A DNA stretch of 64,000 nt from an archaeon (GTDB lineage Archaea > Thermoproteota > Nitrososphaeria > Nitrososphaerales > Gagatemarchaeaceae). Within the stretch, counting starts at the first letter, position 1; every line of letters begins with the position of its first letter. Below, piece after piece: positions 1-64,000 of the stretch. Below the pieces are notes generated by a model. It ran no database searches and was not told the DNA's origin. It worked only from the letters and a program-made list of their open reading frames with translations. Position numbers and translations under genes: made by a program. The stretch lies in NCBI GenBank assembly GCA_021827865.1, contig JAKAUC010000013.1, positions 372,001-436,000 of the forward strand, given 5' to 3'.

Positions 1-395
1 ATGCCCAGCATCGATGAGATGCCCTCGACCGACTTTGGGAAGGTCGCGCCTGACCTGAACTTGAAGGTGAAAGCGCCCCCTCCTGAGGCGGGGGTGGGGT
101 CCAGGGGGACGATGAGCCGTCCGGACCTGAGCCCCTGCAGCATCTGGCCCTTGACTTCTCCGATCGCCTTCAGGACGTCATCCCGCTCCCTCTTGAGGGC
201 TGCGGCCCTGTCCTGGTGTCCGGGGTCGGACCAGTCGAGGCCGATCAGGGCGTAGAAAGCCTGGTCCTTCTCGTTCCTCTTCGGGTCCTGTTTGATCTCC
301 TGCGACAGCGTCTCCAGCTCGCTGTCGATGGTCCGGAGCCTCTTCTGCTCCTCCAACAGCCTTCCGGCTGCTACCTCCAGTTCTGTGAGGTTCAT
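1..395 (-). CDS. Coiled-coil protein downstream of tubulin homologue (3' end outside window)
   Basis: The reading frame starts with ATG at 395, five bases after the stop of the tubulin-like gene, and is still open at base 1, so only about 131 N-terminal residues are visible. Residues 1-90 are rich in Glu, Leu, Lys and Arg with heptad-like spacing and look like two helices of a coiled coil, broken by a short Trp/Asp/Pro segment. The remainder is a Gly/Pro-containing stretch followed by beta-like sequence. I do not recognise a family. The tight spacing implies co-transcription with the tubulin homologue, so it is a candidate partner or filament-associated protein. That role is inference from context only. 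Confidence 0.7.
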   Translation of the reverse strand, partial: MNLTELEVAAGRLLEEQKRLRTIDSELETLSQEIKQDPKRNEKDQAFYALIGLDWSDPGHQDRAAALKRERDDVLKAIGEVKGQMLQGLRSGRLIVPLDPTPASGGGAFTFKFRSGATFPKSVEGISSMLG

Positions 396-400
396 TTCCT

Positions 401-1765
401 CTACCCCAAGTGGCTTGAGACTTCGATTACCGCCTTCTTGAACTCCTCGTGCGTCAGGTTCTTGTTCTGATACTCGTCCTTGTAAGAGTCCCAGGCATCC
501 TCTGCCTCCGTGACTATGGGGAGGAGCTTCTTCCCGACCCCCTTGACGTTGAGCAGGACGAGGGCCGAGGCGGGCTCCGCGGGCATGGTGGGGATCTTGA
601 TGAATATCACGCGCTTGTCTTGGATGCCGTACTTCTCGTTGAGTATCTTCTTGAAGAACTCCCTCTCCTCGGCCCCCACGCTCCCGGCGGCCTTGATCAG
701 GACGCAGGCGGAGTCAGTCTTCCCCTTCTCAACCTCCCCCTCCTGTTCGAGGTCGAAGAGGACCCCGTCGTTCCCCTCGTCCATGGCGGCCTCGATGGAC
801 TTTACGTCAGAGCCCCCCTTGGGGGCCAGGGGTATGAGCCATGGGACCACGAACTTCGGCTTGCTCGCCGCCAGCCAGGTCCTGTAGTTGGACATGTCCC
901 ACTCCGTCTCCCGGATGAACGAGTCCATGAACTCGGCGATCACGTGAGCGGCCAGCAGGTTCTTGTTCCTGTAGTCGTGCCAGCCGACGCGTATCTGCTT
1001 CGGGAGTTCGTCCACGATTGAAGACCTCGCGTCGAGCATGCCCTTCAGCCTGTCGGCCTGGAAACGCAGCTCCTTGTTGTCCATCAGCACTGGAGCGTCT
1101 GAATACTTGATCTGGTAGGCGAGGTTGAGAACTATGCTGATGTGAGCCGGGCCGTAGATTACCGGGTCCCACCCGAACTCTGGGAGAACGCCGAATGTAG
1201 CTATCGTCGCCTGGCCGAGGGTGTTGCTCCCCTTCACGTAGGCCATGAACTCCGAAGAGAAGGAGCCGCCTGTCCCTCCGCCCATGCTGAACGGGACTAT
1301 GAACCCCCTCACCGGCTCGGGGGAGATCGCCTGTATCCTCGACGCGATGTCCTGCTTCCCTACGATCTCGTTCCTGAACCTGCTCCTCCCTTCGGCCCAG
1401 TTCCTCGCCGCCCCGCCCAGGCCGTAGACGGCGTGCTTGTCCTTCATGGCGAAGAGCTGCGGATAGGATTGCAGGATTAGGTTGGCCGAGCGCGGGTCGA
1501 GGTCCACGAGCAGCGCCCTCGGCACCAGGGGGGTCTCCCCCCTGCGGAGGGAGGCGCCGAACCTGAGTATCGTACTCCCGTACCGCCGCAGGACCTCCAG
1601 CTGCTGCTTCTCCCCCTTCAAGGTCGGGGCGGTGGGGTCAGCGCCCACGTCGATCAGAACCCAGCGGTATGCTTCAGCGCCGATTCCAACCCCGGCGTGG
1701 CCCATGCAGGCCATGATCACCGGATTGGGAGCGAGCGGCGCTTGATTCGCGATCCTGAACGCCAA
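401..1765 (-). CDS. Tubulin/FtsZ superfamily protein, eukaryotic-tubulin-like
   Basis: Numbering is from the upstream ATG at 1780 (459 residues). A T1-like loop G-H-A-G-V-G-I-G lies at 27-34, close to the tubulin GQAGVQIG. The segment around 87-100 (VPRALLVDLDPRSAN) resembles tubulin PRAVFVDLEP. The glycine-rich T4 signature SMGGGTGGS is at 165-173. Residues 293-320 align by eye with the tubulin T7/H8 region NVDLTEF...VPYPRIHFPLATYAP. The length is that of alpha/beta tubulin (about 450) rather than FtsZ (about 350-400). At the T7 catalytic-acid position the residue is Asn298 (E-W-D-M-S-N). A TATA-like box at 1787-1796 is too close to ATG 1780 and fits a leaderless TTG at 1765, which I chose; a GTG further in would also keep T1. 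The downstream coiled-coil gene and the divergent vWA gene suggest a cytoskeletal or membrane-remodelling module. Family assignment is confident; function is inferred. Confidence 0.88.
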   Translation of the reverse strand: MAFRIANQAPLAPNPVIMACMGHAGVGIGAEAYRWVLIDVGADPTAPTLKGEKQQLEVLRRYGSTILRFGASLRRGETPLVPRALLVDLDPRSANLILQSYPQLFAMKDKHAVYGLGGAARNWAEGRSRFRNEIVGKQDIASRIQAISPEPVRGFIVPFSMGGGTGGSFSSEFMAYVKGSNTLGQATIATFGVLPEFGWDPVIYGPAHISIVLNLAYQIKYSDAPVLMDNKELRFQADRLKGMLDARSSIVDELPKQIRVGWHDYRNKNLLAAHVIAEFMDSFIRETEWDMSNYRTWLAASKPKFVVPWLIPLAPKGGSDVKSIEAAMDEGNDGVLFDLEQEGEVEKGKTDSACVLIKAAGSVGAEEREFFKKILNEKYGIQDKRVIFIKIPTMPAEPASALVLLNVKGVGKKLLPIVTEAEDAWDSYKDEYQNKNLTHEEFKKAVIEVSSHLG

Positions 1766-1786
1766 CGATTCACCTCCCATCCCATC

Positions 1787-1797
1787 TTTTTTATACG
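1787..1797. promoter_or_regulatory. Shared TATA element between tubulin homologue and vWA gene
   Basis: The A/T-rich core ttttttatacg can be read as a TATA box on both strands. It sits about 25 bases before TTG 1765 on the minus strand and about 30 bases before TTG 1824 on the plus strand, the distance expected for archaeal leaderless transcripts. One short element may therefore drive both genes. Confidence 0.55.
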
Positions 1798-1823
1798 TTT
1801 GTCAGGTTCGTGGAGAGACGAGA

Positions 1824-2399
1824 TTGAGCTACGACGAGTCCAACGCGACCGACCTGCTCTTCATCATAGACGGCTCGAGGAGCATGGGAGGGAAGATGCA
1901 CTCCTCAGGGATGAGCAAGATGAAGATGGTCAAGACAGGGCTGTTCGACTACGTCGCGGAGCACTGGCCGGTCTCCTATTTCCCCTGGCCAACGAGGATG
2001 GGGGTGTCGTTCTACAGGCTGCTGGGGACCCCCGGCTCCACGCAGATTGAGGTGGTCGTCCCTCTGAACCCTGCTCCGGCCTCGCTCGAGCTGTACCGCT
2101 TGGAAGAGATGCAGTGCAAAGGGGGGAGCCCCCTGGTGGACGCGGTCAGGTACAGCATCGAGAACGTGTCGGAATCCATCAGGGGAAAGAAGGTCATCAA
2201 GCTGATCAGCGACGGCGGGAACGACCGGGAACCGGTCAAGACCATAGCCGAGTACCTGAAGGGCTCCCCGGTCGGGTTGGACGTGATAGAGCTCTCCAAC
2301 GAGGCTTCGAAGGAGCTCAGGGACATCGCCACCCTCACCGGAGGGTCGTACACGAGGCCCCACAATCTGGCGGACTTTGCGAAGACCATCAGAAGCTAA
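1824..2399 (+). CDS. von Willebrand factor A domain protein
   Basis: A 191-residue protein that is essentially one vWA domain. The metal-ion-dependent adhesion site is visible as D-G-S-R-S-M near residue 16 (DxSxS), a Gly-Gly-Ser-Pro segment near 98 in the place of the usual Thr loop, and S-D-G-G-N-D near 132. No signal peptide or membrane segment is seen, so it is probably cytosolic. Such domains mediate metal-dependent protein binding. The TTG start at 1824 follows a TATA box shared with the divergent tubulin homologue. A tubulin-like family associated with vWA proteins has been described in bacteria and archaea, so a joint role is plausible. Confidence 0.85.
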   Translation: MSYDESNATDLLFIIDGSRSMGGKMHSSGMSKMKMVKTGLFDYVAEHWPVSYFPWPTRMGVSFYRLLGTPGSTQIEVVVPLNPAPASLELYRLEEMQCKGGSPLVDAVRYSIENVSESIRGKKVIKLISDGGNDREPVKTIAEYLKGSPVGLDVIELSNEASKELRDIATLTGGSYTRPHNLADFAKTIRS

Positions 2400-2668
2400 G
2401 GGGAAGCGCCGCCGCTCCGCGGAGGCGGGATTCGCTCCGTTCAATCGCTCGTGGACTGGAGGCTGGGACAGCGGACCCCTTCCGGAGAGGGGATGAACCG
2501 CTCGAGATCGGGCTGCGTCTTGGCGCCCCCTGGATCAAGGCGCGGATGAAGCTCCGCGGAACGCCAGCCATCCTGGCGGCGTGCCAGTTCTCAAAGGAGC
2601 CCTATGCAAGGACAGGGCGCTGACAAGCGGAAATTTGATGAACCGGCTGGAGATCGACGGGCAGAAGC
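2400..2668. other. Convergent intergenic region, GC-rich, several short hairpins
   Basis: The space between the vWA gene and the end of rps28e holds no convincing ORF. It contains short inverted repeats, for example cgccag...ctggcg near 2561-2578 and a ctccgcggag palindrome near 2416. These may act in transcription termination or mark a small RNA. I see no recognisable RNA family. Confidence 0.4.
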
Positions 2669-2887
2669 CTACTTTAGCTTCCTTGCTTCTCTTTCGGTCT
2701 CTCTGAGGATCAACACGTCGGCCAGCCGGATCGGCCCCTTCACGTTCCTAGTCAGGATGCGCCCCTTCTCCTTCCCTTCCAGAATCTTGACTCTGACCTG
2801 GGTAATCTCGCCCGCCACCCCGGTCCGTCCCACGATCTGGACTATTTCGGCGGGGGTGAGTGTCTCTACTTCTTTCCTGCTGCTCAT
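2669..2887 (-). CDS. rps28e: Small ribosomal subunit protein eS28
   Basis: A 72-residue basic protein with the eS28 pattern: V-G-R-T-G-V-A-G-E near residues 18-26 and the C-terminal L-R-E-T-E-R-E-A-R. It binds the small subunit near the mRNA exit channel. Its ATG overlaps the rpl7ae stop by four bases, so the two are translationally coupled, as is common in archaea. Confidence 0.95.
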
Positions 2888-3270
2888 GCGGCCTTCTTCA
2901 GCCTCGAAAGCTCCTGCGTGACCTGCTCCAGTATCTGTGAGCCTTCGCCGGCCTCCAGGACCGCCGCGGCGGCTGTGGAGACGTCTATGCCGATGGCCGG
3001 GCCGATCTGGTCCTTGGAAGGCACGAAGACATAGGGGATCTTCCTCTCGTCGCAGAGGATGGGCAGGTGGGCGACCACCTCAGGCGGGGTGACGTCCTCG
3101 GCTATCACCACAAGCTTGGCCAGCCCCCTCTCGATGGCCTTTGTCGACTCGTTGGTCCCCTTGCGGACCTTGCCGGTCCTGGACGCCTGCCTCAGGACCT
3201 CGTAGGCTGCCTCGGAGACCTCCTTTGGTGTCTCGAACTTGATGTAGTAAGGCTTCTTGTCTGGGGTCAT
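2884..3270 (-). CDS. rpl7ae: Ribosomal protein L7Ae (K-turn binding)
   Basis: A 128-residue L7Ae family protein with the K-turn RNA-binding core [13 protein letters not shown] and the following A-E-D-V-T-P-P-E segment. In archaea it is a ribosomal protein and also a subunit of box C/D and H/ACA RNPs and of RNase P. The RNase P protein Rnp1 and Cbf5 are encoded elsewhere in this window. It is the first gene of a two-gene operon with rps28e and has a TATA box about 35-40 bases upstream. Confidence 0.95.
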
Positions 3271-3304
3271 CTCACAATCTCCCAGGCGGCCCAGTTTCGG
3301 CCAG

Positions 3305-3313
3305 CATATAAAC
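3305..3313 (-). promoter_or_regulatory. TATA box of rpl7ae-rps28e
   Basis: On the minus strand gtttatatg lies about 35-40 bases before the rpl7ae ATG, in the 70-base gap after the gltX stop. It fits a promoter with a leader of about ten bases. Confidence 0.5.
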
Positions 3314-3341
3314 GGTTGGCCGTCGAAGTCTTTTCAGCGGC

Positions 3342-5057
3342 TCATCCTGCAAGGATGAACCGCCCCGGGGAGTCGAGCCTGCAGAAGCCGAACCTGGGGA
3401 ACTGGACGATGTCCCCGACGGAGAGGCCAGAGGCAGAATCTTCGGCGTATCCCGCCACCTCCTTGAGGCTGTCCGTGTTGTAGACGTCCCCCTCCAAGAA
3501 GAGCTCCCCCGGGACGGTGACCTTCGCCTCCCCGTGCGAGCCTGTGACCCACTGGAGCTTCTTCGAGTCGGGGACGAGCTCGTCTCCGGCGTACTCAGCC
3601 TCCGGGGAGGGCCAGTCGGCCGTCAGCCTGACGTTGTAGAGATCCATGAGCCTGAAGACCGCCCCCTTCTTCAGACCCCTGATGTCGGCCGAGGGCACGT
3701 AGAACTCTCCCGCTGCTTCGACCGTCCGGGCGCCCAGGTCCCTCTGGGGGTGGAAGGGGAGGGTCACCGCCTTCCTCGGCGCGCCTGCCACCTGCAGCCT
3801 CACAGGCTCCGGGACGAAGAAGACCCGCTTCGAGAGGGGGTCGAGGAGCTTCCTGTTGACAGATAGGAGTATGCTCCAGTCGTATTCGTGCTCGGTCTTC
3901 GTGTACCCGACCTGGAGGGTGAACTCCCTGATGGCCTGGGGGATGATGCCTCGCCTCCTGAGGCCGTCGACCGTCGGCATCCGAGGGTCGTCCCAGCCCG
4001 ACACGACCTTCTTCTCGACGAGGGGGCGGAGCAGCCTCTTGGACACCGGCGTCCCCTTGAAGTTGAACCTCGAGAACTGGATGACCTCGATGCGCCTGAA
4101 GCCCAGCGCATCCCGGATGAGCTGCTGGAGCTCGTTGCGGAACTCGGAGCTCCTAAGGACGTGGGTTATGCCGCAGATCTCGTCCTCCACGGCGTTGGCC
4201 AGGTCGTAGGTCGGCCAAAGGGTGTACCTGTCCCCCGTGAGAGGGTGCGGGTGCGATATGACCCTGAAGAGGTTGGTGTCCCTCAGGGAGTAGTTCGGGC
4301 TCACCATGTCCCCCTTGAACCTGATGACGTAGGTCCCCTCCCCGTGGCTCCTTGCCAGGAGCTCTTCCCAGACCTTCAGGTTCGACTCTACCGAGCTATC
4401 TCTGTGCTCGCAGGGGGTCCCTTCGAACCGGAGCTTCTTCACCTTCGCCTCGTCGCAGGAGCAGGCGTAGGCCATCCCTCGCTCCAGAAGCTTCCTCCCT
4501 GCTTCATAGATGACGTCCATGTCGTCCGACACGTTCTTCTCGTGGTCGTACTCTATCGAAAGCCAGGCGACCCCCCGGCGGAAGCTGTCGTAGTACTGAG
4601 GGAGGACCTTCCTCGGGTTGGTGTCCTCGAAGCGCAGCCAGAGCTCGCCGTCGTACTGCTCCTTGTACAGGTAGTTGATGGTGAAGGCCATGGCGTGCCC
4701 CACGGTCATGTAGCCGGAGGGCTCTGGGGGGAGCCGGAAGGCCGTCTTGCCCTTCACGGCGTTGGGGAGCGCCGGGAGCCCCACCCTCCCGTGCTTCTCC
4801 GGCGGCGCGGCTTCCTCGGGGTACCTCTCGGCGACGAGCCTCCCCTGCTCTTCCGCGCTGAGCGCGTTGACCCTCCTGGCTGCGGCTGCGGCCTCCTTTG
4901 CGACCAGCCCGGCATTGGTCCTGAGCTCCGGGTGCTCGGCCAAGACCCTCCCTACGATGGCCCCAACCTCGGCCTTCCCGCCGTGCCTGGCTGCGTTCAC
5001 CAGGGCCGCCTTCTCGACGGCGGCCAGCTCCTCCTCTCCCAACGATTCGGCTACCAT
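3342..5057 (-). CDS. gltX: Glutamyl-tRNA synthetase (archaeal, GlnRS-like type)
   Basis: A 571-residue class I synthetase that charges tRNA-Glu, and in most archaea tRNA-Gln for later amidation. The N-terminal 90 residues are the helical archaeal extension. The nucleotide-binding HIGH-type motif is P-S-G-Y-M-T-V-G-H-A, and the KMSKS loop is reduced to T-P-V-S-K-R. The C-terminal beta-barrel anticodon region follows from about residue 390. The frame stays open far upstream, but that part lies over idsA; ATG 5057 (M-V-A-E-S) overlaps the idsA stop by seven bases and gives the normal family length. It is the last gene of the long operon that starts at rpoD. Confidence 0.95.
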   Translation of the reverse strand: MVAESLGEEELAAVEKAALVNAARHGGKAEVGAIVGRVLAEHPELRTNAGLVAKEAAAAARRVNALSAEEQGRLVAERYPEEAAPPEKHGRVGLPALPNAVKGKTAFRLPPEPSGYMTVGHAMAFTINYLYKEQYDGELWLRFEDTNPRKVLPQYYDSFRRGVAWLSIEYDHEKNVSDDMDVIYEAGRKLLERGMAYACSCDEAKVKKLRFEGTPCEHRDSSVESNLKVWEELLARSHGEGTYVIRFKGDMVSPNYSLRDTNLFRVISHPHPLTGDRYTLWPTYDLANAVEDEICGITHVLRSSEFRNELQQLIRDALGFRRIEVIQFSRFNFKGTPVSKRLLRPLVEKKVVSGWDDPRMPTVDGLRRRGIIPQAIREFTLQVGYTKTEHEYDWSILLSVNRKLLDPLSKRVFFVPEPVRLQVAGAPRKAVTLPFHPQRDLGARTVEAAGEFYVPSADIRGLKKGAVFRLMDLYNVRLTADWPSPEAEYAGDELVPDSKKLQWVTGSHGEAKVTVPGELFLEGDVYNTDSLKEVAGYAEDSASGLSVGDIVQFPRFGFCRLDSPGRFILAG

Positions 5058-6082
5058 TCCCGTTCTACTGCGAACCTTGCGAATGAGGCGAGGAGGGACG
5101 CGGCCTCCTTCTCCCCCTTCCAGTCGATGTCCCTGAGCGTTGCCAGGGACTGCTTGAGGAGCTCCGAGGCCCTCTTCCTGGCGAAGCCTACCGAGTCGTG
5201 CTTCTCTATGGCTGACATGACGAACGATACGTCTCCGTCGGTCTTCTGCTCCCTGGCTTTGCTCATTATCGCGATGACCTTGTCCCTTTCGCTCTGCGAC
5301 GCCACCGAGAGGAGGTGGAGGAGTATCAGTGTCCTCTTGCCTTCGAGGATGTCGTCGGACTTCGCCTTGCCGTACTTCTTCTGGTCCCCCACCAGGTTGA
5401 GTGCGTCGTCCTGTATCTGGAAGGCGACCCCCAGGCTCGTCCCGAACTCCTTCAGGCCGGAGAGGACGTCCTGGCCGGCCCCGGCCACCAGCGCCCCCAG
5501 CCGGCATGGGCTGGCCACCGTATACCAGGAAGTCTTGCGGGTGCACATCTCGAAGTAGTCCCTCTCCCCAAGGTCCCACCGCTTGCCCGTCACCCACCCC
5601 AGCTCCATGTGCTGCCCCTCAGTCGTCTCGTCGACCATCCGAGAGAACTCCTCCATGACGGCGAAGGTCCGGCCCAGGCCCAGCCTCCCCCTGTTCTGCA
5701 GCAGGGCGCCCCAGGTGCGGGCGTGGAGGGCGTCCCCGGCGTTGAGGGCCAGGGGCTCGCCGTACTTCTTGTGCAGCGCGGGATCTCCGCGCCTCAGCTC
5801 GGAGCCGTCCTCGATGTCGTCGTGCACCAGGATCCAGTTCTGGAAGAGCTCGATGCAGGCCGCGGTGAGTATCGCGTCGTCCTCCGACCCGCCGGCAGCC
5901 CTGCAGGCGGTCACGCATAGGAAAGGCCTCATCCCCTTGGCCGGGCGGGATGGGTAGTCGCGCATCATCTTGTAGAGGAGGTCGATCTCCTTTATCGGGC
6001 TTGACTTCGGCAGGATTCCATCAAGGATGAGACCGTCGACCCTCGCCTTCACGCGGTTCATCTCGTCCTGGAGGATGGGCAT
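5051..6082 (-). CDS. idsA: Polyprenyl (geranylgeranyl) diphosphate synthase
   Basis: A 343-residue trans-prenyltransferase that condenses IPP with allylic diphosphates to make the C20 chain of archaeal lipids. The first Asp-rich motif is H-D-D-I-E-D and the second is F-Q-I-Q-D-D-A-L-N-L-V-G-D. It follows ipk by 24 bases and overlaps gltX, so mvk, ipk and idsA form one isoprenoid block. Product length cannot be fixed from sequence alone; C15/C20 is most likely. Confidence 0.93.
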   Translation of the reverse strand: MPILQDEMNRVKARVDGLILDGILPKSSPIKEIDLLYKMMRDYPSRPAKGMRPFLCVTACRAAGGSEDDAILTAACIELFQNWILVHDDIEDGSELRRGDPALHKKYGEPLALNAGDALHARTWGALLQNRGRLGLGRTFAVMEEFSRMVDETTEGQHMELGWVTGKRWDLGERDYFEMCTRKTSWYTVASPCRLGALVAGAGQDVLSGLKEFGTSLGVAFQIQDDALNLVGDQKKYGKAKSDDILEGKRTLILLHLLSVASQSERDKVIAIMSKAREQKTDGDVSFVMSAIEKHDSVGFARKRASELLKQSLATLRDIDWKGEKEAASLLASFARFAVEREW

Positions 6083-6106
6083 GCCTGACCGGTGCCTGCC
6101 TCTCGC

Positions 6107-6853
6107 CTAGGAGCGGACCACTGTCCCGTAGAAGTCCAGGCCCCGGACGGCCTTCGAGAACTCGTTCCGCCTGTAGCCTGAGACGAAGTTTACCGTTGTC
6201 CCTCCAGCGGCTATCTTGGCGGCCATCTCCAGCTTCAGCCTCATCCCTCCCGTGGCGTCGTCCCCTTCCTGCACCTTCATCCTCCTCACCTTGGCCACGC
6301 TCAGCTCCGGGATGATGACCCTGGTGTTCCCCTCGTAGACTCCGTCCACGTCGAGGGCGAAGACCACCCGCTCCGGTCCCATCATCTTGGCCAGCTCTTG
6401 GACTATGACGTCCCCCGAGATCACCCTGAACCCCGACGGGGCCAGACCGACGTCCCCGAAGGTGACAGGGGTAAGCCCCTCCTTGAGGAGCCCCTTCAGC
6501 CAGGAAGACACCGACGCCCCCCCGGCCCGGCTGATGGCGTCGAAGGGGGAGAACGGATATGGGCTCAGCCTGAACTCCATCATGGTCTTGCAGACCATCC
6601 TGTTCAGCTCGTACATCGCCCCCCTCGTCTGGGCGACCCCCACGGCAGCGGCCTCCGCGGCCTCTGCGCCTAGCCCGTGCTGCTTCGCCACCACATGGCC
6701 GAACGACCCTCCGCCGTGCACCACGACGACCTTCTGGTCCGACGAAGCTATCTCCTCCGAGAGCGCCGAGACCACGTCTGGCCGATAGGAGAAGGGCTTC
6801 GACTTGTCCGTGATCACGGAGCCCCCGAGCTTCGCGACTACCGCTCTAGCCAG
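6107..6853 (-). CDS. Isopentenyl phosphate kinase, start codon unclear (possibly CTG)
   Basis: An amino-acid-kinase family enzyme that phosphorylates isopentenyl phosphate to IPP, the last step of the archaeal mevalonate route. The catalytic signature V-H-G-G-G-S-F-G-H is present, including the His typical of this enzyme. The essential N-terminal K-L-G-G-S lies upstream of the first canonical start (GTG at 6817). Between the in-frame TGA at 6893-6895 and that motif there is no ATG, GTG or TTG. The only near-cognate option is CTG at 6851-6853, eight codons before the Lys, overlapping the mvk stop by 16 bases. I use that start tentatively; identity is firm. Confidence 0.85.
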   Translation of the reverse strand: MARAVVAKLGGSVITDKSKPFSYRPDVVSALSEEIASSDQKVVVVHGGGSFGHVVAKQHGLGAEAAEAAAVGVAQTRGAMYELNRMVCKTMMEFRLSPYPFSPFDAISRAGGASVSSWLKGLLKEGLTPVTFGDVGLAPSGFRVISGDVIVQELAKMMGPERVVFALDVDGVYEGNTRVIIPELSVAKVRRMKVQEGDDATGGMRLKLEMAAKIAAGGTTVNFVSGYRRNEFSKAVRGLDFYGTVVRS

Positions 6854-7764
6854 CTTTTCACTCCCTCGGCGGGTACCTTGGCGATGAACGTTTCATACCC
6901 TCGCGCCGTCAGCCCTGAAACTAGGTTTTTTTCCTTTGCCTTGGGGGCCACCGCGACCACGCTCCCCCCTCCCCCTCCCCCGGTGAGCTTCGCGCCGTAC
7001 GCGCCTAGCGACGACATCAGGTCGACCATCCCGTCGAGGGCGGGGTTGGATACCCCCAGCGAGCACAGGATCGCGTGGTTCAAGGTGAGCGCCGCACCAA
7101 GCCCTTCGCCGTCCTCCTCCGCCAGCATCCCCGCGGCCTCGATGCTGAGCTGGCTCACCGACCTGGCAAGGCTGCCGAAGTAGCTCGGGTATCTGTCCTT
7201 CGTCTCCGAGACCCTCCCTATCTGCCCCCTGGTCTCCCTGTTGATCCCCGAGTAGGACACCACCAAGGAGCGGCTCCCTTTGAAAGAGACCCTCCTGGGC
7301 TTACTCCCGGGCCTGAAGAGTATCACCCCGCCCAGAGCGCAGACAGCGGGGTCGACGCCGGAGGGGCGCCCGTGGATGTCCTTCTCCCCCACCATCGAGA
7401 GGCGGATCACGTCCTCGACCCCCAGGTGGAGAGCGTGGAACCGCGACAGCGCTGCAGCGAGCGCGACCATGGTGGCGGCGGAGGAGCCGAGGCCGGCCCC
7501 CCGTGGGACGGAAGAGGAGATCGAGACGCTCACCGGCTGGCTCACCGAGAACTCCTCTGCCACCGCCCCGACCACCCGGCTGATGGGCGCCAGCTCGGAC
7601 GCGCCCGCCTGGAACCCCTGAGACGCGACCTTGAGGGAGCTCGAAGCTTCGACCTCCACCCTCACCTTCCCCGGCAGTGCCGCGGCCAGGGCCCAGGCCC
7701 CGTGGACGACGAAGTGCTCGCCCGTGACTATGACCTTCGATGGAGCCTCTGCTATGGCTCTCAA
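6838..7764 (-). CDS. mvk: Mevalonate kinase
   Basis: A 308-residue GHMP kinase that phosphorylates mevalonate. Visible are the N-terminal A-P-S-K-V-I-V-T-G-E-H segment, the ATP-binding P-R-G-A-G-L-G-S-S-A-A loop and the C-terminal T-G-G-G-G-G-G-S motif. Its ATG overlaps the stop of the Memo-family gene upstream (ATGA) and it overlaps ipk downstream. The mvk-ipk-idsA order places three isoprenoid steps in one transcript. Confidence 0.95.
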   Translation of the reverse strand: MRAIAEAPSKVIVTGEHFVVHGAWALAAALPGKVRVEVEASSSLKVASQGFQAGASELAPISRVVGAVAEEFSVSQPVSVSISSSVPRGAGLGSSAATMVALAAALSRFHALHLGVEDVIRLSMVGEKDIHGRPSGVDPAVCALGGVILFRPGSKPRRVSFKGSRSLVVSYSGINRETRGQIGRVSETKDRYPSYFGSLARSVSQLSIEAAGMLAEEDGEGLGAALTLNHAILCSLGVSNPALDGMVDLMSSLGAYGAKLTGGGGGGSVVAVAPKAKEKNLVSGLTARGYETFIAKVPAEGVKSWLER

Positions 7765-8609
7765 TTGCTTACGAATCTGAGGGCGCCGTAGCCCACGACT
7801 TGAACGTTGTCGCCGCTGGTGTCGCCGCTCGTGGCGTACTTCAGGAGCTCGGGCCGGGCGAGCCCCAGGGCTCTGGCCGTGAGCATCACGGTGGCTATGG
7901 CGCCGTAGCCGCAGGCGGTGACGTTGAGCCCTTCGAGCGTGGAGTAGAACCCCCGGACGTCCATCTTCAGCACCTCCCGGAGGAGAGCCATGTCCTTCTC
8001 CCTCGCTGCGGTCGGAGGCTCGTAATGGGTGAGGTCGGAGGAGGCGACGAGGATGGCCCTCTTCCCCCTCAGGAGCTTGGAGAGGGCCGAAGAGACGGCC
8101 TCGGCGGTGTCCAGGTCCTGGAAGATGAGAGAGATCGGCAGGAGCGGGACCGCACCCCCGTAGATCCTCTGCAGGAAAGGGAGCTGCACCTCGATGGAGT
8201 GCTCGAGCCTGTGGGCCTCCGGGTCCATCGAGACTACGCCGGCCAGGGCCACGAGCTCAGCGGCGGCCTCGCTGTCGACGAGCATGCGGCCCAGCGGGGT
8301 CGTCCACTCCCCCTCGCCGAAGGTCGCGACCCCGCTCCCGACCCCGTAGTGGTTAGGCCCCACGACCACGGCAAGGTCAGGTCTGCGGAGCGAGGACACG
8401 TGGTAGTAGGAGTGTGCGGCCACCGGCCCGGAGTAGACGTAGCCGGCATGAGGGGAGACGACGGCCACGATGTCCGCGTCCGTGGCGGGGGCCGGAGGGA
8501 GCGTTCCAGGGCCCAGCCCATGGGTGTAGCATTCGTCGATGAGCCTTGAAAGCTCGGTGGGGTCTGACGGATAGAACTGGCCTGAGACAGCTGGCTTTCG
8601 GACTGGCAT
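7761..8609 (-). CDS. Memo family (AmmeMemoRadiSam system protein B) protein
   Basis: A 282-residue protein of the Memo/YjjC-like family. Typical motifs are S-P-H-A-G-Y-V-Y-S-G, G-P-N-H-Y-G, S-S-D-L-T-H-Y and a late C-G-Y-G-A; the His and Cys residues match the metal-ligand positions of human Memo. The biochemical role in archaea is not settled. In Thermoproteota it commonly sits between rps2 and mvk, as here, nine bases after rps2 and overlapping mvk. Confidence 0.9.
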   Translation of the reverse strand: MPVRKPAVSGQFYPSDPTELSRLIDECYTHGLGPGTLPPAPATDADIVAVVSPHAGYVYSGPVAAHSYYHVSSLRRPDLAVVVGPNHYGVGSGVATFGEGEWTTPLGRMLVDSEAAAELVALAGVVSMDPEAHRLEHSIEVQLPFLQRIYGGAVPLLPISLIFQDLDTAEAVSSALSKLLRGKRAILVASSDLTHYEPPTAAREKDMALLREVLKMDVRGFYSTLEGLNVTACGYGAIATVMLTARALGLARPELLKYATSGDTSGDNVQVVGYGALRFVSN

Positions 8610-8618
8610 TACGCGGGC

Positions 8619-9308
8619 CTATTCGCGCCTCTCGGATCCCCTTTCATCGAGGGCCTCGGGCCGCTGCTCTTCCTCCACCTTGGTCTCGAAGTCTTCGATC
8701 CCGTACTTCATGGGCTGATCCTCGGTCACCAGCCCTGAGTGCACCAGGGTCGCCCTGGCCAGGAGCCAGAAGATCGCCGCGATGGACTTCCTGCCTCTGT
8801 TGTTCCCCGGGATGACCAGGTCGACGTCGTCCGTGACGTTGTCCGTGTCGCAGACAGCTATCACCGGTACCCCGAGCTTCCCCGCCTCGACCATGGCCTG
8901 GGTGTCCGACATCGGGTCTGCCACCACCACCAGTTCCGCGTCCAGGTGTCCGGGGTACAGTGGGTTGGTGAACGTGCCGGGCATGAACCTGCCGATCCTG
9001 GGCATGGCCCCGGTGAGCTCGCAGAACTTCGCGACCGCCATGGCGCCGTGCTCCCTGCTGGTGTACACGACAGTGTTCTTCGCGCCAGTGGCGGCGATGA
9101 ACTTGCCGGCAACGTCGATCCTCTGGAGCGTCTTGGGGTAGTCGATCATGTGGAGGCCGTCGGGCCTCGGCCGCGCCGTGAACTGCTCCATCGTCTTCGT
9201 CCTGACAGGCGTCCCGATGCGGATGCCTGTGGCGAGCAGCGCCTTCTCGGAGAAGCCGGGCGCCACCAGCTTGTCGGCCGAACCCGCGTCGTCGTCGAAC
9301 TCAGACAT
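8619..9308 (-). CDS. rps2: Small ribosomal subunit protein uS2
   Basis: About 229 residues with the uS2 core: T-G-I-R-I-G-T near the N terminus, the Y-T-S-R-E-H-G segment, and the conserved C-D-T-D-N plus P-G-N-N-R-G-R-K-S-I motifs. An acidic/charged tail follows. I prefer ATG 9308, which has GGAG about seven bases upstream; a TTG at 9314 is directly against that element. No rpoK lies between rpoN and rps2, unlike in many archaeal operons. Confidence 0.95.
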   Translation of the reverse strand: MSEFDDDAGSADKLVAPGFSEKALLATGIRIGTPVRTKTMEQFTARPRPDGLHMIDYPKTLQRIDVAGKFIAATGAKNTVVYTSREHGAMAVAKFCELTGAMPRIGRFMPGTFTNPLYPGHLDAELVVVADPMSDTQAMVEAGKLGVPVIAVCDTDNVTDDVDLVIPGNNRGRKSIAAIFWLLARATLVHSGLVTEDQPMKYGIEDFETKVEEEQRPEALDERGSERRE

Positions 9309-9323
9309 GGCCAAGCTCCTGAC

Positions 9324-9533
9324 CTACAGCTCTGGCTTCCTGCTGTAGAACGGAAGGACCTGGTCGATGACGTCCACCGATGAGATGAGCATGCGCCTGC
9401 AGCAATACCTCTTCAGGCCGAGGTCGTCCAGCACCTTGCCTGGGTCCTCGCCCCCCTTCACCCTTGCCTGGAACGGGGCGAACTTGTCCCCGATGAGGCT
9501 GCCGCAGGTGAAACAACGGATAGGGATCATCAT
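9324..9533 (-). CDS. rpoN: RNA polymerase subunit Rpo10 (RpoN)
   Basis: A 69-residue protein with the Rpo10 zinc-site pattern: [10 protein letters not shown] at the N terminus and Y-C-C-R-R-M-L later. It is an assembly subunit of archaeal RNA polymerase next to Rpo3. It lies six bases after rps9 and nine before rps2 in the operon. Confidence 0.96.
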
Positions 9534-9539
9534 GGCAAA

Positions 9540-9980
9540 TCACCTGTATGACTTCTGCCGCTTCCTGCGCGCGCCCGGCCCTCCGAATTTCTTGGGTTCA
9601 GCTTGTCTCGGGTCGCCCGAAAGCAGGTATTTATTGTATGCATTCAGCCTTTCCCTGATTTCGCTCCCCCTGACCTGGTCGACGTAGGCTCTGGCGATGG
9701 CCATGGCAGCGGCATCCGCCTGCCCCATGAACCCCCCTCCCGACACGCTGACGTCGAGGTCGAACTTGTCCCTCAGCTCGCCTACCACCTGGACGGGGGC
9801 GAGCAGGTGGAGCCTCGCCGGCTCGGGCTCCCAGAATTCGACCGGTGTTCCGTTGATCCTGATGCGTCCTGCGCCCTGGGATATCGCCGCGGTGGCCCTC
9901 GCGGTCTTCCTCGCGCCGGAGTAGAGCTTCGGCGGCTTCTTCACCTGGGCCTTGGTCTGGGTAGGCATTTGGCTACTCAT
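9540..9980 (-). CDS. rps9: Small ribosomal subunit protein uS9
   Basis: A 146-residue uS9 with the central G-G-G-F-M-G-Q-A-D-A segment, G-A-R-K-T-A-R-A-T-A near the N terminus and the very basic C-terminal R-R-K-R-Q-K-S-Y-R that reaches the decoding centre. Its start overlaps the rpl13 stop by eight bases. Confidence 0.96.
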   Translation of the reverse strand: MSSQMPTQTKAQVKKPPKLYSGARKTARATAAISQGAGRIRINGTPVEFWEPEPARLHLLAPVQVVGELRDKFDLDVSVSGGGFMGQADAAAMAIARAYVDQVRGSEIRERLNAYNKYLLSGDPRQAEPKKFGGPGARRKRQKSYR

Positions 9981-10413
9981 TCCACCCCAGGCTCTTCGAG
10001 AGGTCCGCCATGGTCACGTAGACCGGGATCGGGCGCGTCGCGGTGGTCTCGTCGAACCTCTTCAGCTTCGCCGCGTCGATCCCCTCTGGGACCCCGATGT
10101 ATACCCTCAGCCTCTTCATCGCCAGCGCCCCCTTCGGCTTCTTCCTCGGGACCATCCCCCTGACCATCCTCCGGAGTATGTTGTCCGGCCTCCTCGGGTG
10201 GATGGGGCCGTAGATGGGGTTGACCCTGCTCGACAGCTCCAGCCTTTCCTTCCACTGGTTCACCACCGCTGTCCGCGACCCGGAGATGAGAGACTTCTCG
10301 GCGTTCACAACGGTCACCCGCTTCCCCGACAGAAGGAGCTTCGCCACCTTGGAGGAGAGCCGCCCCGCGATCTGGTCGGTCGCGTCGACGTACACCGACT
10401 CTTCACCGGACAA
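9973..10413 (-). CDS. rpl13: Large ribosomal subunit protein uL13
   Basis: A 146-residue uL13 with the expected N-terminal D-A-T-D-Q-I-A-G-R-L-S and the central R-R-P-D-N-I-L-R-R-M-V-R-G-M segment. It overlaps rpl18e upstream by 11 bases and rps9 downstream by eight, in the usual archaeal order rpl18e-rpl13-rps9. Confidence 0.96.
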   Translation of the reverse strand: MSGEESVYVDATDQIAGRLSSKVAKLLLSGKRVTVVNAEKSLISGSRTAVVNQWKERLELSSRVNPIYGPIHPRRPDNILRRMVRGMVPRKKPKGALAMKRLRVYIGVPEGIDAAKLKRFDETTATRPIPVYVTMADLSKSLGWNE

Positions 10414-10756
10414 GTCTGACTCCGCTCCCTTTCGGGTACTTCTTCAAGAAATCCTCCACGGAAAGCGCCGCCCCCCCGGTCGCCTCTATCTTCGACCTGG
10501 CGGAGGCTGAGAAAGAGAACGCGCCTACGACAAGCTTCTTTCCGGCGACGCCGGTGCCGAGGACCTTCCCCGGGACGAACACCGCCTGGGCTTCACCTAC
10601 GACCTTGGATATCCTCCCGAGGTTGACTTCGACGCGCGTCCCGGCTGGGCTGGCGAGCAGGACCGAGGCCTCGCTCCAGATGGGGGCCTTCTGCTTCCTC
10701 CCGGCCTTCTCCAGCATCACCGCTGTCCGCCTGAGGACGGGGTTCGAGGCTGTCAT
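10403..10756 (-). CDS. rpl18e: Large ribosomal subunit protein eL18
   Basis: A 117-residue eL18 recognised by context and by the basic N-terminal helix followed by the conserved V-P-G-K-V-L-G-T-G and the C-terminal G-S-G-V-R-L-V-R. The ATG overlaps the rpoD stop (ATGA). Confidence 0.93.
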   Translation of the reverse strand: MTASNPVLRRTAVMLEKAGRKQKAPIWSEASVLLASPAGTRVEVNLGRISKVVGEAQAVFVPGKVLGTGVAGKKLVVGAFSFSASARSKIEATGGAALSVEDFLKKYPKGSGVRLVR

Positions 10757-11397
10757 TTGGACCCGCCCACCGCCACCTGGATTTCGTCCAACTTCTTCTC
10801 GATGAGCTGAATGGCCTTCAGAACGATCTGCTTCGCCGGGAGTCCTCCTGCAGACTCGACGGTCAGGACGAAGGTACCTTCCTTCTTGCCGTCAGTAAGG
10901 GTGGCGACCGTGCACGGCTGCCACTTCGCGTGCTCCTTGCCCCGCCCCAGCCTGGCGTAGGCTTCGAGCTTGACCGACTGGCCCGCGGCCAGCTTGACGA
11001 GAGGTATTGACTCGCTGACCGGCCTCACTTCCCTGTCCTCCGACACGAGGTCGCCGGAGGTCACGGTGGAGACCTTGTCCTTGCCCTTCGCGTCGAGCAC
11101 GAAGAGCACCCTGCACTTGTGGCACCCCAAGGGGTTGCCGCAGTCGCATGCCTCAGGGAGGTTGTACTTCTCGAGGTCTGTCTTGATCGGGATCATGCCG
11201 AGCCTGTGGGCGAGTATCTCGTCGTAGAGCACAGAAGAGTTCTCTAGTATCACCACGTCGTCTATCGCCATCGATGGGACTTCGGATATGCAGAACCGCC
11301 TGATCGCGTTGGCGTAGGACCGATCTACCCCCTCGAGTTGGACTGAGACGGTACTCCCGCTGTCTTCAAGCGCCTTTACCTCAACCAACCGCTCCAC
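10753..11397 (-). CDS. rpoD: RNA polymerase subunit Rpo3 (RpoD)
   Basis: A 214-residue alpha-like subunit that forms the assembly platform with Rpo11. The dimerisation domain is split by an inserted domain carrying C-D-C-x5-C-x2-C near residues 83-94, spaced like the zinc site of eukaryotic Rpb3 rather than a full ferredoxin-like iron-sulphur domain. It starts with GTG at 11397 about 35 bases after the predicted start site of its promoter. It is the first gene of the minus-strand operon ending with gltX. Confidence 0.95.
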   Translation of the reverse strand: MERLVEVKALEDSGSTVSVQLEGVDRSYANAIRRFCISEVPSMAIDDVVILENSSVLYDEILAHRLGMIPIKTDLEKYNLPEACDCGNPLGCHKCRVLFVLDAKGKDKVSTVTSGDLVSEDREVRPVSESIPLVKLAAGQSVKLEAYARLGRGKEHAKWQPCTVATLTDGKKEGTFVLTVESAGGLPAKQIVLKAIQLIEKKLDEIQVAVGGSK

Positions 11398-11670
11398 CTA
11401 CTGGCTCGAAACTGGCTCCCATGAGACGTCGCGTTTCGAGGTCGGGAATTTGTTCCGGTTAAAAAGATAGCGGGACTCTCTCCGGCGCTCCACAGCGCTC
11501 CAGGGCTGGTTTTGCCCCCGCGGGGGGATGCCCCGAGCCCGCCGCCTCCTTCCCGGGGGTCGGGAGGAGAATCCAGCTGGCCCGTCCCTTGCCCGGCTCG
11601 GTGCTTCGCCGTGAGATTGCGGTTTCCGTCGAAACCTTATATCGGAAGGGCGAAGGGCAGGTTCGGAAAA
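11398..11670. promoter_or_regulatory. Divergent promoter region between rpoD and rps13
   Basis: No gene is seen in these 273 bases. On the minus strand ctttttaacc at 11459-11468 can serve as TATA for rpoD. On the plus strand accttatatc near 11634-11643 lies about 28-35 bases before the rps13 ATG. The middle part is GC-rich and structured without a recognisable RNA family. Confidence 0.5.
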
Positions 11671-12165
11671 ATGTCCGAGGCCTCAGAGTTCAGGCACCTG
11701 GTCAGGATTTCAGGACGGGACCTGGCAGGGGGAAAGAAGCTGATCGTGGCCCTGGCAGACCTGAAGGGTGTCGGGTTCAACTTCGCCAACGTGATCACGA
11801 CGCGACTGAGCCTGGATCCCAGGGTAAGACTGGGGACGCTCACGGAAGACCAAGTCAGCCAGATCGAGCAGGCCATCCAGAGCACGACGAAGGCAGCTCT
11901 GCCGGAGTGGTACTACAACCGCAGGAACGACCCCGAGACCGGGGAGGCGAAGCAGCTGCTTGGAGCCGACCTAGACTTCATCCAGAAGGGGGACATCGAC
12001 GACGAGAGGAACATCCAGAGCTGGAAGGGGATAAGGCACGGCCTCGGGCTGAAGGTCAGGGGCCAGAGGACTAGGACCACTGGGAGGAAGGGAAGGACGG
12101 TGGGAGTCAGGAAGGCGACGTTGGTTGCGGCGGCGAAGGAAGCCTCCGCGAAGAAGGAAGCTTAG
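11671..12165 (+). CDS. rps13: Small ribosomal subunit protein uS13
   Basis: A 164-residue uS13 at the head of the subunit. The K-G-V-G-F-N-F-A-N helix-hairpin region and the C-terminal R-G-Q-R-T-R-T-T-G-R-K-G-R-T-V-G are diagnostic. I start at ATG 11671, which gives the archaeal uS13 N terminus and suits the TATA spacing; the frame is open further upstream without family similarity. It leads rps13-rps4-rps11. Confidence 0.96.
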   Translation: MSEASEFRHLVRISGRDLAGGKKLIVALADLKGVGFNFANVITTRLSLDPRVRLGTLTEDQVSQIEQAIQSTTKAALPEWYYNRRNDPETGEAKQLLGADLDFIQKGDIDDERNIQSWKGIRHGLGLKVRGQRTRTTGRKGRTVGVRKATLVAAAKEASAKKEA

Positions 12166-12168
12166 ACA

Positions 12169-12711
12169 TTGGGAGATCCTAAGAAGTCGAGGAAGCAGTA
12201 CAGCAGGCCGAGGAGCCCCTGGAGGGCGGACCAGCTGGCCCAGGAGCTCTACCTCCTTGGTACATTCGGGCTCAGGAACAAGAGGGAGCTCTGGAAGGCG
12301 CAGACTCAGCTCAGTCGGGTCAGAAAGCAGGCGAGGACCCTCCTCGCGGCCACTCAGGTGGTGAGGCAGCGGGAAGAGAAGAAGCTCCTGGACAGCCTGA
12401 GGAGGAAGGGCCTCATCGGGGAGGGGTCAACCCTGGACGACATACTCAGCCTTACGGTGGAGGACATGCTCGCCAGGAGGCTGCAGACGATGGTCTTCAA
12501 GAAAGGGATGGCGCTTTCTCCCCTGCATTCGAGGCAGCTGATAGTCCATGGCCACGTCTCTGTGGGGGGGCGGGTGATCACGGTTCCAGGATACGAGGTC
12601 GGCGGCGTTGAAGAAGGGACGGTCGCGTTGACCGGCGGAGCCGCCAATGCGGTTGCTCCCGCAGAAGAGCAGACGGCGGCGCCGGCCGAGCAGCCGGCCC
12701 AGGTGCAGTGA
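12169..12711 (+). CDS. rps4: Small ribosomal subunit protein uS4
   Basis: A 180-residue primary 16S-rRNA-binding protein. The S4 domain is visible as [10 protein letters not shown] followed by [11 protein letters not shown]. The C-terminal 30 residues are an Ala/Glu/Gln/Pro-rich tail beyond the conserved domain. It begins with TTG three bases after rps13 and its stop overlaps the rps11 GTG (GTGA). Confidence 0.95.
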
Positions 12712-13121
12712 GAGAGATGTCGGAAGAAGAGGTACTCGCTGACCGCTGGGGGGTCTGCCACATCTACTCTTCATACAACAACACCATCGTGCACATCACG
12801 GACCTGACCGGGGCCGAGACCATAGCGTTCTCCTCCGGCGGGAGGCACGTGAAGGCCGACAGGTTCGAGTCGTCCCCCTACGCTGCCATGAGGAGCGCGT
12901 CGGCGGCGTCAGAAGTCGCCAAGGGGAAAGGGATCACGGCGATTCACATCAAGGTAAGGGCGGTGGGCGGGACCGGCCCAAGGACACCGGGCCCCGGGGC
13001 GCAGGCCGCAATCCGCGCCATAGCCAGGGCGGGGTTCAAGATAGGGCGCATCGAGGACGCCACCCCGATCCCCCACGACACGACGAGGAAGAAGGGCGGG
13101 CGCAGAGGAAGAAGGGCCTAG
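12708..13121 (+). CDS. rps11: Small ribosomal subunit protein uS11
   Basis: A 137-residue uS11 with [13 protein letters not shown] near the N terminus, [12 protein letters not shown] and a basic C terminus. The start is GTG 12708 overlapping the rps4 stop, or ATG 12717. In many archaea rpoD follows directly; here rpoD is divergent on the other side of rps13. Confidence 0.96.
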
Positions 13122-13132
13122 TCAGCTAGCCC

Positions 13133-14083
13133 TCAGAGGCGCCTCACCACTTCCGCAGAGTCTACCTTCCCGTCTCCGTCCTTGTCCACTCCCCGGAGCA
13201 GCGCCGCGAAGCGGCCCGACCCATACTTCGCGAACAGGGCGTCCGCATGGTTGCAGACCCCGATTATGGCCGCCTTCGTCCCTGCCCCCGTGAGCCCCGC
13301 GATTACGACGCATGTCTTCGACCGGTCCCATGGGTTCTGTATCTTCTCGACCAGGCAGTCGAGCTCAGAGGCGTGAGAGTTCCCTTCGTCGTCCACTATC
13401 GCCCCCCAGAACCCTCCCTGGCTGAACTTGAAAGGGAGATGAGGGTTGAGCTCTTCGGCGACGGTGTTGTTCCTCGGGCCTCCGACCACCACGAGGTTGG
13501 ATGTGAGCAGCTTCTCGGCCCTGAGGTCGGTGTCCAGCTTCACCGGGAACTTCTCGGGGAGGTTCACGAACTGCCCCAGGGCGAACCCCAGCTGGACCGC
13601 GTAGTGCCCGTCTCTGGCCTGGGTCCCCGCCGCGCCGTGCTGCAGGGGGGACCCGACCACGACCCAGCCGTCGAACTCCCCGTTGTCGAAGAACTCGCTG
13701 AAGAAGCGGCCGAGCGCCCTGGAGCGCCCTGAGGACCTGAGCGTGGGGAGCGGCTCCCCCTTCACAGGGAATTCCACGGCGTAGCCGTCGGACGCCAGGG
13801 CGTAGAGCTTCGCCTCCCCTCCCCTGATCTGCTCGCTCCTGACCCGGGCGATCAGCCCTGCCGCCTCCAGGCGCGCGATGTGGTAGTAGATGGTCTGATG
13901 GTGAGCCCCCAGCGACCTGGCCATCTCGGCGGGGTACTTCGGGCCCGAAGAAAGCAGGGTCAGGACCTGCTGCCCGATCTTGCCGGAGGCAGGCTTGAAC
14001 CCGTCCGGCCTGTCAGAGACGAGGACGCGCTTGGCGAGGCCCGAGTCCCCCTTCGGGTCGTAGAGGATCTTCTCCCGGGGCAT
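13133..14083 (-). CDS. Winged-helix protein with S-layer-like domain and EF-hand tail
   Basis: A 316-residue protein of three parts. Residues 35-105 are an ArsR-like winged helix (A-R-S-L-G-A-H-H-Q-T-I-Y-Y-H-I-A-R-L-E-A-A-G-L). Residues about 150-290 contain L-V-V-V-G-G-P-R-N-N-T-V-A-E-E-L-N, a pattern I associate with archaeal S-layer C-terminal domains. The last 18 residues hold an EF-hand loop D-K-D-G-D-G-K-V-D-S-A-E. No signal peptide or membrane helix is visible, so a cytosolic, possibly calcium-responsive regulator is plausible. Function is unknown. It is convergent with rps11 and has its own TATA box near 14103-14113. Confidence 0.6.
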   Translation of the reverse strand: MPREKILYDPKGDSGLAKRVLVSDRPDGFKPASGKIGQQVLTLLSSGPKYPAEMARSLGAHHQTIYYHIARLEAAGLIARVRSEQIRGGEAKLYALASDGYAVEFPVKGEPLPTLRSSGRSRALGRFFSEFFDNGEFDGWVVVGSPLQHGAAGTQARDGHYAVQLGFALGQFVNLPEKFPVKLDTDLRAEKLLTSNLVVVGGPRNNTVAEELNPHLPFKFSQGGFWGAIVDDEGNSHASELDCLVEKIQNPWDRSKTCVVIAGLTGAGTKAAIIGVCNHADALFAKYGSGRFAALLRGVDKDGDGKVDSAEVVRRL

Positions 14084-14235
14084 GGTCAGGAGGCGACGGA
14101 AACCCTACATAAACAGTTTTGCATGGTGGCGCGGCTCCGCCTCTCCCCAAGCCGGGACCATGCACAGCGGACATTGGCTCCCTCAGTGGAATCTTTTGCG
14201 GTGTTTAAAGGCGCTCCAGCGCTCCACCAGGGACG
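14084..14235. promoter_or_regulatory. Divergent promoters of the winged-helix gene and glmS
   Basis: The minus-strand gtttatgtag at 14103-14113 lies about 20-30 bases before the winged-helix ATG. The plus-strand gtttaaagg at 14200-14208 lies about 28 bases before the glmS ATG. Both genes look leaderless. Confidence 0.5.
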
Positions 14236-16002
14236 ATGTGCGGCATAATCGGTTGCGTCGCTGAGGAACCCGTCGCAGGGATTCTTCTGGAGGGGCTCAA
14301 GCGAGTGGAGTACCGCGGCTACGACTCAGCCGGCATGGCCACCATCAGCGGGAGCCGCCTTGCCGTGAGGAAGGGGGCGGGGAGGGTGAGCGCGATCGAA
14401 GAGGCGCGGGGGATGTCTTCCATGCTCGGGAAGGTAGGTATGGCCCACACAAGATGGGCGACACATGGAAGCGTGACAGACGAGAACGCACACCCGCACG
14501 CGTCCTGCGGCGAGCTGGTGGCCGTCGTCCACAATGGGATCGTCGATAACTACATCTCGCTGAAGAAGGGGCTGCTGGCGAAGGGGCACAAGTTCAGGAG
14601 CGAGACGGACACCGAGGTGATAGCGCACCTGATCGAAGACGAGTACAAGAGGACCAGGGACCCGCTCAGGGCGACCTTGGCCGGGGTCAAGAAGCTCAGG
14701 GGGCAGTACGCCGTAGTTGTGATGTTCCAGGACAGGCCGGACGTGATGACAGGGGCTCGGAAGGACGCGCCCCTGATCGTCGGGGTCGGGGAAGGCATGA
14801 TGTTCCTGGCCAGCGACGTCCTCGCGTTCATCGGCCACACCGACAGGACCATCTTCCTCGACAACTACGAGGCTGTCGAGATCACGAAGGACGGCGTCAA
14901 GATAGTCGGGCCCGACGGGAAGAGGGTCAAGAGGGAGCCCGACCAGGTCGCCTGGGAGCTCTCCGACGCAACCAAGAGCGACTACGCCCACTACACCCTG
15001 AAGGAGATCAACGAGCAGCCGAGGACCGTCGTCTCGGCATCCGTCCAGGACGCCGGGAAGGTGGAGAGGTTCGCCCGCGCGATAAGGAAGGCGAAGTCGC
15101 TTTACATCACCGCGTCGGGGACGTCCTACCACGCCGGGCTCCTGATGAAGTTCAGGCTGAACAAGGAGGCGAGGATCAGGGCGGACGTGGTCGTGGCTGG
15201 GGAGCTGAAGGAGCACGCGGAGTTCCTGGAGAAGGGCTCGGTGCTCGTCGCGCTCTCGCAGAGCGGGGAGACCGCAGACGTGATGGAGGGCGTGAGGGAG
15301 GCGAAGGGTCGCGGGGTCAGGGTCTGCTCCATAGTGAACGCGGCGGGCTCTTCGCTGGCGCGCGAGAGCGACGAGGTCCTTCTGCTCAACTGCGGGCCGG
15401 AGGTGGGGGTGGCCGCGACGAAGAGCTTCACGGCACAGGTCGTCGTGGTCAACCTTGTGGTAGACGCAGTGCTCGGAAAGACGCGCCCCGGCGGAGCCGA
15501 GGAGCTATCCAGGGCGGTCGCGGAGGCGCTGAAGTGCGACGGGCTGGTGCAGGAGCTGGTCAGCGCCTACGCCGACAGGCCTGACTTCTACTTCGTCGCG
15601 CGCGGATACGAGAGCCCCCTCGCCCTGGAGGGAGCCCTGAAGCTGAAGGAGCTCTCCTACATCCACGCTGAGGGGATGCCCGCGAGCGAGCTCAAGCACG
15701 GGACCCTGGCCCTCATCGAGAAGGGGACACCCGTTGTCGTCATCAACCCGAGCGGGCCGAACCACGCGGAGTCTCTGGCGAACGCGGAGGAGCTCAGGGC
15801 GAGGGGGGCGGACGTCATAGGAGTCTCGGACGTGAAGGACGAGGTCTACAAGCACTTCGTGAGGGTCCCGAAGGTGCAGCCGAAGTTCACCCCGGTCGTC
15901 GAGGCGATCCCTCTGCAGCTCCTGGCCTATCGCATGTCGGTGGCCAGGCGCAACGACCCTGACTACCCGCGGAACCTCGCGAAGTCCGTCACAGTGAAGT
16001 GA
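14236..16002 (+). CDS. glmS: Glutamine-fructose-6-phosphate aminotransferase
   Basis: A 588-residue enzyme that makes glucosamine-6-phosphate, the entry to UDP-GlcNAc and glycan synthesis. The N-terminal glutamine amidotransferase domain starts directly with the nucleophile Cys (M-C-G-I-I-G), followed by two SIS isomerase domains (T-A-S-G-T-S-Y-H-A-G; S-Q-S-G-E-T-A-D; E-V-G-V-A-A-T-K-S-F-T) and the conserved C terminus A-K-S-V-T-V-K. Monocistronic, with a TATA box at a leaderless distance. Confidence 0.96.
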   Translation: MCGIIGCVAEEPVAGILLEGLKRVEYRGYDSAGMATISGSRLAVRKGAGRVSAIEEARGMSSMLGKVGMAHTRWATHGSVTDENAHPHASCGELVAVVHNGIVDNYISLKKGLLAKGHKFRSETDTEVIAHLIEDEYKRTRDPLRATLAGVKKLRGQYAVVVMFQDRPDVMTGARKDAPLIVGVGEGMMFLASDVLAFIGHTDRTIFLDNYEAVEITKDGVKIVGPDGKRVKREPDQVAWELSDATKSDYAHYTLKEINEQPRTVVSASVQDAGKVERFARAIRKAKSLYITASGTSYHAGLLMKFRLNKEARIRADVVVAGELKEHAEFLEKGSVLVALSQSGETADVMEGVREAKGRGVRVCSIVNAAGSSLARESDEVLLLNCGPEVGVAATKSFTAQVVVVNLVVDAVLGKTRPGGAEELSRAVAEALKCDGLVQELVSAYADRPDFYFVARGYESPLALEGALKLKELSYIHAEGMPASELKHGTLALIEKGTPVVVINPSGPNHAESLANAEELRARGADVIGVSDVKDEVYKHFVRVPKVQPKFTPVVEAIPLQLLAYRMSVARRNDPDYPRNLAKSVTVK

Positions 16003-16030
16003 CGGCGGGGCGTCCGATTCGGCTCCCGTT

Positions 16031-16043
16031 CATAAAATAATTA
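16031..16043 (+). promoter_or_regulatory. TATA box of dhs
   Basis: The A/T-rich cataaaataatta ends about 25 bases before GTG 16068, which supports leaderless initiation of the deoxyhypusine synthase gene. Confidence 0.55.
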
Positions 16044-16067
16044 AGTGGACAGTTCAGACGCTCGGCC

Positions 16068-17087
16068 GTGGTATCAAGGAAGGAAGTGCTTTCAAAGCCG
16101 GTGGCCACCATAGGGGTTGGCAAGAAGAGCATCTCGGCGCTGCTGGACGAGATGTCGCAGACGGGCTTCCAGGGGAAGAAGCTCGGCGAGGTCGCGAAGA
16201 TCTGGTCGGAGATGGCCAGAGAGAAGGGCCTTACCGTGTTCCTGGGGCTGACCGGCTCCCTTAGCACCACCGGGCAGTGGAAGATCATACGCTGGCTGGT
16301 GGAGAACAGGTACGTCGACGTGGTCGTGAGCACCGGGGCCAACATCTCCGAGGACATACTCGAGGCGCTGGGGTACCACTACTACCAGGGGACCTGGCTC
16401 GCCGACGACGAAGCCCTCCTCAGGATGAAGATCGACAGGTTCTACGACGTCTACGCCGACGAGATGCAGTACAGGAAGCTGGAGAGGACAATCTACGACT
16501 TCGCCGACACCCTCGACCCGAAGGAGATCTACTCGACCCGGGAGTTCCTGCACCAGTTCGGCGGGTTCCTGAACAAGAAGGGGATAGACAGCATCGTCGC
16601 GGCCGCCCAGAGGGCGAAGGTGCCGGTGTACTCGCCCGGGCTGATAGACAGCGGGTATGGGGTGGCCCTGAGCCTTCTCAAGCGCGAGAAGGGGAAGATG
16701 ATCAGGCTGGACCAGACCAAGGACATGGAGGAACTCGCCCAGATCGCTGAGAGGGCCAAGAAGACGGGGGTGGTCTATCTGGGGGGCGGCGTCCCCAAGG
16801 ACACGATCCAGCTCTCCACCATAATCAAGTCGCTGGCCAAGGGAGGAGAGGAGGAGACGCCACACGAGTATGCTATACAGATTACAGCGGACAGCCCGCA
16901 GTGGGGAGGGCTGTCGGGGTGCACCCTCGAAGAGGCGATCAGCTGGGGGAAGATAAAGTCAGACGGGAAGAAGGCTACGCTCTACGCCGACATCACCCTG
17001 GCCCTGCCCATCGTGGCCCACGCGCTGAACGAGAAGGCCGCCGGGAGGAGCCATCCTCCGGACCTGTCCTGGGTCTTCGAGAACTAG
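16068..17087 (+). CDS. dhs: Deoxyhypusine synthase
   Basis: A 339-residue NAD-dependent enzyme that transfers the aminobutyl group of spermidine to a Lys of aIF5A. Motifs include F-L-G-L-T-G-S-L-S-T near residue 51, V-V-S-T-G-A-N-I-S-E-D, and S-P-G-L-I-D-S-G-Y-G. The GTG start is fixed by the TATA box 25 bases upstream. With dphB elsewhere in the window, both elongation-factor-modifying routes are represented. Its 3' end is convergent with purB. Confidence 0.95.
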   Translation: MVSRKEVLSKPVATIGVGKKSISALLDEMSQTGFQGKKLGEVAKIWSEMAREKGLTVFLGLTGSLSTTGQWKIIRWLVENRYVDVVVSTGANISEDILEALGYHYYQGTWLADDEALLRMKIDRFYDVYADEMQYRKLERTIYDFADTLDPKEIYSTREFLHQFGGFLNKKGIDSIVAAAQRAKVPVYSPGLIDSGYGVALSLLKREKGKMIRLDQTKDMEELAQIAERAKKTGVVYLGGGVPKDTIQLSTIIKSLAKGGEEETPHEYAIQITADSPQWGGLSGCTLEEAISWGKIKSDGKKATLYADITLALPIVAHALNEKAAGRSHPPDLSWVFEN

Positions 17088-17100
17088 CCGTAAAGGCGGG

Positions 17101-18384
17101 TCAACGCGCCTTCCCGCCCAGGAGCCCATCCACGGTCTTCCTGCAGCGCCTGGCGAGGTCCACGGACCTCCCCAGATACTGGAGGGGGTCTGACTCAGCG
17201 GCGTAGTGGCCACGGCCGACGGAGGCCCTCACCTTCTCGTATCCCTCGGCGTCCCCCGCGAGCCTTCTCATTATCTGCTCCCTTTCGGCGAGTATCTCAG
17301 GGTGCCTCCTCAGGTCCGCGAGCATGGCGGGGCGGTCCACCTCCATCGAAGAGAGCGACCCCCCCAGCCTCTTGCATGCAATGAGCGAGTGAGCAAGCCC
17401 CTGCCCGAGCAACCTGCGGACGACGGAGTCTGAAAGGTCCCGCTGGAGCCTGGTGTGCTGGAGCCTGTAGGCGAGCATCATGAGGAGCGAAGTAGATACG
17501 TCGGCCTGCCCCTCGGCGTTTTCGAGGTCGACGGGGTTCTCTTTCTGCGGCATGGTCGAAGAGCTCACCTTGCCGGGGCGTACGAAGTGCACGTAGTCCA
17601 GCGTCTGGTAGAGCCAGAGGTCCCTCGATAGCGAGGCGACGAGCTGGTTGACGTTGATCACCGTGTGGAGGATGTCCGACAGCCTCTCCCCGGGGGCCAC
17701 CTGGGTAGAGTAGGGGGCAGGCTCGACCCCGAATCCTTCCACGAACTTCGAGAGCTCCGCGGGCCAGTCGAGTCCGGCGAGGAGGCCGAAGGACGCGTAG
17801 GTCCCCACCGCGCCCGAGAACTTCGCCATTGGCCTAAGCCCGTTGAGGCGGGAGACGCGCTCCGCGATCCTGTAAGCGAAGACCGCCATCTCCTTCCCGA
17901 AGGTTGTAGGCACGGCCGGCCTCCCGTGGGTCCTTGCGACCATCGCCGAGGACGCCTCCTTCCCAGCGAGGCGGGCGACGGAGCTCCCGAGGGATGAGTA
18001 GGCCGGGACGAGGACCTCGCCCATGGCGGACTTCAGGAGGATGGCGTAGGAGAGGCTGTTCGTGTCCTCGCTCGTCAGGCCGAGGTGCACGAATGGGGCG
18101 AGGGCCCGGGGGCCCGACCTGAGCAGCCGCTCCCTGAAGTACACCTCCACAGCCTTCACGTCGTGGCCCAGCCGCCCTTCGAGCTCCTCCAGGGCGGCCA
18201 TGTCGACGTCCACCGCCGGGACCTTCGCCCTGGGCGCTACCCCCAGCTTCACCAGCAGCCCGAGGTATGCCGCCTCCACCCTGACCCTGGCGCTCATCAG
18301 GGCCCGGTCGGAGAAGTAGCGGCCAATGGGTTCGGCCTCGCGGCGGTATCTGCCGTCTATGGGAGAGATCGCGTCAAAGCTCAA
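17101..18384 (-). CDS. purB: Adenylosuccinate lyase
   Basis: A 427-residue fumarase-superfamily enzyme acting twice in purine synthesis (SAICAR and adenylosuccinate cleavage). The signature S-S-T-M-P-Q-K-E-N-P-V-D is present, as are T-S-E-D-T-N-S and R-T-H-G-R-P-A-V-P. The ATG overlaps the purA 3' end by 11 bases; it is the last gene of guaB-purA-purB. Confidence 0.96.
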   Translation of the reverse strand: MSFDAISPIDGRYRREAEPIGRYFSDRALMSARVRVEAAYLGLLVKLGVAPRAKVPAVDVDMAALEELEGRLGHDVKAVEVYFRERLLRSGPRALAPFVHLGLTSEDTNSLSYAILLKSAMGEVLVPAYSSLGSSVARLAGKEASSAMVARTHGRPAVPTTFGKEMAVFAYRIAERVSRLNGLRPMAKFSGAVGTYASFGLLAGLDWPAELSKFVEGFGVEPAPYSTQVAPGERLSDILHTVINVNQLVASLSRDLWLYQTLDYVHFVRPGKVSSSTMPQKENPVDLENAEGQADVSTSLLMMLAYRLQHTRLQRDLSDSVVRRLLGQGLAHSLIACKRLGGSLSSMEVDRPAMLADLRRHPEILAEREQIMRRLAGDAEGYEKVRASVGRGHYAAESDPLQYLGRSVDLARRCRKTVDGLLGGKAR

Positions 18385-19593
18385 TGGTCTTCGACCTCTC
18401 CTCCCCGTGGGAGACGACCCGCACCCTCACCCCCAGCCTCTCTTCGATGAAGGCTATGAGGCGCCGTCCCTCGGGCGGGAGGCCGCCCTCGAAGCTGGCC
18501 CCGCGCAGGGAGAACGGGGTTTCGAGCACGGGCTTGGCCTCGTCCAGGGCTCCCATCGCTTTCTGGAAGTCTGAGGTCTCGCTCCCGTTCAGGCTGTATG
18601 CCGTGCAGACCTTCACTTCGTCCATCTTGGAGAGGACGTCCAGCTTCGTCACAGCCACCTCCTCGACGCCGTCGAGGCTGATCGCGTACTTCAGGGACAC
18701 CAGGTCGAGCCAGCCGACCCTCCTGGGCCTCCCTGTCGTGGCGCCATACTCGTTCCCCAGCGTGCGCAGCCTCTCCGACTCCTCCCCGGCTATCTCAGAC
18801 GGGAATGGGCCGCTCCCCACCCTCGTTGTGTAGCACTTCATCACCCCCAGGGGCTTGCCTGCCAGGCCGGGGGGGATCCCGAAAGCTGAGGGGATGTAGC
18901 TCGCGGTCGCGTGGGTGGAGGTGACGTAGGGGTAGGTGCCGTGGAGCAGGTCGAGGAGGATCCCCTGCGACCCTTCGAAGAGCACGCTCCCCCCAGCTTC
19001 GGCTATCTGTGCCACCTTGGCTCCCGTGTCCCCGGTCAGTCCCGCAAGCAGCCGGCCGGCATCGGCCGCCCACGCCGCCAGTCCTGCCGGGTCCAGGGAG
19101 AGCGCCCGGTAGAAAGAGGCGAGAGGACGAAAGTCGAAGCCGGAGAGGAGGTCCCCCGCCCTGGGGCTCAGCCGCAGCGCCCGCAGCGCATAGGACGGGC
19201 CGATGCCCCGCTTCGTGGTGCCCAGCGCCGCTCCGCCTCTGACTTCCTCGATCTTGGCGTCCAACTCCCTGTCGACGGGGGTGACCAGGGTGCAACGGGA
19301 GTCGACGAGGGTCCTCCTCTTCGCGTCCTCAGGGAGGAGCGCCAGCTCCTCGGCCAGCACGACTGGGTCGAGGGCGACTGCGGCGCCGATGAGCAGCTGC
19401 TTCCCCTTGAGGGCGCCCGAGGGGACGAGATGGAAGGTGTGCTTCCTGTCCCCGATGACCACGGTGTGTCCGGCGTTGCTCCCACCGTTGAACCTGGCGA
19501 CGGCGTCGTAGCCTGTGGCGAGATAGTCGACGATCTTCCCCTTGCCTTCGTCTCCCCATTGGAGGCCTACGACGGATAGGTTGGGCGCGTCAC
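18374..19593 (-). CDS. purA: Adenylosuccinate synthetase; 5' end apparently disrupted by one base
   Basis: A GTP-dependent ligase converting IMP and Asp to adenylosuccinate. The P-loop G-D-E-G-K-G-K, N-G-G-S-N-A-G-H-T and T-T-G-R-P-R-R-V-G-W are all in frame up to the stop at 18374. Upstream of the P-loop the frame (P-N-L-S-V-V-G-L-Q-W) reaches a TGA without any ATG, GTG or TTG. A GTG at 19591-19593, forming the GTGA overlap with the guaB stop that is typical here, would join this frame if the C-run at 19583-19585 (minus strand) had one more base, giving M-T-R-P-N-L. So this is either an assembly or sequencing indel, a real frameshift, or a non-canonical start. The next in-frame start, GTG 19462, would lose the P-loop. 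Confidence 0.85.
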
Positions 19594-21065
19594 ATCACCA
19601 TCCGGATGTCGTGCGGGAGGCTCTCCTTGTACCCGGCGGAGGTGATCCTCATGAACTCGGCCTTCTTCCTCAGCTCCGAGAGGCTGTGGGCGCCCGAGTA
19701 GCTCATGCCTGACCTGAGCCCTCCGACTAGCTGCTTCACGACTTCGTCAACCCTCCCCTTGTAAGGGATGAGCCCCTCCACGCCCTCGGGGACGCCTTCT
19801 TCGATGACCTCTTCTATCAACTCGTCCTCCCTCGGGCCGGACCCGCCCGTCTCCCTCACCCGCCTGTCGACCGACGCCGCCAGGGAGGCCATCCCCCTCG
19901 TGAGCTTGTACCTGACCCCTTCCCTGAGGACTGTGGGGCCAGGGCTCTCTTCGGTGCCAGCGAACAGGCTCCCTATCATGACCGAGGACGCACCAGCGGC
20001 CAGCGCCTTCGTGACGTCCCCCGGGTTCCTTATCCCCCCGTCCCCTATGATGGGGACGCCGCTGTCGGCCGCCCCGGCTGCGCAGTCCATTATCGCGGTG
20101 AGCTGGGGGACCCCCGAGCCCGTCACCACTCGCGTCACGCAGATGCTCCCCGAGCCGACCCCAACCTTGACTGCGTCGGCCCCGGCGCGGACGAGGTCCA
20201 GGGCGCCCTTCTTCGTGGCGACGTTCCCCGCGACCACTTCCACGTCCCCCAGCTCCCGCTTTATCTCCTTCAGCGTGTCTATGGCGTAGGCAGAATGTCC
20301 GTGGGCGATGTCGACCACCAGGGCGTCCGCACCGGCGTCGAGCAGCTTGCGCGCGCGCTCCATGTGGTCACCCTTCACCCCCACGGCGGCCGCCACCCTC
20401 AGGCGCCCCTTGGCGTCCTTGGTCGCAGAAGGGAACTGCCTGCGCTTCATTATGTCCCTCGAGGTTATCAGCCCGGCCAGGGCCCCCTTGCCGTCGAGCA
20501 GGGGAAGCTTCTCGACCTTGTTGTCGTGGAGGATCTTCTTCGCCTCCTCCATGCTCACCCCCTTGCGCGCCGTGATCAGCTTCGACCTGGGGGTCATCAC
20601 TTCCTTCACTCTCCTGTCCAGGTCGTCTTCCAGGGTTATGTCCCGCCTGGTCAGGAGGCCGAGGACCTTCCTCGAGCCGTCGACTATCACTATCCCCCCG
20701 ATGTCCCTGTCCCTGATGGTCGCCTGGGCTTCCCGGACGCTCCGGTCCGGGCCCAACACGATGGGGTCCTCTATCACCACCCCCTCCGACCTCTTCACCT
20801 TCAGCACCTCGGACACCTGCTCTTCGACGGTGAGGAACCGGTGAACCACACCGATGCCCCCCAGGCGTGCGAGGGCTATGGCCATGGAGGACTCGGTCAC
20901 GGTGTCCATGTTGGCGCTGACTACCGGGACGCTCAGTGGGATCCTCCTCGAGAAACGGGTGCTGGTGTCCGCGTCCCTGCGTGACTTTACGTCGGAGAAC
21001 TTCGGGACGAGGAGGACGTCGTCGAAAGTGAGGCCGACGCCGAAGTCGGGACGGGAAGCCTTCAC
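19590..21065 (-). CDS. guaB: IMP dehydrogenase
   Basis: A 491-residue enzyme oxidising IMP to XMP, the first step to GMP. The catalytic loop [11 protein letters not shown] contains the active Cys. A CBS pair lies at about 95-215 between the N-terminal strand and the barrel. GTG 21065 follows a TATA box by about 25 bases. Together with purA and purB the operon holds both branches leading from IMP. Confidence 0.97.
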
Positions 21066-21084
21066 TTGACGTCGGCTTCATTCC

Positions 21085-21094
21085 TCTGTTTATA
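21085..21094 (-). promoter_or_regulatory. TATA box of guaB-purA-purB
   Basis: On the minus strand actataaac lies about 25 bases before the guaB GTG, a leaderless arrangement. Confidence 0.55.
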
Positions 21095-21226
21095 GTGTTT
21101 TTGGGGACGGGCGCCGGGCTTCGGCTGCCGCCCAGATCAGGTCCGCGACCCCTATCTCGGAGTCCTGGCCGCAAGGGAGCGGCTCCAGAATGGCACCACG
21201 GAGCTACGCCAGGCTAATCGACTATA

Positions 21227-21341
21227 CGCCGGGACAGGGATTTGAACCCTGAATTCCTTTTCAGGAAACAGGCTGGCTGGATTTTCATTCCAGGCTTGCG
21301 CAATCGCGTTCCTGCGCCCTACCAGATTAGGCGATCCCGGC
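21227..21341 (-). tRNA. tRNA-Ser, probably GGA anticodon, with intron-like insertions
   Basis: Acceptor strands GCCGGGA (21341-21335) and TCCCGGC (21234-21228) pair, with discriminator G and no encoded CCA. The D arm is GCC...GGC and the T arm is CAGGG-TTCAAAT-CCCTG. A hairpin TTCC-TGAAAA-GGAA before the T arm makes this a class II tRNA; with G73 this indicates Ser. Between the D arm and variable arm there are about 29 extra bases. Removing 21310-21295 and 21286-21274 would give a perfect CAGGC/GCCTG anticodon stem and loop CTGGAAT, anticodon GGA. Another fold of the unprocessed sequence shows a GAA loop on a CTGGA/TCCAG stem, so the anticodon is tentative. A TATA-like gttttaagc lies about 25 bases upstream. 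Confidence 0.75.
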
Positions 21342-21372
21342 GTTCCCACGCCCGGATTGGGGCGCTTAAAAC

Positions 21373-22380
21373 CTAACTCGGAGAGGCGGCCTTCGGCTCC
21401 GCCTTTCCTCCGTGGCTCTTCCACATTCGCGGGTAGGTGCCTGCCTTCATCACCACGCGGTCCGTGGACGCGGCGAGCCCGCGTTTCAGCTTCCGGACCT
21501 CCTCGGCAGAGAGGAGAGCTTTCCCTATGGCGACCATCTCCCCCTTGGCGCTCATTACGGCGACAGGGTCGTCCTTCTTGATCTCGGAAGAGAGCGACAG
21601 GACGCCCGGGATGCCGAGCCGTGCCCCGTGGCAGATGGCGTCGACCGCCGAGTCACGGACAACTATCCTGCCGATCGGTCCCAGCGACTCCTCCACAGGA
21701 AGGACCAGTTTCCTGATCGGGCCCTCGTCCCCGGCCTTCAGTCGGTACATGGCGTCGTTGAGCTGGTGAAGGGTGACGAAGCCCTTCTCCTCGGTCAGGG
21801 GACCTACCTTGGTGCGCCTGAGCTCGACCATGGTTGCCCCCACGCCCAGGACCTCCCCGATGTCGTAGATCAGCTTCCGTATGTACGTCCCCGACTGGCA
21901 GAGGACTCTGAAGAGGTGGAGGTTTCCCACGGACTCCTCGATCTCGAACTCGTAGATGGTGCGCGTCCTGGTCTGCCTGGACACCGAAGAGCGCTGGGGG
22001 GGCCTCTGGAAGATCTCGCCGGTGAACTCGGCCTTCACCCTTCCAATCTCCTTCTTGGGGACTGAGGAGTGGATCCTCATCACCCCGCGATACTCCTTCG
22101 GATAGAGCAGCAGCAGGCTGAGTGCCCTGGTGGACTGGCCCAGCCCTATGGGGAGGAGCCCGGAGACTGGGGGGTCGAGGGTACCGCTGTGCCCCGCCTT
22201 CTCCATGCCGAGGAGCTTCCGGGTCCAGGCGACCACCTCGTGGCTGGTGGGCCCCCTGGGCTTGTCGAGTGGGACGAGGCCGTACTCGAGCATGGACTGG
22301 ACCGGCCTGGAGGCGGGCGTATGCCCGTGCTCCGGGTTGGAGACCTCCTCGTCCAGGACCAGCATCTTCTGGGATAGCAC
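21373..22380 (-). CDS. cbf5: rRNA pseudouridine synthase Cbf5 (TruB family)
   Basis: A 335-residue catalytic subunit of H/ACA RNPs. The catalytic Asp lies in G-H-S-G-T-L-D-P-P-V-S-G, C-Q-S-G-T-Y-I-R-K-L follows, and a PUA domain occupies about residues 250-320 (V-M-S-A-K-G-E-M-V-A-I-G). It is the last gene of the ribosomal/secY operon, one base after cmk. The tRNA-Ser promoter lies directly behind its stop. Confidence 0.95.
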   Translation of the reverse strand: MLSQKMLVLDEEVSNPEHGHTPASRPVQSMLEYGLVPLDKPRGPTSHEVVAWTRKLLGMEKAGHSGTLDPPVSGLLPIGLGQSTRALSLLLLYPKEYRGVMRIHSSVPKKEIGRVKAEFTGEIFQRPPQRSSVSRQTRTRTIYEFEIEESVGNLHLFRVLCQSGTYIRKLIYDIGEVLGVGATMVELRRTKVGPLTEEKGFVTLHQLNDAMYRLKAGDEGPIRKLVLPVEESLGPIGRIVVRDSAVDAICHGARLGIPGVLSLSSEIKKDDPVAVMSAKGEMVAIGKALLSAEEVRKLKRGLAASTDRVVMKAGTYPRMWKSHGGKAEPKAASPS

Positions 22381-22381
22381 G

Positions 22382-22942
22382 TCAGTCCCTTCGGCCCTTC
22401 ACGTAGCGTATCACTATTTCGGCCACCCTGGACTCGTCGATGGAATCGGTCTCAACGACGAGGTCGAAGGGCTTGAGGTCCTCGCCGAACTCTATCCCGT
22501 AGATCTTCTTGTAGAGCATGTGGTTCTCGCGGTCCCTGACCGAGAGGATCTCCTTGCACTCCGTCACGCCGATCCCGTCCCTCTTGGACATCCTGACCGC
22601 CCTGCTCTCCACGGTCCCCGATAGCCATACCTTGATCCCGTCCTTAGTGAGCCAGGGGATGGGATAGCTGGTGATGACGACGTCCCCCTGCTTCGCCTTC
22701 TTGAGCAGTCTGGCGTCCACCTCCTTGTCGAAGTCAGCGGACCGCTTCCTCTCCTGGAGGAACTTCATCCCGTCCCCCTTGTCCCACCAGTCTTCGCCTC
22801 CGGGGGTGTACCCCTCCTCCACCGCCATCTCCTTCAGGACGTCGCCGCCGCCCACCATGGGGGTCCCAAGGGACCGGGCGACCTGGTGGGACACCGAAGT
22901 CTTCCCCACCGCTGGCATCCCGGAGATTATGATCGCCTTCAA
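22382..22942 (-). CDS. cmk: Cytidylate kinase (archaeal type)
   Basis: A 186-residue P-loop NMP kinase phosphorylating CMP/dCMP. The Walker A motif is G-M-P-A-V-G-K-T-S and the lid region contains V-R-D-R-E-N. The order adk-DUF106-cmk-cbf5 after secY supports cmk over a second adenylate kinase. It starts nine bases after the DUF106 gene. Confidence 0.88.
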   Translation of the reverse strand: MKAIIISGMPAVGKTSVSHQVARSLGTPMVGGGDVLKEMAVEEGYTPGGEDWWDKGDGMKFLQERKRSADFDKEVDARLLKKAKQGDVVITSYPIPWLTKDGIKVWLSGTVESRAVRMSKRDGIGVTECKEILSVRDRENHMLYKKIYGIEFGEDLKPFDLVVETDSIDESRVAEIVIRYVKGRRD

Positions 22943-22951
22943 TGGTGCTCC

Positions 22952-23869
22952 CTACGGGGTTGTGTGCAGAAGGCGGCCGAGCATCGTGGAGAATGCGAAG
23001 GAGCTCAGGAAGTACCACCACACCAGGCTTACGTTGTACACCCCGGCGGTCTGAGTCGCTGCCGCTATGACCGGTATCGGGATGGGCGTGAAAGCGACTA
23101 TGACCCCGTAGCCTCCGAGGAAGCTGGCCATAAGGTAGTAGACCACCAGCAGCGGGACGAAGGTGACGGCGGTCACCTTGAGCCTGGCCCTCTGGACCCT
23201 CAGCTGCTCCTGTTGGACCGCGAGCTCTCTCTTCTTTAGCTTGTCCAGCTTCTCCTTGTCCTTGGCGAGGGTCGCCTCGCGCTTCTCCTTCTGGAACGCA
23301 TTGACCTCGGCCCTCATCCTCCGCTCCGCGTTCAGGTCTACGACCCTCTTGGTCACGATCTGGGTGATCAGCCCCAGCACTACGGAGGTCGTGGTGACCA
23401 GGATTGTGGACACCGGAGGAAGGTACCGGGGAACGGTGAAGTTGGCTATGGCGCTGGTGTTGCTGGCCGTCAGGGTGACATGGTAGGACCCAGACGACGC
23501 CTTGGGGACCCAGAACATGCACCCGGAGACGGCGCCCTTGTCGTTGGTCCTGCAATAGGTCGCGCCGGTGGTGGAGTTGACGAGCTGCAGGGTAGCCGAC
23601 CCGAAGGTGGCTGTCAGGTTCTGGTGCGGGGCCAGGTTGCTTGCTGTCACCAGGATTGACGCCCCTGGGATGTCGGAGGATGTATTGAACGACACCTTCC
23701 CGGAGCTGGCGCTAGTCGTCACGGTGGTCGCCGGCTTGGGTGCGACGGCCGGGAGGACGACATAGTAGCCCACCAGGACCACCATCAGGCCCACCAGGGC
23801 GTAGGTGATGAGCCTCGAGCTCCCCAGGGACGGACCCCCCTGGGTCTTCCTCTTCTGCCCGGACATCAT
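22952..23869 (-). CDS. DUF106/EMC3-type membrane insertase with extra outer domain
   Basis: A 305-residue membrane protein of the archaeal YidC/Get1/EMC3-like (DUF106) family, thought to insert membrane proteins. A transmembrane helix lies at about 20-42 and the family core from about 160: one helix, a long charged coiled coil rich in Lys, Glu and Arg (about 185-235), then two further helices. Between the first helix and the core sit about 105 residues of Ser/Thr/Val-rich beta-like sequence with two Cys residues, predicted extracytosolic. Usual archaeal members lack such a domain. It sits between adk and cmk behind secY. Confidence 0.82.
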   Translation of the reverse strand: MMSGQKRKTQGGPSLGSSRLITYALVGLMVVLVGYYVVLPAVAPKPATTVTTSASSGKVSFNTSSDIPGASILVTASNLAPHQNLTATFGSATLQLVNSTTGATYCRTNDKGAVSGCMFWVPKASSGSYHVTLTASNTSAIANFTVPRYLPPVSTILVTTTSVVLGLITQIVTKRVVDLNAERRMRAEVNAFQKEKREATLAKDKEKLDKLKKRELAVQQEQLRVQRARLKVTAVTFVPLLVVYYLMASFLGGYGVIVAFTPIPIPVIAAATQTAGVYNVSLVWWYFLSSFAFSTMLGRLLHTTP

Positions 23870-24438
23870 GCAGAAGCCTTCTCCAGCATCCGGGAAATGC
23901 CCTGGGCGACCTCGGCCTGCATCCCTTCGCCGTTCCTGACTATGGTGATGGGGGCTCCGGTGACCGTCGAGCAGGCGGTGATGAAGCTCCTCGCGAGCGC
24001 CAGCTCTTCCTTGAGCGAGTCCTCGGTGGCAGGGTCCCTGTACCTCGTGGTGTCTGAGGCCCTGCGCTTCGCTATCTCGTTGGGCGACGCCTCCAGGAGT
24101 ATGAGGTGGGTCGGCTTCAGCGCCCGCAACACTTCGAAGGGGAGGCCGGGCCAGAACCCGTCGTGGGTCCTGATGAACAGGTGGGTGTCAACCACCACTA
24201 GCTTGTCCCTCATCAGGGAGATCTTGCCGGCGGCGGCCTTCTGAAGGCGCCTCTGCTTGTCCAGCGGGAGCTTCCGCAGCTCGTCCCTGAATTCGACCAG
24301 CTTCTCAGCCCTGCCGACCTCCAGCATGATGGTGCCGAAGTTCGCCAGCCTCGCCCCTCGGTAGCTCCCCACGACCTTCTCCAGCACGGTGGTCTTCCCC
24401 ACCCCCGGGATTCCCACTATCACAGCGCGCAGGCCCAC
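23866..24438 (-). CDS. adkA: Archaeal adenylate kinase
   Basis: A 190-residue AdkA-type enzyme, distinct from bacterial Adk, with Walker A G-I-P-G-V-G-K-T-T. V-V-D-T-H-L-F-I-R-T follows in the middle. It starts two bases after secY and its stop overlaps the DUF106 start. Confidence 0.95.
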   Translation of the reverse strand: MGLRAVIVGIPGVGKTTVLEKVVGSYRGARLANFGTIMLEVGRAEKLVEFRDELRKLPLDKQRRLQKAAAGKISLMRDKLVVVDTHLFIRTHDGFWPGLPFEVLRALKPTHLILLEASPNEIAKRRASDTTRYRDPATEDSLKEELALARSFITACSTVTGAPITIVRNGEGMQAEVAQGISRMLEKASA

Positions 24439-24440
24439 GG

Positions 24441-25880
24441 CTAGCTAGCTCCGATGAGTCCTGCCAGGGCCGGGGACACTTCCTCCACCTGCTCCTTCAG
24501 CAGCATCTGGTAGTACTGAAGGATGATGTCCACCATCAGGAGCATGCCTATGCCCGTCCCGAACACCCCGACCACGTCGGCCACGCCGGCGATGAGCCCT
24601 ATGAGAATCCCACCTATGATGGTCAGGGTCGGGATGTACCTGTTGAGCATCTGCTCGATTGAGAGGCCGGACCGCCTGAAGCCTGGGACCTGGACGTCGG
24701 CGTCCATCAGGTTCTTCGCCACCGCCCTGGAGTTGAGCCCCCCTATCTCCACCCAGAGCCTGGCGAAGACCACCGACATCCCGACCAGGAACAGGAGGAA
24801 CACGACGGTGTGGATGGGGTCGCTGATGGTCTGCCCGAAGCTCACCGGGGCGGTGAGGTAGTAGACGATGCCCCCAATGGGCTGGGCGTTGAAAGCGGAG
24901 GTGGAGTTGCTCGTGGGGAAGACGGCGAGGTAGTGGAACCACCATGGAGGGTTGCTCGCGTTGTACCGTTGGAGGAGTTCGGCGAAGAAGGTGATGTTCG
25001 CCCCCAGCGCAGACACGAGGATCACAGGTATGTTTGATACGTAGAGGAGCTTGATCGGGTACACTCCCTGGAACCCCCTGTACTTTATCGATGTGATGGG
25101 GAGCTCGACCCTGATCCCCTCGATGTAGATCAGCACGAGTATCATCACCACGGTCAGCGAGAACGTCATCACGCTCGGGTAGAAGTTCTGCCTGATCAGG
25201 ATGGAGCCTATGTCTCCGGCGAAGAACTGGCTGATAGCGCCCGGGATGAAGCCGAATATCTGGGTGACCCCCGCGGCGACCTGGAAGGGGATGGGGGAGA
25301 AGGTGTACCACATCACCTGCTGGGCCACCCCGGCCAGGATGAACAGGCTGACCCCGCTCCCGATGCCCCACCCTTTCTGGATCATCTCGTCCAGCAGCAG
25401 GACGAGGATGCTGGCTATGACCAGCTGTATGAAGATCACGATGGCCTGGTCGGCGGTCAGGGCGCCGAGAGCCCCGCCGTAGATGTAGGCCATGGACTCT
25501 CCGACGATCACGATGAGCGTGAGGAGCTTGGTGGCCGATCCGAAGATGGCCCTGTCTGATGAGTCGCTCATGTCGAGCTTGATTATGTCGCTGCCGACGA
25601 GGAGCTGCAGGATGAGCCCGGAGGTGACGATGGGGCCTATGCCGAGCTGCATGAGCGTCCCCTGGGCTGATGCGAAGACGACCCTGAGGAAGGTGCTGGG
25701 GTTGCTCTGGGCCGCCGTCCCCGTTATCCCGAACAGCGGGGTAGTGGCCATGACAAGGTAAGCGATGAGCGCGATCCCGGTCCAGATGAAGCGCTCGTTG
25801 AGCGACGGCTTCCTCTCAGGCTTAGGTATCTCTGGGAGAACCGTGCCTACGCTCTTGATGAAGTCTCTCAGCGAAGCCAT
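24441..25880 (-). CDS. secY: Preprotein translocase subunit SecY
   Basis: A 479-residue ten-helix channel protein. The N-terminal segment R-F-I-W-T-G-I-A-L, the plug region after helix 1, and the late G-F-R-R-S conserved loop support SecY/Sec61-alpha. It follows rpl15 by 11 bases, the usual archaeal position. Confidence 0.96.
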   Translation of the reverse strand: MASLRDFIKSVGTVLPEIPKPERKPSLNERFIWTGIALIAYLVMATTPLFGITGTAAQSNPSTFLRVVFASAQGTLMQLGIGPIVTSGLILQLLVGSDIIKLDMSDSSDRAIFGSATKLLTLIVIVGESMAYIYGGALGALTADQAIVIFIQLVIASILVLLLDEMIQKGWGIGSGVSLFILAGVAQQVMWYTFSPIPFQVAAGVTQIFGFIPGAISQFFAGDIGSILIRQNFYPSVMTFSLTVVMILVLIYIEGIRVELPITSIKYRGFQGVYPIKLLYVSNIPVILVSALGANITFFAELLQRYNASNPPWWFHYLAVFPTSNSTSAFNAQPIGGIVYYLTAPVSFGQTISDPIHTVVFLLFLVGMSVVFARLWVEIGGLNSRAVAKNLMDADVQVPGFRRSGLSIEQMLNRYIPTLTIIGGILIGLIAGVADVVGVFGTGIGMLLMVDIILQYYQMLLKEQVEEVSPALAGLIGAS

Positions 25881-25891
25881 TTGGACGGGGG

Positions 25892-26296
25892 TTACTCCTT
25901 AGCCAGAATCTTTCCGCCCGCGGCCTCTATTTTAGCCTGAGCCTTCTTGGTGAAAGCCGCGACCTTCACCTCGTACGCCCCGGCTACGCCTCCGGAGCCC
26001 AGGAGCTTCTCGACGCCCAGCGCGGTAAGGTCCAAGGACTTCTCACCCTTCGCGAGGTCGTCAAGCTGGCCGACGTTCACCCACGTGGAGGGCCGCACGT
26101 AATATCCTGGCGGCCTGAACGGATCCCTGCCGAAGTGGTCGGGGTCGTTGATGACGAGCCAGCTCCACTTGTGCTTGTGAAGGCCGGCGTTGCCGTGCCC
26201 CCCCCTGCTCCCGGAGTGGCGGTGCTGGCCTATCTGGCCGTAGCCGTGGGTCCTCATCCCCCTGTACCTCCTCCCCTTCCGAGCCCTCGTCGGCAA
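25892..26296 (-). CDS. rpl15: Large ribosomal subunit protein uL15
   Basis: A 134-residue uL15 with the Gly/His/Arg-rich N terminus (R-G-M-R-T-H-G-Y-G-Q-I-G-Q-H) and a globular C-terminal part. It lies one base after rpl30. Confidence 0.95.
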   Translation of the reverse strand: MPTRARKGRRYRGMRTHGYGQIGQHRHSGSRGGHGNAGLHKHKWSWLVINDPDHFGRDPFRPPGYYVRPSTWVNVGQLDDLAKGEKSLDLTALGVEKLLGSGGVAGAYEVKVAAFTKKAQAKIEAAGGKILAKE

Positions 26297-26297
26297 G

Positions 26298-26768
26298 TCA
26301 GATCATCCTCCTCACGATGTCCTCCAGCTTCGGGTTGCTCCCAAGCTCTCCCCTTTCAGTGAACTGCCTACGCAGAGAGCGCTTGAAGCCGCCCCTCGGG
26401 GGGGCCAGCCTGAAGTAGGGGAGGACCCCGGAGACAGAGGAGAGCCTCTCGTCGCCTTCTAGCATCTTGGAAGCGAGCCCCTTGTGGTCCTTGAACCCCA
26501 TCCGCTTCAGGGCGGCCTGGTCCAGGGGCTTCACAGTGCTAGCCATGCCTCTCTTAGAGAGCAGGTCCGCCAGAAGGCCCGCCTGGAGGGGGGCCCAGGC
26601 TACGTAGTCCTTGCAGAGCCGAAGCATCCCCACTGTCGCGGGGTCGTCGGGGACCACCGAGGCCGAGAACTTCTTCGCCACCCAGAGCTCGGTCAGGGCC
26701 TTCCTGACGGGGGCGGAGCTGTTGATCTGCCCGTGAAGGTTGACGACCAAGATTAGACCCATCTTCAA
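26298..26768 (-). CDS. rpl30: Large ribosomal subunit protein uL30
   Basis: A 156-residue archaeal-length uL30 with the N-terminal V-N-L-H-G-Q-I-N-S-S-A-P-V-R-K-A-L and the K-D-Y-V-A-W segment. Five bases after rps5 in the standard order rps5-rpl30-rpl15. Confidence 0.94.
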   Translation of the reverse strand: MKMGLILVVNLHGQINSSAPVRKALTELWVAKKFSASVVPDDPATVGMLRLCKDYVAWAPLQAGLLADLLSKRGMASTVKPLDQAALKRMGFKDHKGLASKMLEGDERLSSVSGVLPYFRLAPPRGGFKRSLRRQFTERGELGSNPKLEDIVRRMI

Positions 26769-26773
26769 TTCAC

Positions 26774-27400
26774 CTATACGTTGAGACCGTGCGACTCCCT
26801 GAATGCGTCATAGGCGGCGTTGGCGAGGGAAGACATGGTGTTTGTGGAGCCGAAGGTCCTGACCCAGGCGTCCTTGACCCCTGCCAGCTGAAGGAGGCTC
26901 TTAAGCGCGGGCCCGGCGACCAGCCCCAGCGCCCTCGGGGCAGGCATTATCTCTACCGTGACGCTCCCCGCCTTCCCCCTGATCCTGTAGGGGACCGAAT
27001 GCGGCCTCCCGTCCCTGCACTCCCAGGAGCCGCAGCCGAGCTTGACAGGGATGATGTTGAGCAGGGCGGCCGTGGTGGCCTTCTCGATGGCTTCCCTCGT
27101 CTGCATGGCCTTGCCCTTGCCAACCCCGAACCAACCGGCGCCGTTTCCGACCGCGACCACGGCCAGGAATCTGGTGAGCTCCCCGGCGTCGGTCTGCTTC
27201 TGTACCACGCTCACCCCGACGACCTCGTTCCTCAGGTCAGGGAGGAGCTTCTTCACTATCTCCGCTTCGCGGACCCGCTGGCCGCTCTTGAATATCTCGT
27301 CCAGGGTGGTGATCTTGCCCTCGTTGACGAGCATCCCGAGCTTTGTCCGGGGGACCCAGACCTGCTCCTCTTCCTGGCGGTCGCGCCTCGGGTAGACCAT
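26774..27400 (-). CDS. rps5: Small ribosomal subunit protein uS5
   Basis: A 208-residue uS5 with the double-stranded-RNA-binding-like domain and V-A-V-G-N-G-A-G-W-F-G-V-G-K-G-K-A. Its ATG shares one base with the rpl18 stop (TAATG). Confidence 0.96.
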   Translation of the reverse strand: MVYPRRDRQEEEQVWVPRTKLGMLVNEGKITTLDEIFKSGQRVREAEIVKKLLPDLRNEVVGVSVVQKQTDAGELTRFLAVVAVGNGAGWFGVGKGKAMQTREAIEKATTAALLNIIPVKLGCGSWECRDGRPHSVPYRIRGKAGSVTVEIMPAPRALGLVAGPALKSLLQLAGVKDAWVRTFGSTNTMSSLANAAYDAFRESHGLNV

Positions 27401-27981
27401 TACTTGCCCGCCCCCACAATCAAGGCCTTGACCTTTTCGAACTCCTGCGTGTAGTTCTCAGGCTTGAAGCCGGACTTCAGCACCCCTGAGAACGCCCTGT
27501 GGTAGGCGTCCTTGTCCTCGGCGGCGAGCTTCGCGGCATACTCCGCGATGGCCTTGCCTGAGAGCCTGCCCTCGTCCGGGAAGGCCTCTTCACCCACCGG
27601 GACCGCCAGCCCGGAGTCGACGACTCCCTTCAGCAGGGCCGCTATCCTCGACCCCCTGATGAACGGGACCACTCCGTTGTAGACCACGGCCTCATTCACC
27701 CCCGCTGCGATGGCCTTCTTCCCTGCCAGCCTCCCCAGAAGATAGCAGGCGGGGGTCGACTTCGCCGAGCCGTGCCAGCCCAGCTTCAACAGCTCCTTGG
27801 AGTGAGAAGACGACAGGACCACGTCCCCCTTCACGGTCGGCTTTACGAACTGAGTGCTGACGTTCTTGTTTGAAATCCTTACCACCAGAAGGGGCCTCTG
27901 CGAGGTTATCGCCCGCTTCCTGGCCCTGTAGTCCGTGACCCCCTGACGCCTCCTTCTGAGGATCTGTACGTGGCCCACCAT
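27400..27981 (-). CDS. rpl18: Large ribosomal subunit protein uL18
   Basis: A 193-residue 5S-rRNA-binding protein with R-R-R-R-Q-G-V-T-D-Y-R-A-R near the N terminus and L-V-V-R-I-S-N-K-N. I start at ATG 27981, whose ATGA overlaps the rpl19e stop; the open frame upstream lies over rpl19e and has no family similarity. Confidence 0.94.
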   Translation of the reverse strand: MVGHVQILRRRRQGVTDYRARKRAITSQRPLLVVRISNKNVSTQFVKPTVKGDVVLSSSHSKELLKLGWHGSAKSTPACYLLGRLAGKKAIAAGVNEAVVYNGVVPFIRGSRIAALLKGVVDSGLAVPVGEEAFPDEGRLSGKAIAEYAAKLAAEDKDAYHRAFSGVLKSGFKPENYTQEFEKVKALIVGAGK

Positions 27982-28415
27982 CACTTCTTCGCCTCCTTCA
28001 TCAGATCGAGGAGGTGCTTCACGCCCCTGACCTGCCCGCCCTTCACCTGCTTGTAGAGCTTCTTGTAGGCGCCGGCGCTGATCTCCTTCCTCTCCTTCGC
28101 GACCTTGAGGCGCCACCTCAGGGCGCGGACCTTCGATATCCACTGGTCCTTCCTAGGGTTCCTGGCGGTGGCTCGGCCCTCGATGGAGCCGGCGCCTCGC
28201 CCGCGCTTGAGCTTCTTCGACCTTGTCCTGAACCTGCCTCTGGACACGCCCTTCTCGGGGGCGACGGTGATCGCCCCGAACCCGACCAGCCCTCGGATGG
28301 TGCTCCTCGTGATGGCGTCCTGGATCAGGTCGTTGTACTCGTCGTTGAATATGACCCGGTCCAACCCCACCCCTAGGACCGATGCCGCGAGCCGACGCTT
28401 ACTCTTTAGATTCAA
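27981..28415 (-). CDS. rpl19e: Large ribosomal subunit protein eL19
   Basis: A 144-residue basic, helical eL19 with L-K-S-K-R-R-L-A-A at the N terminus and the central G-R-G-A-G-S-I-E-G-R-A-T-A. Overlaps both neighbours. Confidence 0.95.
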   Translation of the reverse strand: MNLKSKRRLAASVLGVGLDRVIFNDEYNDLIQDAITRSTIRGLVGFGAITVAPEKGVSRGRFRTRSKKLKRGRGAGSIEGRATARNPRKDQWISKVRALRWRLKVAKERKEISAGAYKKLYKQVKGGQVRGVKHLLDLMKEAKK

Positions 28416-28827
28416 TTATCCTCAACCCTGTCGGATTCACGACCCGTATTCCCAGCTCGGTGGCCCTCTCTATGATCGCCGCTCTCTTCTTCGCGCCCAC
28501 CGTGCCGCCTATCCGCGCCACGTCCCGCCCAGGCACCAGAGGAGCCAGGTCCGCCGGCCTGTAGACGATGACCTCGTAGTGGCCGCTCGGGTGCAGGCCC
28601 CTGGCCCCGACGGGGCCCCTGTAGCCGACCCTGACGAGGGGGGGCCATCCCTTGTCCTGGCGCCTCATCTTGCTGTCGATCCCCTTGGGCTTCCTCCACT
28701 CGGGATGTATCCTGACGTAGCGCCAGCTCTCCTGCCTCACGAAGGCGGGCCTCGTATCTGAGACCTCCTTCCTCTTGGCCACCAGGCTCTTCAGCCTGTT
28801 CTCTTCGGTCTGCTTTGCCTTCGACAT
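28399..28827 (-). CDS. rpl32e: Large ribosomal subunit protein eL32
   Basis: A 142-residue eL32 with F-V-R-Q-E-S-W-R-Y-V-R-I, W-R-K-P-K-G-I-D-S-K-M-R and the late A-R-I-G-G-T-V-G segment. Its 3' end overlaps rpl19e by 17 bases. Confidence 0.95.
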   Translation of the reverse strand: MSKAKQTEENRLKSLVAKRKEVSDTRPAFVRQESWRYVRIHPEWRKPKGIDSKMRRQDKGWPPLVRVGYRGPVGARGLHPSGHYEVIVYRPADLAPLVPGRDVARIGGTVGAKKRAAIIERATELGIRVVNPTGLRIIESKE

Positions 28828-28832
28828 GGGTT

Positions 28833-29378
28833 TTACGGGCCCTCCTCCTTATGGTATATGTATACGCCGTCGAGGAAGACCCTCTGGTCCTTCCTCCTGA
28901 TCTTGGTGGCTAGCTCCACGTTGGCCGCGGTCTGGCCGACATCCTCGAGGGAGACGCCCTTCACTACCACGTCGTCCCCTTCCACGGAGACCTTGCAGCT
29001 CCCCACTATCTGAGAGACCCGCGGGGAGCGCTCCCCCACGAAGTTTTCGACCAGCACCTGGTCCCCCTTCACCTTCACGGTGATGGGGAAGTGGGCGTAG
29101 ACTACCTTCAGCCTGTAGGTGAACCCCTTGGTCACCCCGGTGACCATGTTGTTCACTATGCTCGCCACCGTGTTGATTATCACGTTGTCCTTCTTCTTGG
29201 CTGAGAACGGGGAGAGCGTCACCTTGTTCCCTTGGACTGCGAGGTTTATGTTGACCTTGTCGAAGTGTTTCTTGGCCTCCCCGAGCTTCCCCTTGATGGA
29301 GAGGGTCCTTCCCTCGAGCCTGACCGACACGCCCTCGGGGATGGCGATGGTCGTCCCCTGGACGGTCTCAGTAGACAT
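28833..29378 (-). CDS. rpl6: Large ribosomal subunit protein uL6
   Basis: A 181-residue uL6 made of two similar domains, with V-S-V-R-L-E-G-R-T-L-S-I-K-G-K-L-G early and I-Y-H-K-E-E near the C terminus. A 116-base gap separates it from rps8 upstream, unusually large for this otherwise overlapping operon; I see no ORF in the gap. Confidence 0.95.
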   Translation of the reverse strand: MSTETVQGTTIAIPEGVSVRLEGRTLSIKGKLGEAKKHFDKVNINLAVQGNKVTLSPFSAKKKDNVIINTVASIVNNMVTGVTKGFTYRLKVVYAHFPITVKVKGDQVLVENFVGERSPRVSQIVGSCKVSVEGDDVVVKGVSLEDVGQTAANVELATKIRRKDQRVFLDGVYIYHKEEGP

Positions 29379-29494
29379 ATGGTTGCCCCTCCCTTCCTCT
29401 CCTCATCGTCCCTCGAGCTTCAAGCCGCACTTCCAGTAACTCCGCCCCGGCTGAGTCCATGCGCACAGAGGACCTTGTCACTTCAAATCCCGTC

Positions 29495-29887
29495 CTAGAA
29501 GACAAAGCCAATCAACCTCCCGCCTATCTTCTTCTCCTGGGCTTCGACGTGGGACATGACACCCTGCGAGGTGGAGACGATGAGGGTCCCGACACCTACA
29601 GCCGGAAGGTACCTGTGCTCCCAGTCGACGAGCTTCAGAGACCTGACTGGGAACCTGGGAGAGATGACGCCGCACTTGTTGATCCTTCCAAGCAGCTGGA
29701 CCCTCAGCTTGCCGCCGACGCCGTCGTCGATGAACTCGAACTCCCCGATGTACCTGCGCTTCTGGAGCACCCGGAGGACCTCGCTGGCAAGTCCGGAGGC
29801 AGGGATCACCACGCACTCCTTCTTGTTCCTCATCTCCGCGTTCTGCAGGCTGGCGAAGAGGTTTGCTAGGATGTTGGTTGCTGGCAT
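29495..29887 (-). CDS. rps8: Small ribosomal subunit protein uS8
   Basis: A 130-residue uS8 with N-I-L-A-N-L-F-A-S-L-Q-N-A near the start and the conserved S-T-S-Q-G-V-M-S-H at the C-terminal RNA-binding site. Ten bases after rps14. Confidence 0.96.
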   Translation of the reverse strand: MPATNILANLFASLQNAEMRNKKECVVIPASGLASEVLRVLQKRRYIGEFEFIDDGVGGKLRVQLLGRINKCGVISPRFPVRSLKLVDWEHRYLPAVGVGTLIVSTSQGVMSHVEAQEKKIGGRLIGFVF

Positions 29888-29897
29888 CTTCTCTCCC

Positions 29898-30059
29898 CTA
29901 ATCGTACTTCCTGAAGCCTAGCTTCTCGGCGACCTCTCTGAAGCACTGCCTGCACAGAACCAGGTCATAGGACCTGATCACCGCCCCGTACTGACCGCAC
30001 CTCTTGCAGTAGTGAGTCGACTTGCCGTACTTCCTTTCTTTTGGATGTCGCTCTTTCAT
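29898..30059 (-). CDS. rps14: Small ribosomal subunit protein uS14 (zinc-binding)
   Basis: A 53-residue protein found by reading the gap between rps8 and rpl5. It carries a four-Cys zinc site, H-Y-C-K-R-C-G at about 17-23 and L-C-R-Q-C-F at about 35-40, and ends G-F-R-K-Y-D, matching archaeal uS14. Its ATG at 30059 overlaps the rpl5 stop (ATGA). Confidence 0.94.
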
Positions 30060-30583
30060 TGAATGTTTGCTCCGAAGTTGTCCTTGAAGTACTGCATCGC
30101 TTCCTCCCTGGAGACCCGCTGCCCCTTCCCCACCCGAGAGGTTCTGCGGTTGCGCCGCGAGACGCTGTACCCCGGTCTCTCGAGGAGGACTGACACGTTC
30201 ATCCCAAGAATCCCGATAGCAGGGTCGTATCTGATCCCCGGTATCTCGATGTGCTCCTTGATTCCGAACGAGACCGAGCCCCTCGGGTCGAAGGACGACC
30301 CCTGGAGCTTCTTCTCTCTGGCCGCGAGCAGCTTCGTGATCAGGGGTTTCGTCTCCTCCCCCCTCACTGTGACCACCACGCCGATAGGCTCCCCCTTGTG
30401 GATGCCAAAGTCCCTCACCGAGTCCCTGGCGCGGGTCTGAGTGGGGGCCTGTCCGGTGACCTGCTCCAGGACCTTCTTCCCTCTTTCTATGGCCTCCCCC
30501 GACTTGCCGAGGCCTATGTTGACGACGACCTTGCCTACCTTGATTCCGCGCATGGGGTGCGCCTGGACGACCGACTGGCTCAT
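30056..30583 (-). CDS. rpl5: Large ribosomal subunit protein uL5
   Basis: A 175-residue 5S-rRNA-contacting uL5 with [12 protein letters not shown] and the [11 protein letters not shown] motif. Overlaps rps4e and rps14 by four bases each. Confidence 0.96.
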
Positions 30584-31308
30584 GGGGTGCCCACTCCGAC
30601 CGTTATCATGGGCGAGGACGTACCCACTGGGAAAACCAGGCGGGAGGGCACTTCGGCCTCGCCGCTTGGGAGGGTGAGCTTCACCATCTTCTCGCGCGAG
30701 ATGGTCCCCTTCTTGACCTCGGCTATCTTCCCGAGCTGCCCCGCCCTGTCTCCGCTCAAGACGAGGCCGAGGGAGCCCTTCGCCAGCTTGACGTTGCCCA
30801 GCACCTTCTGGGAGGGGACCTCGAGCAGGACCGCGTCCCCGGGGGAGAGCTTCAGGCCGTCGTCCAGCACAGACCTGCCGTCATGAAGGCCGTACTGGAT
30901 GTGACCCCCCCTGATCTTCGTCTTGGTGTTGATGCTGCAGAGCTTCTTAGTCGCCTCGTCGGAGGGGACCTTGGCGAGCCTGAGGCCCTTGCGGGTGGGG
31001 ACCAGCCGGTAGTCCACCCCCTCTGCCGGGACGCTGACCACGTTGAAGAGCCCCACGGGGAAGCGCGAGGTGCGCCTCTCCCGTCCATCGACCATCACCT
31101 TGCCGTTCTTCATCATGTACTTTAGCTCGCGGGAGAGGGTGGCCATGGACGCCAGGTCGCGTATCACGACTCCCAGCGGATAGGACGAGGATATCGAATG
31201 CGGCCCCGGGAGGGGCTTGAAGACGAACCTGTCGGACTTGCGGGAGATGTCCCAGGTCCTCGGGGCGGCCAGGCGCTTCATCTTGTTCATTCCTCCCTTC
31301 TTGCCCAC
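30580..31308 (-). CDS. rps4e: Small ribosomal subunit protein eS4
   Basis: A 242-residue eS4 starting [16 protein letters not shown], with an S4-like domain ([11 protein letters not shown]) and a KOW-type C-terminal part. It shares its first base with the rpl24 stop. Confidence 0.96.
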
Positions 31309-31607
31309 TACGCAGCCACCTCCAGCTTGTGCTTCCTCTGCTTATCTTCGAGCGTCAGAGCGGTCACGACGACGTTGGAAGAGTGTATCGGGACCGGGGC
31401 GGTCCCCCCCTTGAGCTTCTCGTGGGTTACCCCTTCGACGTTCACCACGCCGGAGAAAGAGTCCACCCTGGTGATCTTCCCTTCGATCCCCTTGAACTCT
31501 CCCCTGACTATCTTCACCGAATCGCCCACCCTAGGCCTTACGCTGCGCTTCCCATGCTTCCCCCTGAGCTCTGCGGACAGCTGAGACCCGAACTTCATCC
31601 AAACCAC
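31308..31607 (-). CDS. rpl24: Large ribosomal subunit protein uL24
   Basis: A 99-residue assembly-initiating uL24 with the KOW segment D-S-V-K-I-V-R-G-E-F-K-G-I-E-G-K. Adjacent to rpl14 without a gap. Confidence 0.95.
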   Translation of the reverse strand: MVWMKFGSQLSAELRGKHGKRSVRPRVGDSVKIVRGEFKGIEGKITRVDSFSGVVNVEGVTHEKLKGGTAPVPIHSSNVVVTALTLEDKQRKHKLEVAA

Positions 31608-32042
31608 CTATACTATGATCGACGCGAGGTTCGCGATTCTAGGCCACTTTTCTGCGGCCTCACTGGCGACTGGACCCTTGATGTCGGTCCCCTTCAGGTC
31701 CCCCTCCGGGGTGATTATCACTGCGGCGTTGTCCTCGAAGACGACCCTCTGGCCGCTCACCCTCCTGACTGGGTACTTCTGCCTCACTATCACAGCCCCA
31801 AAGACGGTCTTCTTCAGTTCTGGGGGCCCCTTCTTCACCACGCAGACCACCGAGTCCCCCACCGAGGCGGCGGGGACCCTGCTGAGCCTCCCCTTCGCCT
31901 TTGTGACCTGGACCACGCGGAGGGTCTTGGCTCCAGTGTTGTCGGCGCAGGTGATGACCGCATACAGCGGGATGGCCCTCGTGATGTAGTTTTTGAACTC
32001 CTCGACCCCCTTGGCCGAGACCGCACGCGACTTCGTTGACAC
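31608..32042 (-). CDS. rpl14: Large ribosomal subunit protein uL14
   Basis: A 144-residue uL14 with C-A-D-N-T-G-A-K-T-L-R, V-G-D-S-V-V-C-V-V-K-K-G and F-E-D-N-A-A-V-I-I. It overlaps rps17 by one base. Confidence 0.96.
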   Translation of the reverse strand: MSTKSRAVSAKGVEEFKNYITRAIPLYAVITCADNTGAKTLRVVQVTKAKGRLSRVPAASVGDSVVCVVKKGPPELKKTVFGAVIVRQKYPVRRVSGQRVVFEDNAAVIITPEGDLKGTDIKGPVASEAAEKWPRIANLASIIV

Positions 32043-32368
32043 TACGCTCTCCTCCTAGATTCGACCACGACGAACGCGATTGTCTTCGAGAGCGGCCTGC
32101 ATTCGCCGAGGGTCACGGCGTCGCCGTCCCGCACTTCGATGCAAGGGGGGACGTGGGCGCTGACCCTGCTCCTGCGCCTCTCTCCTCTGTTGTACTTCGG
32201 CACCATGTGGAGGTACTCCATTTCGACCACGGCGAAGCTCTTCCCAGCTGTGGAGACGGCCTTGCCTGAGAGCAGCCTCCCCCTGACCTTGACGTGGCCG
32301 TGGAAGGGACACCGGTCGTCCTGGCACTTCTTCTTGGGGGCCGCCACCTCGAGGCCTGCGGCGCTCAA
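32042..32368 (-). CDS. rps17: Small ribosomal subunit protein uS17
   Basis: A 108-residue archaeal uS17 with the N-terminal D-D-R-C-P-F-H-G segment and G-D-A-V-T-L-G-E-C-R-P-L-S-K-T near the C terminus. Its start overlaps the rnp1 stop. Confidence 0.95.
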   Translation of the reverse strand: MSAAGLEVAAPKKKCQDDRCPFHGHVKVRGRLLSGKAVSTAGKSFAVVEMEYLHMVPKYNRGERRRSRVSAHVPPCIEVRDGDAVTLGECRPLSKTIAFVVVESRRRA

Positions 32369-32598
32369 CGGAGAGCCCTCCCCAGCCTGTCCTGGAGCCT
32401 CCCGGCGATGTCGGCTCCCGACACCGTGGCTCCAGTCCCCAGAAGGAACGACGCCCCCTTCTTTTCCACGGCGATGGAGCGCAGACCGGACTGGATGACG
32501 AGGGTGTTTGCAGTCTCCAGGAGGACCTTCCCGGACCTTCCGACCTTGGATGGGTCGGAGGACGACAGCACGGTCAGCGTCCCTCCGATGAGGTTCAC
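32365..32598 (-). CDS. rnp1: RNase P protein component 1 (Rpp29/Pop4 homologue)
   Basis: A 77-residue Sm-like protein, L-I-G-G-T-L-T-V at the start and a central G-K-V-L-L-E-T-A-N-T-L-V-I, between rpl29 and rps17 exactly as in other archaea. It binds the specificity region of RNase P RNA with Rpp21. Overlaps both neighbours by four bases. Confidence 0.9.
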   Translation of the reverse strand: MNLIGGTLTVLSSSDPSKVGRSGKVLLETANTLVIQSGLRSIAVEKKGASFLLGTGATVSGADIAGRLQDRLGRALR

Positions 32599-32801
32599 AC
32601 GACTACCCCCTTTTCATGCATGACTGTGATCACCCTGGCGATGTCCTTCCTTATCCGCCTGATGTTCCCCACGTCCTTCTTGACTATGCCTCGCTGGGCT
32701 TCGCCTGACAGCTTGGAGAGCTCCGACCTGAGGTCGAAGAGCGTCTGCCGAAGCTTGTCAGTTCCCTGATTCCGCAGCTCCTTCGGTTTGAGTTGTGGCA
32801 T
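32595..32801 (-). CDS. rpl29: Large ribosomal subunit protein uL29
   Basis: A 68-residue two-helix protein with E-L-R-N-Q-G and R-R-I-R-K-D-I-A-R-V typical of uL29. Its start lies 44 bases inside the rps3 3' end, an unusually long overlap. Confidence 0.93.
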   Translation of the reverse strand: MPQLKPKELRNQGTDKLRQTLFDLRSELSKLSGEAQRGIVKKDVGNIRRIRKDIARVITVMHEKGVVV

Positions 32802-33444
32802 CTCCTATGTTCTCTCCTTTGCTCTCCTCTTTGATGTCTTCTTTCAGCTGGAAGTCAGGCGGAAGAGCGTCCTTGAGCGCTATCTTCACCTTGATTCCAT
32901 ACAGGCCGAGCTTCATCAGGACGTCGGTGGTGGCCTGGTCCACAGACCTGTCGGCGGTGTCGCCGCTCTTGGGGACGACGCCCGCCCTGTACTTCTCTCC
33001 ATGAGACCTGTCGCTGCGTAGCTTCCCCGCGACGGAGATCTCGACGCCCGCGGCGCCGGCGTTCATTATGTTGTTGACAGTCCACTGGGCAGCCCTGCGG
33101 AAGGCGGTCCCCCGAGACACGATCTGAGCTATCCTCGCGGCCATGATCCTCGCGTTGAGCTCGGGGCTCTCCACCTCGGTCACGGCTATCTGCGCGTTAG
33201 GGAGCCCGAACCTCGCAACTACCTTGTCGGTCAGGTCCTTGATGCCTGTCCCGCGCCTCCCGATGGCGAGCCCAGGCCGGGCCACGTAGACCTTGAGAGT
33301 CGTCCCGACCGGGGACTTTTGGATCTCCAGCCCTCCGTACCCTGCGTCGCGAAGCTCCTTCTCGAAGAACTCGTCCAGGTCAGAGTACGACATGCTCGAC
33401 ATCAGGATTGACTTCGCTGCGGTTCGCTGCTGGACCGACATCAC
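32758..33444 (-). CDS. rps3: Small ribosomal subunit protein uS3
   Basis: A 228-residue uS3 with the KH domain G-L-A-I-G-R-R-G-T-G-I-K-D-L and G-R-S-like C-terminal domain. The last 30 residues are a polar Glu/Lys/Gly tail, part of which overlaps rpl29. It starts at the last base of rpl22. Confidence 0.95.
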   Translation of the reverse strand: MMSVQQRTAAKSILMSSMSYSDLDEFFEKELRDAGYGGLEIQKSPVGTTLKVYVARPGLAIGRRGTGIKDLTDKVVARFGLPNAQIAVTEVESPELNARIMAARIAQIVSRGTAFRRAAQWTVNNIMNAGAAGVEISVAGKLRSDRSHGEKYRAGVVPKSGDTADRSVDQATTDVLMKLGLYGIKVKIALKDALPPDFQLKEDIKEESKGENIGDATTQTEGAAESGN

Positions 33445-33905
33445 TACACTTCCTTGCCTACGACCTCGATGTGGACCAGCTGATGGAAATTGGGGGAGCT
33501 TCTGCCGAAGGCGCGCGGGTAGTAGTCTTTCACTGTCCTCCCTGCGTAGCCAGCGGCGTGGATTATCTTGACCCTCTCAGGGTCGAGCCCCTTGAACTCG
33601 ATGTTCCCCTGGAGGTTATGGAGGACCCCGAGGTATGCCTTCGCGGTCCTGACCGGGTAGGACCCTGTCGGGAACCCTTGAAGTTCGCTCCTGTGGCCGA
33701 CCTTCAGCTTGTGGCGCCTGAATGCCACCGGCATTTCTTTGCTCTCGACCTGCTCGAGCAGGCCTATGGCCTTTGTGAGCGACATCCCTTTGATCGTCAC
33801 GGCTACCTCCCGGGCGGCCTTTGGCGAGATGTTTACTTCTCTCCCGCTTGCCCTGACGTGTACCGCTGGGTCGAAACCCTGGAAACTGTAACCATGGTGA
33901 GGCAC
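33444..33905 (-). CDS. rpl22: Large ribosomal subunit protein uL22, first gene of the operon
   Basis: A 153-residue uL22 with A-R-E-V-A-V-T-I-K-G-M-S-L early and the extended hairpin region ending N-F-H-Q-L-V-H-I-E-V-V. Normally rps19 and rpl2 precede it; here the cluster starts at rpl22, with a promoter and divergent sdhA upstream. Confidence 0.95.
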   Translation of the reverse strand: MPHHGYSFQGFDPAVHVRASGREVNISPKAAREVAVTIKGMSLTKAIGLLEQVESKEMPVAFRRHKLKVGHRSELQGFPTGSYPVRTAKAYLGVLHNLQGNIEFKGLDPERVKIIHAAGYAGRTVKDYYPRAFGRSSPNFHQLVHIEVVGKEV

Positions 33906-34097
33906 TTTATCCCTCTCGTAGCCTACCGCGCGCCGGCGGTGGCGTTAAAAGCTTTGTGAAACGCCAGGGACTTTCCCGGCCGTCCGCCCCCCCGGCCACG
34001 GCCGAAAACCGGCCCGGAGACCCGGACAGGTCCAAACAAATCGCGGCACACTTATAATTGGCATGGGAGGGGTTGCGACTCGCGTCTGGTTTCCGAT
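33906..34097. promoter_or_regulatory. Divergent promoter region of rpl22 operon and sdhAB
   Basis: No gene is visible. On the minus strand gcttttaac at 33943-33951 lies about 40 bases before rpl22. On the plus strand acttataat at 34048-34056 lies about 45 bases before the sdhA ATG, implying a short leader there. Confidence 0.5.
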
Positions 34098-35855
34098 ATG
34101 TGGACAACAAAGGCTACTACGGCTCGCGTCGACCCTTCCGAGAGGACCTTCGACGAGAGGGTCTGCGATGTCCTTGTGATCGGGGCGGGGGGTGCCGGCA
34201 TGAGAGCCGCCATCGGCGCCTTCGACAAGGGGGCGAAGACGCTCATCGTCTGCAAGACCCTCTTGGGAAAGGCGCACACAGTCATGGCGGAAGGAGGGAT
34301 CGCCGCCGCCCTGGGGGACGTCGACCCGGAGGACAGCTGGGAAGTGCACTTCTCGGACACCATAGTCGAAGGGCAGCACATCGGGAACTGGCACATGGCA
34401 GAGATATTCGCGAAGGAGGCCATAGACAGAGTGTACGAGCTGGAGCAGTACGGCGCCCTCTTCGACAGGACGAAAGAAGGGAAGATCAGCCAGAGGGCCT
34501 TCGGGGCCCACACCTACAGGAGGCTTTGCCACATCGGGGACAGGACGGGACTCGAGCTCATCAGGACCCTCGAGGATCAGGTGGTCAAGAGGGGCATCCC
34601 ATTCATGGACGAAGTGGCCATCACAGGGATCCTCAAAGACGGGAAGGGCGGTCGAGCCTCGGCGGCCCTGGGCATAGACATCAAGAGTGGGAAGCTGATC
34701 CTTTTCAGGTTCAAGGCAGTCATACTCGCGACAGGGGGGTTCGGCAGGATATACGAGGTCACCTCCAATTCGTACGAGAGCACCGGGGACGGGATCGCCC
34801 TGGCGTACAAGGCTGGGGCAGAGCTCGCGGACATGGAGATGATCCAGTTCCACCCTACAGGGATGATCTATCCCGCTGGGGTCAGGGGATTGCTGGTGAC
34901 CGAGGGGGTGAGAGGGGACGGGGGGATACTGACCAACGCCCTCGGGGAGCGGTTCATGTCTAAGTACGACGCCAAGAGGATGGAGCTCTCCGCCAGGGAT
35001 GTGGTCGCGAGGGCGATCTACTCGGAGATTACAGCGGGCAGGGGGACGAAGAACGGGGCGGTGTACCTCGACATCTCTCACAAGGGTGCAGATTACATCA
35101 AGCAGAGGCTCCCGAGCATGTACTACCAGTTCCTCGAGTTCGCCGGCGTGGACATCACTAAGCAGAAGATGGAGGTGGCCCCGACGGTGCACTATCAGAT
35201 GGGAGGGGTGAAGGTGGACCCGGAGTCCTGCCGGACTTCGGTGAATGGGATCTATGCCGCAGGGGAGGTCGCGTCTGGACTGCATGGGGCCAACAGGCTA
35301 GGAGGGAACTCCCTTTCGGACATCTTGGTGTTCGGGAGGAGGGCAGGGGAGGCAGCGGCGGCGGAGGCTGCCGGGGTCGGGCTGCCGGAGTACGGCAAAC
35401 GTGAGCTCGACCAGGAGATCACCCGGGTCCTCTCCCCCTTCGCAGTCAAGGACGGGGCCAACCCCTTCCACCTGAAGGAAGAAATCGCCAAGAACATGTG
35501 GGCCCACGTGGGGATAGTCAGGAACGAGAAGGACCTGAAGGCAGGGCTGGAGGAGCTGGGTCGGATAAGAGAGGAGGCGTCGAAGGTCATGGCCGTCGGG
35601 GATAGGGCGTACAACCAGTCCTGGCTCGACTCGCTGCAGGTGCGGGACATGATCCTCGACTGCGAGGTGGTGATAAGATCAGCCCTCGAAAGGAAGGAGA
35701 GCAGGGGCGCGCACACCCGGTCGGACTACCCCGGGAAAGACGACAAGGGGCTCGTAAACATAATAACCGTGGAGAGAGGCGGAAAGATGGAGCATGAAAT
35801 CGTCCCCGTCCCGAAGATGCCACCGAACCTGCAGGCTCTGATCAAGGAGGAGTGA
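34098..35855 (+). CDS. sdhA: Succinate dehydrogenase/fumarate reductase flavoprotein
   Basis: A 585-residue FAD protein. The dinucleotide motif G-A-G-G-A-G-M-R-A-A is near residue 33, E-G-G-I-A-A-A-L-G-D follows, and A-A-G-E-V-A-S-G-L-H-G-A-N-R-L-G-G-N is in the second half. It oxidises succinate in the TCA cycle or works in reverse. ATG 34098 and the sdhB overlap (GTGA at 35852) define the operon. Confidence 0.95.
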   Translation: MWTTKATTARVDPSERTFDERVCDVLVIGAGGAGMRAAIGAFDKGAKTLIVCKTLLGKAHTVMAEGGIAAALGDVDPEDSWEVHFSDTIVEGQHIGNWHMAEIFAKEAIDRVYELEQYGALFDRTKEGKISQRAFGAHTYRRLCHIGDRTGLELIRTLEDQVVKRGIPFMDEVAITGILKDGKGGRASAALGIDIKSGKLILFRFKAVILATGGFGRIYEVTSNSYESTGDGIALAYKAGAELADMEMIQFHPTGMIYPAGVRGLLVTEGVRGDGGILTNALGERFMSKYDAKRMELSARDVVARAIYSEITAGRGTKNGAVYLDISHKGADYIKQRLPSMYYQFLEFAGVDITKQKMEVAPTVHYQMGGVKVDPESCRTSVNGIYAAGEVASGLHGANRLGGNSLSDILVFGRRAGEAAAAEAAGVGLPEYGKRELDQEITRVLSPFAVKDGANPFHLKEEIAKNMWAHVGIVRNEKDLKAGLEELGRIREEASKVMAVGDRAYNQSWLDSLQVRDMILDCEVVIRSALERKESRGAHTRSDYPGKDDKGLVNIITVERGGKMEHEIVPVPKMPPNLQALIKEE

Positions 35856-36652
35856 AAGTGCCGAGCGAACGGGTGCCGGCCGCAGAGCAACCTACCGTGA
35901 AGCTCAGGATCCTCCGCGGGGTGGGGGAAGACGCCGCGACCACGAGATACGACTCGTTCGAGGTGCCCAGGCAGAAGGGGATGGTCGTGCTTAACGCGAT
36001 ACATTACATCCAGGCCCACACTGACCCGTCCCTCTCAGCTAGATGGAACTGCAAGGCGGGGAGGTGCGGCTCCTGCTCGGCTGAGATCAATGGGAGGCCG
36101 AGGCTGATGTGCAAGACCCCGGTCGACAGCATCGAAGGCGAGATCACCGTGGAGCCGATGAAGGCATTCCCCAGGCTCAGGGATCTGGTGACTGATGTTA
36201 CGGAGAACTGGAAGGTGGCGGCGATGATCCCAGCGTTCACTCCGAAGGTGGCGACCGACAGCAGGGAGTGGAGGTTCTACCAGCAGGATGTGTCGAGGTC
36301 GAGGGAGTTCAGGAGCTGCATCGAGTGCTTCCTCTGCCAGGACGTCTGCCACGTGGTCAGGGAGCATGAGGCCAACTATATCGGGCCGAGGTGGGTCGTG
36401 AAGGCTGCGTCCCTCGATATGCACCCCATGGACGGGCTGAACAGGTCCAAGTTCATGAAGGACGTGGGCGGGCTAGGGTACTGCAACATCACGAAGTGCT
36501 GCCAGGAGGTCTGCCCGGAGCACATCGTGATCACAGACGACGCGATCATCCCCGAGAAGGAGAGGGTGGTGGACACGCACTACGACCCCATACTCTGGGT
36601 GTACAGGCGCCTCCGCGGGACCAACTCGTCACCCAAAGCAAGAAGCGCCTGA
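35852..36652 (+). CDS. sdhB: Succinate dehydrogenase/fumarate reductase iron-sulphur subunit
   Basis: A 266-residue protein with three cluster sites: Cys67, 72, 75 and 87 for [2Fe-2S]; Cys156, 159, 162 and 166 for [4Fe-4S]; Cys211, 216/217 and 221 for the third cluster. Electrons pass from SdhA towards the membrane quinone. The start is GTG 35852 overlapping the sdhA stop. The membrane subunit is not downstream in this operon; a candidate lies convergently at 37020-37727. Confidence 0.94.
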   Translation: MKVPSERVPAAEQPTVKLRILRGVGEDAATTRYDSFEVPRQKGMVVLNAIHYIQAHTDPSLSARWNCKAGRCGSCSAEINGRPRLMCKTPVDSIEGEITVEPMKAFPRLRDLVTDVTENWKVAAMIPAFTPKVATDSREWRFYQQDVSRSREFRSCIECFLCQDVCHVVREHEANYIGPRWVVKAASLDMHPMDGLNRSKFMKDVGGLGYCNITKCCQEVCPEHIVITDDAIIPEKERVVDTHYDPILWVYRRLRGTNSSPKARSA

Positions 36653-36837
36653 GCTACGGGCTCTGGGCCGCCTTACTGGCGGCCGGTCGTCGTTCCCGAC
36701 GCAACGCGTCCCGGCGGCTCTTCGGCTGGCCCCCATCCATCAGCCTGTCGAGAAGGCACCCCCTAGCATCATGTTGGACATCCCCTCCCTGGGGGTCTGA
36801 ATCCACCCCCGCAACCTGATTTAGTCCCCCACGGGCG

Positions 36838-37017
36838 TTATTTCATCACTACGGACGCTACCAACAGCGCGAACCCCACTATGGCCGTCGCTTCGTAGGT
36901 GGAAACGGAGGCTTTCTCCGCGTTTTCAAACAGGCTCCCGAGCACGAGGATCGCCAGCCCGGCCAGGAAGAGGGGATATCGGAGCCTCTTGGGCATCATT
37001 TGCTTGCTTCCAATCAT
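36838..37017 (-). CDS. 59-residue two-helix membrane protein after the SDH anchor candidate
   Basis: ATG 37017 to TAA 36838 encodes a basic N terminus (M-P-K-R-L-R-Y) and two hydrophobic helices at about 15-30 and 44-58. It begins two bases after the stop of the membrane-anchor candidate and is probably co-transcribed with it. No family is recognised. A small accessory membrane subunit of the SDH complex is possible by position, as small extra subunits occur in some actinobacterial Sdh1-type complexes; this is inference. Confidence 0.6.
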   Translation of the reverse strand: MIGSKQMMPKRLRYPLFLAGLAILVLGSLFENAEKASVSTYEATAIVGFALLVASVVMK

Positions 37018-37019
37018 TC

Positions 37020-37727
37020 TCAGAACCTCAGGAGCGTGAAGTCCATGGGTATCCCGGCGGCGATGGCCCGGATGTATAGGTCGGTGAAGATGATGGCGAG
37101 AAGGCTCACCCAGGCGAGGGCCTCGTGGTGGGCGTTCAGCCAGCTCTGCCTGTCGTAGACCTGCTTCCTTACCCCGCCGGCCGCCACGCAGCTGTAGCAG
37201 TCTACATTCCCCCCGATGACGTGACGGAAGGCATGGCAGGACAGGGTCCAGGCGGTGAGGAGGAGCGCGTTGGCGAGCAGGACCAGGCTGCCTATCCTGA
37301 GGATAAAGGGACCCGAGTATACCAGCGAGTGGAAGAAGTCGTAGTAGAAGAATGGGAGGATCGCGATGCCGGCATAGAGGAAGTACCGATGCAGGTTCTC
37401 CAGCTGGAACACCGCGCTCCTTTCTCCTGTGTAGCGCCGCTTAGCCGAATCCCCCCTGTCCGGGTTCGCGCAACCGAGCGGGTGTTTGAACAGGTGCCTG
37501 TGGTAGTCCTTGCGGTAGGCGTAGCAGGTCAGACGGAAGGCCCCAGGCAGAGGAACTATGAGGACTGTCGGACTGTAGAATGGATCGATGTACCCCGCGA
37601 ACTGGGCGACGGGGAAGGCCATGAGGGCCCAGAAGCCGACCGCGAGTATCGCGATGAACGAGTAGAACCTCCAGTTAGGCTCCACAAGCTCGTAGGGGAA
37701 CAGAACCTTCCAGTCAAGCTTGGACAC
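37020..37727 (-). CDS. Probable SDH-type membrane anchor (five to six helices)
   Basis: A 235-residue membrane protein with hydrophobic segments near 22-46, 52-64, 115-135, 141-162 and 204-226. Candidate haem or quinone ligands are His113 in N-L-H-R-Y, His165 and His169 in S-C-H-A-F-R-H and His200/201. Segments such as C-Y-A-Y-R-K-D-Y-H-R, Y-T-G-E-R and L-N-A-H-H-E resemble from memory the single large SdhC subunit of actinobacterial Sdh1-type complexes. It is convergent with sdhAB rather than in the same operon. It starts ATG 37727 and ends two bases before the 59-residue gene. Confidence 0.65.
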   Translation of the reverse strand: MSKLDWKVLFPYELVEPNWRFYSFIAILAVGFWALMAFPVAQFAGYIDPFYSPTVLIVPLPGAFRLTCYAYRKDYHRHLFKHPLGCANPDRGDSAKRRYTGERSAVFQLENLHRYFLYAGIAILPFFYYDFFHSLVYSGPFILRIGSLVLLANALLLTAWTLSCHAFRHVIGGNVDCYSCVAAGGVRKQVYDRQSWLNAHHEALAWVSLLAIIFTDLYIRAIAAGIPMDFTLLRF

Positions 37728-37783
37728 AATCGACCCTGGGTAGGGGCGGACCGAGTTCGACCTAAAAGCATTCCGACTGAGAT

Positions 37784-38203
37784 TCAGCCCGTGCGGTCAG
37801 AGCCGTCAGCCTCGTCGTAGTGGGCGCCCATGTAGCCATACACCCCGGTCTTCAGCACCTTGAATCCAAGAAGTGCGCACTTCACCCTCGAAGGCCCCAG
37901 GTCAGGGTTCCCGAGCATCTTGAAGACGTCCTCTTTGGACGCTTGCTTGACCCACTCCAGGGGCTTGCCTTTCGCCAGCTCGGTGAGCATGGAAGCCGAC
38001 GCCTGGCTTATGGCGCACCCCTTGCCGGTGAACTTGATCTCCTGTATCTTGTCCCCCCCTACCATGATCTGCATCTCGATCTCGTCCCCGCAGAGGGGGT
38101 TGGTGTCGTGGGCGTCGATGTCGAACTTCTCGAGCTTGCCGAAGTTCCGCGGGTTCCTGTAGTAGTCGAGAATCAGCTCCCTGTAGATGTCCGCGCTGCT
38201 CAA
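37784..38203 (-). CDS. sufU: Fe-S scaffold/sulphur-transfer protein SufU (IscU-like)
   Basis: A 139-residue IscU-fold protein with three conserved Cys: N-P-L-C-G-D-E, G-K-G-C-A-I-S and V-K-C-A-L-L. It accepts sulphur from SufS. Its ATG overlaps the sufS stop by four bases. Confidence 0.94.
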   Translation of the reverse strand: MSSADIYRELILDYYRNPRNFGKLEKFDIDAHDTNPLCGDEIEMQIMVGGDKIQEIKFTGKGCAISQASASMLTELAKGKPLEWVKQASKEDVFKMLGNPDLGPSRVKCALLGFKVLKTGVYGYMGAHYDEADGSDRTG

Positions 38204-39459
38204 ACCTTGAAGATCTCCCCCGCCCTTTGAATCGCCCTCTTAAGCGCGTCGATATCATCGTAGGAGTTGTAGACGTGGAAGCTGGCCCTGCTCGTGGCTG
38301 GGACGTCCAGCCAACGCATCAGCGGCTGGGCGCAGTGGTGCCCTGATCTGATGGCGACGCCCTCCTCGTCGAGGATGGTCGCCAGGTCGTGTGGATGGAC
38401 GTCGGCGTAGTTGAAGGAGACAACCCCCGCCCGGACGCTGGTGTCCTCTGGCCCGTAGAGCGTGAACCCTTTGACGGCGGTGAGCTCCTTGATGGCGTAG
38501 TCAAGGAGCTTAATCTCATGGCCCCTCACCCTCTCCATCCCGATCGATTCGAGGTACCTGACCGCGGCGCCGAGGCCGACGGCGTCCGCTATGTTCACCG
38601 TCCCCGCTTCGAACTTGTAGGGCACGTCGTTCCAGGTCGAGTGGTCGTCGTAGACTTCCCGTATCATCTCTCCACCGGCTTGGAAGGGGTCCATCTCCTC
38701 GAGGAGCCCCCCACGGGCGACGAGGGCACCGATGCCTGTGGGCCCGAGCATTTTGTGCCCCGAGTAAGCGTAGAAGTCCGAGCCGACCGCCTTCACGTCC
38801 ACCGGCATGTGCGGGACCGCCTGGGCCCCGTCGACCAGCGTCGTGGCGCCCGCGCTCCTGGCCTTGGAGCACAGCTTCGCCACATCGTTGATGGTCCCCA
38901 GCACGTTGGAGCAGTGGGTGAAGGCGACAAGGCGGGGAGCCTCTTTGAGGAGGTCTTCGAAGTTACCGAGGTCGAGGGTCCCGTCAGGGTTGAGGCCCAC
39001 GTACTTCACGACAGCCCCGTTGCGCCTGGCCAGCAGCTGCCAGGGCACTATGTTGCTGTGATGCTCCATCGTGGTGGTCAAAATGACGTCCCCCTTCTTC
39101 ACGCTCTTCTCGCCCCAGGCGTACCTCACGAGGTTGGTCGCTTCGGTGGTCCCCCTCACGAAGACGAGGTCACGCGGCCGGGCCCCGACGAATTCGGCGG
39201 CCTTCTTCCGCGAGCTCTCGTAGGCCTCGGTGGCTTCCTCCCCGAGGGCGTGCACGGACCTGTGTACGTTGGAGTTGTGGCTGGAGTAGAAGTCGACGAG
39301 CGAGTCTATGACCGCCTTCGGCTTCTGGGTGGTGGCCGCGTTGTCCAGGTAGACCAGCCTCTTCCCGTGGACGGTCCTTCTCAGGATTGGGAAATCCGCC
39401 CTGAGCTTCTCCACGTCGATTGCCTCCGATTCGAGCATCTCTGATGAGGACTCCAGCAT
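38200..39459 (-). CDS. sufS: Cysteine desulfurase SufS
   Basis: A 419-residue PLP enzyme (aminotransferase class V) that provides sulphur for Fe-S assembly. The PLP Lys lies in Y-S-G-H-K-M-L-G-P and the persulphide Cys in R-S-G-H-H-C-A-Q-P. ATG 39459 lies about 25 bases after a minus-strand TATA-like cttttaagc (39478-39487), so sufS-sufU can be transcribed separately from sufB-sufD. Confidence 0.94.
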   Translation of the reverse strand: MLESSSEMLESEAIDVEKLRADFPILRRTVHGKRLVYLDNAATTQKPKAVIDSLVDFYSSHNSNVHRSVHALGEEATEAYESSRKKAAEFVGARPRDLVFVRGTTEATNLVRYAWGEKSVKKGDVILTTTMEHHSNIVPWQLLARRNGAVVKYVGLNPDGTLDLGNFEDLLKEAPRLVAFTHCSNVLGTINDVAKLCSKARSAGATTLVDGAQAVPHMPVDVKAVGSDFYAYSGHKMLGPTGIGALVARGGLLEEMDPFQAGGEMIREVYDDHSTWNDVPYKFEAGTVNIADAVGLGAAVRYLESIGMERVRGHEIKLLDYAIKELTAVKGFTLYGPEDTSVRAGVVSFNYADVHPHDLATILDEEGVAIRSGHHCAQPLMRWLDVPATSRASFHVYNSYDDIDALKRAIQRAGEIFKV

Positions 39460-39492
39460 GACAAAATCCTATTCCCTGCTTAAAAGAACTCC

Positions 39493-39801
39493 CTAAACCT
39501 CGACATAGATCGTCTCCCCCTCTACCCTCGTGTTGTATCGCCTGAGCGGGACCGTTGCGGGGGGGTTCACTGCCTCACCCGTCCTGAGGTCGAACTGCGA
39601 CAGGTGGAGCGGACAGACGACGCGGTCCTCCAGGAGAAATCCCTTGCTGAGGTCCGCCTCCTCGTGGGTGCAGGTTCCCGCGACCGCGTAGACGTCGCCC
39701 CCGATCCTGGACAGGAGGATGTGTTCCCCCTTCAGGTCCACCGCGGACATAGAGCCCTCGGAAAGGTCAGCGGCCTTCAGGGCCGCCAGATAGTCCCCCA
39801 A
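39493..39801 (-). CDS. Rieske-type ferredoxin in the suf cluster
   Basis: A 102-residue Rieske [2Fe-2S] protein with C-T-H (residues near 43-45) and C-P-L-H (near 62-65), and no membrane anchor. It resembles the ferredoxin-like small subunits of dioxygenase systems. Placed five bases after sufD and 33 before sufS, it may supply electrons during cluster assembly; that is inferred from position. Confidence 0.9.
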   Translation of the reverse strand: MGDYLAALKAADLSEGSMSAVDLKGEHILLSRIGGDVYAVAGTCTHEEADLSKGFLLEDRVVCPLHLSQFDLRTGEAVNPPATVPLRRYNTRVEGETIYVEV

Positions 39802-39806
39802 AGGAG

Positions 39807-41219
39807 CTACCTGTACTTGTAGTGGCGCTCGAAGATGTCTTCAGACTCCTTCACTTCGGGCGTGAGCTCTCCGGTCGCAGCGAGGAGGGCCTCCCTGTCG
39901 ACGAGGCGACGCTTCTCCCCCTGCCACTTCCCCTCTATCATGAACCTCGCCCCTTCCCTGGTCTGCTCGATGGGGACTCTTGAGAGGACGGGCTCGAAGA
40001 AGCCGAGGACCACCATCTTCTTGGCTTCGTCCGGCGAAAGGCCGCGGGCCATCAGGTAGAAGAGCTGCTCATCGTCTATCTGGGCAACCGAGGCCGAGTG
40101 GGTCGCCTTGACCTCGTTGTTGTCTATCTCAAGGCTGGGGACGCCGTCAGACTTCGCGGTCCTCTCGAGGATCATTGCGTGGTGTGCCAGGTAGGACCGG
40201 GAGTTCTTGGCAGCGTTTACTATCTTGATCATCCCCTTGAATATAGTCTGTGACTCCCCCTTCAGTACCCCCCTGGCCTGGGTGGAGCCCGTGGAGTCGG
40301 GGGAATTGTGGACAAGGTTCGTCTCGTAGTCGTAGCGCTGCTTCCCGTCAGTGAAGAAGATCTCGAACCCCTCGCCGAAGGACCCCCGGCCGTTGAGGTA
40401 GAAGTTGGTCCTCGACCTGGAAAAGGAAGCGCCCAGCGAAAGGGCGCTCATGGTCGCCCTGGCGTCGTTGGAGATCCCGATCCCCCTGTTCGACAGGTGC
40501 GCGGTCTGGTCGTCGAGGAGCTGGATGGACGAGAAGTCGACGTGGGAGTTTGGCTTCGCGAGGACCTCGGTGGTGGATGCCACGAAGGCAGGGGCGGGGG
40601 TCCCCTTGGAATACTGCTCCTCGAGGAAGACCAGCCTCGCCTCCTCCTCGGCTATCACGAAAGTCTGCTCAATCACAGAGGTGCGAGGGGAGTCGAGCAG
40701 CAGCATCTTGCGGATGGGCTTGTTCAGGACAACGCCCCGTGGCACCCTGACGAAGGTGCCACAGTTGAAGAAAGCGTTCACGAAGGCGGCGTACTTGTCG
40801 GTCCCGGACTTCACGAGCCTCCCCTCGATCAGCTTCCTGACCTCCCCCTCGGCCTGGCCGAGGGCGTCGTGGAAGGACATCAGGTTCACCCCCTTCGAGG
40901 CGAGGTCCTCGCTGAGCTCCGCATGGACCTGGGTCTCGTTCCCCTGAAGCAGGATGTCTGACTCGCCCCCGGTCAGGTAACCGCTGAAGAAGCTCCTGAA
41001 GTCGACTTTGGTGCGGTCCTGGGCGAGCTTGAACCGGTCCAGCGCGAGGTCGAACGTCTTCGCGTACTTCGTATAGAGGGGGTTCTTCTCCGGAGGGAGC
41101 GAATTGAACTGCCTGAAGGCCTCGAGCCTCGCGCCAGTCAGCCATGAAGGCTCGCCGAATGAGGCCGAGATCTCCTTCACGTGGTCTTCGTCGAAGGAGG
41201 ACAGAGACGCCTGAGACAT
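39807..41219 (-). CDS. sufD: Fe-S assembly protein SufD
   Basis: A 470-residue beta-helix protein paralogous to SufB. Family segments include N-S-H-V-D-F-S-S-I-Q-L, A-H-H-A-M-I-L and the C-terminal S-H-S-A-S-V-A-Q-I-D-D-E-Q-L-F-Y-L-M-A-R-G pattern (here T-H-S-A-S). It completes the SufBCD scaffold, 22 bases after sufB. Confidence 0.93.
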   Translation of the reverse strand: MSQASLSSFDEDHVKEISASFGEPSWLTGARLEAFRQFNSLPPEKNPLYTKYAKTFDLALDRFKLAQDRTKVDFRSFFSGYLTGGESDILLQGNETQVHAELSEDLASKGVNLMSFHDALGQAEGEVRKLIEGRLVKSGTDKYAAFVNAFFNCGTFVRVPRGVVLNKPIRKMLLLDSPRTSVIEQTFVIAEEEARLVFLEEQYSKGTPAPAFVASTTEVLAKPNSHVDFSSIQLLDDQTAHLSNRGIGISNDARATMSALSLGASFSRSRTNFYLNGRGSFGEGFEIFFTDGKQRYDYETNLVHNSPDSTGSTQARGVLKGESQTIFKGMIKIVNAAKNSRSYLAHHAMILERTAKSDGVPSLEIDNNEVKATHSASVAQIDDEQLFYLMARGLSPDEAKKMVVLGFFEPVLSRVPIEQTREGARFMIEGKWQGEKRRLVDREALLAATGELTPEVKESEDIFERHYKYR

Positions 41220-41241
41220 ACCACGAGACTCCCGGCCGATC

Positions 41242-42651
41242 CTAGCCCACTGCGTTCGTCATTTCGAGCGACATGAGGCGGTTGAACTCCACCGCGTAGG
41301 TCATGGGGAGCTCCTTCGCGAAGGGCTCCATGAACCCATTGACGACCATGCTCAGGGCGTCCCCCTCAGAGATCCCCCTCGCCATCAGGTAGAACAGTTG
41401 CTCCTCTCCCACCTTCCCCACGCTCGCCTCGTGGGTGACCGTGGCGTCGTCTTCCTGGATCTCCATGTAGGGGTAGGTCGCGGTGGTGCTGATGGGGTCG
41501 ACGAGGAGGGCGTCGCAGCGGACCGTCGACTTCACGTTCTTAGCCCCCTTGGCTATGTGCAACAGGCCACGGTAGGCTGTGTGGCCTCCCCCCTTGGAGA
41601 CTGACCGTGAGATTATCTTGGACGTAGTGTCCCTGGCCAAGTGAATCGCCTTGGCCCCGGTGTCCTGGACCTGGCCCGGCCCGGCGTAGGCTACCGAGAT
41701 GATGTCAGCCTTCGCCCTCGGCCCGAGCAGGTAGACCGACGGGTACTTCCGGGTCAGCTTTGCGCCCCCGTTGAAGTCAACCCAGGAGACCGTGGCGTCC
41801 TCGTGTGCATGGGCCCTCTTGGTGACGAGGTTCAGGACGTCCCTGGACCAGTTCTGCAGGGTGGTGTACTTCACCAGCGACCCCTTCCTGGCGACTATCT
41901 CGACTATGGCCGAGTGCAGGGACTGCGACGAGTACACGGGGGCCGAGCACCCCTCGATGTAGATCACCTCGCTGTAGGGCTCTGCTACGATGAGGGTCCT
42001 TTCGAACTGGCCCATGTTCTTCTCATTGATTCTGAAGTATGCCTGCAGCGGCATGCTGACCTTCACCCCCTCGGGGACGTAGACGAAGGAGCCCGCGCTC
42101 CAGACGGCCGTCTGCAGGGCGGCGATGTAGTTGTCCTGGAACGGCACCACGGTCCCGAAGTACTTCTTCATGACGTCCGGGTACTCCTTCAGGGCCGCGA
42201 CCGTGTCAGTGAAGACGACCCCCTGCTTCGCCAGCTCCCCCTGGATGCTGTGGTAGACCGACTCGCTCTCGTAGATCGCGCCCACACCCGCGAGGAACTT
42301 CTTCTCAGCGTCAGTGATGCCGAGCTTGTCGTAGGTCCTCCTGATGTACTCTGGGAGCTGATCCCACGACTGGGCGGCCTTCTTCGTGGGGTTGGCGTAG
42401 TAGTAGAAGCTCTGGTAGTCGATCTCCTTGAGCTCTGGGGCCCATGAAGGGGGCTCCCGGTCGAGGAAGTGCTTCAGGGCGTTCATCCTGATCTGCTCCA
42501 TCCACGCGGGCTCGTCGTGCAGCCTGACGATCTCCTGCACCACCCGCTCGCTCAGCCCCTTGATGCCCTTTACAGCGTACTCTTCGACCGGGTCGCTGAA
42601 GCCGTACTTCTGCTTGTAGTCGTCGGTGACGATGTCGACTTTAGAAGTCAT
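41242..42651 (-). CDS. sufB: Fe-S assembly scaffold SufB
   Basis: A 469-residue protein with the SufB hallmarks S-V-Y-H-S-I-Q..., E-G-C-S-A-P-V-Y, W-S-R-D-V-L-N-L-V-T-K-R and H-E-A-S-V-G-K-V-G-E-E-Q. It builds nascent clusters with SufC and SufD. A perfect 14-bp palindrome lies 17-30 bases upstream, over the predicted transcription start (TATA-like ccttttagg around 42688-42697). Confidence 0.96.
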   Translation of the reverse strand: MTSKVDIVTDDYKQKYGFSDPVEEYAVKGIKGLSERVVQEIVRLHDEPAWMEQIRMNALKHFLDREPPSWAPELKEIDYQSFYYYANPTKKAAQSWDQLPEYIRRTYDKLGITDAEKKFLAGVGAIYESESVYHSIQGELAKQGVVFTDTVAALKEYPDVMKKYFGTVVPFQDNYIAALQTAVWSAGSFVYVPEGVKVSMPLQAYFRINEKNMGQFERTLIVAEPYSEVIYIEGCSAPVYSSQSLHSAIVEIVARKGSLVKYTTLQNWSRDVLNLVTKRAHAHEDATVSWVDFNGGAKLTRKYPSVYLLGPRAKADIISVAYAGPGQVQDTGAKAIHLARDTTSKIISRSVSKGGGHTAYRGLLHIAKGAKNVKSTVRCDALLVDPISTTATYPYMEIQEDDATVTHEASVGKVGEEQLFYLMARGISEGDALSMVVNGFMEPFAKELPMTYAVEFNRLMSLEMTNAVG

Positions 42652-42667
42652 ATCACAAAGACCTTGT

Positions 42668-42681
42668 ATAACATATGTTAT
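42668..42681. promoter_or_regulatory. Operator-like palindrome upstream of sufB
   Basis: ATAACATATGTTAT is a perfect 14-bp inverted repeat 17-30 bases before the sufB start, overlapping the predicted transcription start. A near-identical site lies before sufC. The repetition at two suf promoters suggests binding of a dimeric repressor, perhaps responding to iron or Fe-S status; no regulator gene is next to it. Confidence 0.7.
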
Positions 42682-42698
42682 CTACTCCCTAAAAGGGT

Positions 42699-43475
42699 TT
42701 ACCCGGCCTGGGGAGCCACCGGCTCCTCTTCCTTGTATCCCGTTATCCAGGTGTAGCCTCTCTCTTCCAGGAGCCTGGAGAGTTCCTCCCCGCCCGACTC
42801 GATCACCTTCCCTTGGAACATCACGTGGACGAACTGGGGCTTCACGTACTTCAGTATCCTCTGATAGTGGGTTATGAGGATGGAGCCTGTCTGCGGACCG
42901 GACACCTTGTTGATCCCCTCGGCCACTATCCTGAGCGCATCTATGTCCAGCCCGGAGTCCGTCTCGTCCAGGACCGCGAACTTCGGCTGCATGAGGGCCA
43001 TCTGGAGGATTTCGGCCCTCTTCTTCTCCCCGCCTGAGAAGCCTTCGTTCAGGTAGCGGTTCAGGAAGGCGTCGTCCATGCTGAGCATCTTCAGCTTCTC
43101 CGCCACCACCTCCTTGAACTCGAATATGGTGGGCGGCTCGGAGCCCGCCGGGCGGGAGTTGTTGTACGCGGCGCGGAGGAAGGAGAACATGCTCACGCCT
43201 TGGACACTGACCGGGTACTGGAACGCGAGGAAGAGGCCCTTCTTCACCCTCTTGTCAGGGGTGAGGCCGACTATGCTCTCGCCGTCGATGAGGATCTCCC
43301 CGGAGGTAACCTGGTACTTGGGGTGCCCCATCACCGTGTAGGCGAGGGTGCTCTTCCCTGAGCCGTTGGGCCCCATCAGGGCGTGGGTCTCCCCCTGGCC
43401 GATGGCGAGGTTGACGCCTTTGAGGATTTCCTTGCCTTCTACGGAGGCGTGGAGGTCCTTGATCTCCAGCTTCAT
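42699..43475 (-). CDS. sufC: Fe-S assembly ATPase SufC
   Basis: A 258-residue ABC ATPase. Walker A is G-P-N-G-S-G-K-S-T, the signature is F-S-G-G-E-K-K-R, and Walker B is F-A-V-L-D-E-T-D-S-G-L-D. It powers the SufBCD complex. A separate promoter is likely: minus-strand cttaaatac near 43500-43508 with a palindrome just upstream. Confidence 0.96.
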   Translation of the reverse strand: MKLEIKDLHASVEGKEILKGVNLAIGQGETHALMGPNGSGKSTLAYTVMGHPKYQVTSGEILIDGESIVGLTPDKRVKKGLFLAFQYPVSVQGVSMFSFLRAAYNNSRPAGSEPPTIFEFKEVVAEKLKMLSMDDAFLNRYLNEGFSGGEKKRAEILQMALMQPKFAVLDETDSGLDIDALRIVAEGINKVSGPQTGSILITHYQRILKYVKPQFVHVMFQGKVIESGGEELSRLLEERGYTWITGYKEEEPVAPQAG

Positions 43476-43513
43476 GGTTGGAGTTGCCGACCGCCAGTTC
43501 GTATTTAAGTATT

Positions 43514-43527
43514 ATAACGTATGTTAT
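43514..43527. promoter_or_regulatory. Operator-like palindrome upstream of sufC
   Basis: ATAACGTATGTTAT matches the sufB site at 13 of 14 positions and is itself an inverted repeat with one mismatched pair. It lies 39-52 bases before the sufC ATG, immediately upstream of the TATA-like box, where a bound protein would block basal factor binding. Confidence 0.7.
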
Positions 43528-43537
43528 CGAGGCCGGG

Positions 43538-44023
43538 CTACCAGAGGTTGCTGACCCTCTTGGCCACCGCCTCGAGGAACTCTTTGTCCACCGACGAGAA
43601 TGCGTCCAGCTGGTCGCTGTCTATGTCTATCTCCCCCACGACCTGCCCCTGGTTCAGGACCGGGACCACTATCTCTGCCCTCGTCGAGAGGAAGCACTGG
43701 AGGTACCGCGGGTCCTTGCCGACATCGGAGACTATCTCCGTCCTCCCCGCCTTGGCGGCGAATCCGCACACTCCCTTCCCGATTGGGATGCGGGTGTGCT
43801 CAGTCGCGGCCGGCCCGGCCCAGGCCTCGAGGACCAGGTCGCCCCCATCCACGGCGTACATCCCCACCCACGAGTAAGTGGGCACGGAGGCGTTCAGGAA
43901 CTTCACGATGGCCTCCCTCGCGGCCTTCCCCCGAGACGAGCCCAGGGCAGAGTCGAGACCGACGAGGACCTCCTTCGCCTGCTCCCTGCCAAGCCTTCTT
44001 GCCGCGGATTTCAACCTGCTCAT
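43538..44023 (-). CDS. Free methionine-(R)-sulfoxide reductase (GAF domain)
   Basis: A 161-residue GAF-domain enzyme that reduces free Met-R-sulfoxide. Cys86 in K-G-V-C-G-F-A-A and Cys110 in Y-L-Q-C-F match two redox Cys positions of fRMsr, followed by A-E-I-V-V-P-V and E-I-D-I-D-S. Placement beside the suf cluster suits an oxidative-stress role. A TATA-like ctaaataac lies about 15-20 bases before the ATG. Confidence 0.85.
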   Translation of the reverse strand: MSRLKSAARRLGREQAKEVLVGLDSALGSSRGKAAREAIVKFLNASVPTYSWVGMYAVDGGDLVLEAWAGPAATEHTRIPIGKGVCGFAAKAGRTEIVSDVGKDPRYLQCFLSTRAEIVVPVLNQGQVVGEIDIDSDQLDAFSSVDKEFLEAVAKRVSNLW

Positions 44024-44053
44024 CCCTACCCTGAGTTATTTAGACGCGACCCC

Positions 44054-44779
44054 TCAGGTCTTGCTTTCTATCAGGTACCTGTAGACCAGCCCGGCTACGA
44101 TGCCGCCAAGCACCGGGCCGACGAGATAGATGTACCAGTACCCGGGGTAGAAACCGGACGCGAGCATCGGACCGAAGGCCCTCGCGGGATTCATTGCCGC
44201 CCCGGTAAGGTTCCCCGCTACGAGGACGTCGGCGACGACGACGAGGCCGATGCCGAGCCCGCCGATGTGAGGGGCCCTGGAGTCGACTGCGGTCCCGTAC
44301 ACTGCGAAGACTAGGACGAAGGTGAGGAGCGCCTCGATGGCGATCCCCTGACCGACGGTGAGGGCGCTGCTGAGGGTCGGGGAGCCCCACTTCACGCTGT
44401 CCCCGAGGACGGAGGGGAACGCCGCCTCCAGCGCCAGGCCTGCGGCCGTCGCCCCCACGAGCTCCGCGACTATGTATGGGACGACGTCCCTGGACTTCAG
44501 CTTCTTTCCAACCCAAAGCCCCAGCGTGACCGCGGGGTTCAGAGCCCCGCCCGAGATCCCCATGGTGGCCGAGATGCCGACGGCGAGCCCCAGTCCGTTC
44601 GCCAGGGCGGCCACGAGCAAAGCGGACGCCGAGTTGGGGCCTATGAGGCTGGCAGCCCCGACCGCGGACCCAGCGCCGACCAGCACGAATATGAAAGTGC
44701 CCACCGCCTCGGCAGCAAGCTTCTTCGACAGGGTCGGGGACGAGGACAAGAACGTTCGGCACCGTCCGAAGAATGCCAC
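44054..44779 (-). CDS. Aquaporin/glycerol-facilitator (MIP) family channel
   Basis: Six hydrophobic helices with both pore motifs: G-G-A-L-N-P-A-V-T and G-A-A-M-N-P-A-R-A-F-G-P. The Arg after the second NPA is present. Residues near the filter look compatible with a water channel but substrate cannot be fixed. GTG 44779 gives 241 residues; a TTG at 44749 fits better to the minus-strand cttaag box near 44786, so the first ten residues are uncertain. Confidence 0.92.
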   Translation of the reverse strand: MAFFGRCRTFLSSSPTLSKKLAAEAVGTFIFVLVGAGSAVGAASLIGPNSASALLVAALANGLGLAVGISATMGISGGALNPAVTLGLWVGKKLKSRDVVPYIVAELVGATAAGLALEAAFPSVLGDSVKWGSPTLSSALTVGQGIAIEALLTFVLVFAVYGTAVDSRAPHIGGLGIGLVVVADVLVAGNLTGAAMNPARAFGPMLASGFYPGYWYIYLVGPVLGGIVAGLVYRYLIESKT

Positions 44780-44837
44780 ACTTAAGAATTCCTTCGCTTC
44801 TTCGGGCCGCTCCGACCCCTCGGCCTGGAATAATTCT

Positions 44838-44846
44838 TATAAACCG
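44838..44846. promoter_or_regulatory. TATA box of thermosome gene
   Basis: The plus-strand cttataaac lies about 25 bases before the thermosome ATG (leaderless spacing). Its reverse gtttataag could also serve the divergent aquaporin gene with a longer leader. Confidence 0.55.
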
Positions 44847-44866
44847 TCGGTTGTATACTGAAACTT

Positions 44867-46507
44867 ATGTCAGCGAATGGACAGCCTGTCATAATTCTGA
44901 AGGAAGGTTCCGGGGAGTCGAGGGGGAGGGAGGCTCAGAGGAACAACGTCGCCGCCGCGAAGCTCATCGCCGAGGTCGTTCGGACTTCACTGGGGCCGCG
45001 CGGGATGGACAAGATGCTCGTGGACTCCATGGGCGATGTGACCATCACCAACGACGGGGCGGCCATGCTGAAGGAGCTTGACGTCCAGCATCCCGCAGCT
45101 AAGATGATGGTAGAGATAAGCAAGGCGACGGACAACGAGGTCGGCGACGGGACGACTTCAGCCGTGGTGGTCGCGGGGGCGCTCCTGGAGAAGGCGGAGG
45201 AGCTGATCAACAAAAACGTGCACCCGGTGGTCGTTGTAGACGGATATGGGAGGGCGGCCGAGAAGGCTCAGGAGATCCTCGAGGCCATAGCCGAGAAGGT
45301 CAACCCTGAGAGCAAGGCGGACCTGCTCAAGATTGCGAACACCAGCATGATGACGAAACTGGTGAACGAGGACTCGCCGCACCTGGCAGGCATAGTGGTG
45401 GACGCCGTGCTCCAGGTCGCTGAGAAGCGAGAAGGAGGGCTTAGGGTGGATATCGACAACGTGAAGGTCGAGAAGAAGCCAGGAGGCGCGCTGACGGACA
45501 CAGAGTTGATCAAGGGGATCATCCTGGACAAGGAAGTCGTCCACTCAGGGATGCCCAAGAGGGTCGGCGAGGCGAAAATCGCCCTGGTCAACTCGGCCCT
45601 CGAGATAGAGAAGACTGAGTTCTCGGCAGAGATTAGGATCAACGACCCCCAGCAGATGCAGCAGTTCATGGACGAGGAGACGAGCATCCTGAAGGGGATG
45701 GTGGAAAAGGTCCAGTCCGCTGGAGCCACCGTCCTGATCTGCCAGAAGGGGATCGACGACCTCGCCCAGCACTTCCTCGCAAAGGGCGGGATATTGACGG
45801 TGAGGCGCGTGAAGGAGAGCGACATGACGAAGCTGGCGAAGGCGACTGGAGCCAGGATAGTAACCAACCTTGACGACCTCAACTCCAAGGACCTTGGGTA
45901 CGCGAAGCTGGTGGAAGAGAGGAAGATCGAGGATGACAAGTGGGTCTTCCTGGAAGGGGCCAAGAACCCGAAGGCCGTGAGCATCCTCGTCAGAGGAGGC
46001 ACCCAGAGGGTGGTCGACGAGGCTGAGAGGGCCCTGCACGACGCGCTGATGGTGACGAAGGACGTCGTGGAGCTCCCGGCTGTGGTCGCAGGGGGAGGAG
46101 CCCCCGAAGAGGAGGTCTCGGTGCAGCTGCGCAGTTGGGCGCAGAAGCTTTCGGGGAGGGAGCAGCTGGCTGCCCTGAAGTTCGCCGACGCCATGGAGAG
46201 CATCCCGCTCACCCTCGCAGAGAACGCGGGCATGGACCCCATCGACACCCAGGTCGACCTCAGGGCGAAGCATGGGAAGGATGGGAAATGGTACGGTGTC
46301 GACGCCCTCAACGGGAAGGTCGCTGACATGTACTCAAAGTCGGTCTGGGAGCCGCTGGCGGTGAAACTCCAGATACTTCGCGCCGCGACGGAGGCAGCGT
46401 CCATGATCCTCAGGATCGACGACGTGATAGCGGCGAGTAAGATGAGGGCGCCCCCGGGCCCGCCAGGAGGCGGCATGGGCGGGATGGGCGGCATGCCGCC
46501 GATGTAG
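44867..46507 (+). CDS. Thermosome (group II chaperonin) subunit
   Basis: A 546-residue ATP-dependent chaperonin subunit. Visible are G-P-R-G-M-D-K-M-L near residue 42, the nucleotide motif E-V-G-D-G-T-T-S-A, V-V-A-G-G-G-A-P-E-E-E in the second half and the Gly/Met-rich tail G-G-M-G-G-M-G-G-M-P-P-M. Monocistronic with a strong TATA box. Confidence 0.97.
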   Translation: MSANGQPVIILKEGSGESRGREAQRNNVAAAKLIAEVVRTSLGPRGMDKMLVDSMGDVTITNDGAAMLKELDVQHPAAKMMVEISKATDNEVGDGTTSAVVVAGALLEKAEELINKNVHPVVVVDGYGRAAEKAQEILEAIAEKVNPESKADLLKIANTSMMTKLVNEDSPHLAGIVVDAVLQVAEKREGGLRVDIDNVKVEKKPGGALTDTELIKGIILDKEVVHSGMPKRVGEAKIALVNSALEIEKTEFSAEIRINDPQQMQQFMDEETSILKGMVEKVQSAGATVLICQKGIDDLAQHFLAKGGILTVRRVKESDMTKLAKATGARIVTNLDDLNSKDLGYAKLVEERKIEDDKWVFLEGAKNPKAVSILVRGGTQRVVDEAERALHDALMVTKDVVELPAVVAGGGAPEEEVSVQLRSWAQKLSGREQLAALKFADAMESIPLTLAENAGMDPIDTQVDLRAKHGKDGKWYGVDALNGKVADMYSKSVWEPLAVKLQILRAATEAASMILRIDDVIAASKMRAPPGPPGGGMGGMGGMPPM

Positions 46508-46516
46508 GTTCTGGAC

Positions 46517-47458
46517 TCAGGTCAGTCTAACGTCAGGGAACCCGGAGGCGGCTCTAGCCGCTTCGTAGAGCGCGCTGGCTACCGCGACGTCTTCGATTGC
46601 AGCGCCCCCGGACTTGAACAGGGTCCGTCCCTCGGGGACCGGGCGCCCCGCGACCACTGCGCCCAATTCTATGGCCGAGTCCCAGGAGAACTTCCCGACC
46701 TGCGCGGCCCTGACCAGGTCCCCATATTCGAACTTGGCCTGGGGGAGGTCGTCCACGACCACCGCCTGGAAGGACGCGACCGCATCTGCAGATATCTCCG
46801 CGTGGGCGGGGACGTTGCCGCCGCAGATATTGGCGTGAGCGACTCCCCCCAGCGCAGCGCCGTCTAGGAAGGGCTCGCGGGACGAGGTGATCGTCGTTGC
46901 CACCACCGCCCCCCTGAGCGCCTCTTCAGGGGAGCCGCAGGCCCTCGCTCGGAAGCCCTTCTCCGCCAGCGCCCGGGCGAATGCCTCGCGGTGCGCGTCG
47001 TTTGGGCTCCACAGGCGTACCTCGTCCACAGACATGACCGACCGGAGGGCGAGGGCCTGGGTCAGAGCCTGCCTCCCCGAGCCGAAGATGGCGACCGTCC
47101 CGGAAGCTTCGCGATAGAGGTATTTCGTCGCGACGGCGGAGGCGGCCCCGGTCCTGAACCTCCCGAGCATGTCCGCCCCCATGACCGCCAGGGGGGTGGA
47201 GTCGGCAGCGTCGAAGAGGACCACCACGAACTTCGTCCCTGACTTCGAGGAGAGGTATGCCTTCAGCCCAGCGCGGCCGAGGTACGGCAAGTTGGCGTGC
47301 ATCACGTTCAGCACCGAAGACGCGCCCCTGGTCCTGGTCCGCATGTAGTTCTCTGCTTCGCCCAGCCCCTTCCTCCTGAAGGCTTCCTCGACGGCGGCCA
47401 CCACCCCGTCCATATCGAGGAGGCCCTCGACGTCCTTCTCTGACAGTATGAGCGTCAA
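46517..47458 (-). CDS. Ornithine cyclodeaminase/mu-crystallin family dehydrogenase
   Basis: A 313-residue NAD(P)-binding protein. The Rossmann motif is V-A-I-F-G-S-G-R-Q-A, preceded by G-R-F-R-T-G-A-A-S-A-V-A. Members act as ornithine cyclodeaminase, archaeal alanine dehydrogenase or other imino-acid reductases; the substrate cannot be told. TTG 47458 overlaps the stop of the small upstream gene (TTGA), better than a start further up in the overlap. Confidence 0.88.
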   Translation of the reverse strand: MTLILSEKDVEGLLDMDGVVAAVEEAFRRKGLGEAENYMRTRTRGASSVLNVMHANLPYLGRAGLKAYLSSKSGTKFVVVLFDAADSTPLAVMGADMLGRFRTGAASAVATKYLYREASGTVAIFGSGRQALTQALALRSVMSVDEVRLWSPNDAHREAFARALAEKGFRARACGSPEEALRGAVVATTITSSREPFLDGAALGGVAHANICGGNVPAHAEISADAVASFQAVVVDDLPQAKFEYGDLVRAAQVGKFSWDSAIELGAVVAGRPVPEGRTLFKSGGAAIEDVAVASALYEAARAASGFPDVRLT

Positions 47459-47706
47459 GCCCGCTGTGTTTCTTCCTTGTGTTCCTCTGCCTCGGGGACC
47501 CCCCACCTGCCCACCCGTGGGAGGTTCTTCGTCCTGAACAGGGCCATCCCCTGCTGGTATCGCTGGAGTTCCACCTCCAAGAACCTGATGTCGGCCATGA
47601 GAGCTGCCGATGACTTCCCGGTCCCCTTCTTCCCCGTCAGCTCCGCAAGCTTGGCCCTCTTCTCATCCAGCATGCGGGCAAGGAGCTGCTCATACTCCGT
47701 GGTCAA
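47455..47706 (-). CDS. Small helical protein of unknown function
   Basis: An 83-residue, charged, mostly helical protein starting at TTG 47706 (L-T-T-E-Y-E-Q-L-L), about 30 bases after a TATA box shared with the divergent DUF371 gene. A G-K-K-G-T-G-K-S-S stretch resembles a P-loop superficially but the protein is too short for an ATPase. It is coupled to the downstream dehydrogenase. I do not recognise a family. Confidence 0.6.
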   Translation of the reverse strand: MTTEYEQLLARMLDEKRAKLAELTGKKGTGKSSAALMADIRFLEVELQRYQQGMALFRTKNLPRVGRWGVPEAEEHKEETQRA

Positions 47707-47733
47707 GGGCTTTCTCGGCCGGCGACTCCTCGA

Positions 47734-47744
47734 AACTATAAAGG
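47734..47744. promoter_or_regulatory. Shared TATA element of DUF371 and small helical gene
   Basis: The core aactataaagg reads as a TATA box in both directions, about 25-30 bases from the DUF371 start (plus) and from TTG 47706 (minus). Confidence 0.5.
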
Positions 47745-47768
47745 CGTTGTCGCAGGGTCGGGGCTGCA

Positions 47769-48233
47769 GTGATGACAATCGGCGGGGAAGCGCAGTCTCC
47801 GCGAGGCAGGGGCGCCGCCAGGGAGGAGGTGAAGTTCCGGGGCCACCCGATGGTGAGGTCTACCCATCCGACCACGTTGGAGGTCACCACAGAAGAGCAC
47901 CTGACAGAGAACGGCGACTGCATCATCGGGGTCGGGGCGGACAAGGGGTGCTCCGGGGTCAGCGAGGCGGTCAAGGAAGGGCTCCGGAGGACAGGTGCGA
48001 GGGTTACGATCAGGATAAGCGTCGGGGGGCATACCTTCCGGGCCGAGGCGCGCGGGGACCCCAGGCTCGAGCTGTCACACCCCCACGACATCGTGATCAG
48101 GAAGAGCGAATTCGTGAGCGACAGGACGCTGGTCCTGGGCGCGAGCGCGGCGGCGAAGGACATCCCCCGGGAGATGGTCAGGCTGCTGAGGGACCCTTCG
48201 ACCACGGGGAGACTCGAGATAGAGGTGGAGTGA
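47769..48233 (+). CDS. DUF371 family protein
   Basis: A 154-residue archaeal protein with H-P-T-T-L-E-V-T-T-E, I-G-V-G-A-D-K-G-C and H-P-H-D-I-V-I-R-K-S, which match the DUF371 family as I know it. Function is unknown. It starts at GTG 47769 or ATG 47772 and its stop overlaps the start of the GHMP decarboxylase homologue (TGATG), so the pair is coupled. Confidence 0.8.
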   Translation: MMTIGGEAQSPRGRGAAREEVKFRGHPMVRSTHPTTLEVTTEEHLTENGDCIIGVGADKGCSGVSEAVKEGLRRTGARVTIRISVGGHTFRAEARGDPRLELSHPHDIVIRKSEFVSDRTLVLGASAAAKDIPREMVRLLRDPSTTGRLEIEVE

Positions 48234-49180
48234 TGGCGGTCAAGCTCAGGGCGGAAGCGTACACCATGCAGGCTCTGGTGAAATATCACGGCCTGAAGGA
48301 CTGGACGCTGAGGCTCCCCTACCACGACAGCATCTCGGTCAACACGACGTGCATGAAGACGGAGGCATCAATCACGGACGCCCAGAAGGGGGGGGTGTAC
48401 ATAGAAGGGAGGCTGAACGAATCCGCCAACTCGCGGCTTCAGGGAGTGGTCGAGAAGCTGGACCCGTCCAAGAGCGTCACCGACTTCAGGATCGACAGCC
48501 GCAACGTCCCCTCTGGGAAGGCGAAGGGGATAGGGTATTCGTCCTCGGCCGGCGCCGCGCTGACCCTCCTCAGCCAGAGGCTCCTCGTCGGGGGCGCCCC
48601 TGACCTTACCAAGCTTTCCAGGACCGCCCGCCTCTTCGCCGCCTCGGCCTCCAGGTCCCTGGTAGGGGGCTTCTCGAGGCTCTACGCGGGGGATGAGGAC
48701 GAGGACACCTACGCTGAGAGGTTCGCAGACGCCAAGGTCATGGACCTGCGCATGGTGATCGTGCCCCTCCCGTCGAGGGTAAGGACCGAGGACGCCCACA
48801 GGGAGGTTCTCACGTCACCTTTCTTCCGTGCGAGGGTCGAGTCCGCCCAGAAGAGGTGCGACGAGATGGAGAGGGCCATCCTTGCGGACGACCTCGACGC
48901 CGTGGGGCGGCTGGCGGAGCGGGACACCCTCGAGTTGCACAGCCTGACCATGACCGGGGACAGCGGTCTCGTAATAATGACAGAGGACTCCATCAGGATC
49001 ATCAGGAAGGTGCGGGAGCTGAGGAGCAGCGGGGTGAAAGCCTACTACTCCATGCAGACGGGGCCGTCGGTCTTCGTCAATACCTCCGAGAAGGACCAGG
49101 GCAAGGTTCTGAACGCTATGGAGAAGCTCGGTTACAGGGCCTACCTCTCCGGTGTCGGGGGGGAGGCGAGGATCCTGTGA
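48233..49180 (+). CDS. Mevalonate (di)phosphate decarboxylase homologue with altered active site
   Basis: A 315-residue GHMP-family protein related to diphosphomevalonate decarboxylase. The N-terminal A-L-V-K-Y-H-G-L-K-D replaces the usual KYWGKRD, the ATP loop is G-I-G-Y-S-S-S-A-G, and S-A-S-R-S-L-V-G-G-F keeps the conserved Arg (141). The usual D-A-G-P-N near the C terminus is Q275-T-G-P-S, so the catalytic Asp is absent. It could be a related kinase, a phosphomevalonate enzyme with a different mechanism, or a non-decarboxylating homologue. mvk and ipk lie at 6107-7764. Confidence 0.8.
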   Translation: MAVKLRAEAYTMQALVKYHGLKDWTLRLPYHDSISVNTTCMKTEASITDAQKGGVYIEGRLNESANSRLQGVVEKLDPSKSVTDFRIDSRNVPSGKAKGIGYSSSAGAALTLLSQRLLVGGAPDLTKLSRTARLFAASASRSLVGGFSRLYAGDEDEDTYAERFADAKVMDLRMVIVPLPSRVRTEDAHREVLTSPFFRARVESAQKRCDEMERAILADDLDAVGRLAERDTLELHSLTMTGDSGLVIMTEDSIRIIRKVRELRSSGVKAYYSMQTGPSVFVNTSEKDQGKVLNAMEKLGYRAYLSGVGGEARIL

Positions 49181-49392
49181 GCCCCGAGGGAAGGACGCTC
49201 CGCGACTACCTTAGCGAACTGGAGAAGACCAAGGCCGGCAAGGACCAGCAGGTGAAGGAGGGTCTTGAGATTTTCATCGGCCTCTGGAAGAGGGCGCTCG
49301 AGAAGGGGGTGGTGGCGGAGTCGGACACCATCGACGCCGCGCTCTCCAAGATAGAAGAGGCAGGGGGCCTCTACCAGGCGGCCGGGGACTAG
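49177..49392 (+). CDS. 71-residue helical protein after the decarboxylase homologue
   Basis: GTG 49177 overlaps the previous stop (GTGA) and the frame ends at TAG 49392. The product is charged and helical (D-Y-L-S-E-L-E-K-T-K; E-I-F-I-G-L-W-K-R-A-L-E). No family is recognised; the coupling suggests a functional link to the DUF371/GHMP pair. Confidence 0.65.
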   Translation: MSPEGRTLRDYLSELEKTKAGKDQQVKEGLEIFIGLWKRALEKGVVAESDTIDAALSKIEEAGGLYQAAGD

Positions 49393-50138
49393 CGGATAGC
49401 TTCTCCGCCGTCGAGCGCTATGATCTGCCCGGTGATGAAGCTGGACTCGTCGCTCGCGAGGAAGAGGGCGAGGCTCGCGGCTTCAGAGGGCTTGCCGAAC
49501 CGGCCCAGCGGGATCGCCTCCATGTAGGAACGCTTCTGGTCCCTGCTCAGCCAGTCGACCCAGGTCGTCTCCATCGACCCGAACGCCATGCAGTTCACCC
49601 TTGTCTTCGGAGCGAGCATCTTCGCCAGCATGCGGGTCATGGACACCACAGCCCCCTTGGCGGAGGCGTAGACCAGGCCCTCGGTGTCGCCCACAAGGGC
49701 AGGGGTGGACGCCACGTTGACGATGGACGAACCCCGCTTCATCAGCCTGACCGCTCCCTTGGTGCAGAGGAAGGCGCCGAAGGCGTCGACAGCGAAGACA
49801 CGCTCCCACATCTCGAGGGTGGTGCCGCCTATGCCGAGGTTCCACAGCTTCGGGTCGGCCAGGCCTGCGACGTTCACAAGGACGTCAAGGCCCCCCAGCT
49901 TCCTTTTCACTTCGACGAACATCGCGTCGACGCTCGACTGGTCGGAGACGTCCGCGTGGACGACGAAGCCCTTCCCCCCGGCGGCCTGAATGGCGTCCAG
50001 GACAGGCTCACCGTGGGGCTTGCCGCCGCGGTGGTTGACCACCACCGTCGCGCCTTCCTTTGCGAATAGCTTTGCTACCTCCGCCCCTATGCCCTGGGAG
50101 GATCCGGTGACCAGAGCCTTCTTTCCATCGAGCCTCAA
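49389..50138 (-). CDS. Short-chain dehydrogenase/reductase
   Basis: A 249-residue classical SDR. The cofactor motif T-G-S-S-Q-G-I-G, N-V-A-G, catalytic Ser in N-V-A-S-T, Y-A-S-A-K and the C-terminal I-T-G-Q-I-I-A-L-D-G-G are present. An N-H-R-G after beta-2 suggests NADP(H) preference. Substrate unknown. Convergent with the 71-residue gene, overlapping by four bases. Confidence 0.92.
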   Translation of the reverse strand: MRLDGKKALVTGSSQGIGAEVAKLFAKEGATVVVNHRGGKPHGEPVLDAIQAAGGKGFVVHADVSDQSSVDAMFVEVKRKLGGLDVLVNVAGLADPKLWNLGIGGTTLEMWERVFAVDAFGAFLCTKGAVRLMKRGSSIVNVASTPALVGDTEGLVYASAKGAVVSMTRMLAKMLAPKTRVNCMAFGSMETTWVDWLSRDQKRSYMEAIPLGRFGKPSEAASLALFLASDESSFITGQIIALDGGEAIR

Positions 50139-50179
50139 GCGGTCCGGCGAGCCCGAGCGCCCGACTTAAGGCTTCGACG

Positions 50180-50692
50180 CTATGGCCGGGGCGCCCTGTC
50201 CCTGGCCGTCTCCCCCGCCGAAGAGTACTGTTTCAGGAACCTTATGTTGAAGAGAGAGGCCTTCGCCGAATTCCTGACCATCTCGTCGGGGTCGGACTCG
50301 GCCTTCATGAGGACATCCTCAGAGTCGGCGCTCCCGACAGACCCGAGGGCCGCCGCTGACTCATGCCTCACAATGGGGTCCCTGTCGTGAACCACAGCCT
50401 CTGCAAGCGCCCTGTTGCCTTCCGATAGCCCGATCTGGCCGAGAGAAAAGGCCGCTTCATGCCTGACCAGGGGGTCGGTGTCGTGCAGGAGCACGTCAGC
50501 CAGGGTAGGCACCGACTTCTCCCCCCCGACTTCGGCGAGGATGCAGACGGCGTGGACGCGCAGGACCAGGCTTGGCTCGCTCTTCAGTACCTCGATGAAA
50601 TACGACTCGTCCTTCCGCTCCCAGGCCTCTTCCATCCCTCTCATGACCCTCATCGCGTGGGCTTCGTCGTCGACCACGGTGCTGGTGTACAA
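50180..50692 (-). CDS. HEAT-repeat protein
   Basis: A 170-residue protein made of PBS-lyase-type HEAT repeats: D-T-D-P-L-V-R-H-E-A-A-F-S-L-G-Q-I-G and D-R-D-P-I-V-R-H-E-S-A-A-A-L-G-S-V-G are two clear ones, with degenerate flanking repeats. It resembles deoxyhypusine hydroxylase-like HEAT proteins but lacks the paired His-Glu iron sites, so I call only a binding scaffold. TTG 50692 follows tttatagg by about 27 bases. Confidence 0.85.
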   Translation of the reverse strand: MYTSTVVDDEAHAMRVMRGMEEAWERKDESYFIEVLKSEPSLVLRVHAVCILAEVGGEKSVPTLADVLLHDTDPLVRHEAAFSLGQIGLSEGNRALAEAVVHDRDPIVRHESAAALGSVGSADSEDVLMKAESDPDEMVRNSAKASLFNIRFLKQYSSAGETARDRAPRP

Positions 50693-50744
50693 CTTCGCGA
50701 AGCCGGCCCGGCTCGGCCTATAAACGAAGCGCAGGCGGACGGGG

Positions 50745-51764
50745 TCAGGGCGTAAGCAGGATCTTCCCCTGCACCTCGCGGGACTCGATGGCCTCGTGGG
50801 CCTCTCTTGCAGAGCGCAGTGGGAGCGCCTCGTAGATGGACGGCTTCAGGCTCCCCGCCGCGGCCAGGTCCATCACCCTTCTGAGGTCGTCCCGGGACTG
50901 GCCGTAGACCCCCATCAGCTTCAGCTCGTCCTGATACACCCTGCGGACGTCGACCTCTGACTTGGGCCCCGAAGTGAGTCCCAGGGTCAACATCCTCCCG
51001 CCCCTCGCCAGGGAGCCGAAGCTCGCCGGCCAGGTGTCCCCCCCTACGTGGTCGAAGACGACTGAAGCCCCGAGCCCGTCGGTGAGCGCACGGACCCTCT
51101 CGACGAAGTCTGGGGACTTCGAGTCGAGGACAGCGTCTGCGCCCAGCGACTTCAAGAACTGCGCTTTCTTCGCGTCCCCCACGGCGGCGATGACCCTGGC
51201 ACCGAAGTGCTTTGCGATTTGAACCGCAGCGTGGCCGAGCCCCCCTGCGGCGCCCCACACCAGGACGGTGTCTCCTTTGCCGACCCCAGCCTTCGTCACG
51301 AGGCCGTTCCACGCCGTTCCGAAGTTGACCGGGAGGGACGCCGCGGTCTTTGGGTCAAGGTCGCCGAGAGGCAGGAGATTCGCGGCAGGGACCTTCACTA
51401 GTTCGGCATAGCCCCCGTCCGTCGCGATTCCGATGAACCCCCGGGCGAGGCAGAGGTTTGGCCTCCCCTGGCGGCAGTATTCGCAGGTCCCGTCTGAGAG
51501 GACCGGGTAGACCAGGACCCCTGCACCCTCCTCCACTCCCTTGACCCCGGGGCCAATGGAGACGACCTCTCCGGCGATGTCGGTCCCGGGGATGTGTGGA
51601 AGGGCAGTCTTGTATCTCCCGCTCCGCGCCCAGACGTCTATCCTGTTGACGCCGCAGGCAGATACCCTGACCAGGGCTTCGCCTGCCCCAGGCTCAGGGT
51701 CCGGAGCGTCTTCGAATCTTAGAACTTCGGGTCCACCAGGGGCTTGGTATCTGCAGGCCTTCAA
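50745..51764 (-). CDS. Zinc-type alcohol dehydrogenase/quinone oxidoreductase family
   Basis: A 339-residue MDR protein. The structural zinc loop is C-E-Y-C-R-Q-G-R-P-N-L-C and the cofactor motif is G-A-A-G-G-L-G-H-A-A. The catalytic-zinc region C-G-V-N-R-I-D is of the reductase type. Substrate is unknown. It lies upstream of the HEAT gene on the same strand with a 50-base gap. Confidence 0.9.
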   Translation of the reverse strand: MKACRYQAPGGPEVLRFEDAPDPEPGAGEALVRVSACGVNRIDVWARSGRYKTALPHIPGTDIAGEVVSIGPGVKGVEEGAGVLVYPVLSDGTCEYCRQGRPNLCLARGFIGIATDGGYAELVKVPAANLLPLGDLDPKTAASLPVNFGTAWNGLVTKAGVGKGDTVLVWGAAGGLGHAAVQIAKHFGARVIAAVGDAKKAQFLKSLGADAVLDSKSPDFVERVRALTDGLGASVVFDHVGGDTWPASFGSLARGGRMLTLGLTSGPKSEVDVRRVYQDELKLMGVYGQSRDDLRRVMDLAAAGSLKPSIYEALPLRSAREAHEAIESREVQGKILLTP

Positions 51765-51791
51765 TGCCCACGAATCAGCGCGCCGGAGTAC

Positions 51792-53339
51792 TTAGGATTG
51801 TGCCTGGGGGGCTGCCGTTGCGACCGCAGGGCGCTTCGGCGGGAGCACGAGGCTCCATACCAGCACTATCGCCAGGTTGATGGCAAGCGCAATCAGGCCG
51901 ATGTAGAGGATGCCCAACGGAGAAGGCAGGGCGTAGGTCGAGTAGTGCCAGATCCCGAAGCTGTTCTTAAGCTCCATCAGATACACGCCGACCACCTCTC
52001 CCGCTAGCAGCCCTGTGATGAGGGAATGTTTGTTCATCCGTTTTGTGAACAGGCCGATGAAGACCGCCGGGAGGGTCTGGACTATCATGATGCCTCCGAA
52101 GAGCTGCAGCTGGATGGCGTAGGTGGTGGCTACGACGAAGACGAAGCCCAGGGCGATGAACTTGAAGACCACGGAGGCCCACTTCGAAATCTGGGTCTCG
52201 CCCTTGGGGGTGAGGTTCGGCCTGAACTCCCTCACTATGTTCCTGGTGAGCAGGTTGGCCTGGGCTATGGCCATGATCGCCGCTGGGACCAGGCCGCCGA
52301 TGAATATCCCAAGCAGGGCGACGCCGGCGAACCACGAGGGAAGGGTGCTGAGTATCAGCGCGGGGACGACCAAGATGCCCTGGGAGGCTGCGGGATACTG
52401 GTGCAGGAATGATAGGGCGCCGCTGCTCCCGTACACCAGGACGCCGAACATCGCCAGCGCTCCCAGCCCGAGGCCGTAGAAGGGCAGGAGAGAGGTGCTC
52501 TTGCGGAGCTTCTCCGGGTCCTGGGCGCTGAGCACCCCGTTCACGGCGTGTGGGTAGAGGTAGAGCGCGAGGGCGCTAATGAGGAACGTGCTCCAGTAAG
52601 CGTTGGTCAGCGCGATGGGGAGGGTAGGGAGCACGGCCTTCGAGCTCGCGGCGGCGGCGAAGGCGTTCCCGAACCCGCCTGACGAGACTATCACCGCAAG
52701 GACGCCGATGATGCCGAGGAAGATGAGGATGTCCTTCATGACGGCGGTGAGGGTGGCGCCGCGGAGGCCGCTGGTGTAGGTGAAGGCTGCAAGGACCACG
52801 AAAGCTACCACCAAGGAGAGCTCAGAGATGGTGGTGACGTCACCTACCCCTTGGATCATCGCGGTGAGGACCGCCTGCATCCCCACGATCTGCAGCGCGA
52901 TGTAAGGAAGCTCTGCTATTATCCCGACGACGGCGACGAGCATCGCCAGGGTCCTGCTGTCGAAGGTCCCCTTCACGAAGTCGGCGGCGGTTATGTAGCC
53001 CCTCTCGTGGGCCACCTTCCAGAGCTTCGGCATCACCACGATGGCAATCCCGAAGGTCAGGGCGACGTATGGGACAGCGAAGAAGTAGAAGGACCCGGTA
53101 CCTGGCACCCCGAAGATGCCTGCGTAGACCCCCGAGGGCACCGAGATGAATGTGTAGGCGGTATAGAGGTCAGCGCCTATCAGGAACCAGACCAGGACGG
53201 TCCCCAACCGCCTCCCGGCCAGGGCCCACTCGCCGAGGTCGTTCATGTCTCCCCGCCTCCATCGGCCTCCGAAGAAGCCCAGGAAGACGAAGACCACGAA
53301 GAGGGCCAGGAATGCGACCATTCCATCGATGGCTAGCAA
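51792..53339 (-). CDS. Sodium:solute symporter family transporter
   Basis: A 515-residue protein with about 13 membrane helices and the SSS pattern: [13 protein letters not shown] early, then [10 protein letters not shown], and [12 protein letters not shown] in the middle. The closest general type is the monocarboxylate/pantothenate-like branch. It starts one base after a DUF3311 gene, the usual partner. Confidence 0.92.
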
Positions 53340-53340
53340 T

Positions 53341-53544
53341 TCAGGACTTCCTCCCCAGAAGGTTGGCAGCTACGAAGAACAGGACGCCGCATATGACCAG
53401 CCAGACCATCTGGTACCACCAGAAGAAGGGGACGCCTCCCCACTCTGGATTCACGACGTTGTAAGATGGGACGTCGAAGAGAAAGAAGAATGGGATTAAA
53501 ATCAGGACGGCAGCGACTGCGTCTCTTGATCGCAAGCGCGACAT
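53341..53544 (-). CDS. DUF3311-type small membrane protein
   Basis: A 67-residue protein with two membrane helices ([12 protein letters not shown] and [12 protein letters not shown]) and a Pro/Trp-rich loop F-F-W-W-Y-Q typical of the small partners of SSS symporters. ATG 53544 has GGAGGG directly upstream and a TATA-like cttatatt about 20 bases before it. Confidence 0.85.
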
Positions 53545-53698
53545 CCCTCCACCATATTTCCAATATAAGCTTGAGGAGCGCACACCTCGCTCGGGGCGAG
53601 ATTAGGAGATTGTCGAAGTTGATGCACCGGGACCGGCTGCGCAATGAGAGGGGTTGCCGGGGGAACCTTAGGAACCGCTCCGCGACGACCCGGCGAGC

Positions 53699-55189
53699 CT
53701 AGATTGGCGGGAGCATCTCTTCCTTGCCGTCCATCATGTCCCTGTAGTAGGTTCCGGTCGTCCGCCTTGTGAAGTAGTAGTCGTAGAGTGAAATGTGTTT
53801 CGGCTCCCCTCCCAGCAGATACTCGTGGATCCTCTGGGCGGCCTCCCTCCCCTTCCCCATCGCTTTGACGACCAGGCTCTCCCCCGTCACCACGTCCCCC
53901 GCGGCGAAGACGCCCGGAATCGACGTCATGAAACGGTCGTCGGTGACAATCCCCCCCTTCGGTCCCGACTTGATCCCAGCCGTCCTCTGCAGGTAGGCGT
54001 TGGGGCCCCGGCCGATGGCCACGATCACCGAATCGCACTCGATGTCCACCGTCTCCCTCGTCGGGATCGGGGAGCGCCTCCCCGAGGAGTCGACCTCGCC
54101 CAGCTTCATCACGGTCATGGAGACACTCGTCATTCGTCCTCCCGTCCCCGTGTACGCCTTGGGAGCCGTCAGGAACATCATTCGGAGGCCCTCCTCCTTC
54201 CCCTCCTCGACCAATGTCTTGTCGACGGGCATCTCCGCTTCCGTCCTCCTGTACACCATGGTGACCTCTCCTCCGGAGAGCCTCAGGGCCGTCCGCGCAC
54301 AGTCCAGGGCGCTATTCCCTCCCCCTATCACGAGGATCCTCTTGCCGAGCTGATACCTGGGGTTCGCCAAGTATCTGCGCACCCCTGCCACGAAGACGTC
54401 CTCCAAGAACCGGTATCCGTCGTACACCCCCGTCAAGCCGGACCCTGGCGTTTCGAACCTCGACACGTCCTTGGCCCCCGCCGCTACGAGGACAGCGTCG
54501 TACTCGGACCTGAGGGCGTCCAGGCTGATATCGGCCCCAACCTTCACGCCGGTCTTCGCTTGGACCCCCATGGCCAGGATCCGCTCGGCCTCGTACTTCA
54601 GGACGTCTTTGGGGAGATGGTAGTCAGGAATCCCGTACCACGCCGTCCCCCCCAGGACGGGGAGCTCGTCGTAGATGGCGACCTCGTGGCCGTAGCGTGA
54701 AAGGAGCTCGGCGGCGGCGAGTCCCGCGGGCCCCCCTCCGATGACGGCGACGCTCCGGCCGGTCGGCTCCTTCTTGATAGGGTCAGGCTGCCTGGACACT
54801 GTCCTCTCCCAGTCGGCCACGAAGCGCTGGACCATCCCCGAGGCAACGGGCTCTCCCCTGCTACCTATGACGCAGGCGGCCTCGCAGAGGCTGTCAAGCT
54901 GAGGACAGCAGCGGGCCGTTGTCCCAAGGAGTGGATTTGTCTCGCGGATCCTGTGATAGGCGGTCGCCAGGTCACCCCTGGAGACGGCTTCACACATCCC
55001 CCTGATGTCCGTCTGAAGCGGGCACACGTCCATGCACACAGGGTTCCCACAGGTGACGCACCTGCTGGCCTCTTCCATCGCCTGCTCCATCGTGTAGGGG
55101 AGCTGGACCTCCTCGAAGTTCCCCTTCCGTGCCCCGGCGCCCAGCTTGGGGAACGGGAATTCGGCGATCCTCTCTGTCTTAAGCGACAT
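53699..55189 (-). CDS. GltD-like NAD(P)H flavin oxidoreductase (glutamate synthase small-chain family)
   Basis: A 496-residue protein. An N-terminal Fe-S domain has C-V-T-C-G-N-P-V-C-M-D-V-C-P and C-C-P-Q-L-D-S-L-C-E-A-A-C. Next come FAD (G-G-G-P-A-G-L-A-A-A near 150) and NAD(P)-binding (G-G-G-N-S-A-L-D-C-A) motifs, and the C-terminal A-A-G-D-V-V-T-G. No large glutamate synthase subunit is adjacent, so it may serve ferredoxin:NADP-type electron transfer instead. Minus-strand ccttattag near 55219-55227 is a likely TATA box. Confidence 0.9.
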   Translation of the reverse strand: MSLKTERIAEFPFPKLGAGARKGNFEEVQLPYTMEQAMEEASRCVTCGNPVCMDVCPLQTDIRGMCEAVSRGDLATAYHRIRETNPLLGTTARCCPQLDSLCEAACVIGSRGEPVASGMVQRFVADWERTVSRQPDPIKKEPTGRSVAVIGGGPAGLAAAELLSRYGHEVAIYDELPVLGGTAWYGIPDYHLPKDVLKYEAERILAMGVQAKTGVKVGADISLDALRSEYDAVLVAAGAKDVSRFETPGSGLTGVYDGYRFLEDVFVAGVRRYLANPRYQLGKRILVIGGGNSALDCARTALRLSGGEVTMVYRRTEAEMPVDKTLVEEGKEEGLRMMFLTAPKAYTGTGGRMTSVSMTVMKLGEVDSSGRRSPIPTRETVDIECDSVIVAIGRGPNAYLQRTAGIKSGPKGGIVTDDRFMTSIPGVFAAGDVVTGESLVVKAMGKGREAAQRIHEYLLGGEPKHISLYDYYFTRRTTGTYYRDMMDGKEEMLPPI

Positions 55190-55527
55190 CTGTCCCGATT
55201 TCGGGCGCCTCGGACTTTGGCTAATAAGGAAACGAGACGATTCTCATCTTTGGGATGTATGCAGGCGCATCTGTGGGCCGGAATGAGCCCATCCGTATCC
55301 TTCGGTGATTTGCCCGGCCCAGATCCCTGGCTTCCCTGATTATCCTGCATTGAGCGAATCGTCCGACTTGGCTCCGCTCCCCTCTTCCAATACTTGCAGC
55401 CTTTTCACAGATGAAATCGACATCACTATACGTATAGACGGCCTGGGCCGGCGAATGCCGGGAAGGGTCAAGGAGCCTTGCGAGGCGTGGAAATGAACGC
55501 GCACCGGCATCGGAGTAGCTAGCAACC
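55190..55527. other. Divergent intergenic region with a 12-bp palindrome
   Basis: These 338 bases between the GltD-like gene and the YhfC-like gene hold no convincing ORF. The left end carries the TATA-like element for the minus-strand gene. CTATACGTATAG at 55426-55437 is a perfect palindrome about 90 bases before the plus-strand start. I see no known RNA family. Confidence 0.45.
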
Positions 55528-56355
55528 TTGCAGAACATCGACCCGATCTACTTCCTGACGCCGCTCATCGTGATAGGGTTCAGCCTCGGCCTCGTGGCGT
55601 ACTGGCGCCTCCGCAAGAGGTTCTCGGCCTGGGTGCTGCTCCTTTCGCTCGCGGCCTACGCGGGCGCCATAATCCTCAAAGACATTTTCCAGGTCGTCAC
55701 CCTCAAGCCTTTCGAGGCCGCGGTCGGAGGCGATCCCGCCGCCCTGGGCATCTACTTCGGGCTTCAGACGGTCATCTTCGAGGTGGGGGGAGCGTACCTG
55801 GTCGCTTGGTATGCGTTCTCCAGGGGTAAGATCAGAGCGGAGGACGCGAGCGGGTATGGCATCGGCCTCGCGTTCTGGGAGAACGGGATATTGATTGGAG
55901 GCTCTTTGCTGCTGGACTACGCGATCATCTCCCTGACCCTGTCGGGTGGAGGCTCCGCCTCCCAGCAGCTCTTCGCGATTCTGGCCAATGACTCCCCAGC
56001 CCTCTTTTACTCTCCTTCGTTTGCTTTCCCTTTGATTGGCTCCGCGGTGCTGGAGAGGGTTTCCTCTCTCTTTGTACATTTCTCATGGGGCCTCCTCTGC
56101 GTCTCTGCCGTAGTCTTCAGGAGGAGGCTCTTCCTTTTGCTGGCCCTTCCCATGGGACTGGTCGACTTCCTGCCTCCGTTCGCGGGAAGCATGGGGCTCC
56201 TTGACTTCGAGGGGGTGCTCTTCGCGCTCAGCCTCCTTAGCCTCGCTGTGGCCCTCGTTTCGACGAGAGCCTTCAGAAGACATCCGTCTGAAACGCCTCG
56301 GCCCTCCTCGGGTTCCCCGCAGCAAATGCCTGAGGGGGTGCCTCTGCGTGATTGA
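55528..56355 (+). CDS. YhfC-like polytopic membrane protein
   Basis: A 275-residue protein with about seven membrane helices. The segment G-I-G-L-A-F-W-E-N-G and the later E-R-V-S-S-L-F-V-H-F-S-W resemble the Glu/Arg/His motifs of YhfC/CPBP-type intramembrane proteins, but the match is from memory and moderate. The last 30 residues are a polar Pro/Ser-rich tail. The start is TTG 55528 with no clear promoter close by. Confidence 0.55.
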   Translation: MQNIDPIYFLTPLIVIGFSLGLVAYWRLRKRFSAWVLLLSLAAYAGAIILKDIFQVVTLKPFEAAVGGDPAALGIYFGLQTVIFEVGGAYLVAWYAFSRGKIRAEDASGYGIGLAFWENGILIGGSLLLDYAIISLTLSGGGSASQQLFAILANDSPALFYSPSFAFPLIGSAVLERVSSLFVHFSWGLLCVSAVVFRRRLFLLLALPMGLVDFLPPFAGSMGLLDFEGVLFALSLLSLAVALVSTRAFRRHPSETPRPSSGSPQQMPEGVPLRD

Positions 56356-56461
56356 GAGGCGCCCATCCGCGGTGGGCAGTCCCGTTCCAAGAGCGGGGCC
56401 GAGGGCCCTCGAGCCTGGACGGCTCAACAGGCGAGGCGTCCGCTCTTCACAGGAGCTGAGG

Positions 56462-56574
56462 TGGCGGGCCTGGTGGGATTCGAACCCACGGCATGCTGGT
56501 TAAGAGCCAGCCGCTAACAGTCCGCGTTGGTCTAACCTGGATTCTCGTAGTTGTCTACACTGAGCCACAGGCCC
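56462..56574 (-). tRNA. tRNA-Lys (CUU) with about 36 extra bases in the D loop
   Basis: Acceptor GGGCCTG (56574-56568) pairs with CAGGCCC (56472-56466), discriminator G, and CCA is encoded at 56464-56462. The anticodon arm GCTGG-CTCTTAA-CCAGC gives anticodon CTT, variable loop ATGCC, and T arm GTGGG-TTCGAAT-CCCAC. The D stem opens with GCTC at 56565-56562, but 49 bases follow before base 26, about 36 more than normal, indicating an intron or introns at a non-canonical D-loop site. A TATA-like ctttaatcc lies about 25 bases upstream, touching the stop codon of the endonuclease gene. Confidence 0.85.
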
Positions 56575-56600
56575 GCGGGCGCACCGCTCACGGTTGCGGA

Positions 56601-57224
56601 TTAAAGCCTTGTTGATGTTGGCAGCAACTTGTACCGAGGTTGAATCAGTTCGATGAACTTCCTAATCATCGACTGTCTTGTAATGCGAAACGTCCAGACA
56701 CTATGGCTGACGACCAGCCTGTTGACTTGGATCCCTAACCGCGCGAGCTCCTGCCAAACTTGAGTCGTGAGTTTCCCAAGCTTCATCCTAATTTGGATGA
56801 CCAGGAGATTACTGTATGTTTTGGCGTGGCCTCTGTACTGTTTCGCGTATCTTCTGTATATCGAGCCCTCTGCATGATATAGCCCCCTGATGAAGGGAAC
56901 GACCAACCCAGACTTCGTTACGATCCTTGGGATCTTCGGGTCGACTTTCTTTCCGGTCTCAATCCCTATCTCGAGCAATTCGTCCACGAGTCGTTTTGAA
57001 TATACAGTGAACCTCGTCGTGTTATCATTTCGGAGAGTCAAACGCCCATGTACCCAGAAGAATTCCTCGACTGTCGGCTTCACGAAGTCTCGGTAGTACC
57101 AGAACTCAGACTTGCTTCCGGTGAAGGTGATCCCACTCTGGTGATAATCCGAATAGCGGAATACACACCCATCTCCATAGAGTAGACCAAGGACCTCTGC
57201 GACGGCCGCAGTGATCTTCATCAA
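56601..57224 (-). CDS. LAGLIDADG homing endonuclease
   Basis: A 207-residue two-motif LAGLIDADG protein: V-L-G-L-L-Y-G-D-G (residues 11-19, Asp18) and F-I-R-G-L-Y-H-A-E-G-S (111-121, Glu119), so both active-site acids remain and the gene looks intact. Its base composition is clearly more AT-rich than the neighbours, a sign of transfer. ATG 57224 or 57221 is preceded by GGGAGGT and by a TATA-like gttcttatc. Its stop lies 27 bases before tRNA-Lys on the same strand. Confidence 0.9.
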   Translation of the reverse strand: MMKITAAVAEVLGLLYGDGCVFRYSDYHQSGITFTGSKSEFWYYRDFVKPTVEEFFWVHGRLTLRNDNTTRFTVYSKRLVDELLEIGIETGKKVDPKIPRIVTKSGLVVPFIRGLYHAEGSIYRRYAKQYRGHAKTYSNLLVIQIRMKLGKLTTQVWQELARLGIQVNRLVVSHSVWTFRITRQSMIRKFIELIQPRYKLLPTSTRL

Positions 57225-57362
57225 ATCAAACCTCCCTCTTAGTCAGATAAGAACCCGCACTGCTCCGCAAGCATTCGCGGTCAGTGAGATACGTGAAACT
57301 GACCCGAGTCCACGTTCAAAGCACTGTTTCAATTGAAATACCAGTCAAGACCGCACGACTTC

Positions 57363-58403
57363 ATGGGCCGTCTCAGCTTCGTCGGGCTAGGCCTCAACTC
57401 CAGGGGGGTAACTCTGGAGGGGGCGGCAGAGATGAAGTCGGCCGACGCCGTCTACCTGGAGTATTACACCACCCCCCACGAGCCCCAGCTGATCAAGGAG
57501 CTCGAACGGGCCACGGGGAGGCCCCTCACTGTCGTGGACCGGGGCTTCGTAGAAGACGGGGGGACCATACTCGCCGACGCCGAGGGGAAGAACGTCGTCC
57601 TGGCCGTCCTCGGCGACCCGATGATCGCCACCACCCACAACGAGCTGCGGGCGAGGGCCATCAGGAAGGGGATTGAGACGCGCGTGGTTCACTCGGCGAC
57701 CATAGGCTCCGCGGCTGCCAGCGCGTCCGGGCTGCACTCCTACAAGTTCTCCAGGACGGTCACGGTGACCAGGGAGTCGGTGGGGAAGCTGACCCAGGCG
57801 TACCACGTCCTCCACTCCAACCTCCTGGAAGGCGCCCACACGCTGCTCCTCCTCGAATACGACGTCCAGAGCGGCGAAGGGGTTACCCCCGGGGACGCCA
57901 TGGCAGGGCTCCTGCTGGCAGAGGCGAACTTCAAGCGCGGCGCGGTGACCGAGGGGACCTTCGCCATGGTCCTCTCGAGGCTGGGTCGCGAGGGCTTTCG
58001 CTCGGCGGCCGGGAGCCTTGGCGAGCTGTCAAAGAGGGACTACGGGGAGCCACCCCACAGCGTCGTAGTCCCTGGGAAGCTGCACTTCTCCGAGGTCGAG
58101 GCCGTCGCGGCCATATTCGGCCTGGCGGACCAGGACGTCAGGAGCAACTCGGACGGGGTGCTCAGGACGGCCCAGACCCTGGTCCCGAGGTACGTGGCGA
58201 AGACGAAGAGGGCCCTGGAGAGCCTGAAGCCGCGGCTCGGAGCGCAGTACGAGCACGTGCTGGAAAACGCGGAGCTCTACGTGAAGGACGCGGAGAACTT
58301 CCTGGCCAACGGAGAGGACGAGATGGCGATGCTCAGCGTCGGGTACGCCGAAGGGCTTTTGGACTCCCTGTCGTTCGCAGGCATCGCAAAGATCGACTGG
58401 TGA
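57363..58403 (+). CDS. dphB: Diphthine synthase fused to a C-terminal DUF357 domain
   Basis: A 346-residue protein. Residues 1-258 are the SAM-dependent methyltransferase making diphthine on EF2 (G-R-L-S-F-V-G-L-G-L at the start, L-G-D-P-M-I-A-T-T-H, H-S-N-L-L-E-G-A-H). Residues about 268-346 are helical and match DUF357 (Y-V-K-D-A-E-N-F-L-A-N-G-E, Y-A-E-G-L-L-D). I take ATG 57363, where the family begins. The ribL-like gene follows three bases later. Confidence 0.92.
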   Translation: MGRLSFVGLGLNSRGVTLEGAAEMKSADAVYLEYYTTPHEPQLIKELERATGRPLTVVDRGFVEDGGTILADAEGKNVVLAVLGDPMIATTHNELRARAIRKGIETRVVHSATIGSAAASASGLHSYKFSRTVTVTRESVGKLTQAYHVLHSNLLEGAHTLLLLEYDVQSGEGVTPGDAMAGLLLAEANFKRGAVTEGTFAMVLSRLGREGFRSAAGSLGELSKRDYGEPPHSVVVPGKLHFSEVEAVAAIFGLADQDVRSNSDGVLRTAQTLVPRYVAKTKRALESLKPRLGAQYEHVLENAELYVKDAENFLANGEDEMAMLSVGYAEGLLDSLSFAGIAKIDW

Positions 58404-58406
58404 CTG

Positions 58407-59006
58407 ATGAACAACAAGAGAGTCCTCGCTGCTGTGTACTCGCTGGGTCTCAGCGGGAGGAAGGTCGGGGCCAGAGAGCTCGCCGAGAGGCTCGGCCTGA
58501 CGCCAGAGGAGGCCGGGGAGGAGCTCGAGAGGCTGTCGGCACGCGGGTTGGTGAAGGCAGGACCCCGGGGGACTGAGCTGACCCCCCGCGGGAGGAGGTC
58601 CATCAGGGTCGTATTCATTGGAGGCGGCTTCGAGGTGATCCACTATGGTCACCTGTACACCATAGAGAAAGCCCGACGGCTGGGGGATGCCCTCGTGGCA
58701 TCTGTCGCCCGGGACAGCACCATCAGGAAGAGGAAAAGCCGTGAGCCGCTCATCGGGGAGAGGGACAGGGCGAAGCTCCTCTCAGCGCTGAGGCAGGTGG
58801 ACGCGGCCATACTTGGAGTCGAAGGGGACATCTACGTCACCCTCGAAAGGGCTGGGCCCGACGTGGTCGCCCTCGGCTACGACCAGTACCACATGGAGGA
58901 CGAGATCAAGGCAGAGGCCGCCAGGAGGGGGATGAAGCTCAGGGTGGTGCGCCTGGACTCCCCCTACCCCGGCATCAAGACGAGCAGACTGCTGAATGAA
59001 TTCTAG
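58407..59006 (+). CDS. RibL-like cytidylyltransferase with N-terminal winged helix
   Basis: A 199-residue protein. Residues 1-65 form a winged helix (A-R-E-L-A-E-R-L-G-L-T-P-E-E). From 68 the nucleotidyltransferase core begins with F-I-G-G-G-F-E-V-I-H-Y-G-H, the HxGH-type site, and continues to A-L-G-Y-D-Q and a final Y-P-G-I-K-T-S. This resembles archaeal FAD synthetase RibL, or another glycerol-3-phosphate-type cytidylyltransferase. It is coupled to dphB and its 3' end overlaps the translin gene by four bases, convergently. Confidence 0.82.
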   Translation: MNNKRVLAAVYSLGLSGRKVGARELAERLGLTPEEAGEELERLSARGLVKAGPRGTELTPRGRRSIRVVFIGGGFEVIHYGHLYTIEKARRLGDALVASVARDSTIRKRKSREPLIGERDRAKLLSALRQVDAAILGVEGDIYVTLERAGPDVVALGYDQYHMEDEIKAEAARRGMKLRVVRLDSPYPGIKTSRLLNEF

Positions 59007-59629
59007 GCGGAGCCGCCGAGCTTCTTCTCCAGCCTCGCCATGGACCTGCTGACAGAGCTCCGGCCTATCTCCTCGGCGAGCAGGCCCCGGGTGTCCTCGA
59101 CGAGCATCCGGGCGACGTCGATCTTCCTCCGCGCCCCGTTCACGACGTGGTCGTAGACGGCGAGGGGGGAGCAGGCCGAGTAGAGGTCCTCCATCACCCC
59201 GAAGTACTTCTTGGCGCCGCCGAGGTCTCTCTGCAGTATGGAGTCGAGCACCATCCTCTTGAGCTCCCCCACCGCGTCGAGGAGGCCCAGGAGGTATGCC
59301 TCGGGGGAGGAGCCGAGGCTCTCCATGGAGGGGACAGGCTTCCCCTTCGCCAGGGAGACTACGACTGATGCCTCCACCACCTCGGTCTCCGGGGATATGA
59401 TGTACCTTGACACTGGGCCGTCCGAGCCTTGCTTGAGCTCGTGCAGGAGGGACTTTGCCTTCGAAAGCTCCTTCTCGCTGTCCTTCATCTTCCCCAGGTG
59501 GACGGCTATGATCGCCCTCGAAGAAGCAGAGATCACGTCCCTGCTCCCCTTGATGACGCGGTCGCGGCGCTCGAGCTGCTCCGAGAATCGGGCCTCCATC
59601 GACTTCAGGGACCGCTTGACCTCCTCCAA
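59003..59629 (-). CDS. Translin family protein
   Basis: A 208-residue all-helical protein matching archaeal translin: R-D-V-I-S-A-S-S-R-A-I-I-A-V-H, then E-A-Y-L-L-G-L-L-D-A-V-G-E-L-K-R. Translins bind or cleave single-stranded RNA. TTG 59629 follows a minus-strand gacttaagac (59658-59667) by about 30 bases. Confidence 0.88.
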   Translation of the reverse strand: MEEVKRSLKSMEARFSEQLERRDRVIKGSRDVISASSRAIIAVHLGKMKDSEKELSKAKSLLHELKQGSDGPVSRYIISPETEVVEASVVVSLAKGKPVPSMESLGSSPEAYLLGLLDAVGELKRMVLDSILQRDLGGAKKYFGVMEDLYSACSPLAVYDHVVNGARRKIDVARMLVEDTRGLLAEEIGRSSVSRSMARLEKKLGGSA

Positions 59630-60059
59630 TCTGGACGAAGGGTGGAAACCCTCGCGTCTTAAGTCTGCAAGAGCGCCGGCTCCGCCCGAGGGCGCGCAGT
59701 TTCGTCATCCCCCCAGCCGGAGCGCGGAGGCATCCTGGGTCCCCTTTTAGCCGCCGCTCGGCATGAGCCGTGGGCTTGTCCAGTCCTCCGCTTCGACCTG
59801 GAGGTTCGGCTCCGAGGTCGGTCCTCGACCTGGAGGGCTCAGGCCCTCGGCCGCGTCTGCCAGGGGGGCGGTCGGCGGGTTCTAATCGGTGTGACGGGGA
59901 GGGTGAGGGGTTGATGGCCAGGACGCGCCGACGAGGCCTCGCCATGGTCTGGACCGGGCGTCGGCATCCTCTCTGTCGAGCCCGATTTCTCCAAATACCC
60001 GTCAACCCCAGCCAAAGGCTCGAAAGCAGTCCAAATGCGTCCCTCGGAGCTGGACCCAA
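59630..60059. other. 430-base gene-free region between translin and the Hjc-like gene
   Basis: No credible ORF is present. The left 40 bases carry the translin promoter. The middle (59772-59983) is the structured-RNA candidate listed separately. The last 75 bases lead into the Hjc-like gene without a clear TATA box. Confidence 0.5.
59772..59983 (+). ncRNA. Candidate structured RNA, unknown family
   Basis: The ends GGGCTTG (59772-59778) and CGAGCCC (59977-59983) can pair. Inside, CGACCT-GGAG...CTCC-AGGTCG near 59793-59819 forms a long hairpin, GAGGGC-TCAG-GCCCTC near 59833-59848 another, and GCCGACG/CGTCGGC (59927-59933 with 59959-59965) a perfect seven-pair stem. A TATA-like ccttttagc lies about 25 bases upstream. 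I looked for RNase P and SRP RNA motifs and did not find them. Strand and boundaries are uncertain. Confidence 0.35.
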
Positions 60060-60365
60060 TTGAATAGCAACTATGTGAAGGGCAGATCCCGCGAATACCG
60101 GGCGATGTCCGCGCTGAAGAAGGAGGGGTGGATGGTCTCCAGGAGCGCCGCTTCTCATGGGGCCGTTGACGTCTTCGCCGCCAAGGACGGCAGGGTCCTG
60201 CTGGTGCAGGTCAAGAGCGGCAGGGCCAGGGCCACGAAGGAGGAGCTCGAGGAGCTGGCTGCGTGGGGGAAGAACGCGAACGGGGACGCAGAGGTGTGGC
60301 ACTACAAGGGGAGGGGGGAGCTGGTCAGGAGAAGGGTGTACGCGGCCAGGAGGGGGGACAACTGA
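60060..60365 (+). CDS. Hjc-like Holliday junction resolvase/PD-(D/E)XK nuclease
   Basis: A 101-residue basic protein: K-G-R-S-R-E-Y-R-A-M at the N terminus (Glu of the active site), S-H-G-A-V-D-V-F-A, then L-L-V-Q-V-K-S-G, which together form the archaeal Hjc-type nuclease core. It starts with TTG 60060. It is slightly shorter than typical Hjc, so a related nuclease is possible. Confidence 0.8.
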   Translation: MNSNYVKGRSREYRAMSALKKEGWMVSRSAASHGAVDVFAAKDGRVLLVQVKSGRARATKEELEELAAWGKNANGDAEVWHYKGRGELVRRRVYAARRGDN

Positions 60366-60523
60366 CCCCAAAGTGCTTCTTCTGCGACGCGGAGCTCGAA
60401 GTGGTCCTTCACACCTTCAAGGTGGGGCCGAGGGAGGAGCCAGTCTGCGAAGAGTGTTACGTGAAGACGGTCAACAGGCTAAAGGCCAAGGAGGAGGAAG
60501 GAGGGCAGAAGGGCTCAGGCTGA
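60362..60523 (+). CDS. Small two-CxxC zinc-binding protein, apparent CTG start
   Basis: A 53-residue protein with C-F-F-C at about residues 5-8 and C-E-E-C near 31-34, a zinc ribbon. In frame there is no ATG, GTG or TTG between the Hjc-like stop and the first CxxC; CTG 60362 makes a CTGA overlap just like the ATGA, GTGA and TTGA junctions elsewhere here. The open frame further upstream lies entirely over the nuclease gene. Function unknown. Confidence 0.6.
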   Translation: MTPKCFFCDAELEVVLHTFKVGPREEPVCEECYVKTVNRLKAKEEEGGQKGSG

Positions 60524-60874
60524 CGCGCAGGTGCGCCTCAGCTCGCGGATCAGCGTAGAACACTCGGTGAAACCCTCCTCGTCTTCGTCCCTCCGGTAGC
60601 AATCGAGGGCCCTCTCGTAGTCGCCCAGGGCGCTGATGGCCCTTATCGCAGGCACGACGCTTGGTTCCGAGAGGATGAGCCGGCCCGCCGCTTCGTACCA
60701 GTCGGCAGCGTCAGCGTACTGCCCGAGCTGGAGGAAGCAGGAGGCGATGGACTCGCATGCTTCGACCTTGTGCGGTGAGCTGGGGAACTTCTCGAACTGC
60801 TCTCTCAGCAGGTAGACCGCGGCGTTTCCGCTCTTCATCTTGCCGACGCCGAAGCCATCGGAGAACTCGCGCAA
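60515..60874 (-). CDS. TPR-like helical protein
   Basis: A 119-residue protein of helix pairs: A-S-C-F-L-Q-L-G-Q-Y-A-D-A-A-D-W-Y-E-A-A-G and A-I-S-A-L-G-D-Y-E-R-A-L-D-C-Y are tetratricopeptide-like repeats. The start is TTG 60874 or ATG 60838. Convergent with the zinc-ribbon gene, overlapping by nine bases. Probably a protein-binding scaffold; partner unknown. Confidence 0.65.
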   Translation of the reverse strand: MREFSDGFGVGKMKSGNAAVYLLREQFEKFPSSPHKVEACESIASCFLQLGQYADAADWYEAAGRLILSEPSVVPAIRAISALGDYERALDCYRRDEDEEGFTECSTLIRELRRTCASA

Positions 60875-60954
60875 CGGGCGGCGTTGGCCGGCCCTCCGCT
60901 AAGTGCAGGATGCTCTAGTTTTGTTGAGCCCGGAATCAAAAGAGGGCCAGCCGC

Positions 60955-61458
60955 TCAGTCGGCGTGCATCACGGCCTGGGCCGCTTCGCGGAGCTTCCGC
61001 CTCGCGAGCGCCTCCTTGAACCGCCTCTTCTCCATGGGAGTTGTCGGCCGTATGGGAGGGATGTGGGCCGGCTTACCCTTCTCGTCCAGGGCGACGTAGG
61101 TCAGGTAGCAGGATCCCGTGTGGGTCCCCTTGCGGGTGGAAGGGTCCACGGCCTCTATCCTGACTCCGATCTCCATGGACGTGGTCCCTACGAAGTTCAC
61201 GGCCGCCTTGAGTATCAGGAGGTCCCCGACGTAGACCGGGGCGTAGAAGTTCATCCTGTCGATGGAGGCGGTGACGACGTTCTTCCCCGCGTGGCGCCAG
61301 GCGACGATGGCGGCTATCTCGTCCATGTACTTCATGATGGCCCCACCGAAGACGTTCCCGAGGACGTTGGCGTCCGTCGGCATCATGAGCCGGGCGGTCG
61401 TCATCTCCGACTCTGCCGGGTTCTTCGCCTTGAGATTCGCCAAGAAGGACGGGAGCAT
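60955..61458 (-). CDS. Acyl-CoA thioesterase (hotdog fold, YciA/BFIT-like)
   Basis: A 167-residue hotdog protein with M-M-P-T-D-A-N-V-L-G-N-V-F-G-G, M-D-E-I-A-A-I-V-A and Y-V-A-L-D-E-K-G-K-P, typical of the cytosolic acyl-CoA hydrolase family. I prefer ATG 61458, about 20 bases after a minus-strand tttatcaa; the frame is open further up without similarity. Confidence 0.9.
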   Translation of the reverse strand: MLPSFLANLKAKNPAESEMTTARLMMPTDANVLGNVFGGAIMKYMDEIAAIVAWRHAGKNVVTASIDRMNFYAPVYVGDLLILKAAVNFVGTTSMEIGVRIEAVDPSTRKGTHTGSCYLTYVALDEKGKPAHIPPIRPTTPMEKRRFKEALARRKLREAAQAVMHAD

Positions 61459-61631
61459 CCCCTGAAGTTGATAAACATAGAGCCCCGGAGGGGCGTGCGA
61501 GCGGGTCGGTAGCGGCGCATCCCCCTCGGCCCGCATGCGTCCAGCCGTCTCACCGGCGAAGGAAGGGGCGGGGAAGCTGCTGCGGCCGGACCCGGGGCCT
61601 CCTCAGTCCAGGCTGAAGGCCGCCGGGGGGC

Positions 61632-62663
61632 TCACCCGAACCACTTCTCGAGGGTCTCCGTCTCGGCTGAGGCGGCCTTGGAGGACTGCACCCTGGCTAT
61701 GGCAGCCTCGACCCTGTCTCTGGAGAAGGAATGCTCCCCGACCAAGAATGAGACTACCCTTTCCTTGTCCAGGGGCGCCCAGCTGGGGCGGACCTCCTTG
61801 ACCGAGGGGGCGTCGAGGTAGAGCTTCCTGATTTCAACGAAGTTGACGGCCTGCATGGGGTCCGCGAGCTCCTTGATCTCCTCGAGCCTGCCGTACTTTT
61901 TCAGGTACTTCAGCGCGGTGGCCGGCCCCACCCCCTCGAACCCGTCGGGGTTGAAGTCCGTCCCCAGGAGGATGGCGTAGTCGACGAGCTGCTCTCTTGA
62001 GAGGCCTGTGGCCGCGAGGACGGCCGCCAGGTTGATCCTTTCGGGCACCACGTTGATCACGATCCCCTTGCTGGGGAGCCGCCTCTTGCCGGATATGGTG
62101 ACGTTCCGGACCAGGACGGGCGAGCCGAAGACGAGGGAGTCGTGGTCCTGGGACGCCACGGCGTCCACCGTCCCCTCCATCGCCATGACCGAAGCCTGGG
62201 CTTCGCCCTCGGACGGGGCGTCCACCCAGGGGATCCCCATGGCGTCCAGAAGCTCCTTCGCGTCCGAGACCATGTCACGCCTCAGCACCGTGGAGGCCTC
62301 GGCGTACTTCCTCGCCTGCGCCATCTCCCCTGCCTGGAGCGCCCGGAGGTACTGGTCCTTGGCCTCTCTACGCTGCTCCGAGCGCCGCCTGATCTCCTCC
62401 ATCTTCAGCTCCGGAGGACGGCCGTCGAACACGTAGACCAGCTTCATGCCGAGCTCCAGCAGGTTGACGTTTCTGTAGAACAGGCCGGAGATGTGGGAAG
62501 TTACCCTCCCCTGGGCGTCCTTCAGGTGCCCCCCGTCCATTCCCCGGATGATTGCGAGGAACTGGTAGAGGGTGTTGTACCCGTCGACGGCGAGCTTCCA
62601 GCCCGCGATGTCCTCGAGCTGGATCTTCTCCCTCGGGATGGAGTCTCCGAAGTCTACGCCCAT
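61632..62663 (-). CDS. fen: Flap endonuclease FEN1
   Basis: A 343-residue structure-specific nuclease of lagging-strand maturation. Metal-ligand motifs are visible: D-G-R-P-P-E-L-K, E-G-E-A-Q-A-S, Q-D-H-D-S-L-V-F-G and T-D-F-N-P-D-G-F-E-G-V-G-P. A PCNA-binding-like T-L-E-K-W-F ends the protein. The usual N-terminal M-G-V-D is kept. It follows a small winged-helix gene by 40 bases. Confidence 0.96.
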   Translation of the reverse strand: MGVDFGDSIPREKIQLEDIAGWKLAVDGYNTLYQFLAIIRGMDGGHLKDAQGRVTSHISGLFYRNVNLLELGMKLVYVFDGRPPELKMEEIRRRSEQRREAKDQYLRALQAGEMAQARKYAEASTVLRRDMVSDAKELLDAMGIPWVDAPSEGEAQASVMAMEGTVDAVASQDHDSLVFGSPVLVRNVTISGKRRLPSKGIVINVVPERINLAAVLAATGLSREQLVDYAILLGTDFNPDGFEGVGPATALKYLKKYGRLEEIKELADPMQAVNFVEIRKLYLDAPSVKEVRPSWAPLDKERVVSFLVGEHSFSRDRVEAAIARVQSSKAASAETETLEKWFG

Positions 62664-62703
62664 GGGCGGAGGAACCCCTTACCCGTCCGATTTATCGGTT
62701 CGG

Positions 62704-62952
62704 TCACTCTCTGATGCGTGGCAGGCGCAGGTCTTCGGTCGGCTTCTCCTGGAACTCTACGCGCCGCTTGTCCTTGGAGACCCACCTTATGGTCACCAGC
62801 CCCAGGATCTCGAGCTGCATCAGCGCCTTGTCCAGCTCGTCCGGAGAGCATCTGTTCCCGTTCTTGTTCAACCCCTCCAGCAGGTCGTCGTCTGTCGCGG
62901 TCTTCTTCGCCTTTATCCATTCGTAGGCTGTGTATCTAAGAGGGAATCTCAT
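62704..62952 (-). CDS. Small winged-helix-like protein upstream of FEN1
   Basis: An 82-residue protein with the pattern of a single winged helix: E-W-I-K-A-K-K, D-D-L-L-E-G-L-N, D-E-L-D-K-A-L-M-Q-L-E-I-L-G-L-V, then a beta wing. Target unknown. A TATA box lies about 50 bases before ATG 62952. Confidence 0.65.
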   Translation of the reverse strand: MRFPLRYTAYEWIKAKKTATDDDLLEGLNKNGNRCSPDELDKALMQLEILGLVTIRWVSKDKRRVEFQEKPTEDLRLPRIRE

Positions 62953-62999
62953 CAGGCTAACACCGTGCGGGAAAACGGCTAACGTGGGGGGGCCCCCGA

Positions 63000-63008
63000 G
63001 GTATAAAA
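63000..63008 (-). promoter_or_regulatory. TATA box of the winged-helix/fen genes
   Basis: Minus-strand ccttttatacc is a strong TATA-like element in the gap after the aEF1B stop, with a leader of about 25 bases to ATG 62952. Confidence 0.5.
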
Positions 63009-63043
63009 GGTATCAGACAGCCCGACTCAGGACAGCCAGGGGC

Positions 63044-63331
63044 CTACTGAGGGGGGAGCCTGCTGGACATCCGGCTCACGCCGGTCACTTCGTACTGGCT
63101 GACGAGCGGGGACTTTGACACCGCTTCTTCGATCCTGTCGACGGCGCCTTCCTCCTCTGGGACGACCACGTCGAGGAGGACCGCGGAGAGGCCGAACGCT
63201 ATGGGTTCGACCTTCTGTGACCTGATCCGGGCCGTCGTTGGGAGCAGCCCGGCCACGGAGTCCACGATCTTCTGCTGCTCAGTCGTGGTGTCCGGCGGTA
63301 GGAGCTTGAGCCGTATGACGTAGGAGCCCAA
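63044..63331 (-). CDS. ef1b: Elongation factor 1-beta (aEF1B)
   Basis: A 95-residue nucleotide-exchange factor for aEF1A. V-I-R-L-K-L-L-P-P-D at the start, P-I-A-F-G-L in the middle and V-T-G-V-S-R at the end match archaeal aEF1B. It follows the zinc-ribbon gene by nine bases, an arrangement common in archaea. Confidence 0.93.
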   Translation of the reverse strand: MGSYVIRLKLLPPDTTTEQQKIVDSVAGLLPTTARIRSQKVEPIAFGLSAVLLDVVVPEEEGAVDRIEEAVSKSPLVSQYEVTGVSRMSSRLPPQ

Positions 63332-63340
63332 CGCGCTTCC

Positions 63341-63523
63341 CTATGGCCCTTCGAAGCCGCAGTTCAGGCACTTGTACCGCCTTGAGAACTTCCTGCACTT
63401 CTCTGACCTCCATATGACAGCCTCGTGGCAGTTGGGACAGCTGAAGTGGACCGCCCTCTCGGCAGGCTTGACGGGCCTGTTGCACGAATTGCATAGCGGG
63501 AGCGTCACCGTGCCCTGCGACAT
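63341..63523 (-). CDS. Zinc-ribbon protein (archaeal HVO_2753-like)
   Basis: A 60-residue protein with four CxxC-type knuckles: C-N-S-C, C-P-N-C, a single C in E-K-C-R and C-L-N-C. Such proteins precede aEF1B in many archaea and are thought to bind RNA. The ATG at 63523 follows a TATA-like cctatatc by about 25-30 bases. Confidence 0.88.
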   Translation of the reverse strand: MSQGTVTLPLCNSCNRPVKPAERAVHFSCPNCHEAVIWRSEKCRKFSRRYKCLNCGFEGP

Positions 63524-63579
63524 TTCTCATCAGCCCCTTCTGGCCCGACAGATATAGGTTGCTGCGCGGGACAGCGTTT

Positions 63580-64000
63580 TCATCGCTCCAACAGGATGGA
63601 GCGCACCTCTGCAGATGCCACAACCCTGGCGACCCTCAGGAGGCCGGGCATCCCCAGAGACCCCAGCAGGGCGCTGGCGTGGAAGTCGAAGTCCGTCTGG
63701 GACAGCTTCTTTACGAGCCTGGGAGCGGCGAGCACAGAGAAGACTGCTTCCAGGTCGTGGTTGGACAGCTTCTCGAAGACCCCCCTGAGCCTCATCATCG
63801 CCTTCATCTCCTTCAGGAAGTCCCCCTCCCACTCCTTCTGGTAGCGTTCGACCAGCGGGGGCCGGCCCTCGAGTATGCTGGAGGAGACCCACTTGGCGGC
63901 AGCCACCCCCCCGGCGACTGAGGTCATTATCCCTCCAGCGGTCGTCGGCTTGACCTGCCCGGCGGACTCCCCCACGTAGACGCGCCTGCCCCGGACGAAG
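63580..64000 (-). CDS. Geranylgeranyl reductase family flavoprotein (5' end outside window)
   Basis: The open frame continues past base 64000. The visible 139 residues include V-G-E-S-A-G-Q-V-K-P-T-T-A-G-G-I, the FAD-binding motif before the C-terminal domain of geranylgeranyl reductases, followed by the helical end. These enzymes saturate archaeal lipid chains and fit the mvk-ipk-idsA genes in this window. The start and FAD N terminus are not visible. Confidence 0.88.
   Translation of the reverse strand, partial: FVRGRRVYVGESAGQVKPTTAGGIMTSVAGGVAAAKWVSSSILEGRPPLVERYQKEWEGDFLKEMKAMMRLRGVFEKLSNHDLEAVFSVLAAPRLVKKLSQTDFDFHASALLGSLGMPGLLRVARVVASAEVRSILLER

What the first reader, a model, noticed from the sequence alone, without database searches (positions are those of the whole stretch)
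401..1780. Eukaryote-like tubulin homologue in an archaeal genome
The protein has a tubulin-type T1 loop (GHAGVGIG), the GGGTG signature, a PRALLVDLDP segment like tubulin PRAVFVDLEP, a T7/H8 region alignable with alpha-tubulin and a length of about 454-459 residues. It looks closer to tubulin than to FtsZ or CetZ. Tubulin relatives of this kind (artubulins and vWA-associated tubulin-like proteins) are rare in archaea.
Basis: partly seen in the sequence, partly recalled or inferred. Interest (0 to 1): 0.9.

Follow-up and report, generated by a model that had tools for sequence, protein, structure and literature searches.

The report
Artubulin with a fixed gene partner
The gene encodes an artubulin, a known but functionally uncharacterised archaeal relative of the protein that builds microtubules, and it is found together with a small, apparently undescribed partner gene, which gives a handle on what this tubulin does.

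Summary
Window 401-1780 (-) encodes a tubulin-superfamily protein whose GTPase-domain sequence and predicted fold are closer to tubulins (Asgard, Odin, eukaryotic, BtubB) than to FtsZ or CetZ. It is an artubulin: 52-54% identical, nearly end to end, to loci named Nitrosotalea, Nitrosotenuis and Nitrosarchaeum. Artubulins have been in print since 2012, so the tubulin itself is not a new kind. Its start is probably TTG 1765 (454 aa), not ATG 1780.

New here is its company. A gene of about 178-188 aa and of no known family (coiled-coil hairpin plus small alpha/beta domain) lies directly downstream in 75 of 75 loci with room to show it; 87 of 88 artubulin-positive genomes of the class sample carry it. 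The ESCRT-III (Snf7) neighbour behind the published "cell division" idea is found in 7 of 81 loci. In the window's family both genes belong to a four-gene cassette (vWA, artubulin, partner, 314-aa protein), absent between ndk and rps28e in six of seven artubulin-less relatives opened. I read it as an accessory GTP-dependent filament system. Its T7 loop lacks the catalytic acid of alpha-tubulin, suggesting slow turnover. Function is inferred, not shown.

The parts
401..1780 (-). Artubulin (459 aa from first ATG; probable true start TTG 1765, 454 aa). Motifs: T1 GHAGVGIGAE, PRALLVDLDP, T3 GGAARNWAEG, T4 GGGTG, T5 PEFGWDP; T7/H8 RETEWDMSNYRTW (loop names assigned by eye)
3..395 (-). 5' part of the partner gene (here called PART), cut by the window edge; starts 5 nt after the artubulin stop codon; complete protein 178 aa at L003:7859-8395
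1787..1795 (-). TATA-box-like TATAAAAAA upstream of the artubulin, exact in 14 of 16 loci of the window's group
1763..1765 (-). TTG kept in 16 of 16 loci of the window's group, probable start codon of the artubulin
1824..2399 (+). Divergent gene for a 191-aa von Willebrand factor A protein with a DxSxS (DGSRS) metal-site motif; present and absent together with artubulin in the window's family, with three exceptions in 37 genomes
2669..3270 (-). rps28e and L7Ae genes (names by eye): right border of the cassette. The left border, ndk, lies outside the window at L003:6061-6555; the 314-aa cassette gene at L003:6872-7816

Best explanation
The gene is an artubulin, and artubulin plus PART is one two-gene system. 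Shown: tubulin-like fold (predicted), conserved GTP-binding motifs, orthology to artubulins, a constant downstream gene, and joint loss. Inferred: artubulin binds GTP and polymerises head to tail into tubulin-type protofilaments. PART, presumably made from the same transcript, binds the filament or subunit through its coiled-coil hairpin or its small alpha/beta domain and sets assembly, bundling or attachment. In the window's family a metal-site vWA protein and a 314-aa protein are added as adaptors. The T7 loop carries Asn (or Tyr, if the alignment slips by one) where alpha-tubulin has its catalytic Glu254, so hydrolysis should be slow and the filaments long-lived: a scaffold rather than a treadmilling ring. 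The system is dispensable: many close relatives lack it while an FtsZ-type gene stays, so it is an accessory cytoskeleton, for example for shape, surface attachment or internal organisation, and not the division machine.
For: Orthology: 52-54% identity over about 440 residues to loci named Nitrosotalea, Nitrosotenuis, Nitrosarchaeum (partial loci 51-57%), including loci with the Snf7 and dCMP-deaminase neighbours of the published artubulins (PMC3349469, parts 1-2 of 5). Sequence rank: best PDB hit Asgard AtubB, E 2.1e-16 by phmmer, 9.7e-22 by profile. Fold: best model pLDDT 78.5, pTM 0.84; best match OdinTubulin 7eve, E 9e-21, TM 0.74/0.80. Partner: next gene downstream in 75 of 75 loci with at least 600 nt downstream; 6 of the 81 loci are too short, 2 of these still show it. 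Many loci are near-identical relatives, so these are not 75 independent cases. Class sample: 87 of 88 artubulin-positive genomes have PART; the exception G344 is a 34%-identical stretch of 102 residues with a stop, probably not an artubulin (recounted). Broken PART remnants and no artubulin in G048, G141, G161. Window family, 37 genomes, 21 artubulin-positive: 314-aa gene in 20 of 21 versus 0 of 16; vWA in 19 of 21 versus 1 of 16; Fisher 1.3e-9 and 2.1e-7, not corrected for shared descent. In G034 the 314-aa gene sits on another contig and still co-occurs. Empty site: ndk and rps28e adjacent in 6 of 7 artubulin-less genomes opened, of 16. Not division: a PF00091 match other than the artubulin in 21 of 21 carriers and 15 of 16 non-carriers (read from the rows). 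T7: 79 of 80 translated artubulins hold the TEWD motif; at alpha-E254 78 have Asn and 1 Ser. E254/K254 logic: PMC13394414, introduction.
Against: No paper that I saw shows an artubulin filament in an experiment. PART occurs without artubulin in 41 of 400 class genomes: 6 of family f2 with full-length forms, 31 of f8 with mostly C-terminal matches, 4 others, so PART has a role or a history of its own. The loops on which the polymer and hydrolysis arguments rest (residues 27-30 and 290-301) have pLDDT under 50, and three of the five models average only 48-50. T7 contains other acids (E291, E293, D295) that could serve. The alignment of T7 to tubulin uses tubulin and FtsZ T7 letters recalled from memory. 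Contact between artubulin and PART was not modelled. That the other PF00091 proteins are FtsZ is assumed; only the window genome's was looked at, and it matched PF00091 alone.
Confidence: 0.45

Rival explanations
1. Artubulin works in cell division together with ESCRT-III (Snf7/CdvB), as proposed when it was named.
For: Snf7 gene directly upstream of artubulin in 7 loci titled Nitrosarchaeum, Nitrosopumilus or Nitrosopumilaceae, L105-L111 (Pfam Snf7 E 7.8e-8 for L105); proposal in PMC3349469. The window genome has two Snf7 matches elsewhere, one over the cut-off.
Against: A profile of those Snf7 proteins finds Snf7 in 7 of the 81 loci laid out (flanks up to 10 kb, often shorter) and not in the window's; the same search does find the window genome's own two Snf7 genes, E 1e-36 or better for one stretch of each. 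The Ca. N. uzonensis paper also reports no Snf7/CdvB gene nearby (PMC3835317, passage). Close relatives, among them G005, one contig and rated 100% complete, have no artubulin match.
Confidence: 0.12
2. Artubulin does not polymerise; it is a GTP switch that controls PART, the vWA and the 314-aa protein.
For: No catalytic acid at the alpha-E254 position; low-confidence T1/T7 faces in the model; 9-13 extra residues between S7 and H9 in the Nitrosopumilaceae-type and G038 sequences (A1); the PART family exists without artubulin.
Against: The T7/H8 stretch RETEWDMSNYRTW, which in tubulins faces the next subunit (general knowledge), is the same in 78 of 79 readable sequences, more than a monomeric switch would seem to need; the fold matches polymerising tubulins over nearly its whole length.
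Confidence: 0.2
3. DNA or plasmid segregation filament, like TubZ/PhuZ.
For: Patchy presence, and the cassette stands at different chromosomal sites in different genomes.
Against: Chromosomal, inside a translation gene cluster; no match in 72,556 plasmid records at E <= 1e-3, none confirmed in viral contigs with a single-protein query that reaches close relatives only, no PHROG match for artubulin or PART at E <= 1.
Confidence: 0.06
4. The cassette is a conflict or defence module that uses a tubulin.
For: Present or absent as a block with a clean empty site; a faint PaaX_M (Cas2-like) signal in the 314-aa protein (E 0.017 to 0.11 in 3 of 3 homologues scanned, all under the cut-off).
Against: No PADLOC match better than E 0.019; the artubulin is well conserved over a whole class and its tree agrees with PART's in the main groups, unlike most defence genes (general knowledge).
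Confidence: 0.07

Closest known systems
Artubulins of Nitrosarchaeum and Ca. Nitrosotenuis (Yutin and Koonin 2012, PMC3349469; PMC3835317)
   Same: Orthologous nearly end to end, 52-54% identical; nearest solved relatives are tubulins; an FtsZ-type gene is present as well
   Different: No Snf7 neighbour; a divergent vWA gene and a 314-aa gene instead; about 12 residues shorter between S7 and H9; a different, soil/acid-mine lineage (from MAG titles)
Asgard tubulins AtubA/AtubB and OdinTubulin (PMC13394414)
   Same: Best sequence match (AtubB) and best fold match (OdinTubulin); same GTP motifs
   Different: Only about the first 240 residues match by sequence; no catalytic acid at the alpha-E254 place; one artubulin in most carrier genomes instead of an A/B pair; tied to PART
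FtsZl1 / Tubulin_2 with vWA partners (Makarova and Koonin 2010, PMC2875224, parts 1-2 of 5 read)
   Same: Tubulin-superfamily protein with a vWA gene beside it and a separate FtsZ
   Different: PF13809 does not match the window protein; most FtsZl1 proteins have their own long coiled coil and a helical C-terminal domain; no kinase or OmpA gene noticed beside it (neighbours not all scanned); vWA linked only in the window's family

Membership tests
Artubulin | More similar to tubulins than to FtsZ/CetZ | tested here: met
   All 60 PDB rows shown of 172, and all 50 Foldseek rows shown of 1610, are tubulins or tubulin complexes
Artubulin | Orthology to the Nitrosarchaeum/Nitrosotenuis proteins | tested here: met
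   52-54% identity over about 440 aa to named loci; L105-L111 carry the Snf7 neighbour and L105 the dCMP deaminase of the published locus
Artubulin | Snf7 gene beside it (seen in the founding genomes, not strictly defining) | tested here: not met
   None in the 12 kb around the window's artubulin, L003
Artubulin | Sister group of eukaryotic and bacterial tubulins in an FtsZ-rooted tree | not tested
   No full-length eukaryotic, CetZ or Asgard sequences at hand; print calls it never fully resolved (PMC13394414)
Eukaryotic or Asgard tubulin proper | Full-length sequence similarity including the C-terminal half | tested here: not met
   Residues 240-459: no PDB match at E <= 10
Eukaryotic or Asgard tubulin proper | Catalytic Glu254 in T7 of the alpha-type subunit | tested here: not met
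   Asn in 78 and Ser in 1 of 79 readable motifs of 80; alignment by eye to recalled tubulin letters
FtsZ / CetZ | Best match to FtsZ or CetZ profiles or structures | tested here: not met
   No NCBIfam match at E <= 1; only PF00091 in Pfam; tubulins rank first in the PDB
Tubulin_2 / FtsZl1 | PF13809 match | tested here: not met
   None for the window protein; 3 of 25 family members match at E 0.0086 or weaker

The most novel reading that the evidence does not exclude
Artubulin and PART are the core of a separate archaeal cytoskeleton: a tubulin filament with slow GTP turnover whose obligate coiled-coil partner plays the part of a microtubule-associated protein, with lineage-specific modules (vWA plus 314-aa protein, or Snf7) docked on top. 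It would be a tubulin-plus-dedicated-partner system that is neither FtsZ/CetZ nor a microtubule.
Probability: 0.4. Interest if true: 0.8.

Novelty: new variant of a known kind. Interest (0 to 1): 0.58.

Why it matters
What artubulins do was left open in the papers that I saw (2012 to 2026); the functional clue they give is the Snf7 neighbour. Showing that this neighbour is local and that another gene is the constant one moves the question from 'does it help ESCRT-III divide the cell?' to a concrete two-protein experiment, feasible with genes of cultured ammonia oxidisers. It also adds artubulins from lineages outside the Nitrosopumilaceae-type group, which is useful for the disputed root of eukaryotic tubulin.

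Tried and rejected
FtsZ, CetZ and Tubulin_2 assignment: rejected. Viral and plasmid origin: nothing found. PADLOC and PHROGs: nothing convincing. A PDB relative of PART: no Foldseek match at E <= 0.001, 707 at E <= 10; profile hits are weak, E 0.0013 or worse, mostly over the coiled-coil part. Pfam on PART: no family matches more than 7 of 32 members, best E 0.0019 (first 25 of 48 families shown); names such as Spc24 or ZapB are taken as coiled-coil chance. PART as the published Snf7: rejected, Snf7 in those loci is the gene upstream of artubulin. Contamination of the assembly (7.47% by estimate): rejected for this locus, since the same gene order recurs in related MAGs. A rooted superfamily tree was not made, because with artubulins, FtsZ-type proteins and partial Asgard segments only it would not place the root. 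The output was cut in the middle: what it printed between L135 and L141 was lost or seen only in part. The family codes f1, f2, f3, f8, f10, f13 are the tool's; GTDB or NCBI family names for them are my inference. Names of several neighbour genes (ndk, rps28e, L7Ae, gltX, idsA) were given by eye.

Full report
What is there. The minus strand of window 401-1780 codes for 459 residues from the first ATG. Pfam Tubulin PF00091 matches residues 25-238 at E 3.5e-10. A TTG at window 1763-1765 is kept in 16 of 16 loci of the window's group and follows, by about 26 nt, a TATAAAAAA box that is exact in 14 of the 16; that is the usual distance from an archaeal TATA box to the transcript start (general knowledge). 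The protein is therefore probably 454 aa.

Which tubulin. phmmer and a 17-sequence profile against the PDB both rank the Heimdall AtubB first (E 2.1e-16 and 9.7e-22), and all 60 rows shown of 172 are tubulins. The AlphaFold2 model (pLDDT 78.5, pTM 0.84; the five models range from 78.5 to 48.1) matches OdinTubulin best (E 9e-21, TM 0.74 by query, 0.80 by target); all 50 rows shown of 1610 are tubulin entries. The C-terminal half has no sequence match. The genome has one other PF00091 protein, at C13; I call it FtsZ-like, but only PF00091 matched it.

Family and hosts. tblastn finds relatives in 23 of 61 genomes (the window's own and 60 relatives) and in 88 of 400 genomes of the class; a profile search of 398 genomes of the phylum finds 23, all in the same order. 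The named scan confirmed 85 places and returned the best 80, among them Ca. Nitrosotalea, Ca. Nitrosotenuis, Nitrosarchaeum and Nitrosopumilus and many MAGs titled Thaumarchaeota or Nitrososphaerota; two records are titled as bacteria (L056, L082). Coordinates tie codes to names: G098 is the Ca. Nitrosotalea devanaterra record (L077), G145 the Ca. Nitrosotenuis chungbukensis record (L086), so family f10 holds published kinds of artubulin host. The window's family f1 is probably group I.1c (Gagatemarchaeaceae): an inference from MAG titles and genome traits, not tested; a term search of the main text of the paper on that family finds neither tubulin nor FtsZ (PMC10640624). Yutin and Koonin named artubulins in 2012 (PMC3349469, parts 1 and 2 of 5 read).

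The constant partner. I laid out genes around 81 loci (L003 and L041-L120) by simple ORF calling and clustering. After artubulin the largest cluster (71 loci) is a protein of mostly 178-188 aa directly downstream. A profile check on six-frame translations finds it in 75 of 75 loci with at least 600 nt downstream; 6 loci are too short, 2 of which still show it. Many of the loci are close relatives. The gap in the window is 5 nt. In the class sample, 87 of 88 artubulin genomes have it; the 88th (G344) is a doubtful fragment. Against a strict rule, 41 of 400 genomes have PART without artubulin: 6 of f2 (full-length), 31 of f8 (matches mostly to the C-terminal two thirds; open frames of 95-165 aa), G141 and G161 of f10 (remnants), G048 of f13 (broken) and G289 of f13 (intact, contig ends about where artubulin would start). 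So PART is the more widely kept gene; yet in f10 and f13, of the four genomes with PART and no artubulin, three have only broken PART and the fourth stops at a contig edge. Quick trees of both genes (42 and 56 rows, several forks open) agree in their main groups, and PART changes faster. The PART model is confident (pLDDT 90.6, pTM 0.73): two long helices (3-50, 60-91), then E E H E E E H. No Pfam, NCBIfam or PDB family fits. I saw no account of PART in print: nine papers in the library hold the word artubulin; of these I read two parts of PMC3349469, one section and passages of PMC9871819, the introduction and passages of PMC13394414, passages of PMC3835317 and PMC7613921, found no hit in the held part of PMC7203096, and saw the other three only in the listing. 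PMC9871819 says that genes around archaeal tubulin-like proteins often contain coiled coils, which may include PART; figures and supplements were not seen.

The Snf7 clue is local. In 7 loci (L105-L111) the gene upstream of artubulin is Snf7, as published (Pfam E 7.8e-8 for L105). A profile of those seven finds no further Snf7 in the 81 loci, while it does find the two Snf7 genes of the window genome that lie elsewhere. Ca. N. uzonensis was already reported to lack it nearby (PMC3835317).

The cassette in the window's family. Upstream and divergent lies a vWA gene (PF00092, E 1.6e-6); downstream of PART a 314-aa protein with only a faint PaaX_M signal. Over 37 family genomes with 21 artubulin carriers: vWA 19 of 21 versus 1 of 16; the two carriers without it (G030, G036) show only part of an artubulin, and the one non-carrier with it (G010) is a fragment at a contig edge in a 53% complete genome. 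The 314-aa gene: 20 of 21 versus 0 of 16. None of 5 artubulin genomes from f3, f10 and f13 has the 314-aa gene, and the vWA cluster was not seen beside artubulin outside the window's family. The cassette stands between ndk and rps28e in the window genome; in the 15 loci L041-L055 gltX lies on one side in all 15, and ndk or IF2 on the other in 14. Of 16 artubulin-less genomes I opened 7 at ndk: in 6 (G002, G003, G005, G025, G033, G035) rps28e follows after 123-1100 nt and no cassette gene is found; in G009 the rps28e side is not there up to the contig end. In G016 and G032 all four genes stand together without the ndk and rps28e borders; in G034 three do, with the 314-aa gene on another contig. 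GC of the cassette genes (60-63%) is like that of the neighbours (57-64%); third-position GC is slightly higher (86-89% against 75-85%). Nothing marks it as freshly foreign.

Mechanism. The GTP motifs are almost invariant in 80 translated artubulins, partial ones included: T3 and T5 in 80, the PRALL[VI]DLDP segment in 79, T4 in 78, T1 in 77. T7 reads TEWDMSN in 78 and TEWDMSS in 1 of 79 readable. Anchored on the Asp, the place of alpha-tubulin Glu254 (FtsZ Asp212; both recalled) is Asn298; slid by one it is Tyr299. In tubulin, Glu254 of alpha completes the GTPase site and Lys254 of beta leaves GTP unhydrolysed (PMC13394414, introduction). A homopolymer of artubulin should then turn over slowly. 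This is an inference on a loop with low model confidence. Because a PF00091 protein other than artubulin is present in 36 of 37 family genomes regardless and close relatives do without the cassette, it is accessory. I hold artubulin identity at about 0.97, PART as its functional partner at about 0.85, slow-turnover filaments at about 0.45.

Noticed in passing
L003:2684-6034 (just outside the window, G000:C20): The IF2 (aIF5B) gene is 1116 aa against about 595 aa in most relatives: an intein (Pfam Intein_splicing E 2.3e-17, LAGLIDADG_3 E 8.5e-12) splits the protein near residues 32-543, at the P-loop by eye. Loci L043, L044 and L049 also have a long form of 1116-1120 aa.
   Followed up: partly
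L023 and L027 (genome G038, family f3): One genome (97% complete, 1% contamination) has two artubulin-PART operons; artubulins 85% and PARTs 62% identical. It could allow a heteropolymer.
   Followed up: partly
L107 and L108: A MAG titled Nitrosopumilus holds two artubulins 93% identical; contamination is given as 5% for the matching genome G388, so it may be strain mixing.
   Followed up: no
L001:958-2043 (G000:C13): The genome's only other PF00091 protein, FtsZ-like, matches only the second half of the GTPase domain; its T4 reads GGATGSG and I see no T7 acid motif (recalled motif), so even FtsZ may be an unusual form here.
   Followed up: partly
L131-L136 (family f2) and L137-L145, L150 (family f8): PART homologues away from any artubulin: full-length next to a radical-SAM gene in f2 (Pfam E 4e-15 for L131), short forms next to an EMG1/NEP1 methyltransferase gene (L141) or a DSP-type phosphatase gene (L144) in f8. 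Their role is unexplained.
   Followed up: partly
A1 columns 323-334: Between S7 and H9 (the M-loop place in tubulin, by position) the Nitrosopumilaceae-type and G038 artubulins have 9-13 extra residues that the window family and f13 lack.
   Followed up: no
L056 and L082: Two artubulin contigs carry bacterial titles ('bacterium', 'Gammaproteobacteria bacterium BBSC-SA02'). L056 fits by coordinates the contig of G016, placed in the window's genus, and L082 shares its neighbour genes with L084-L086, so the titles are probably wrong.
   Followed up: no
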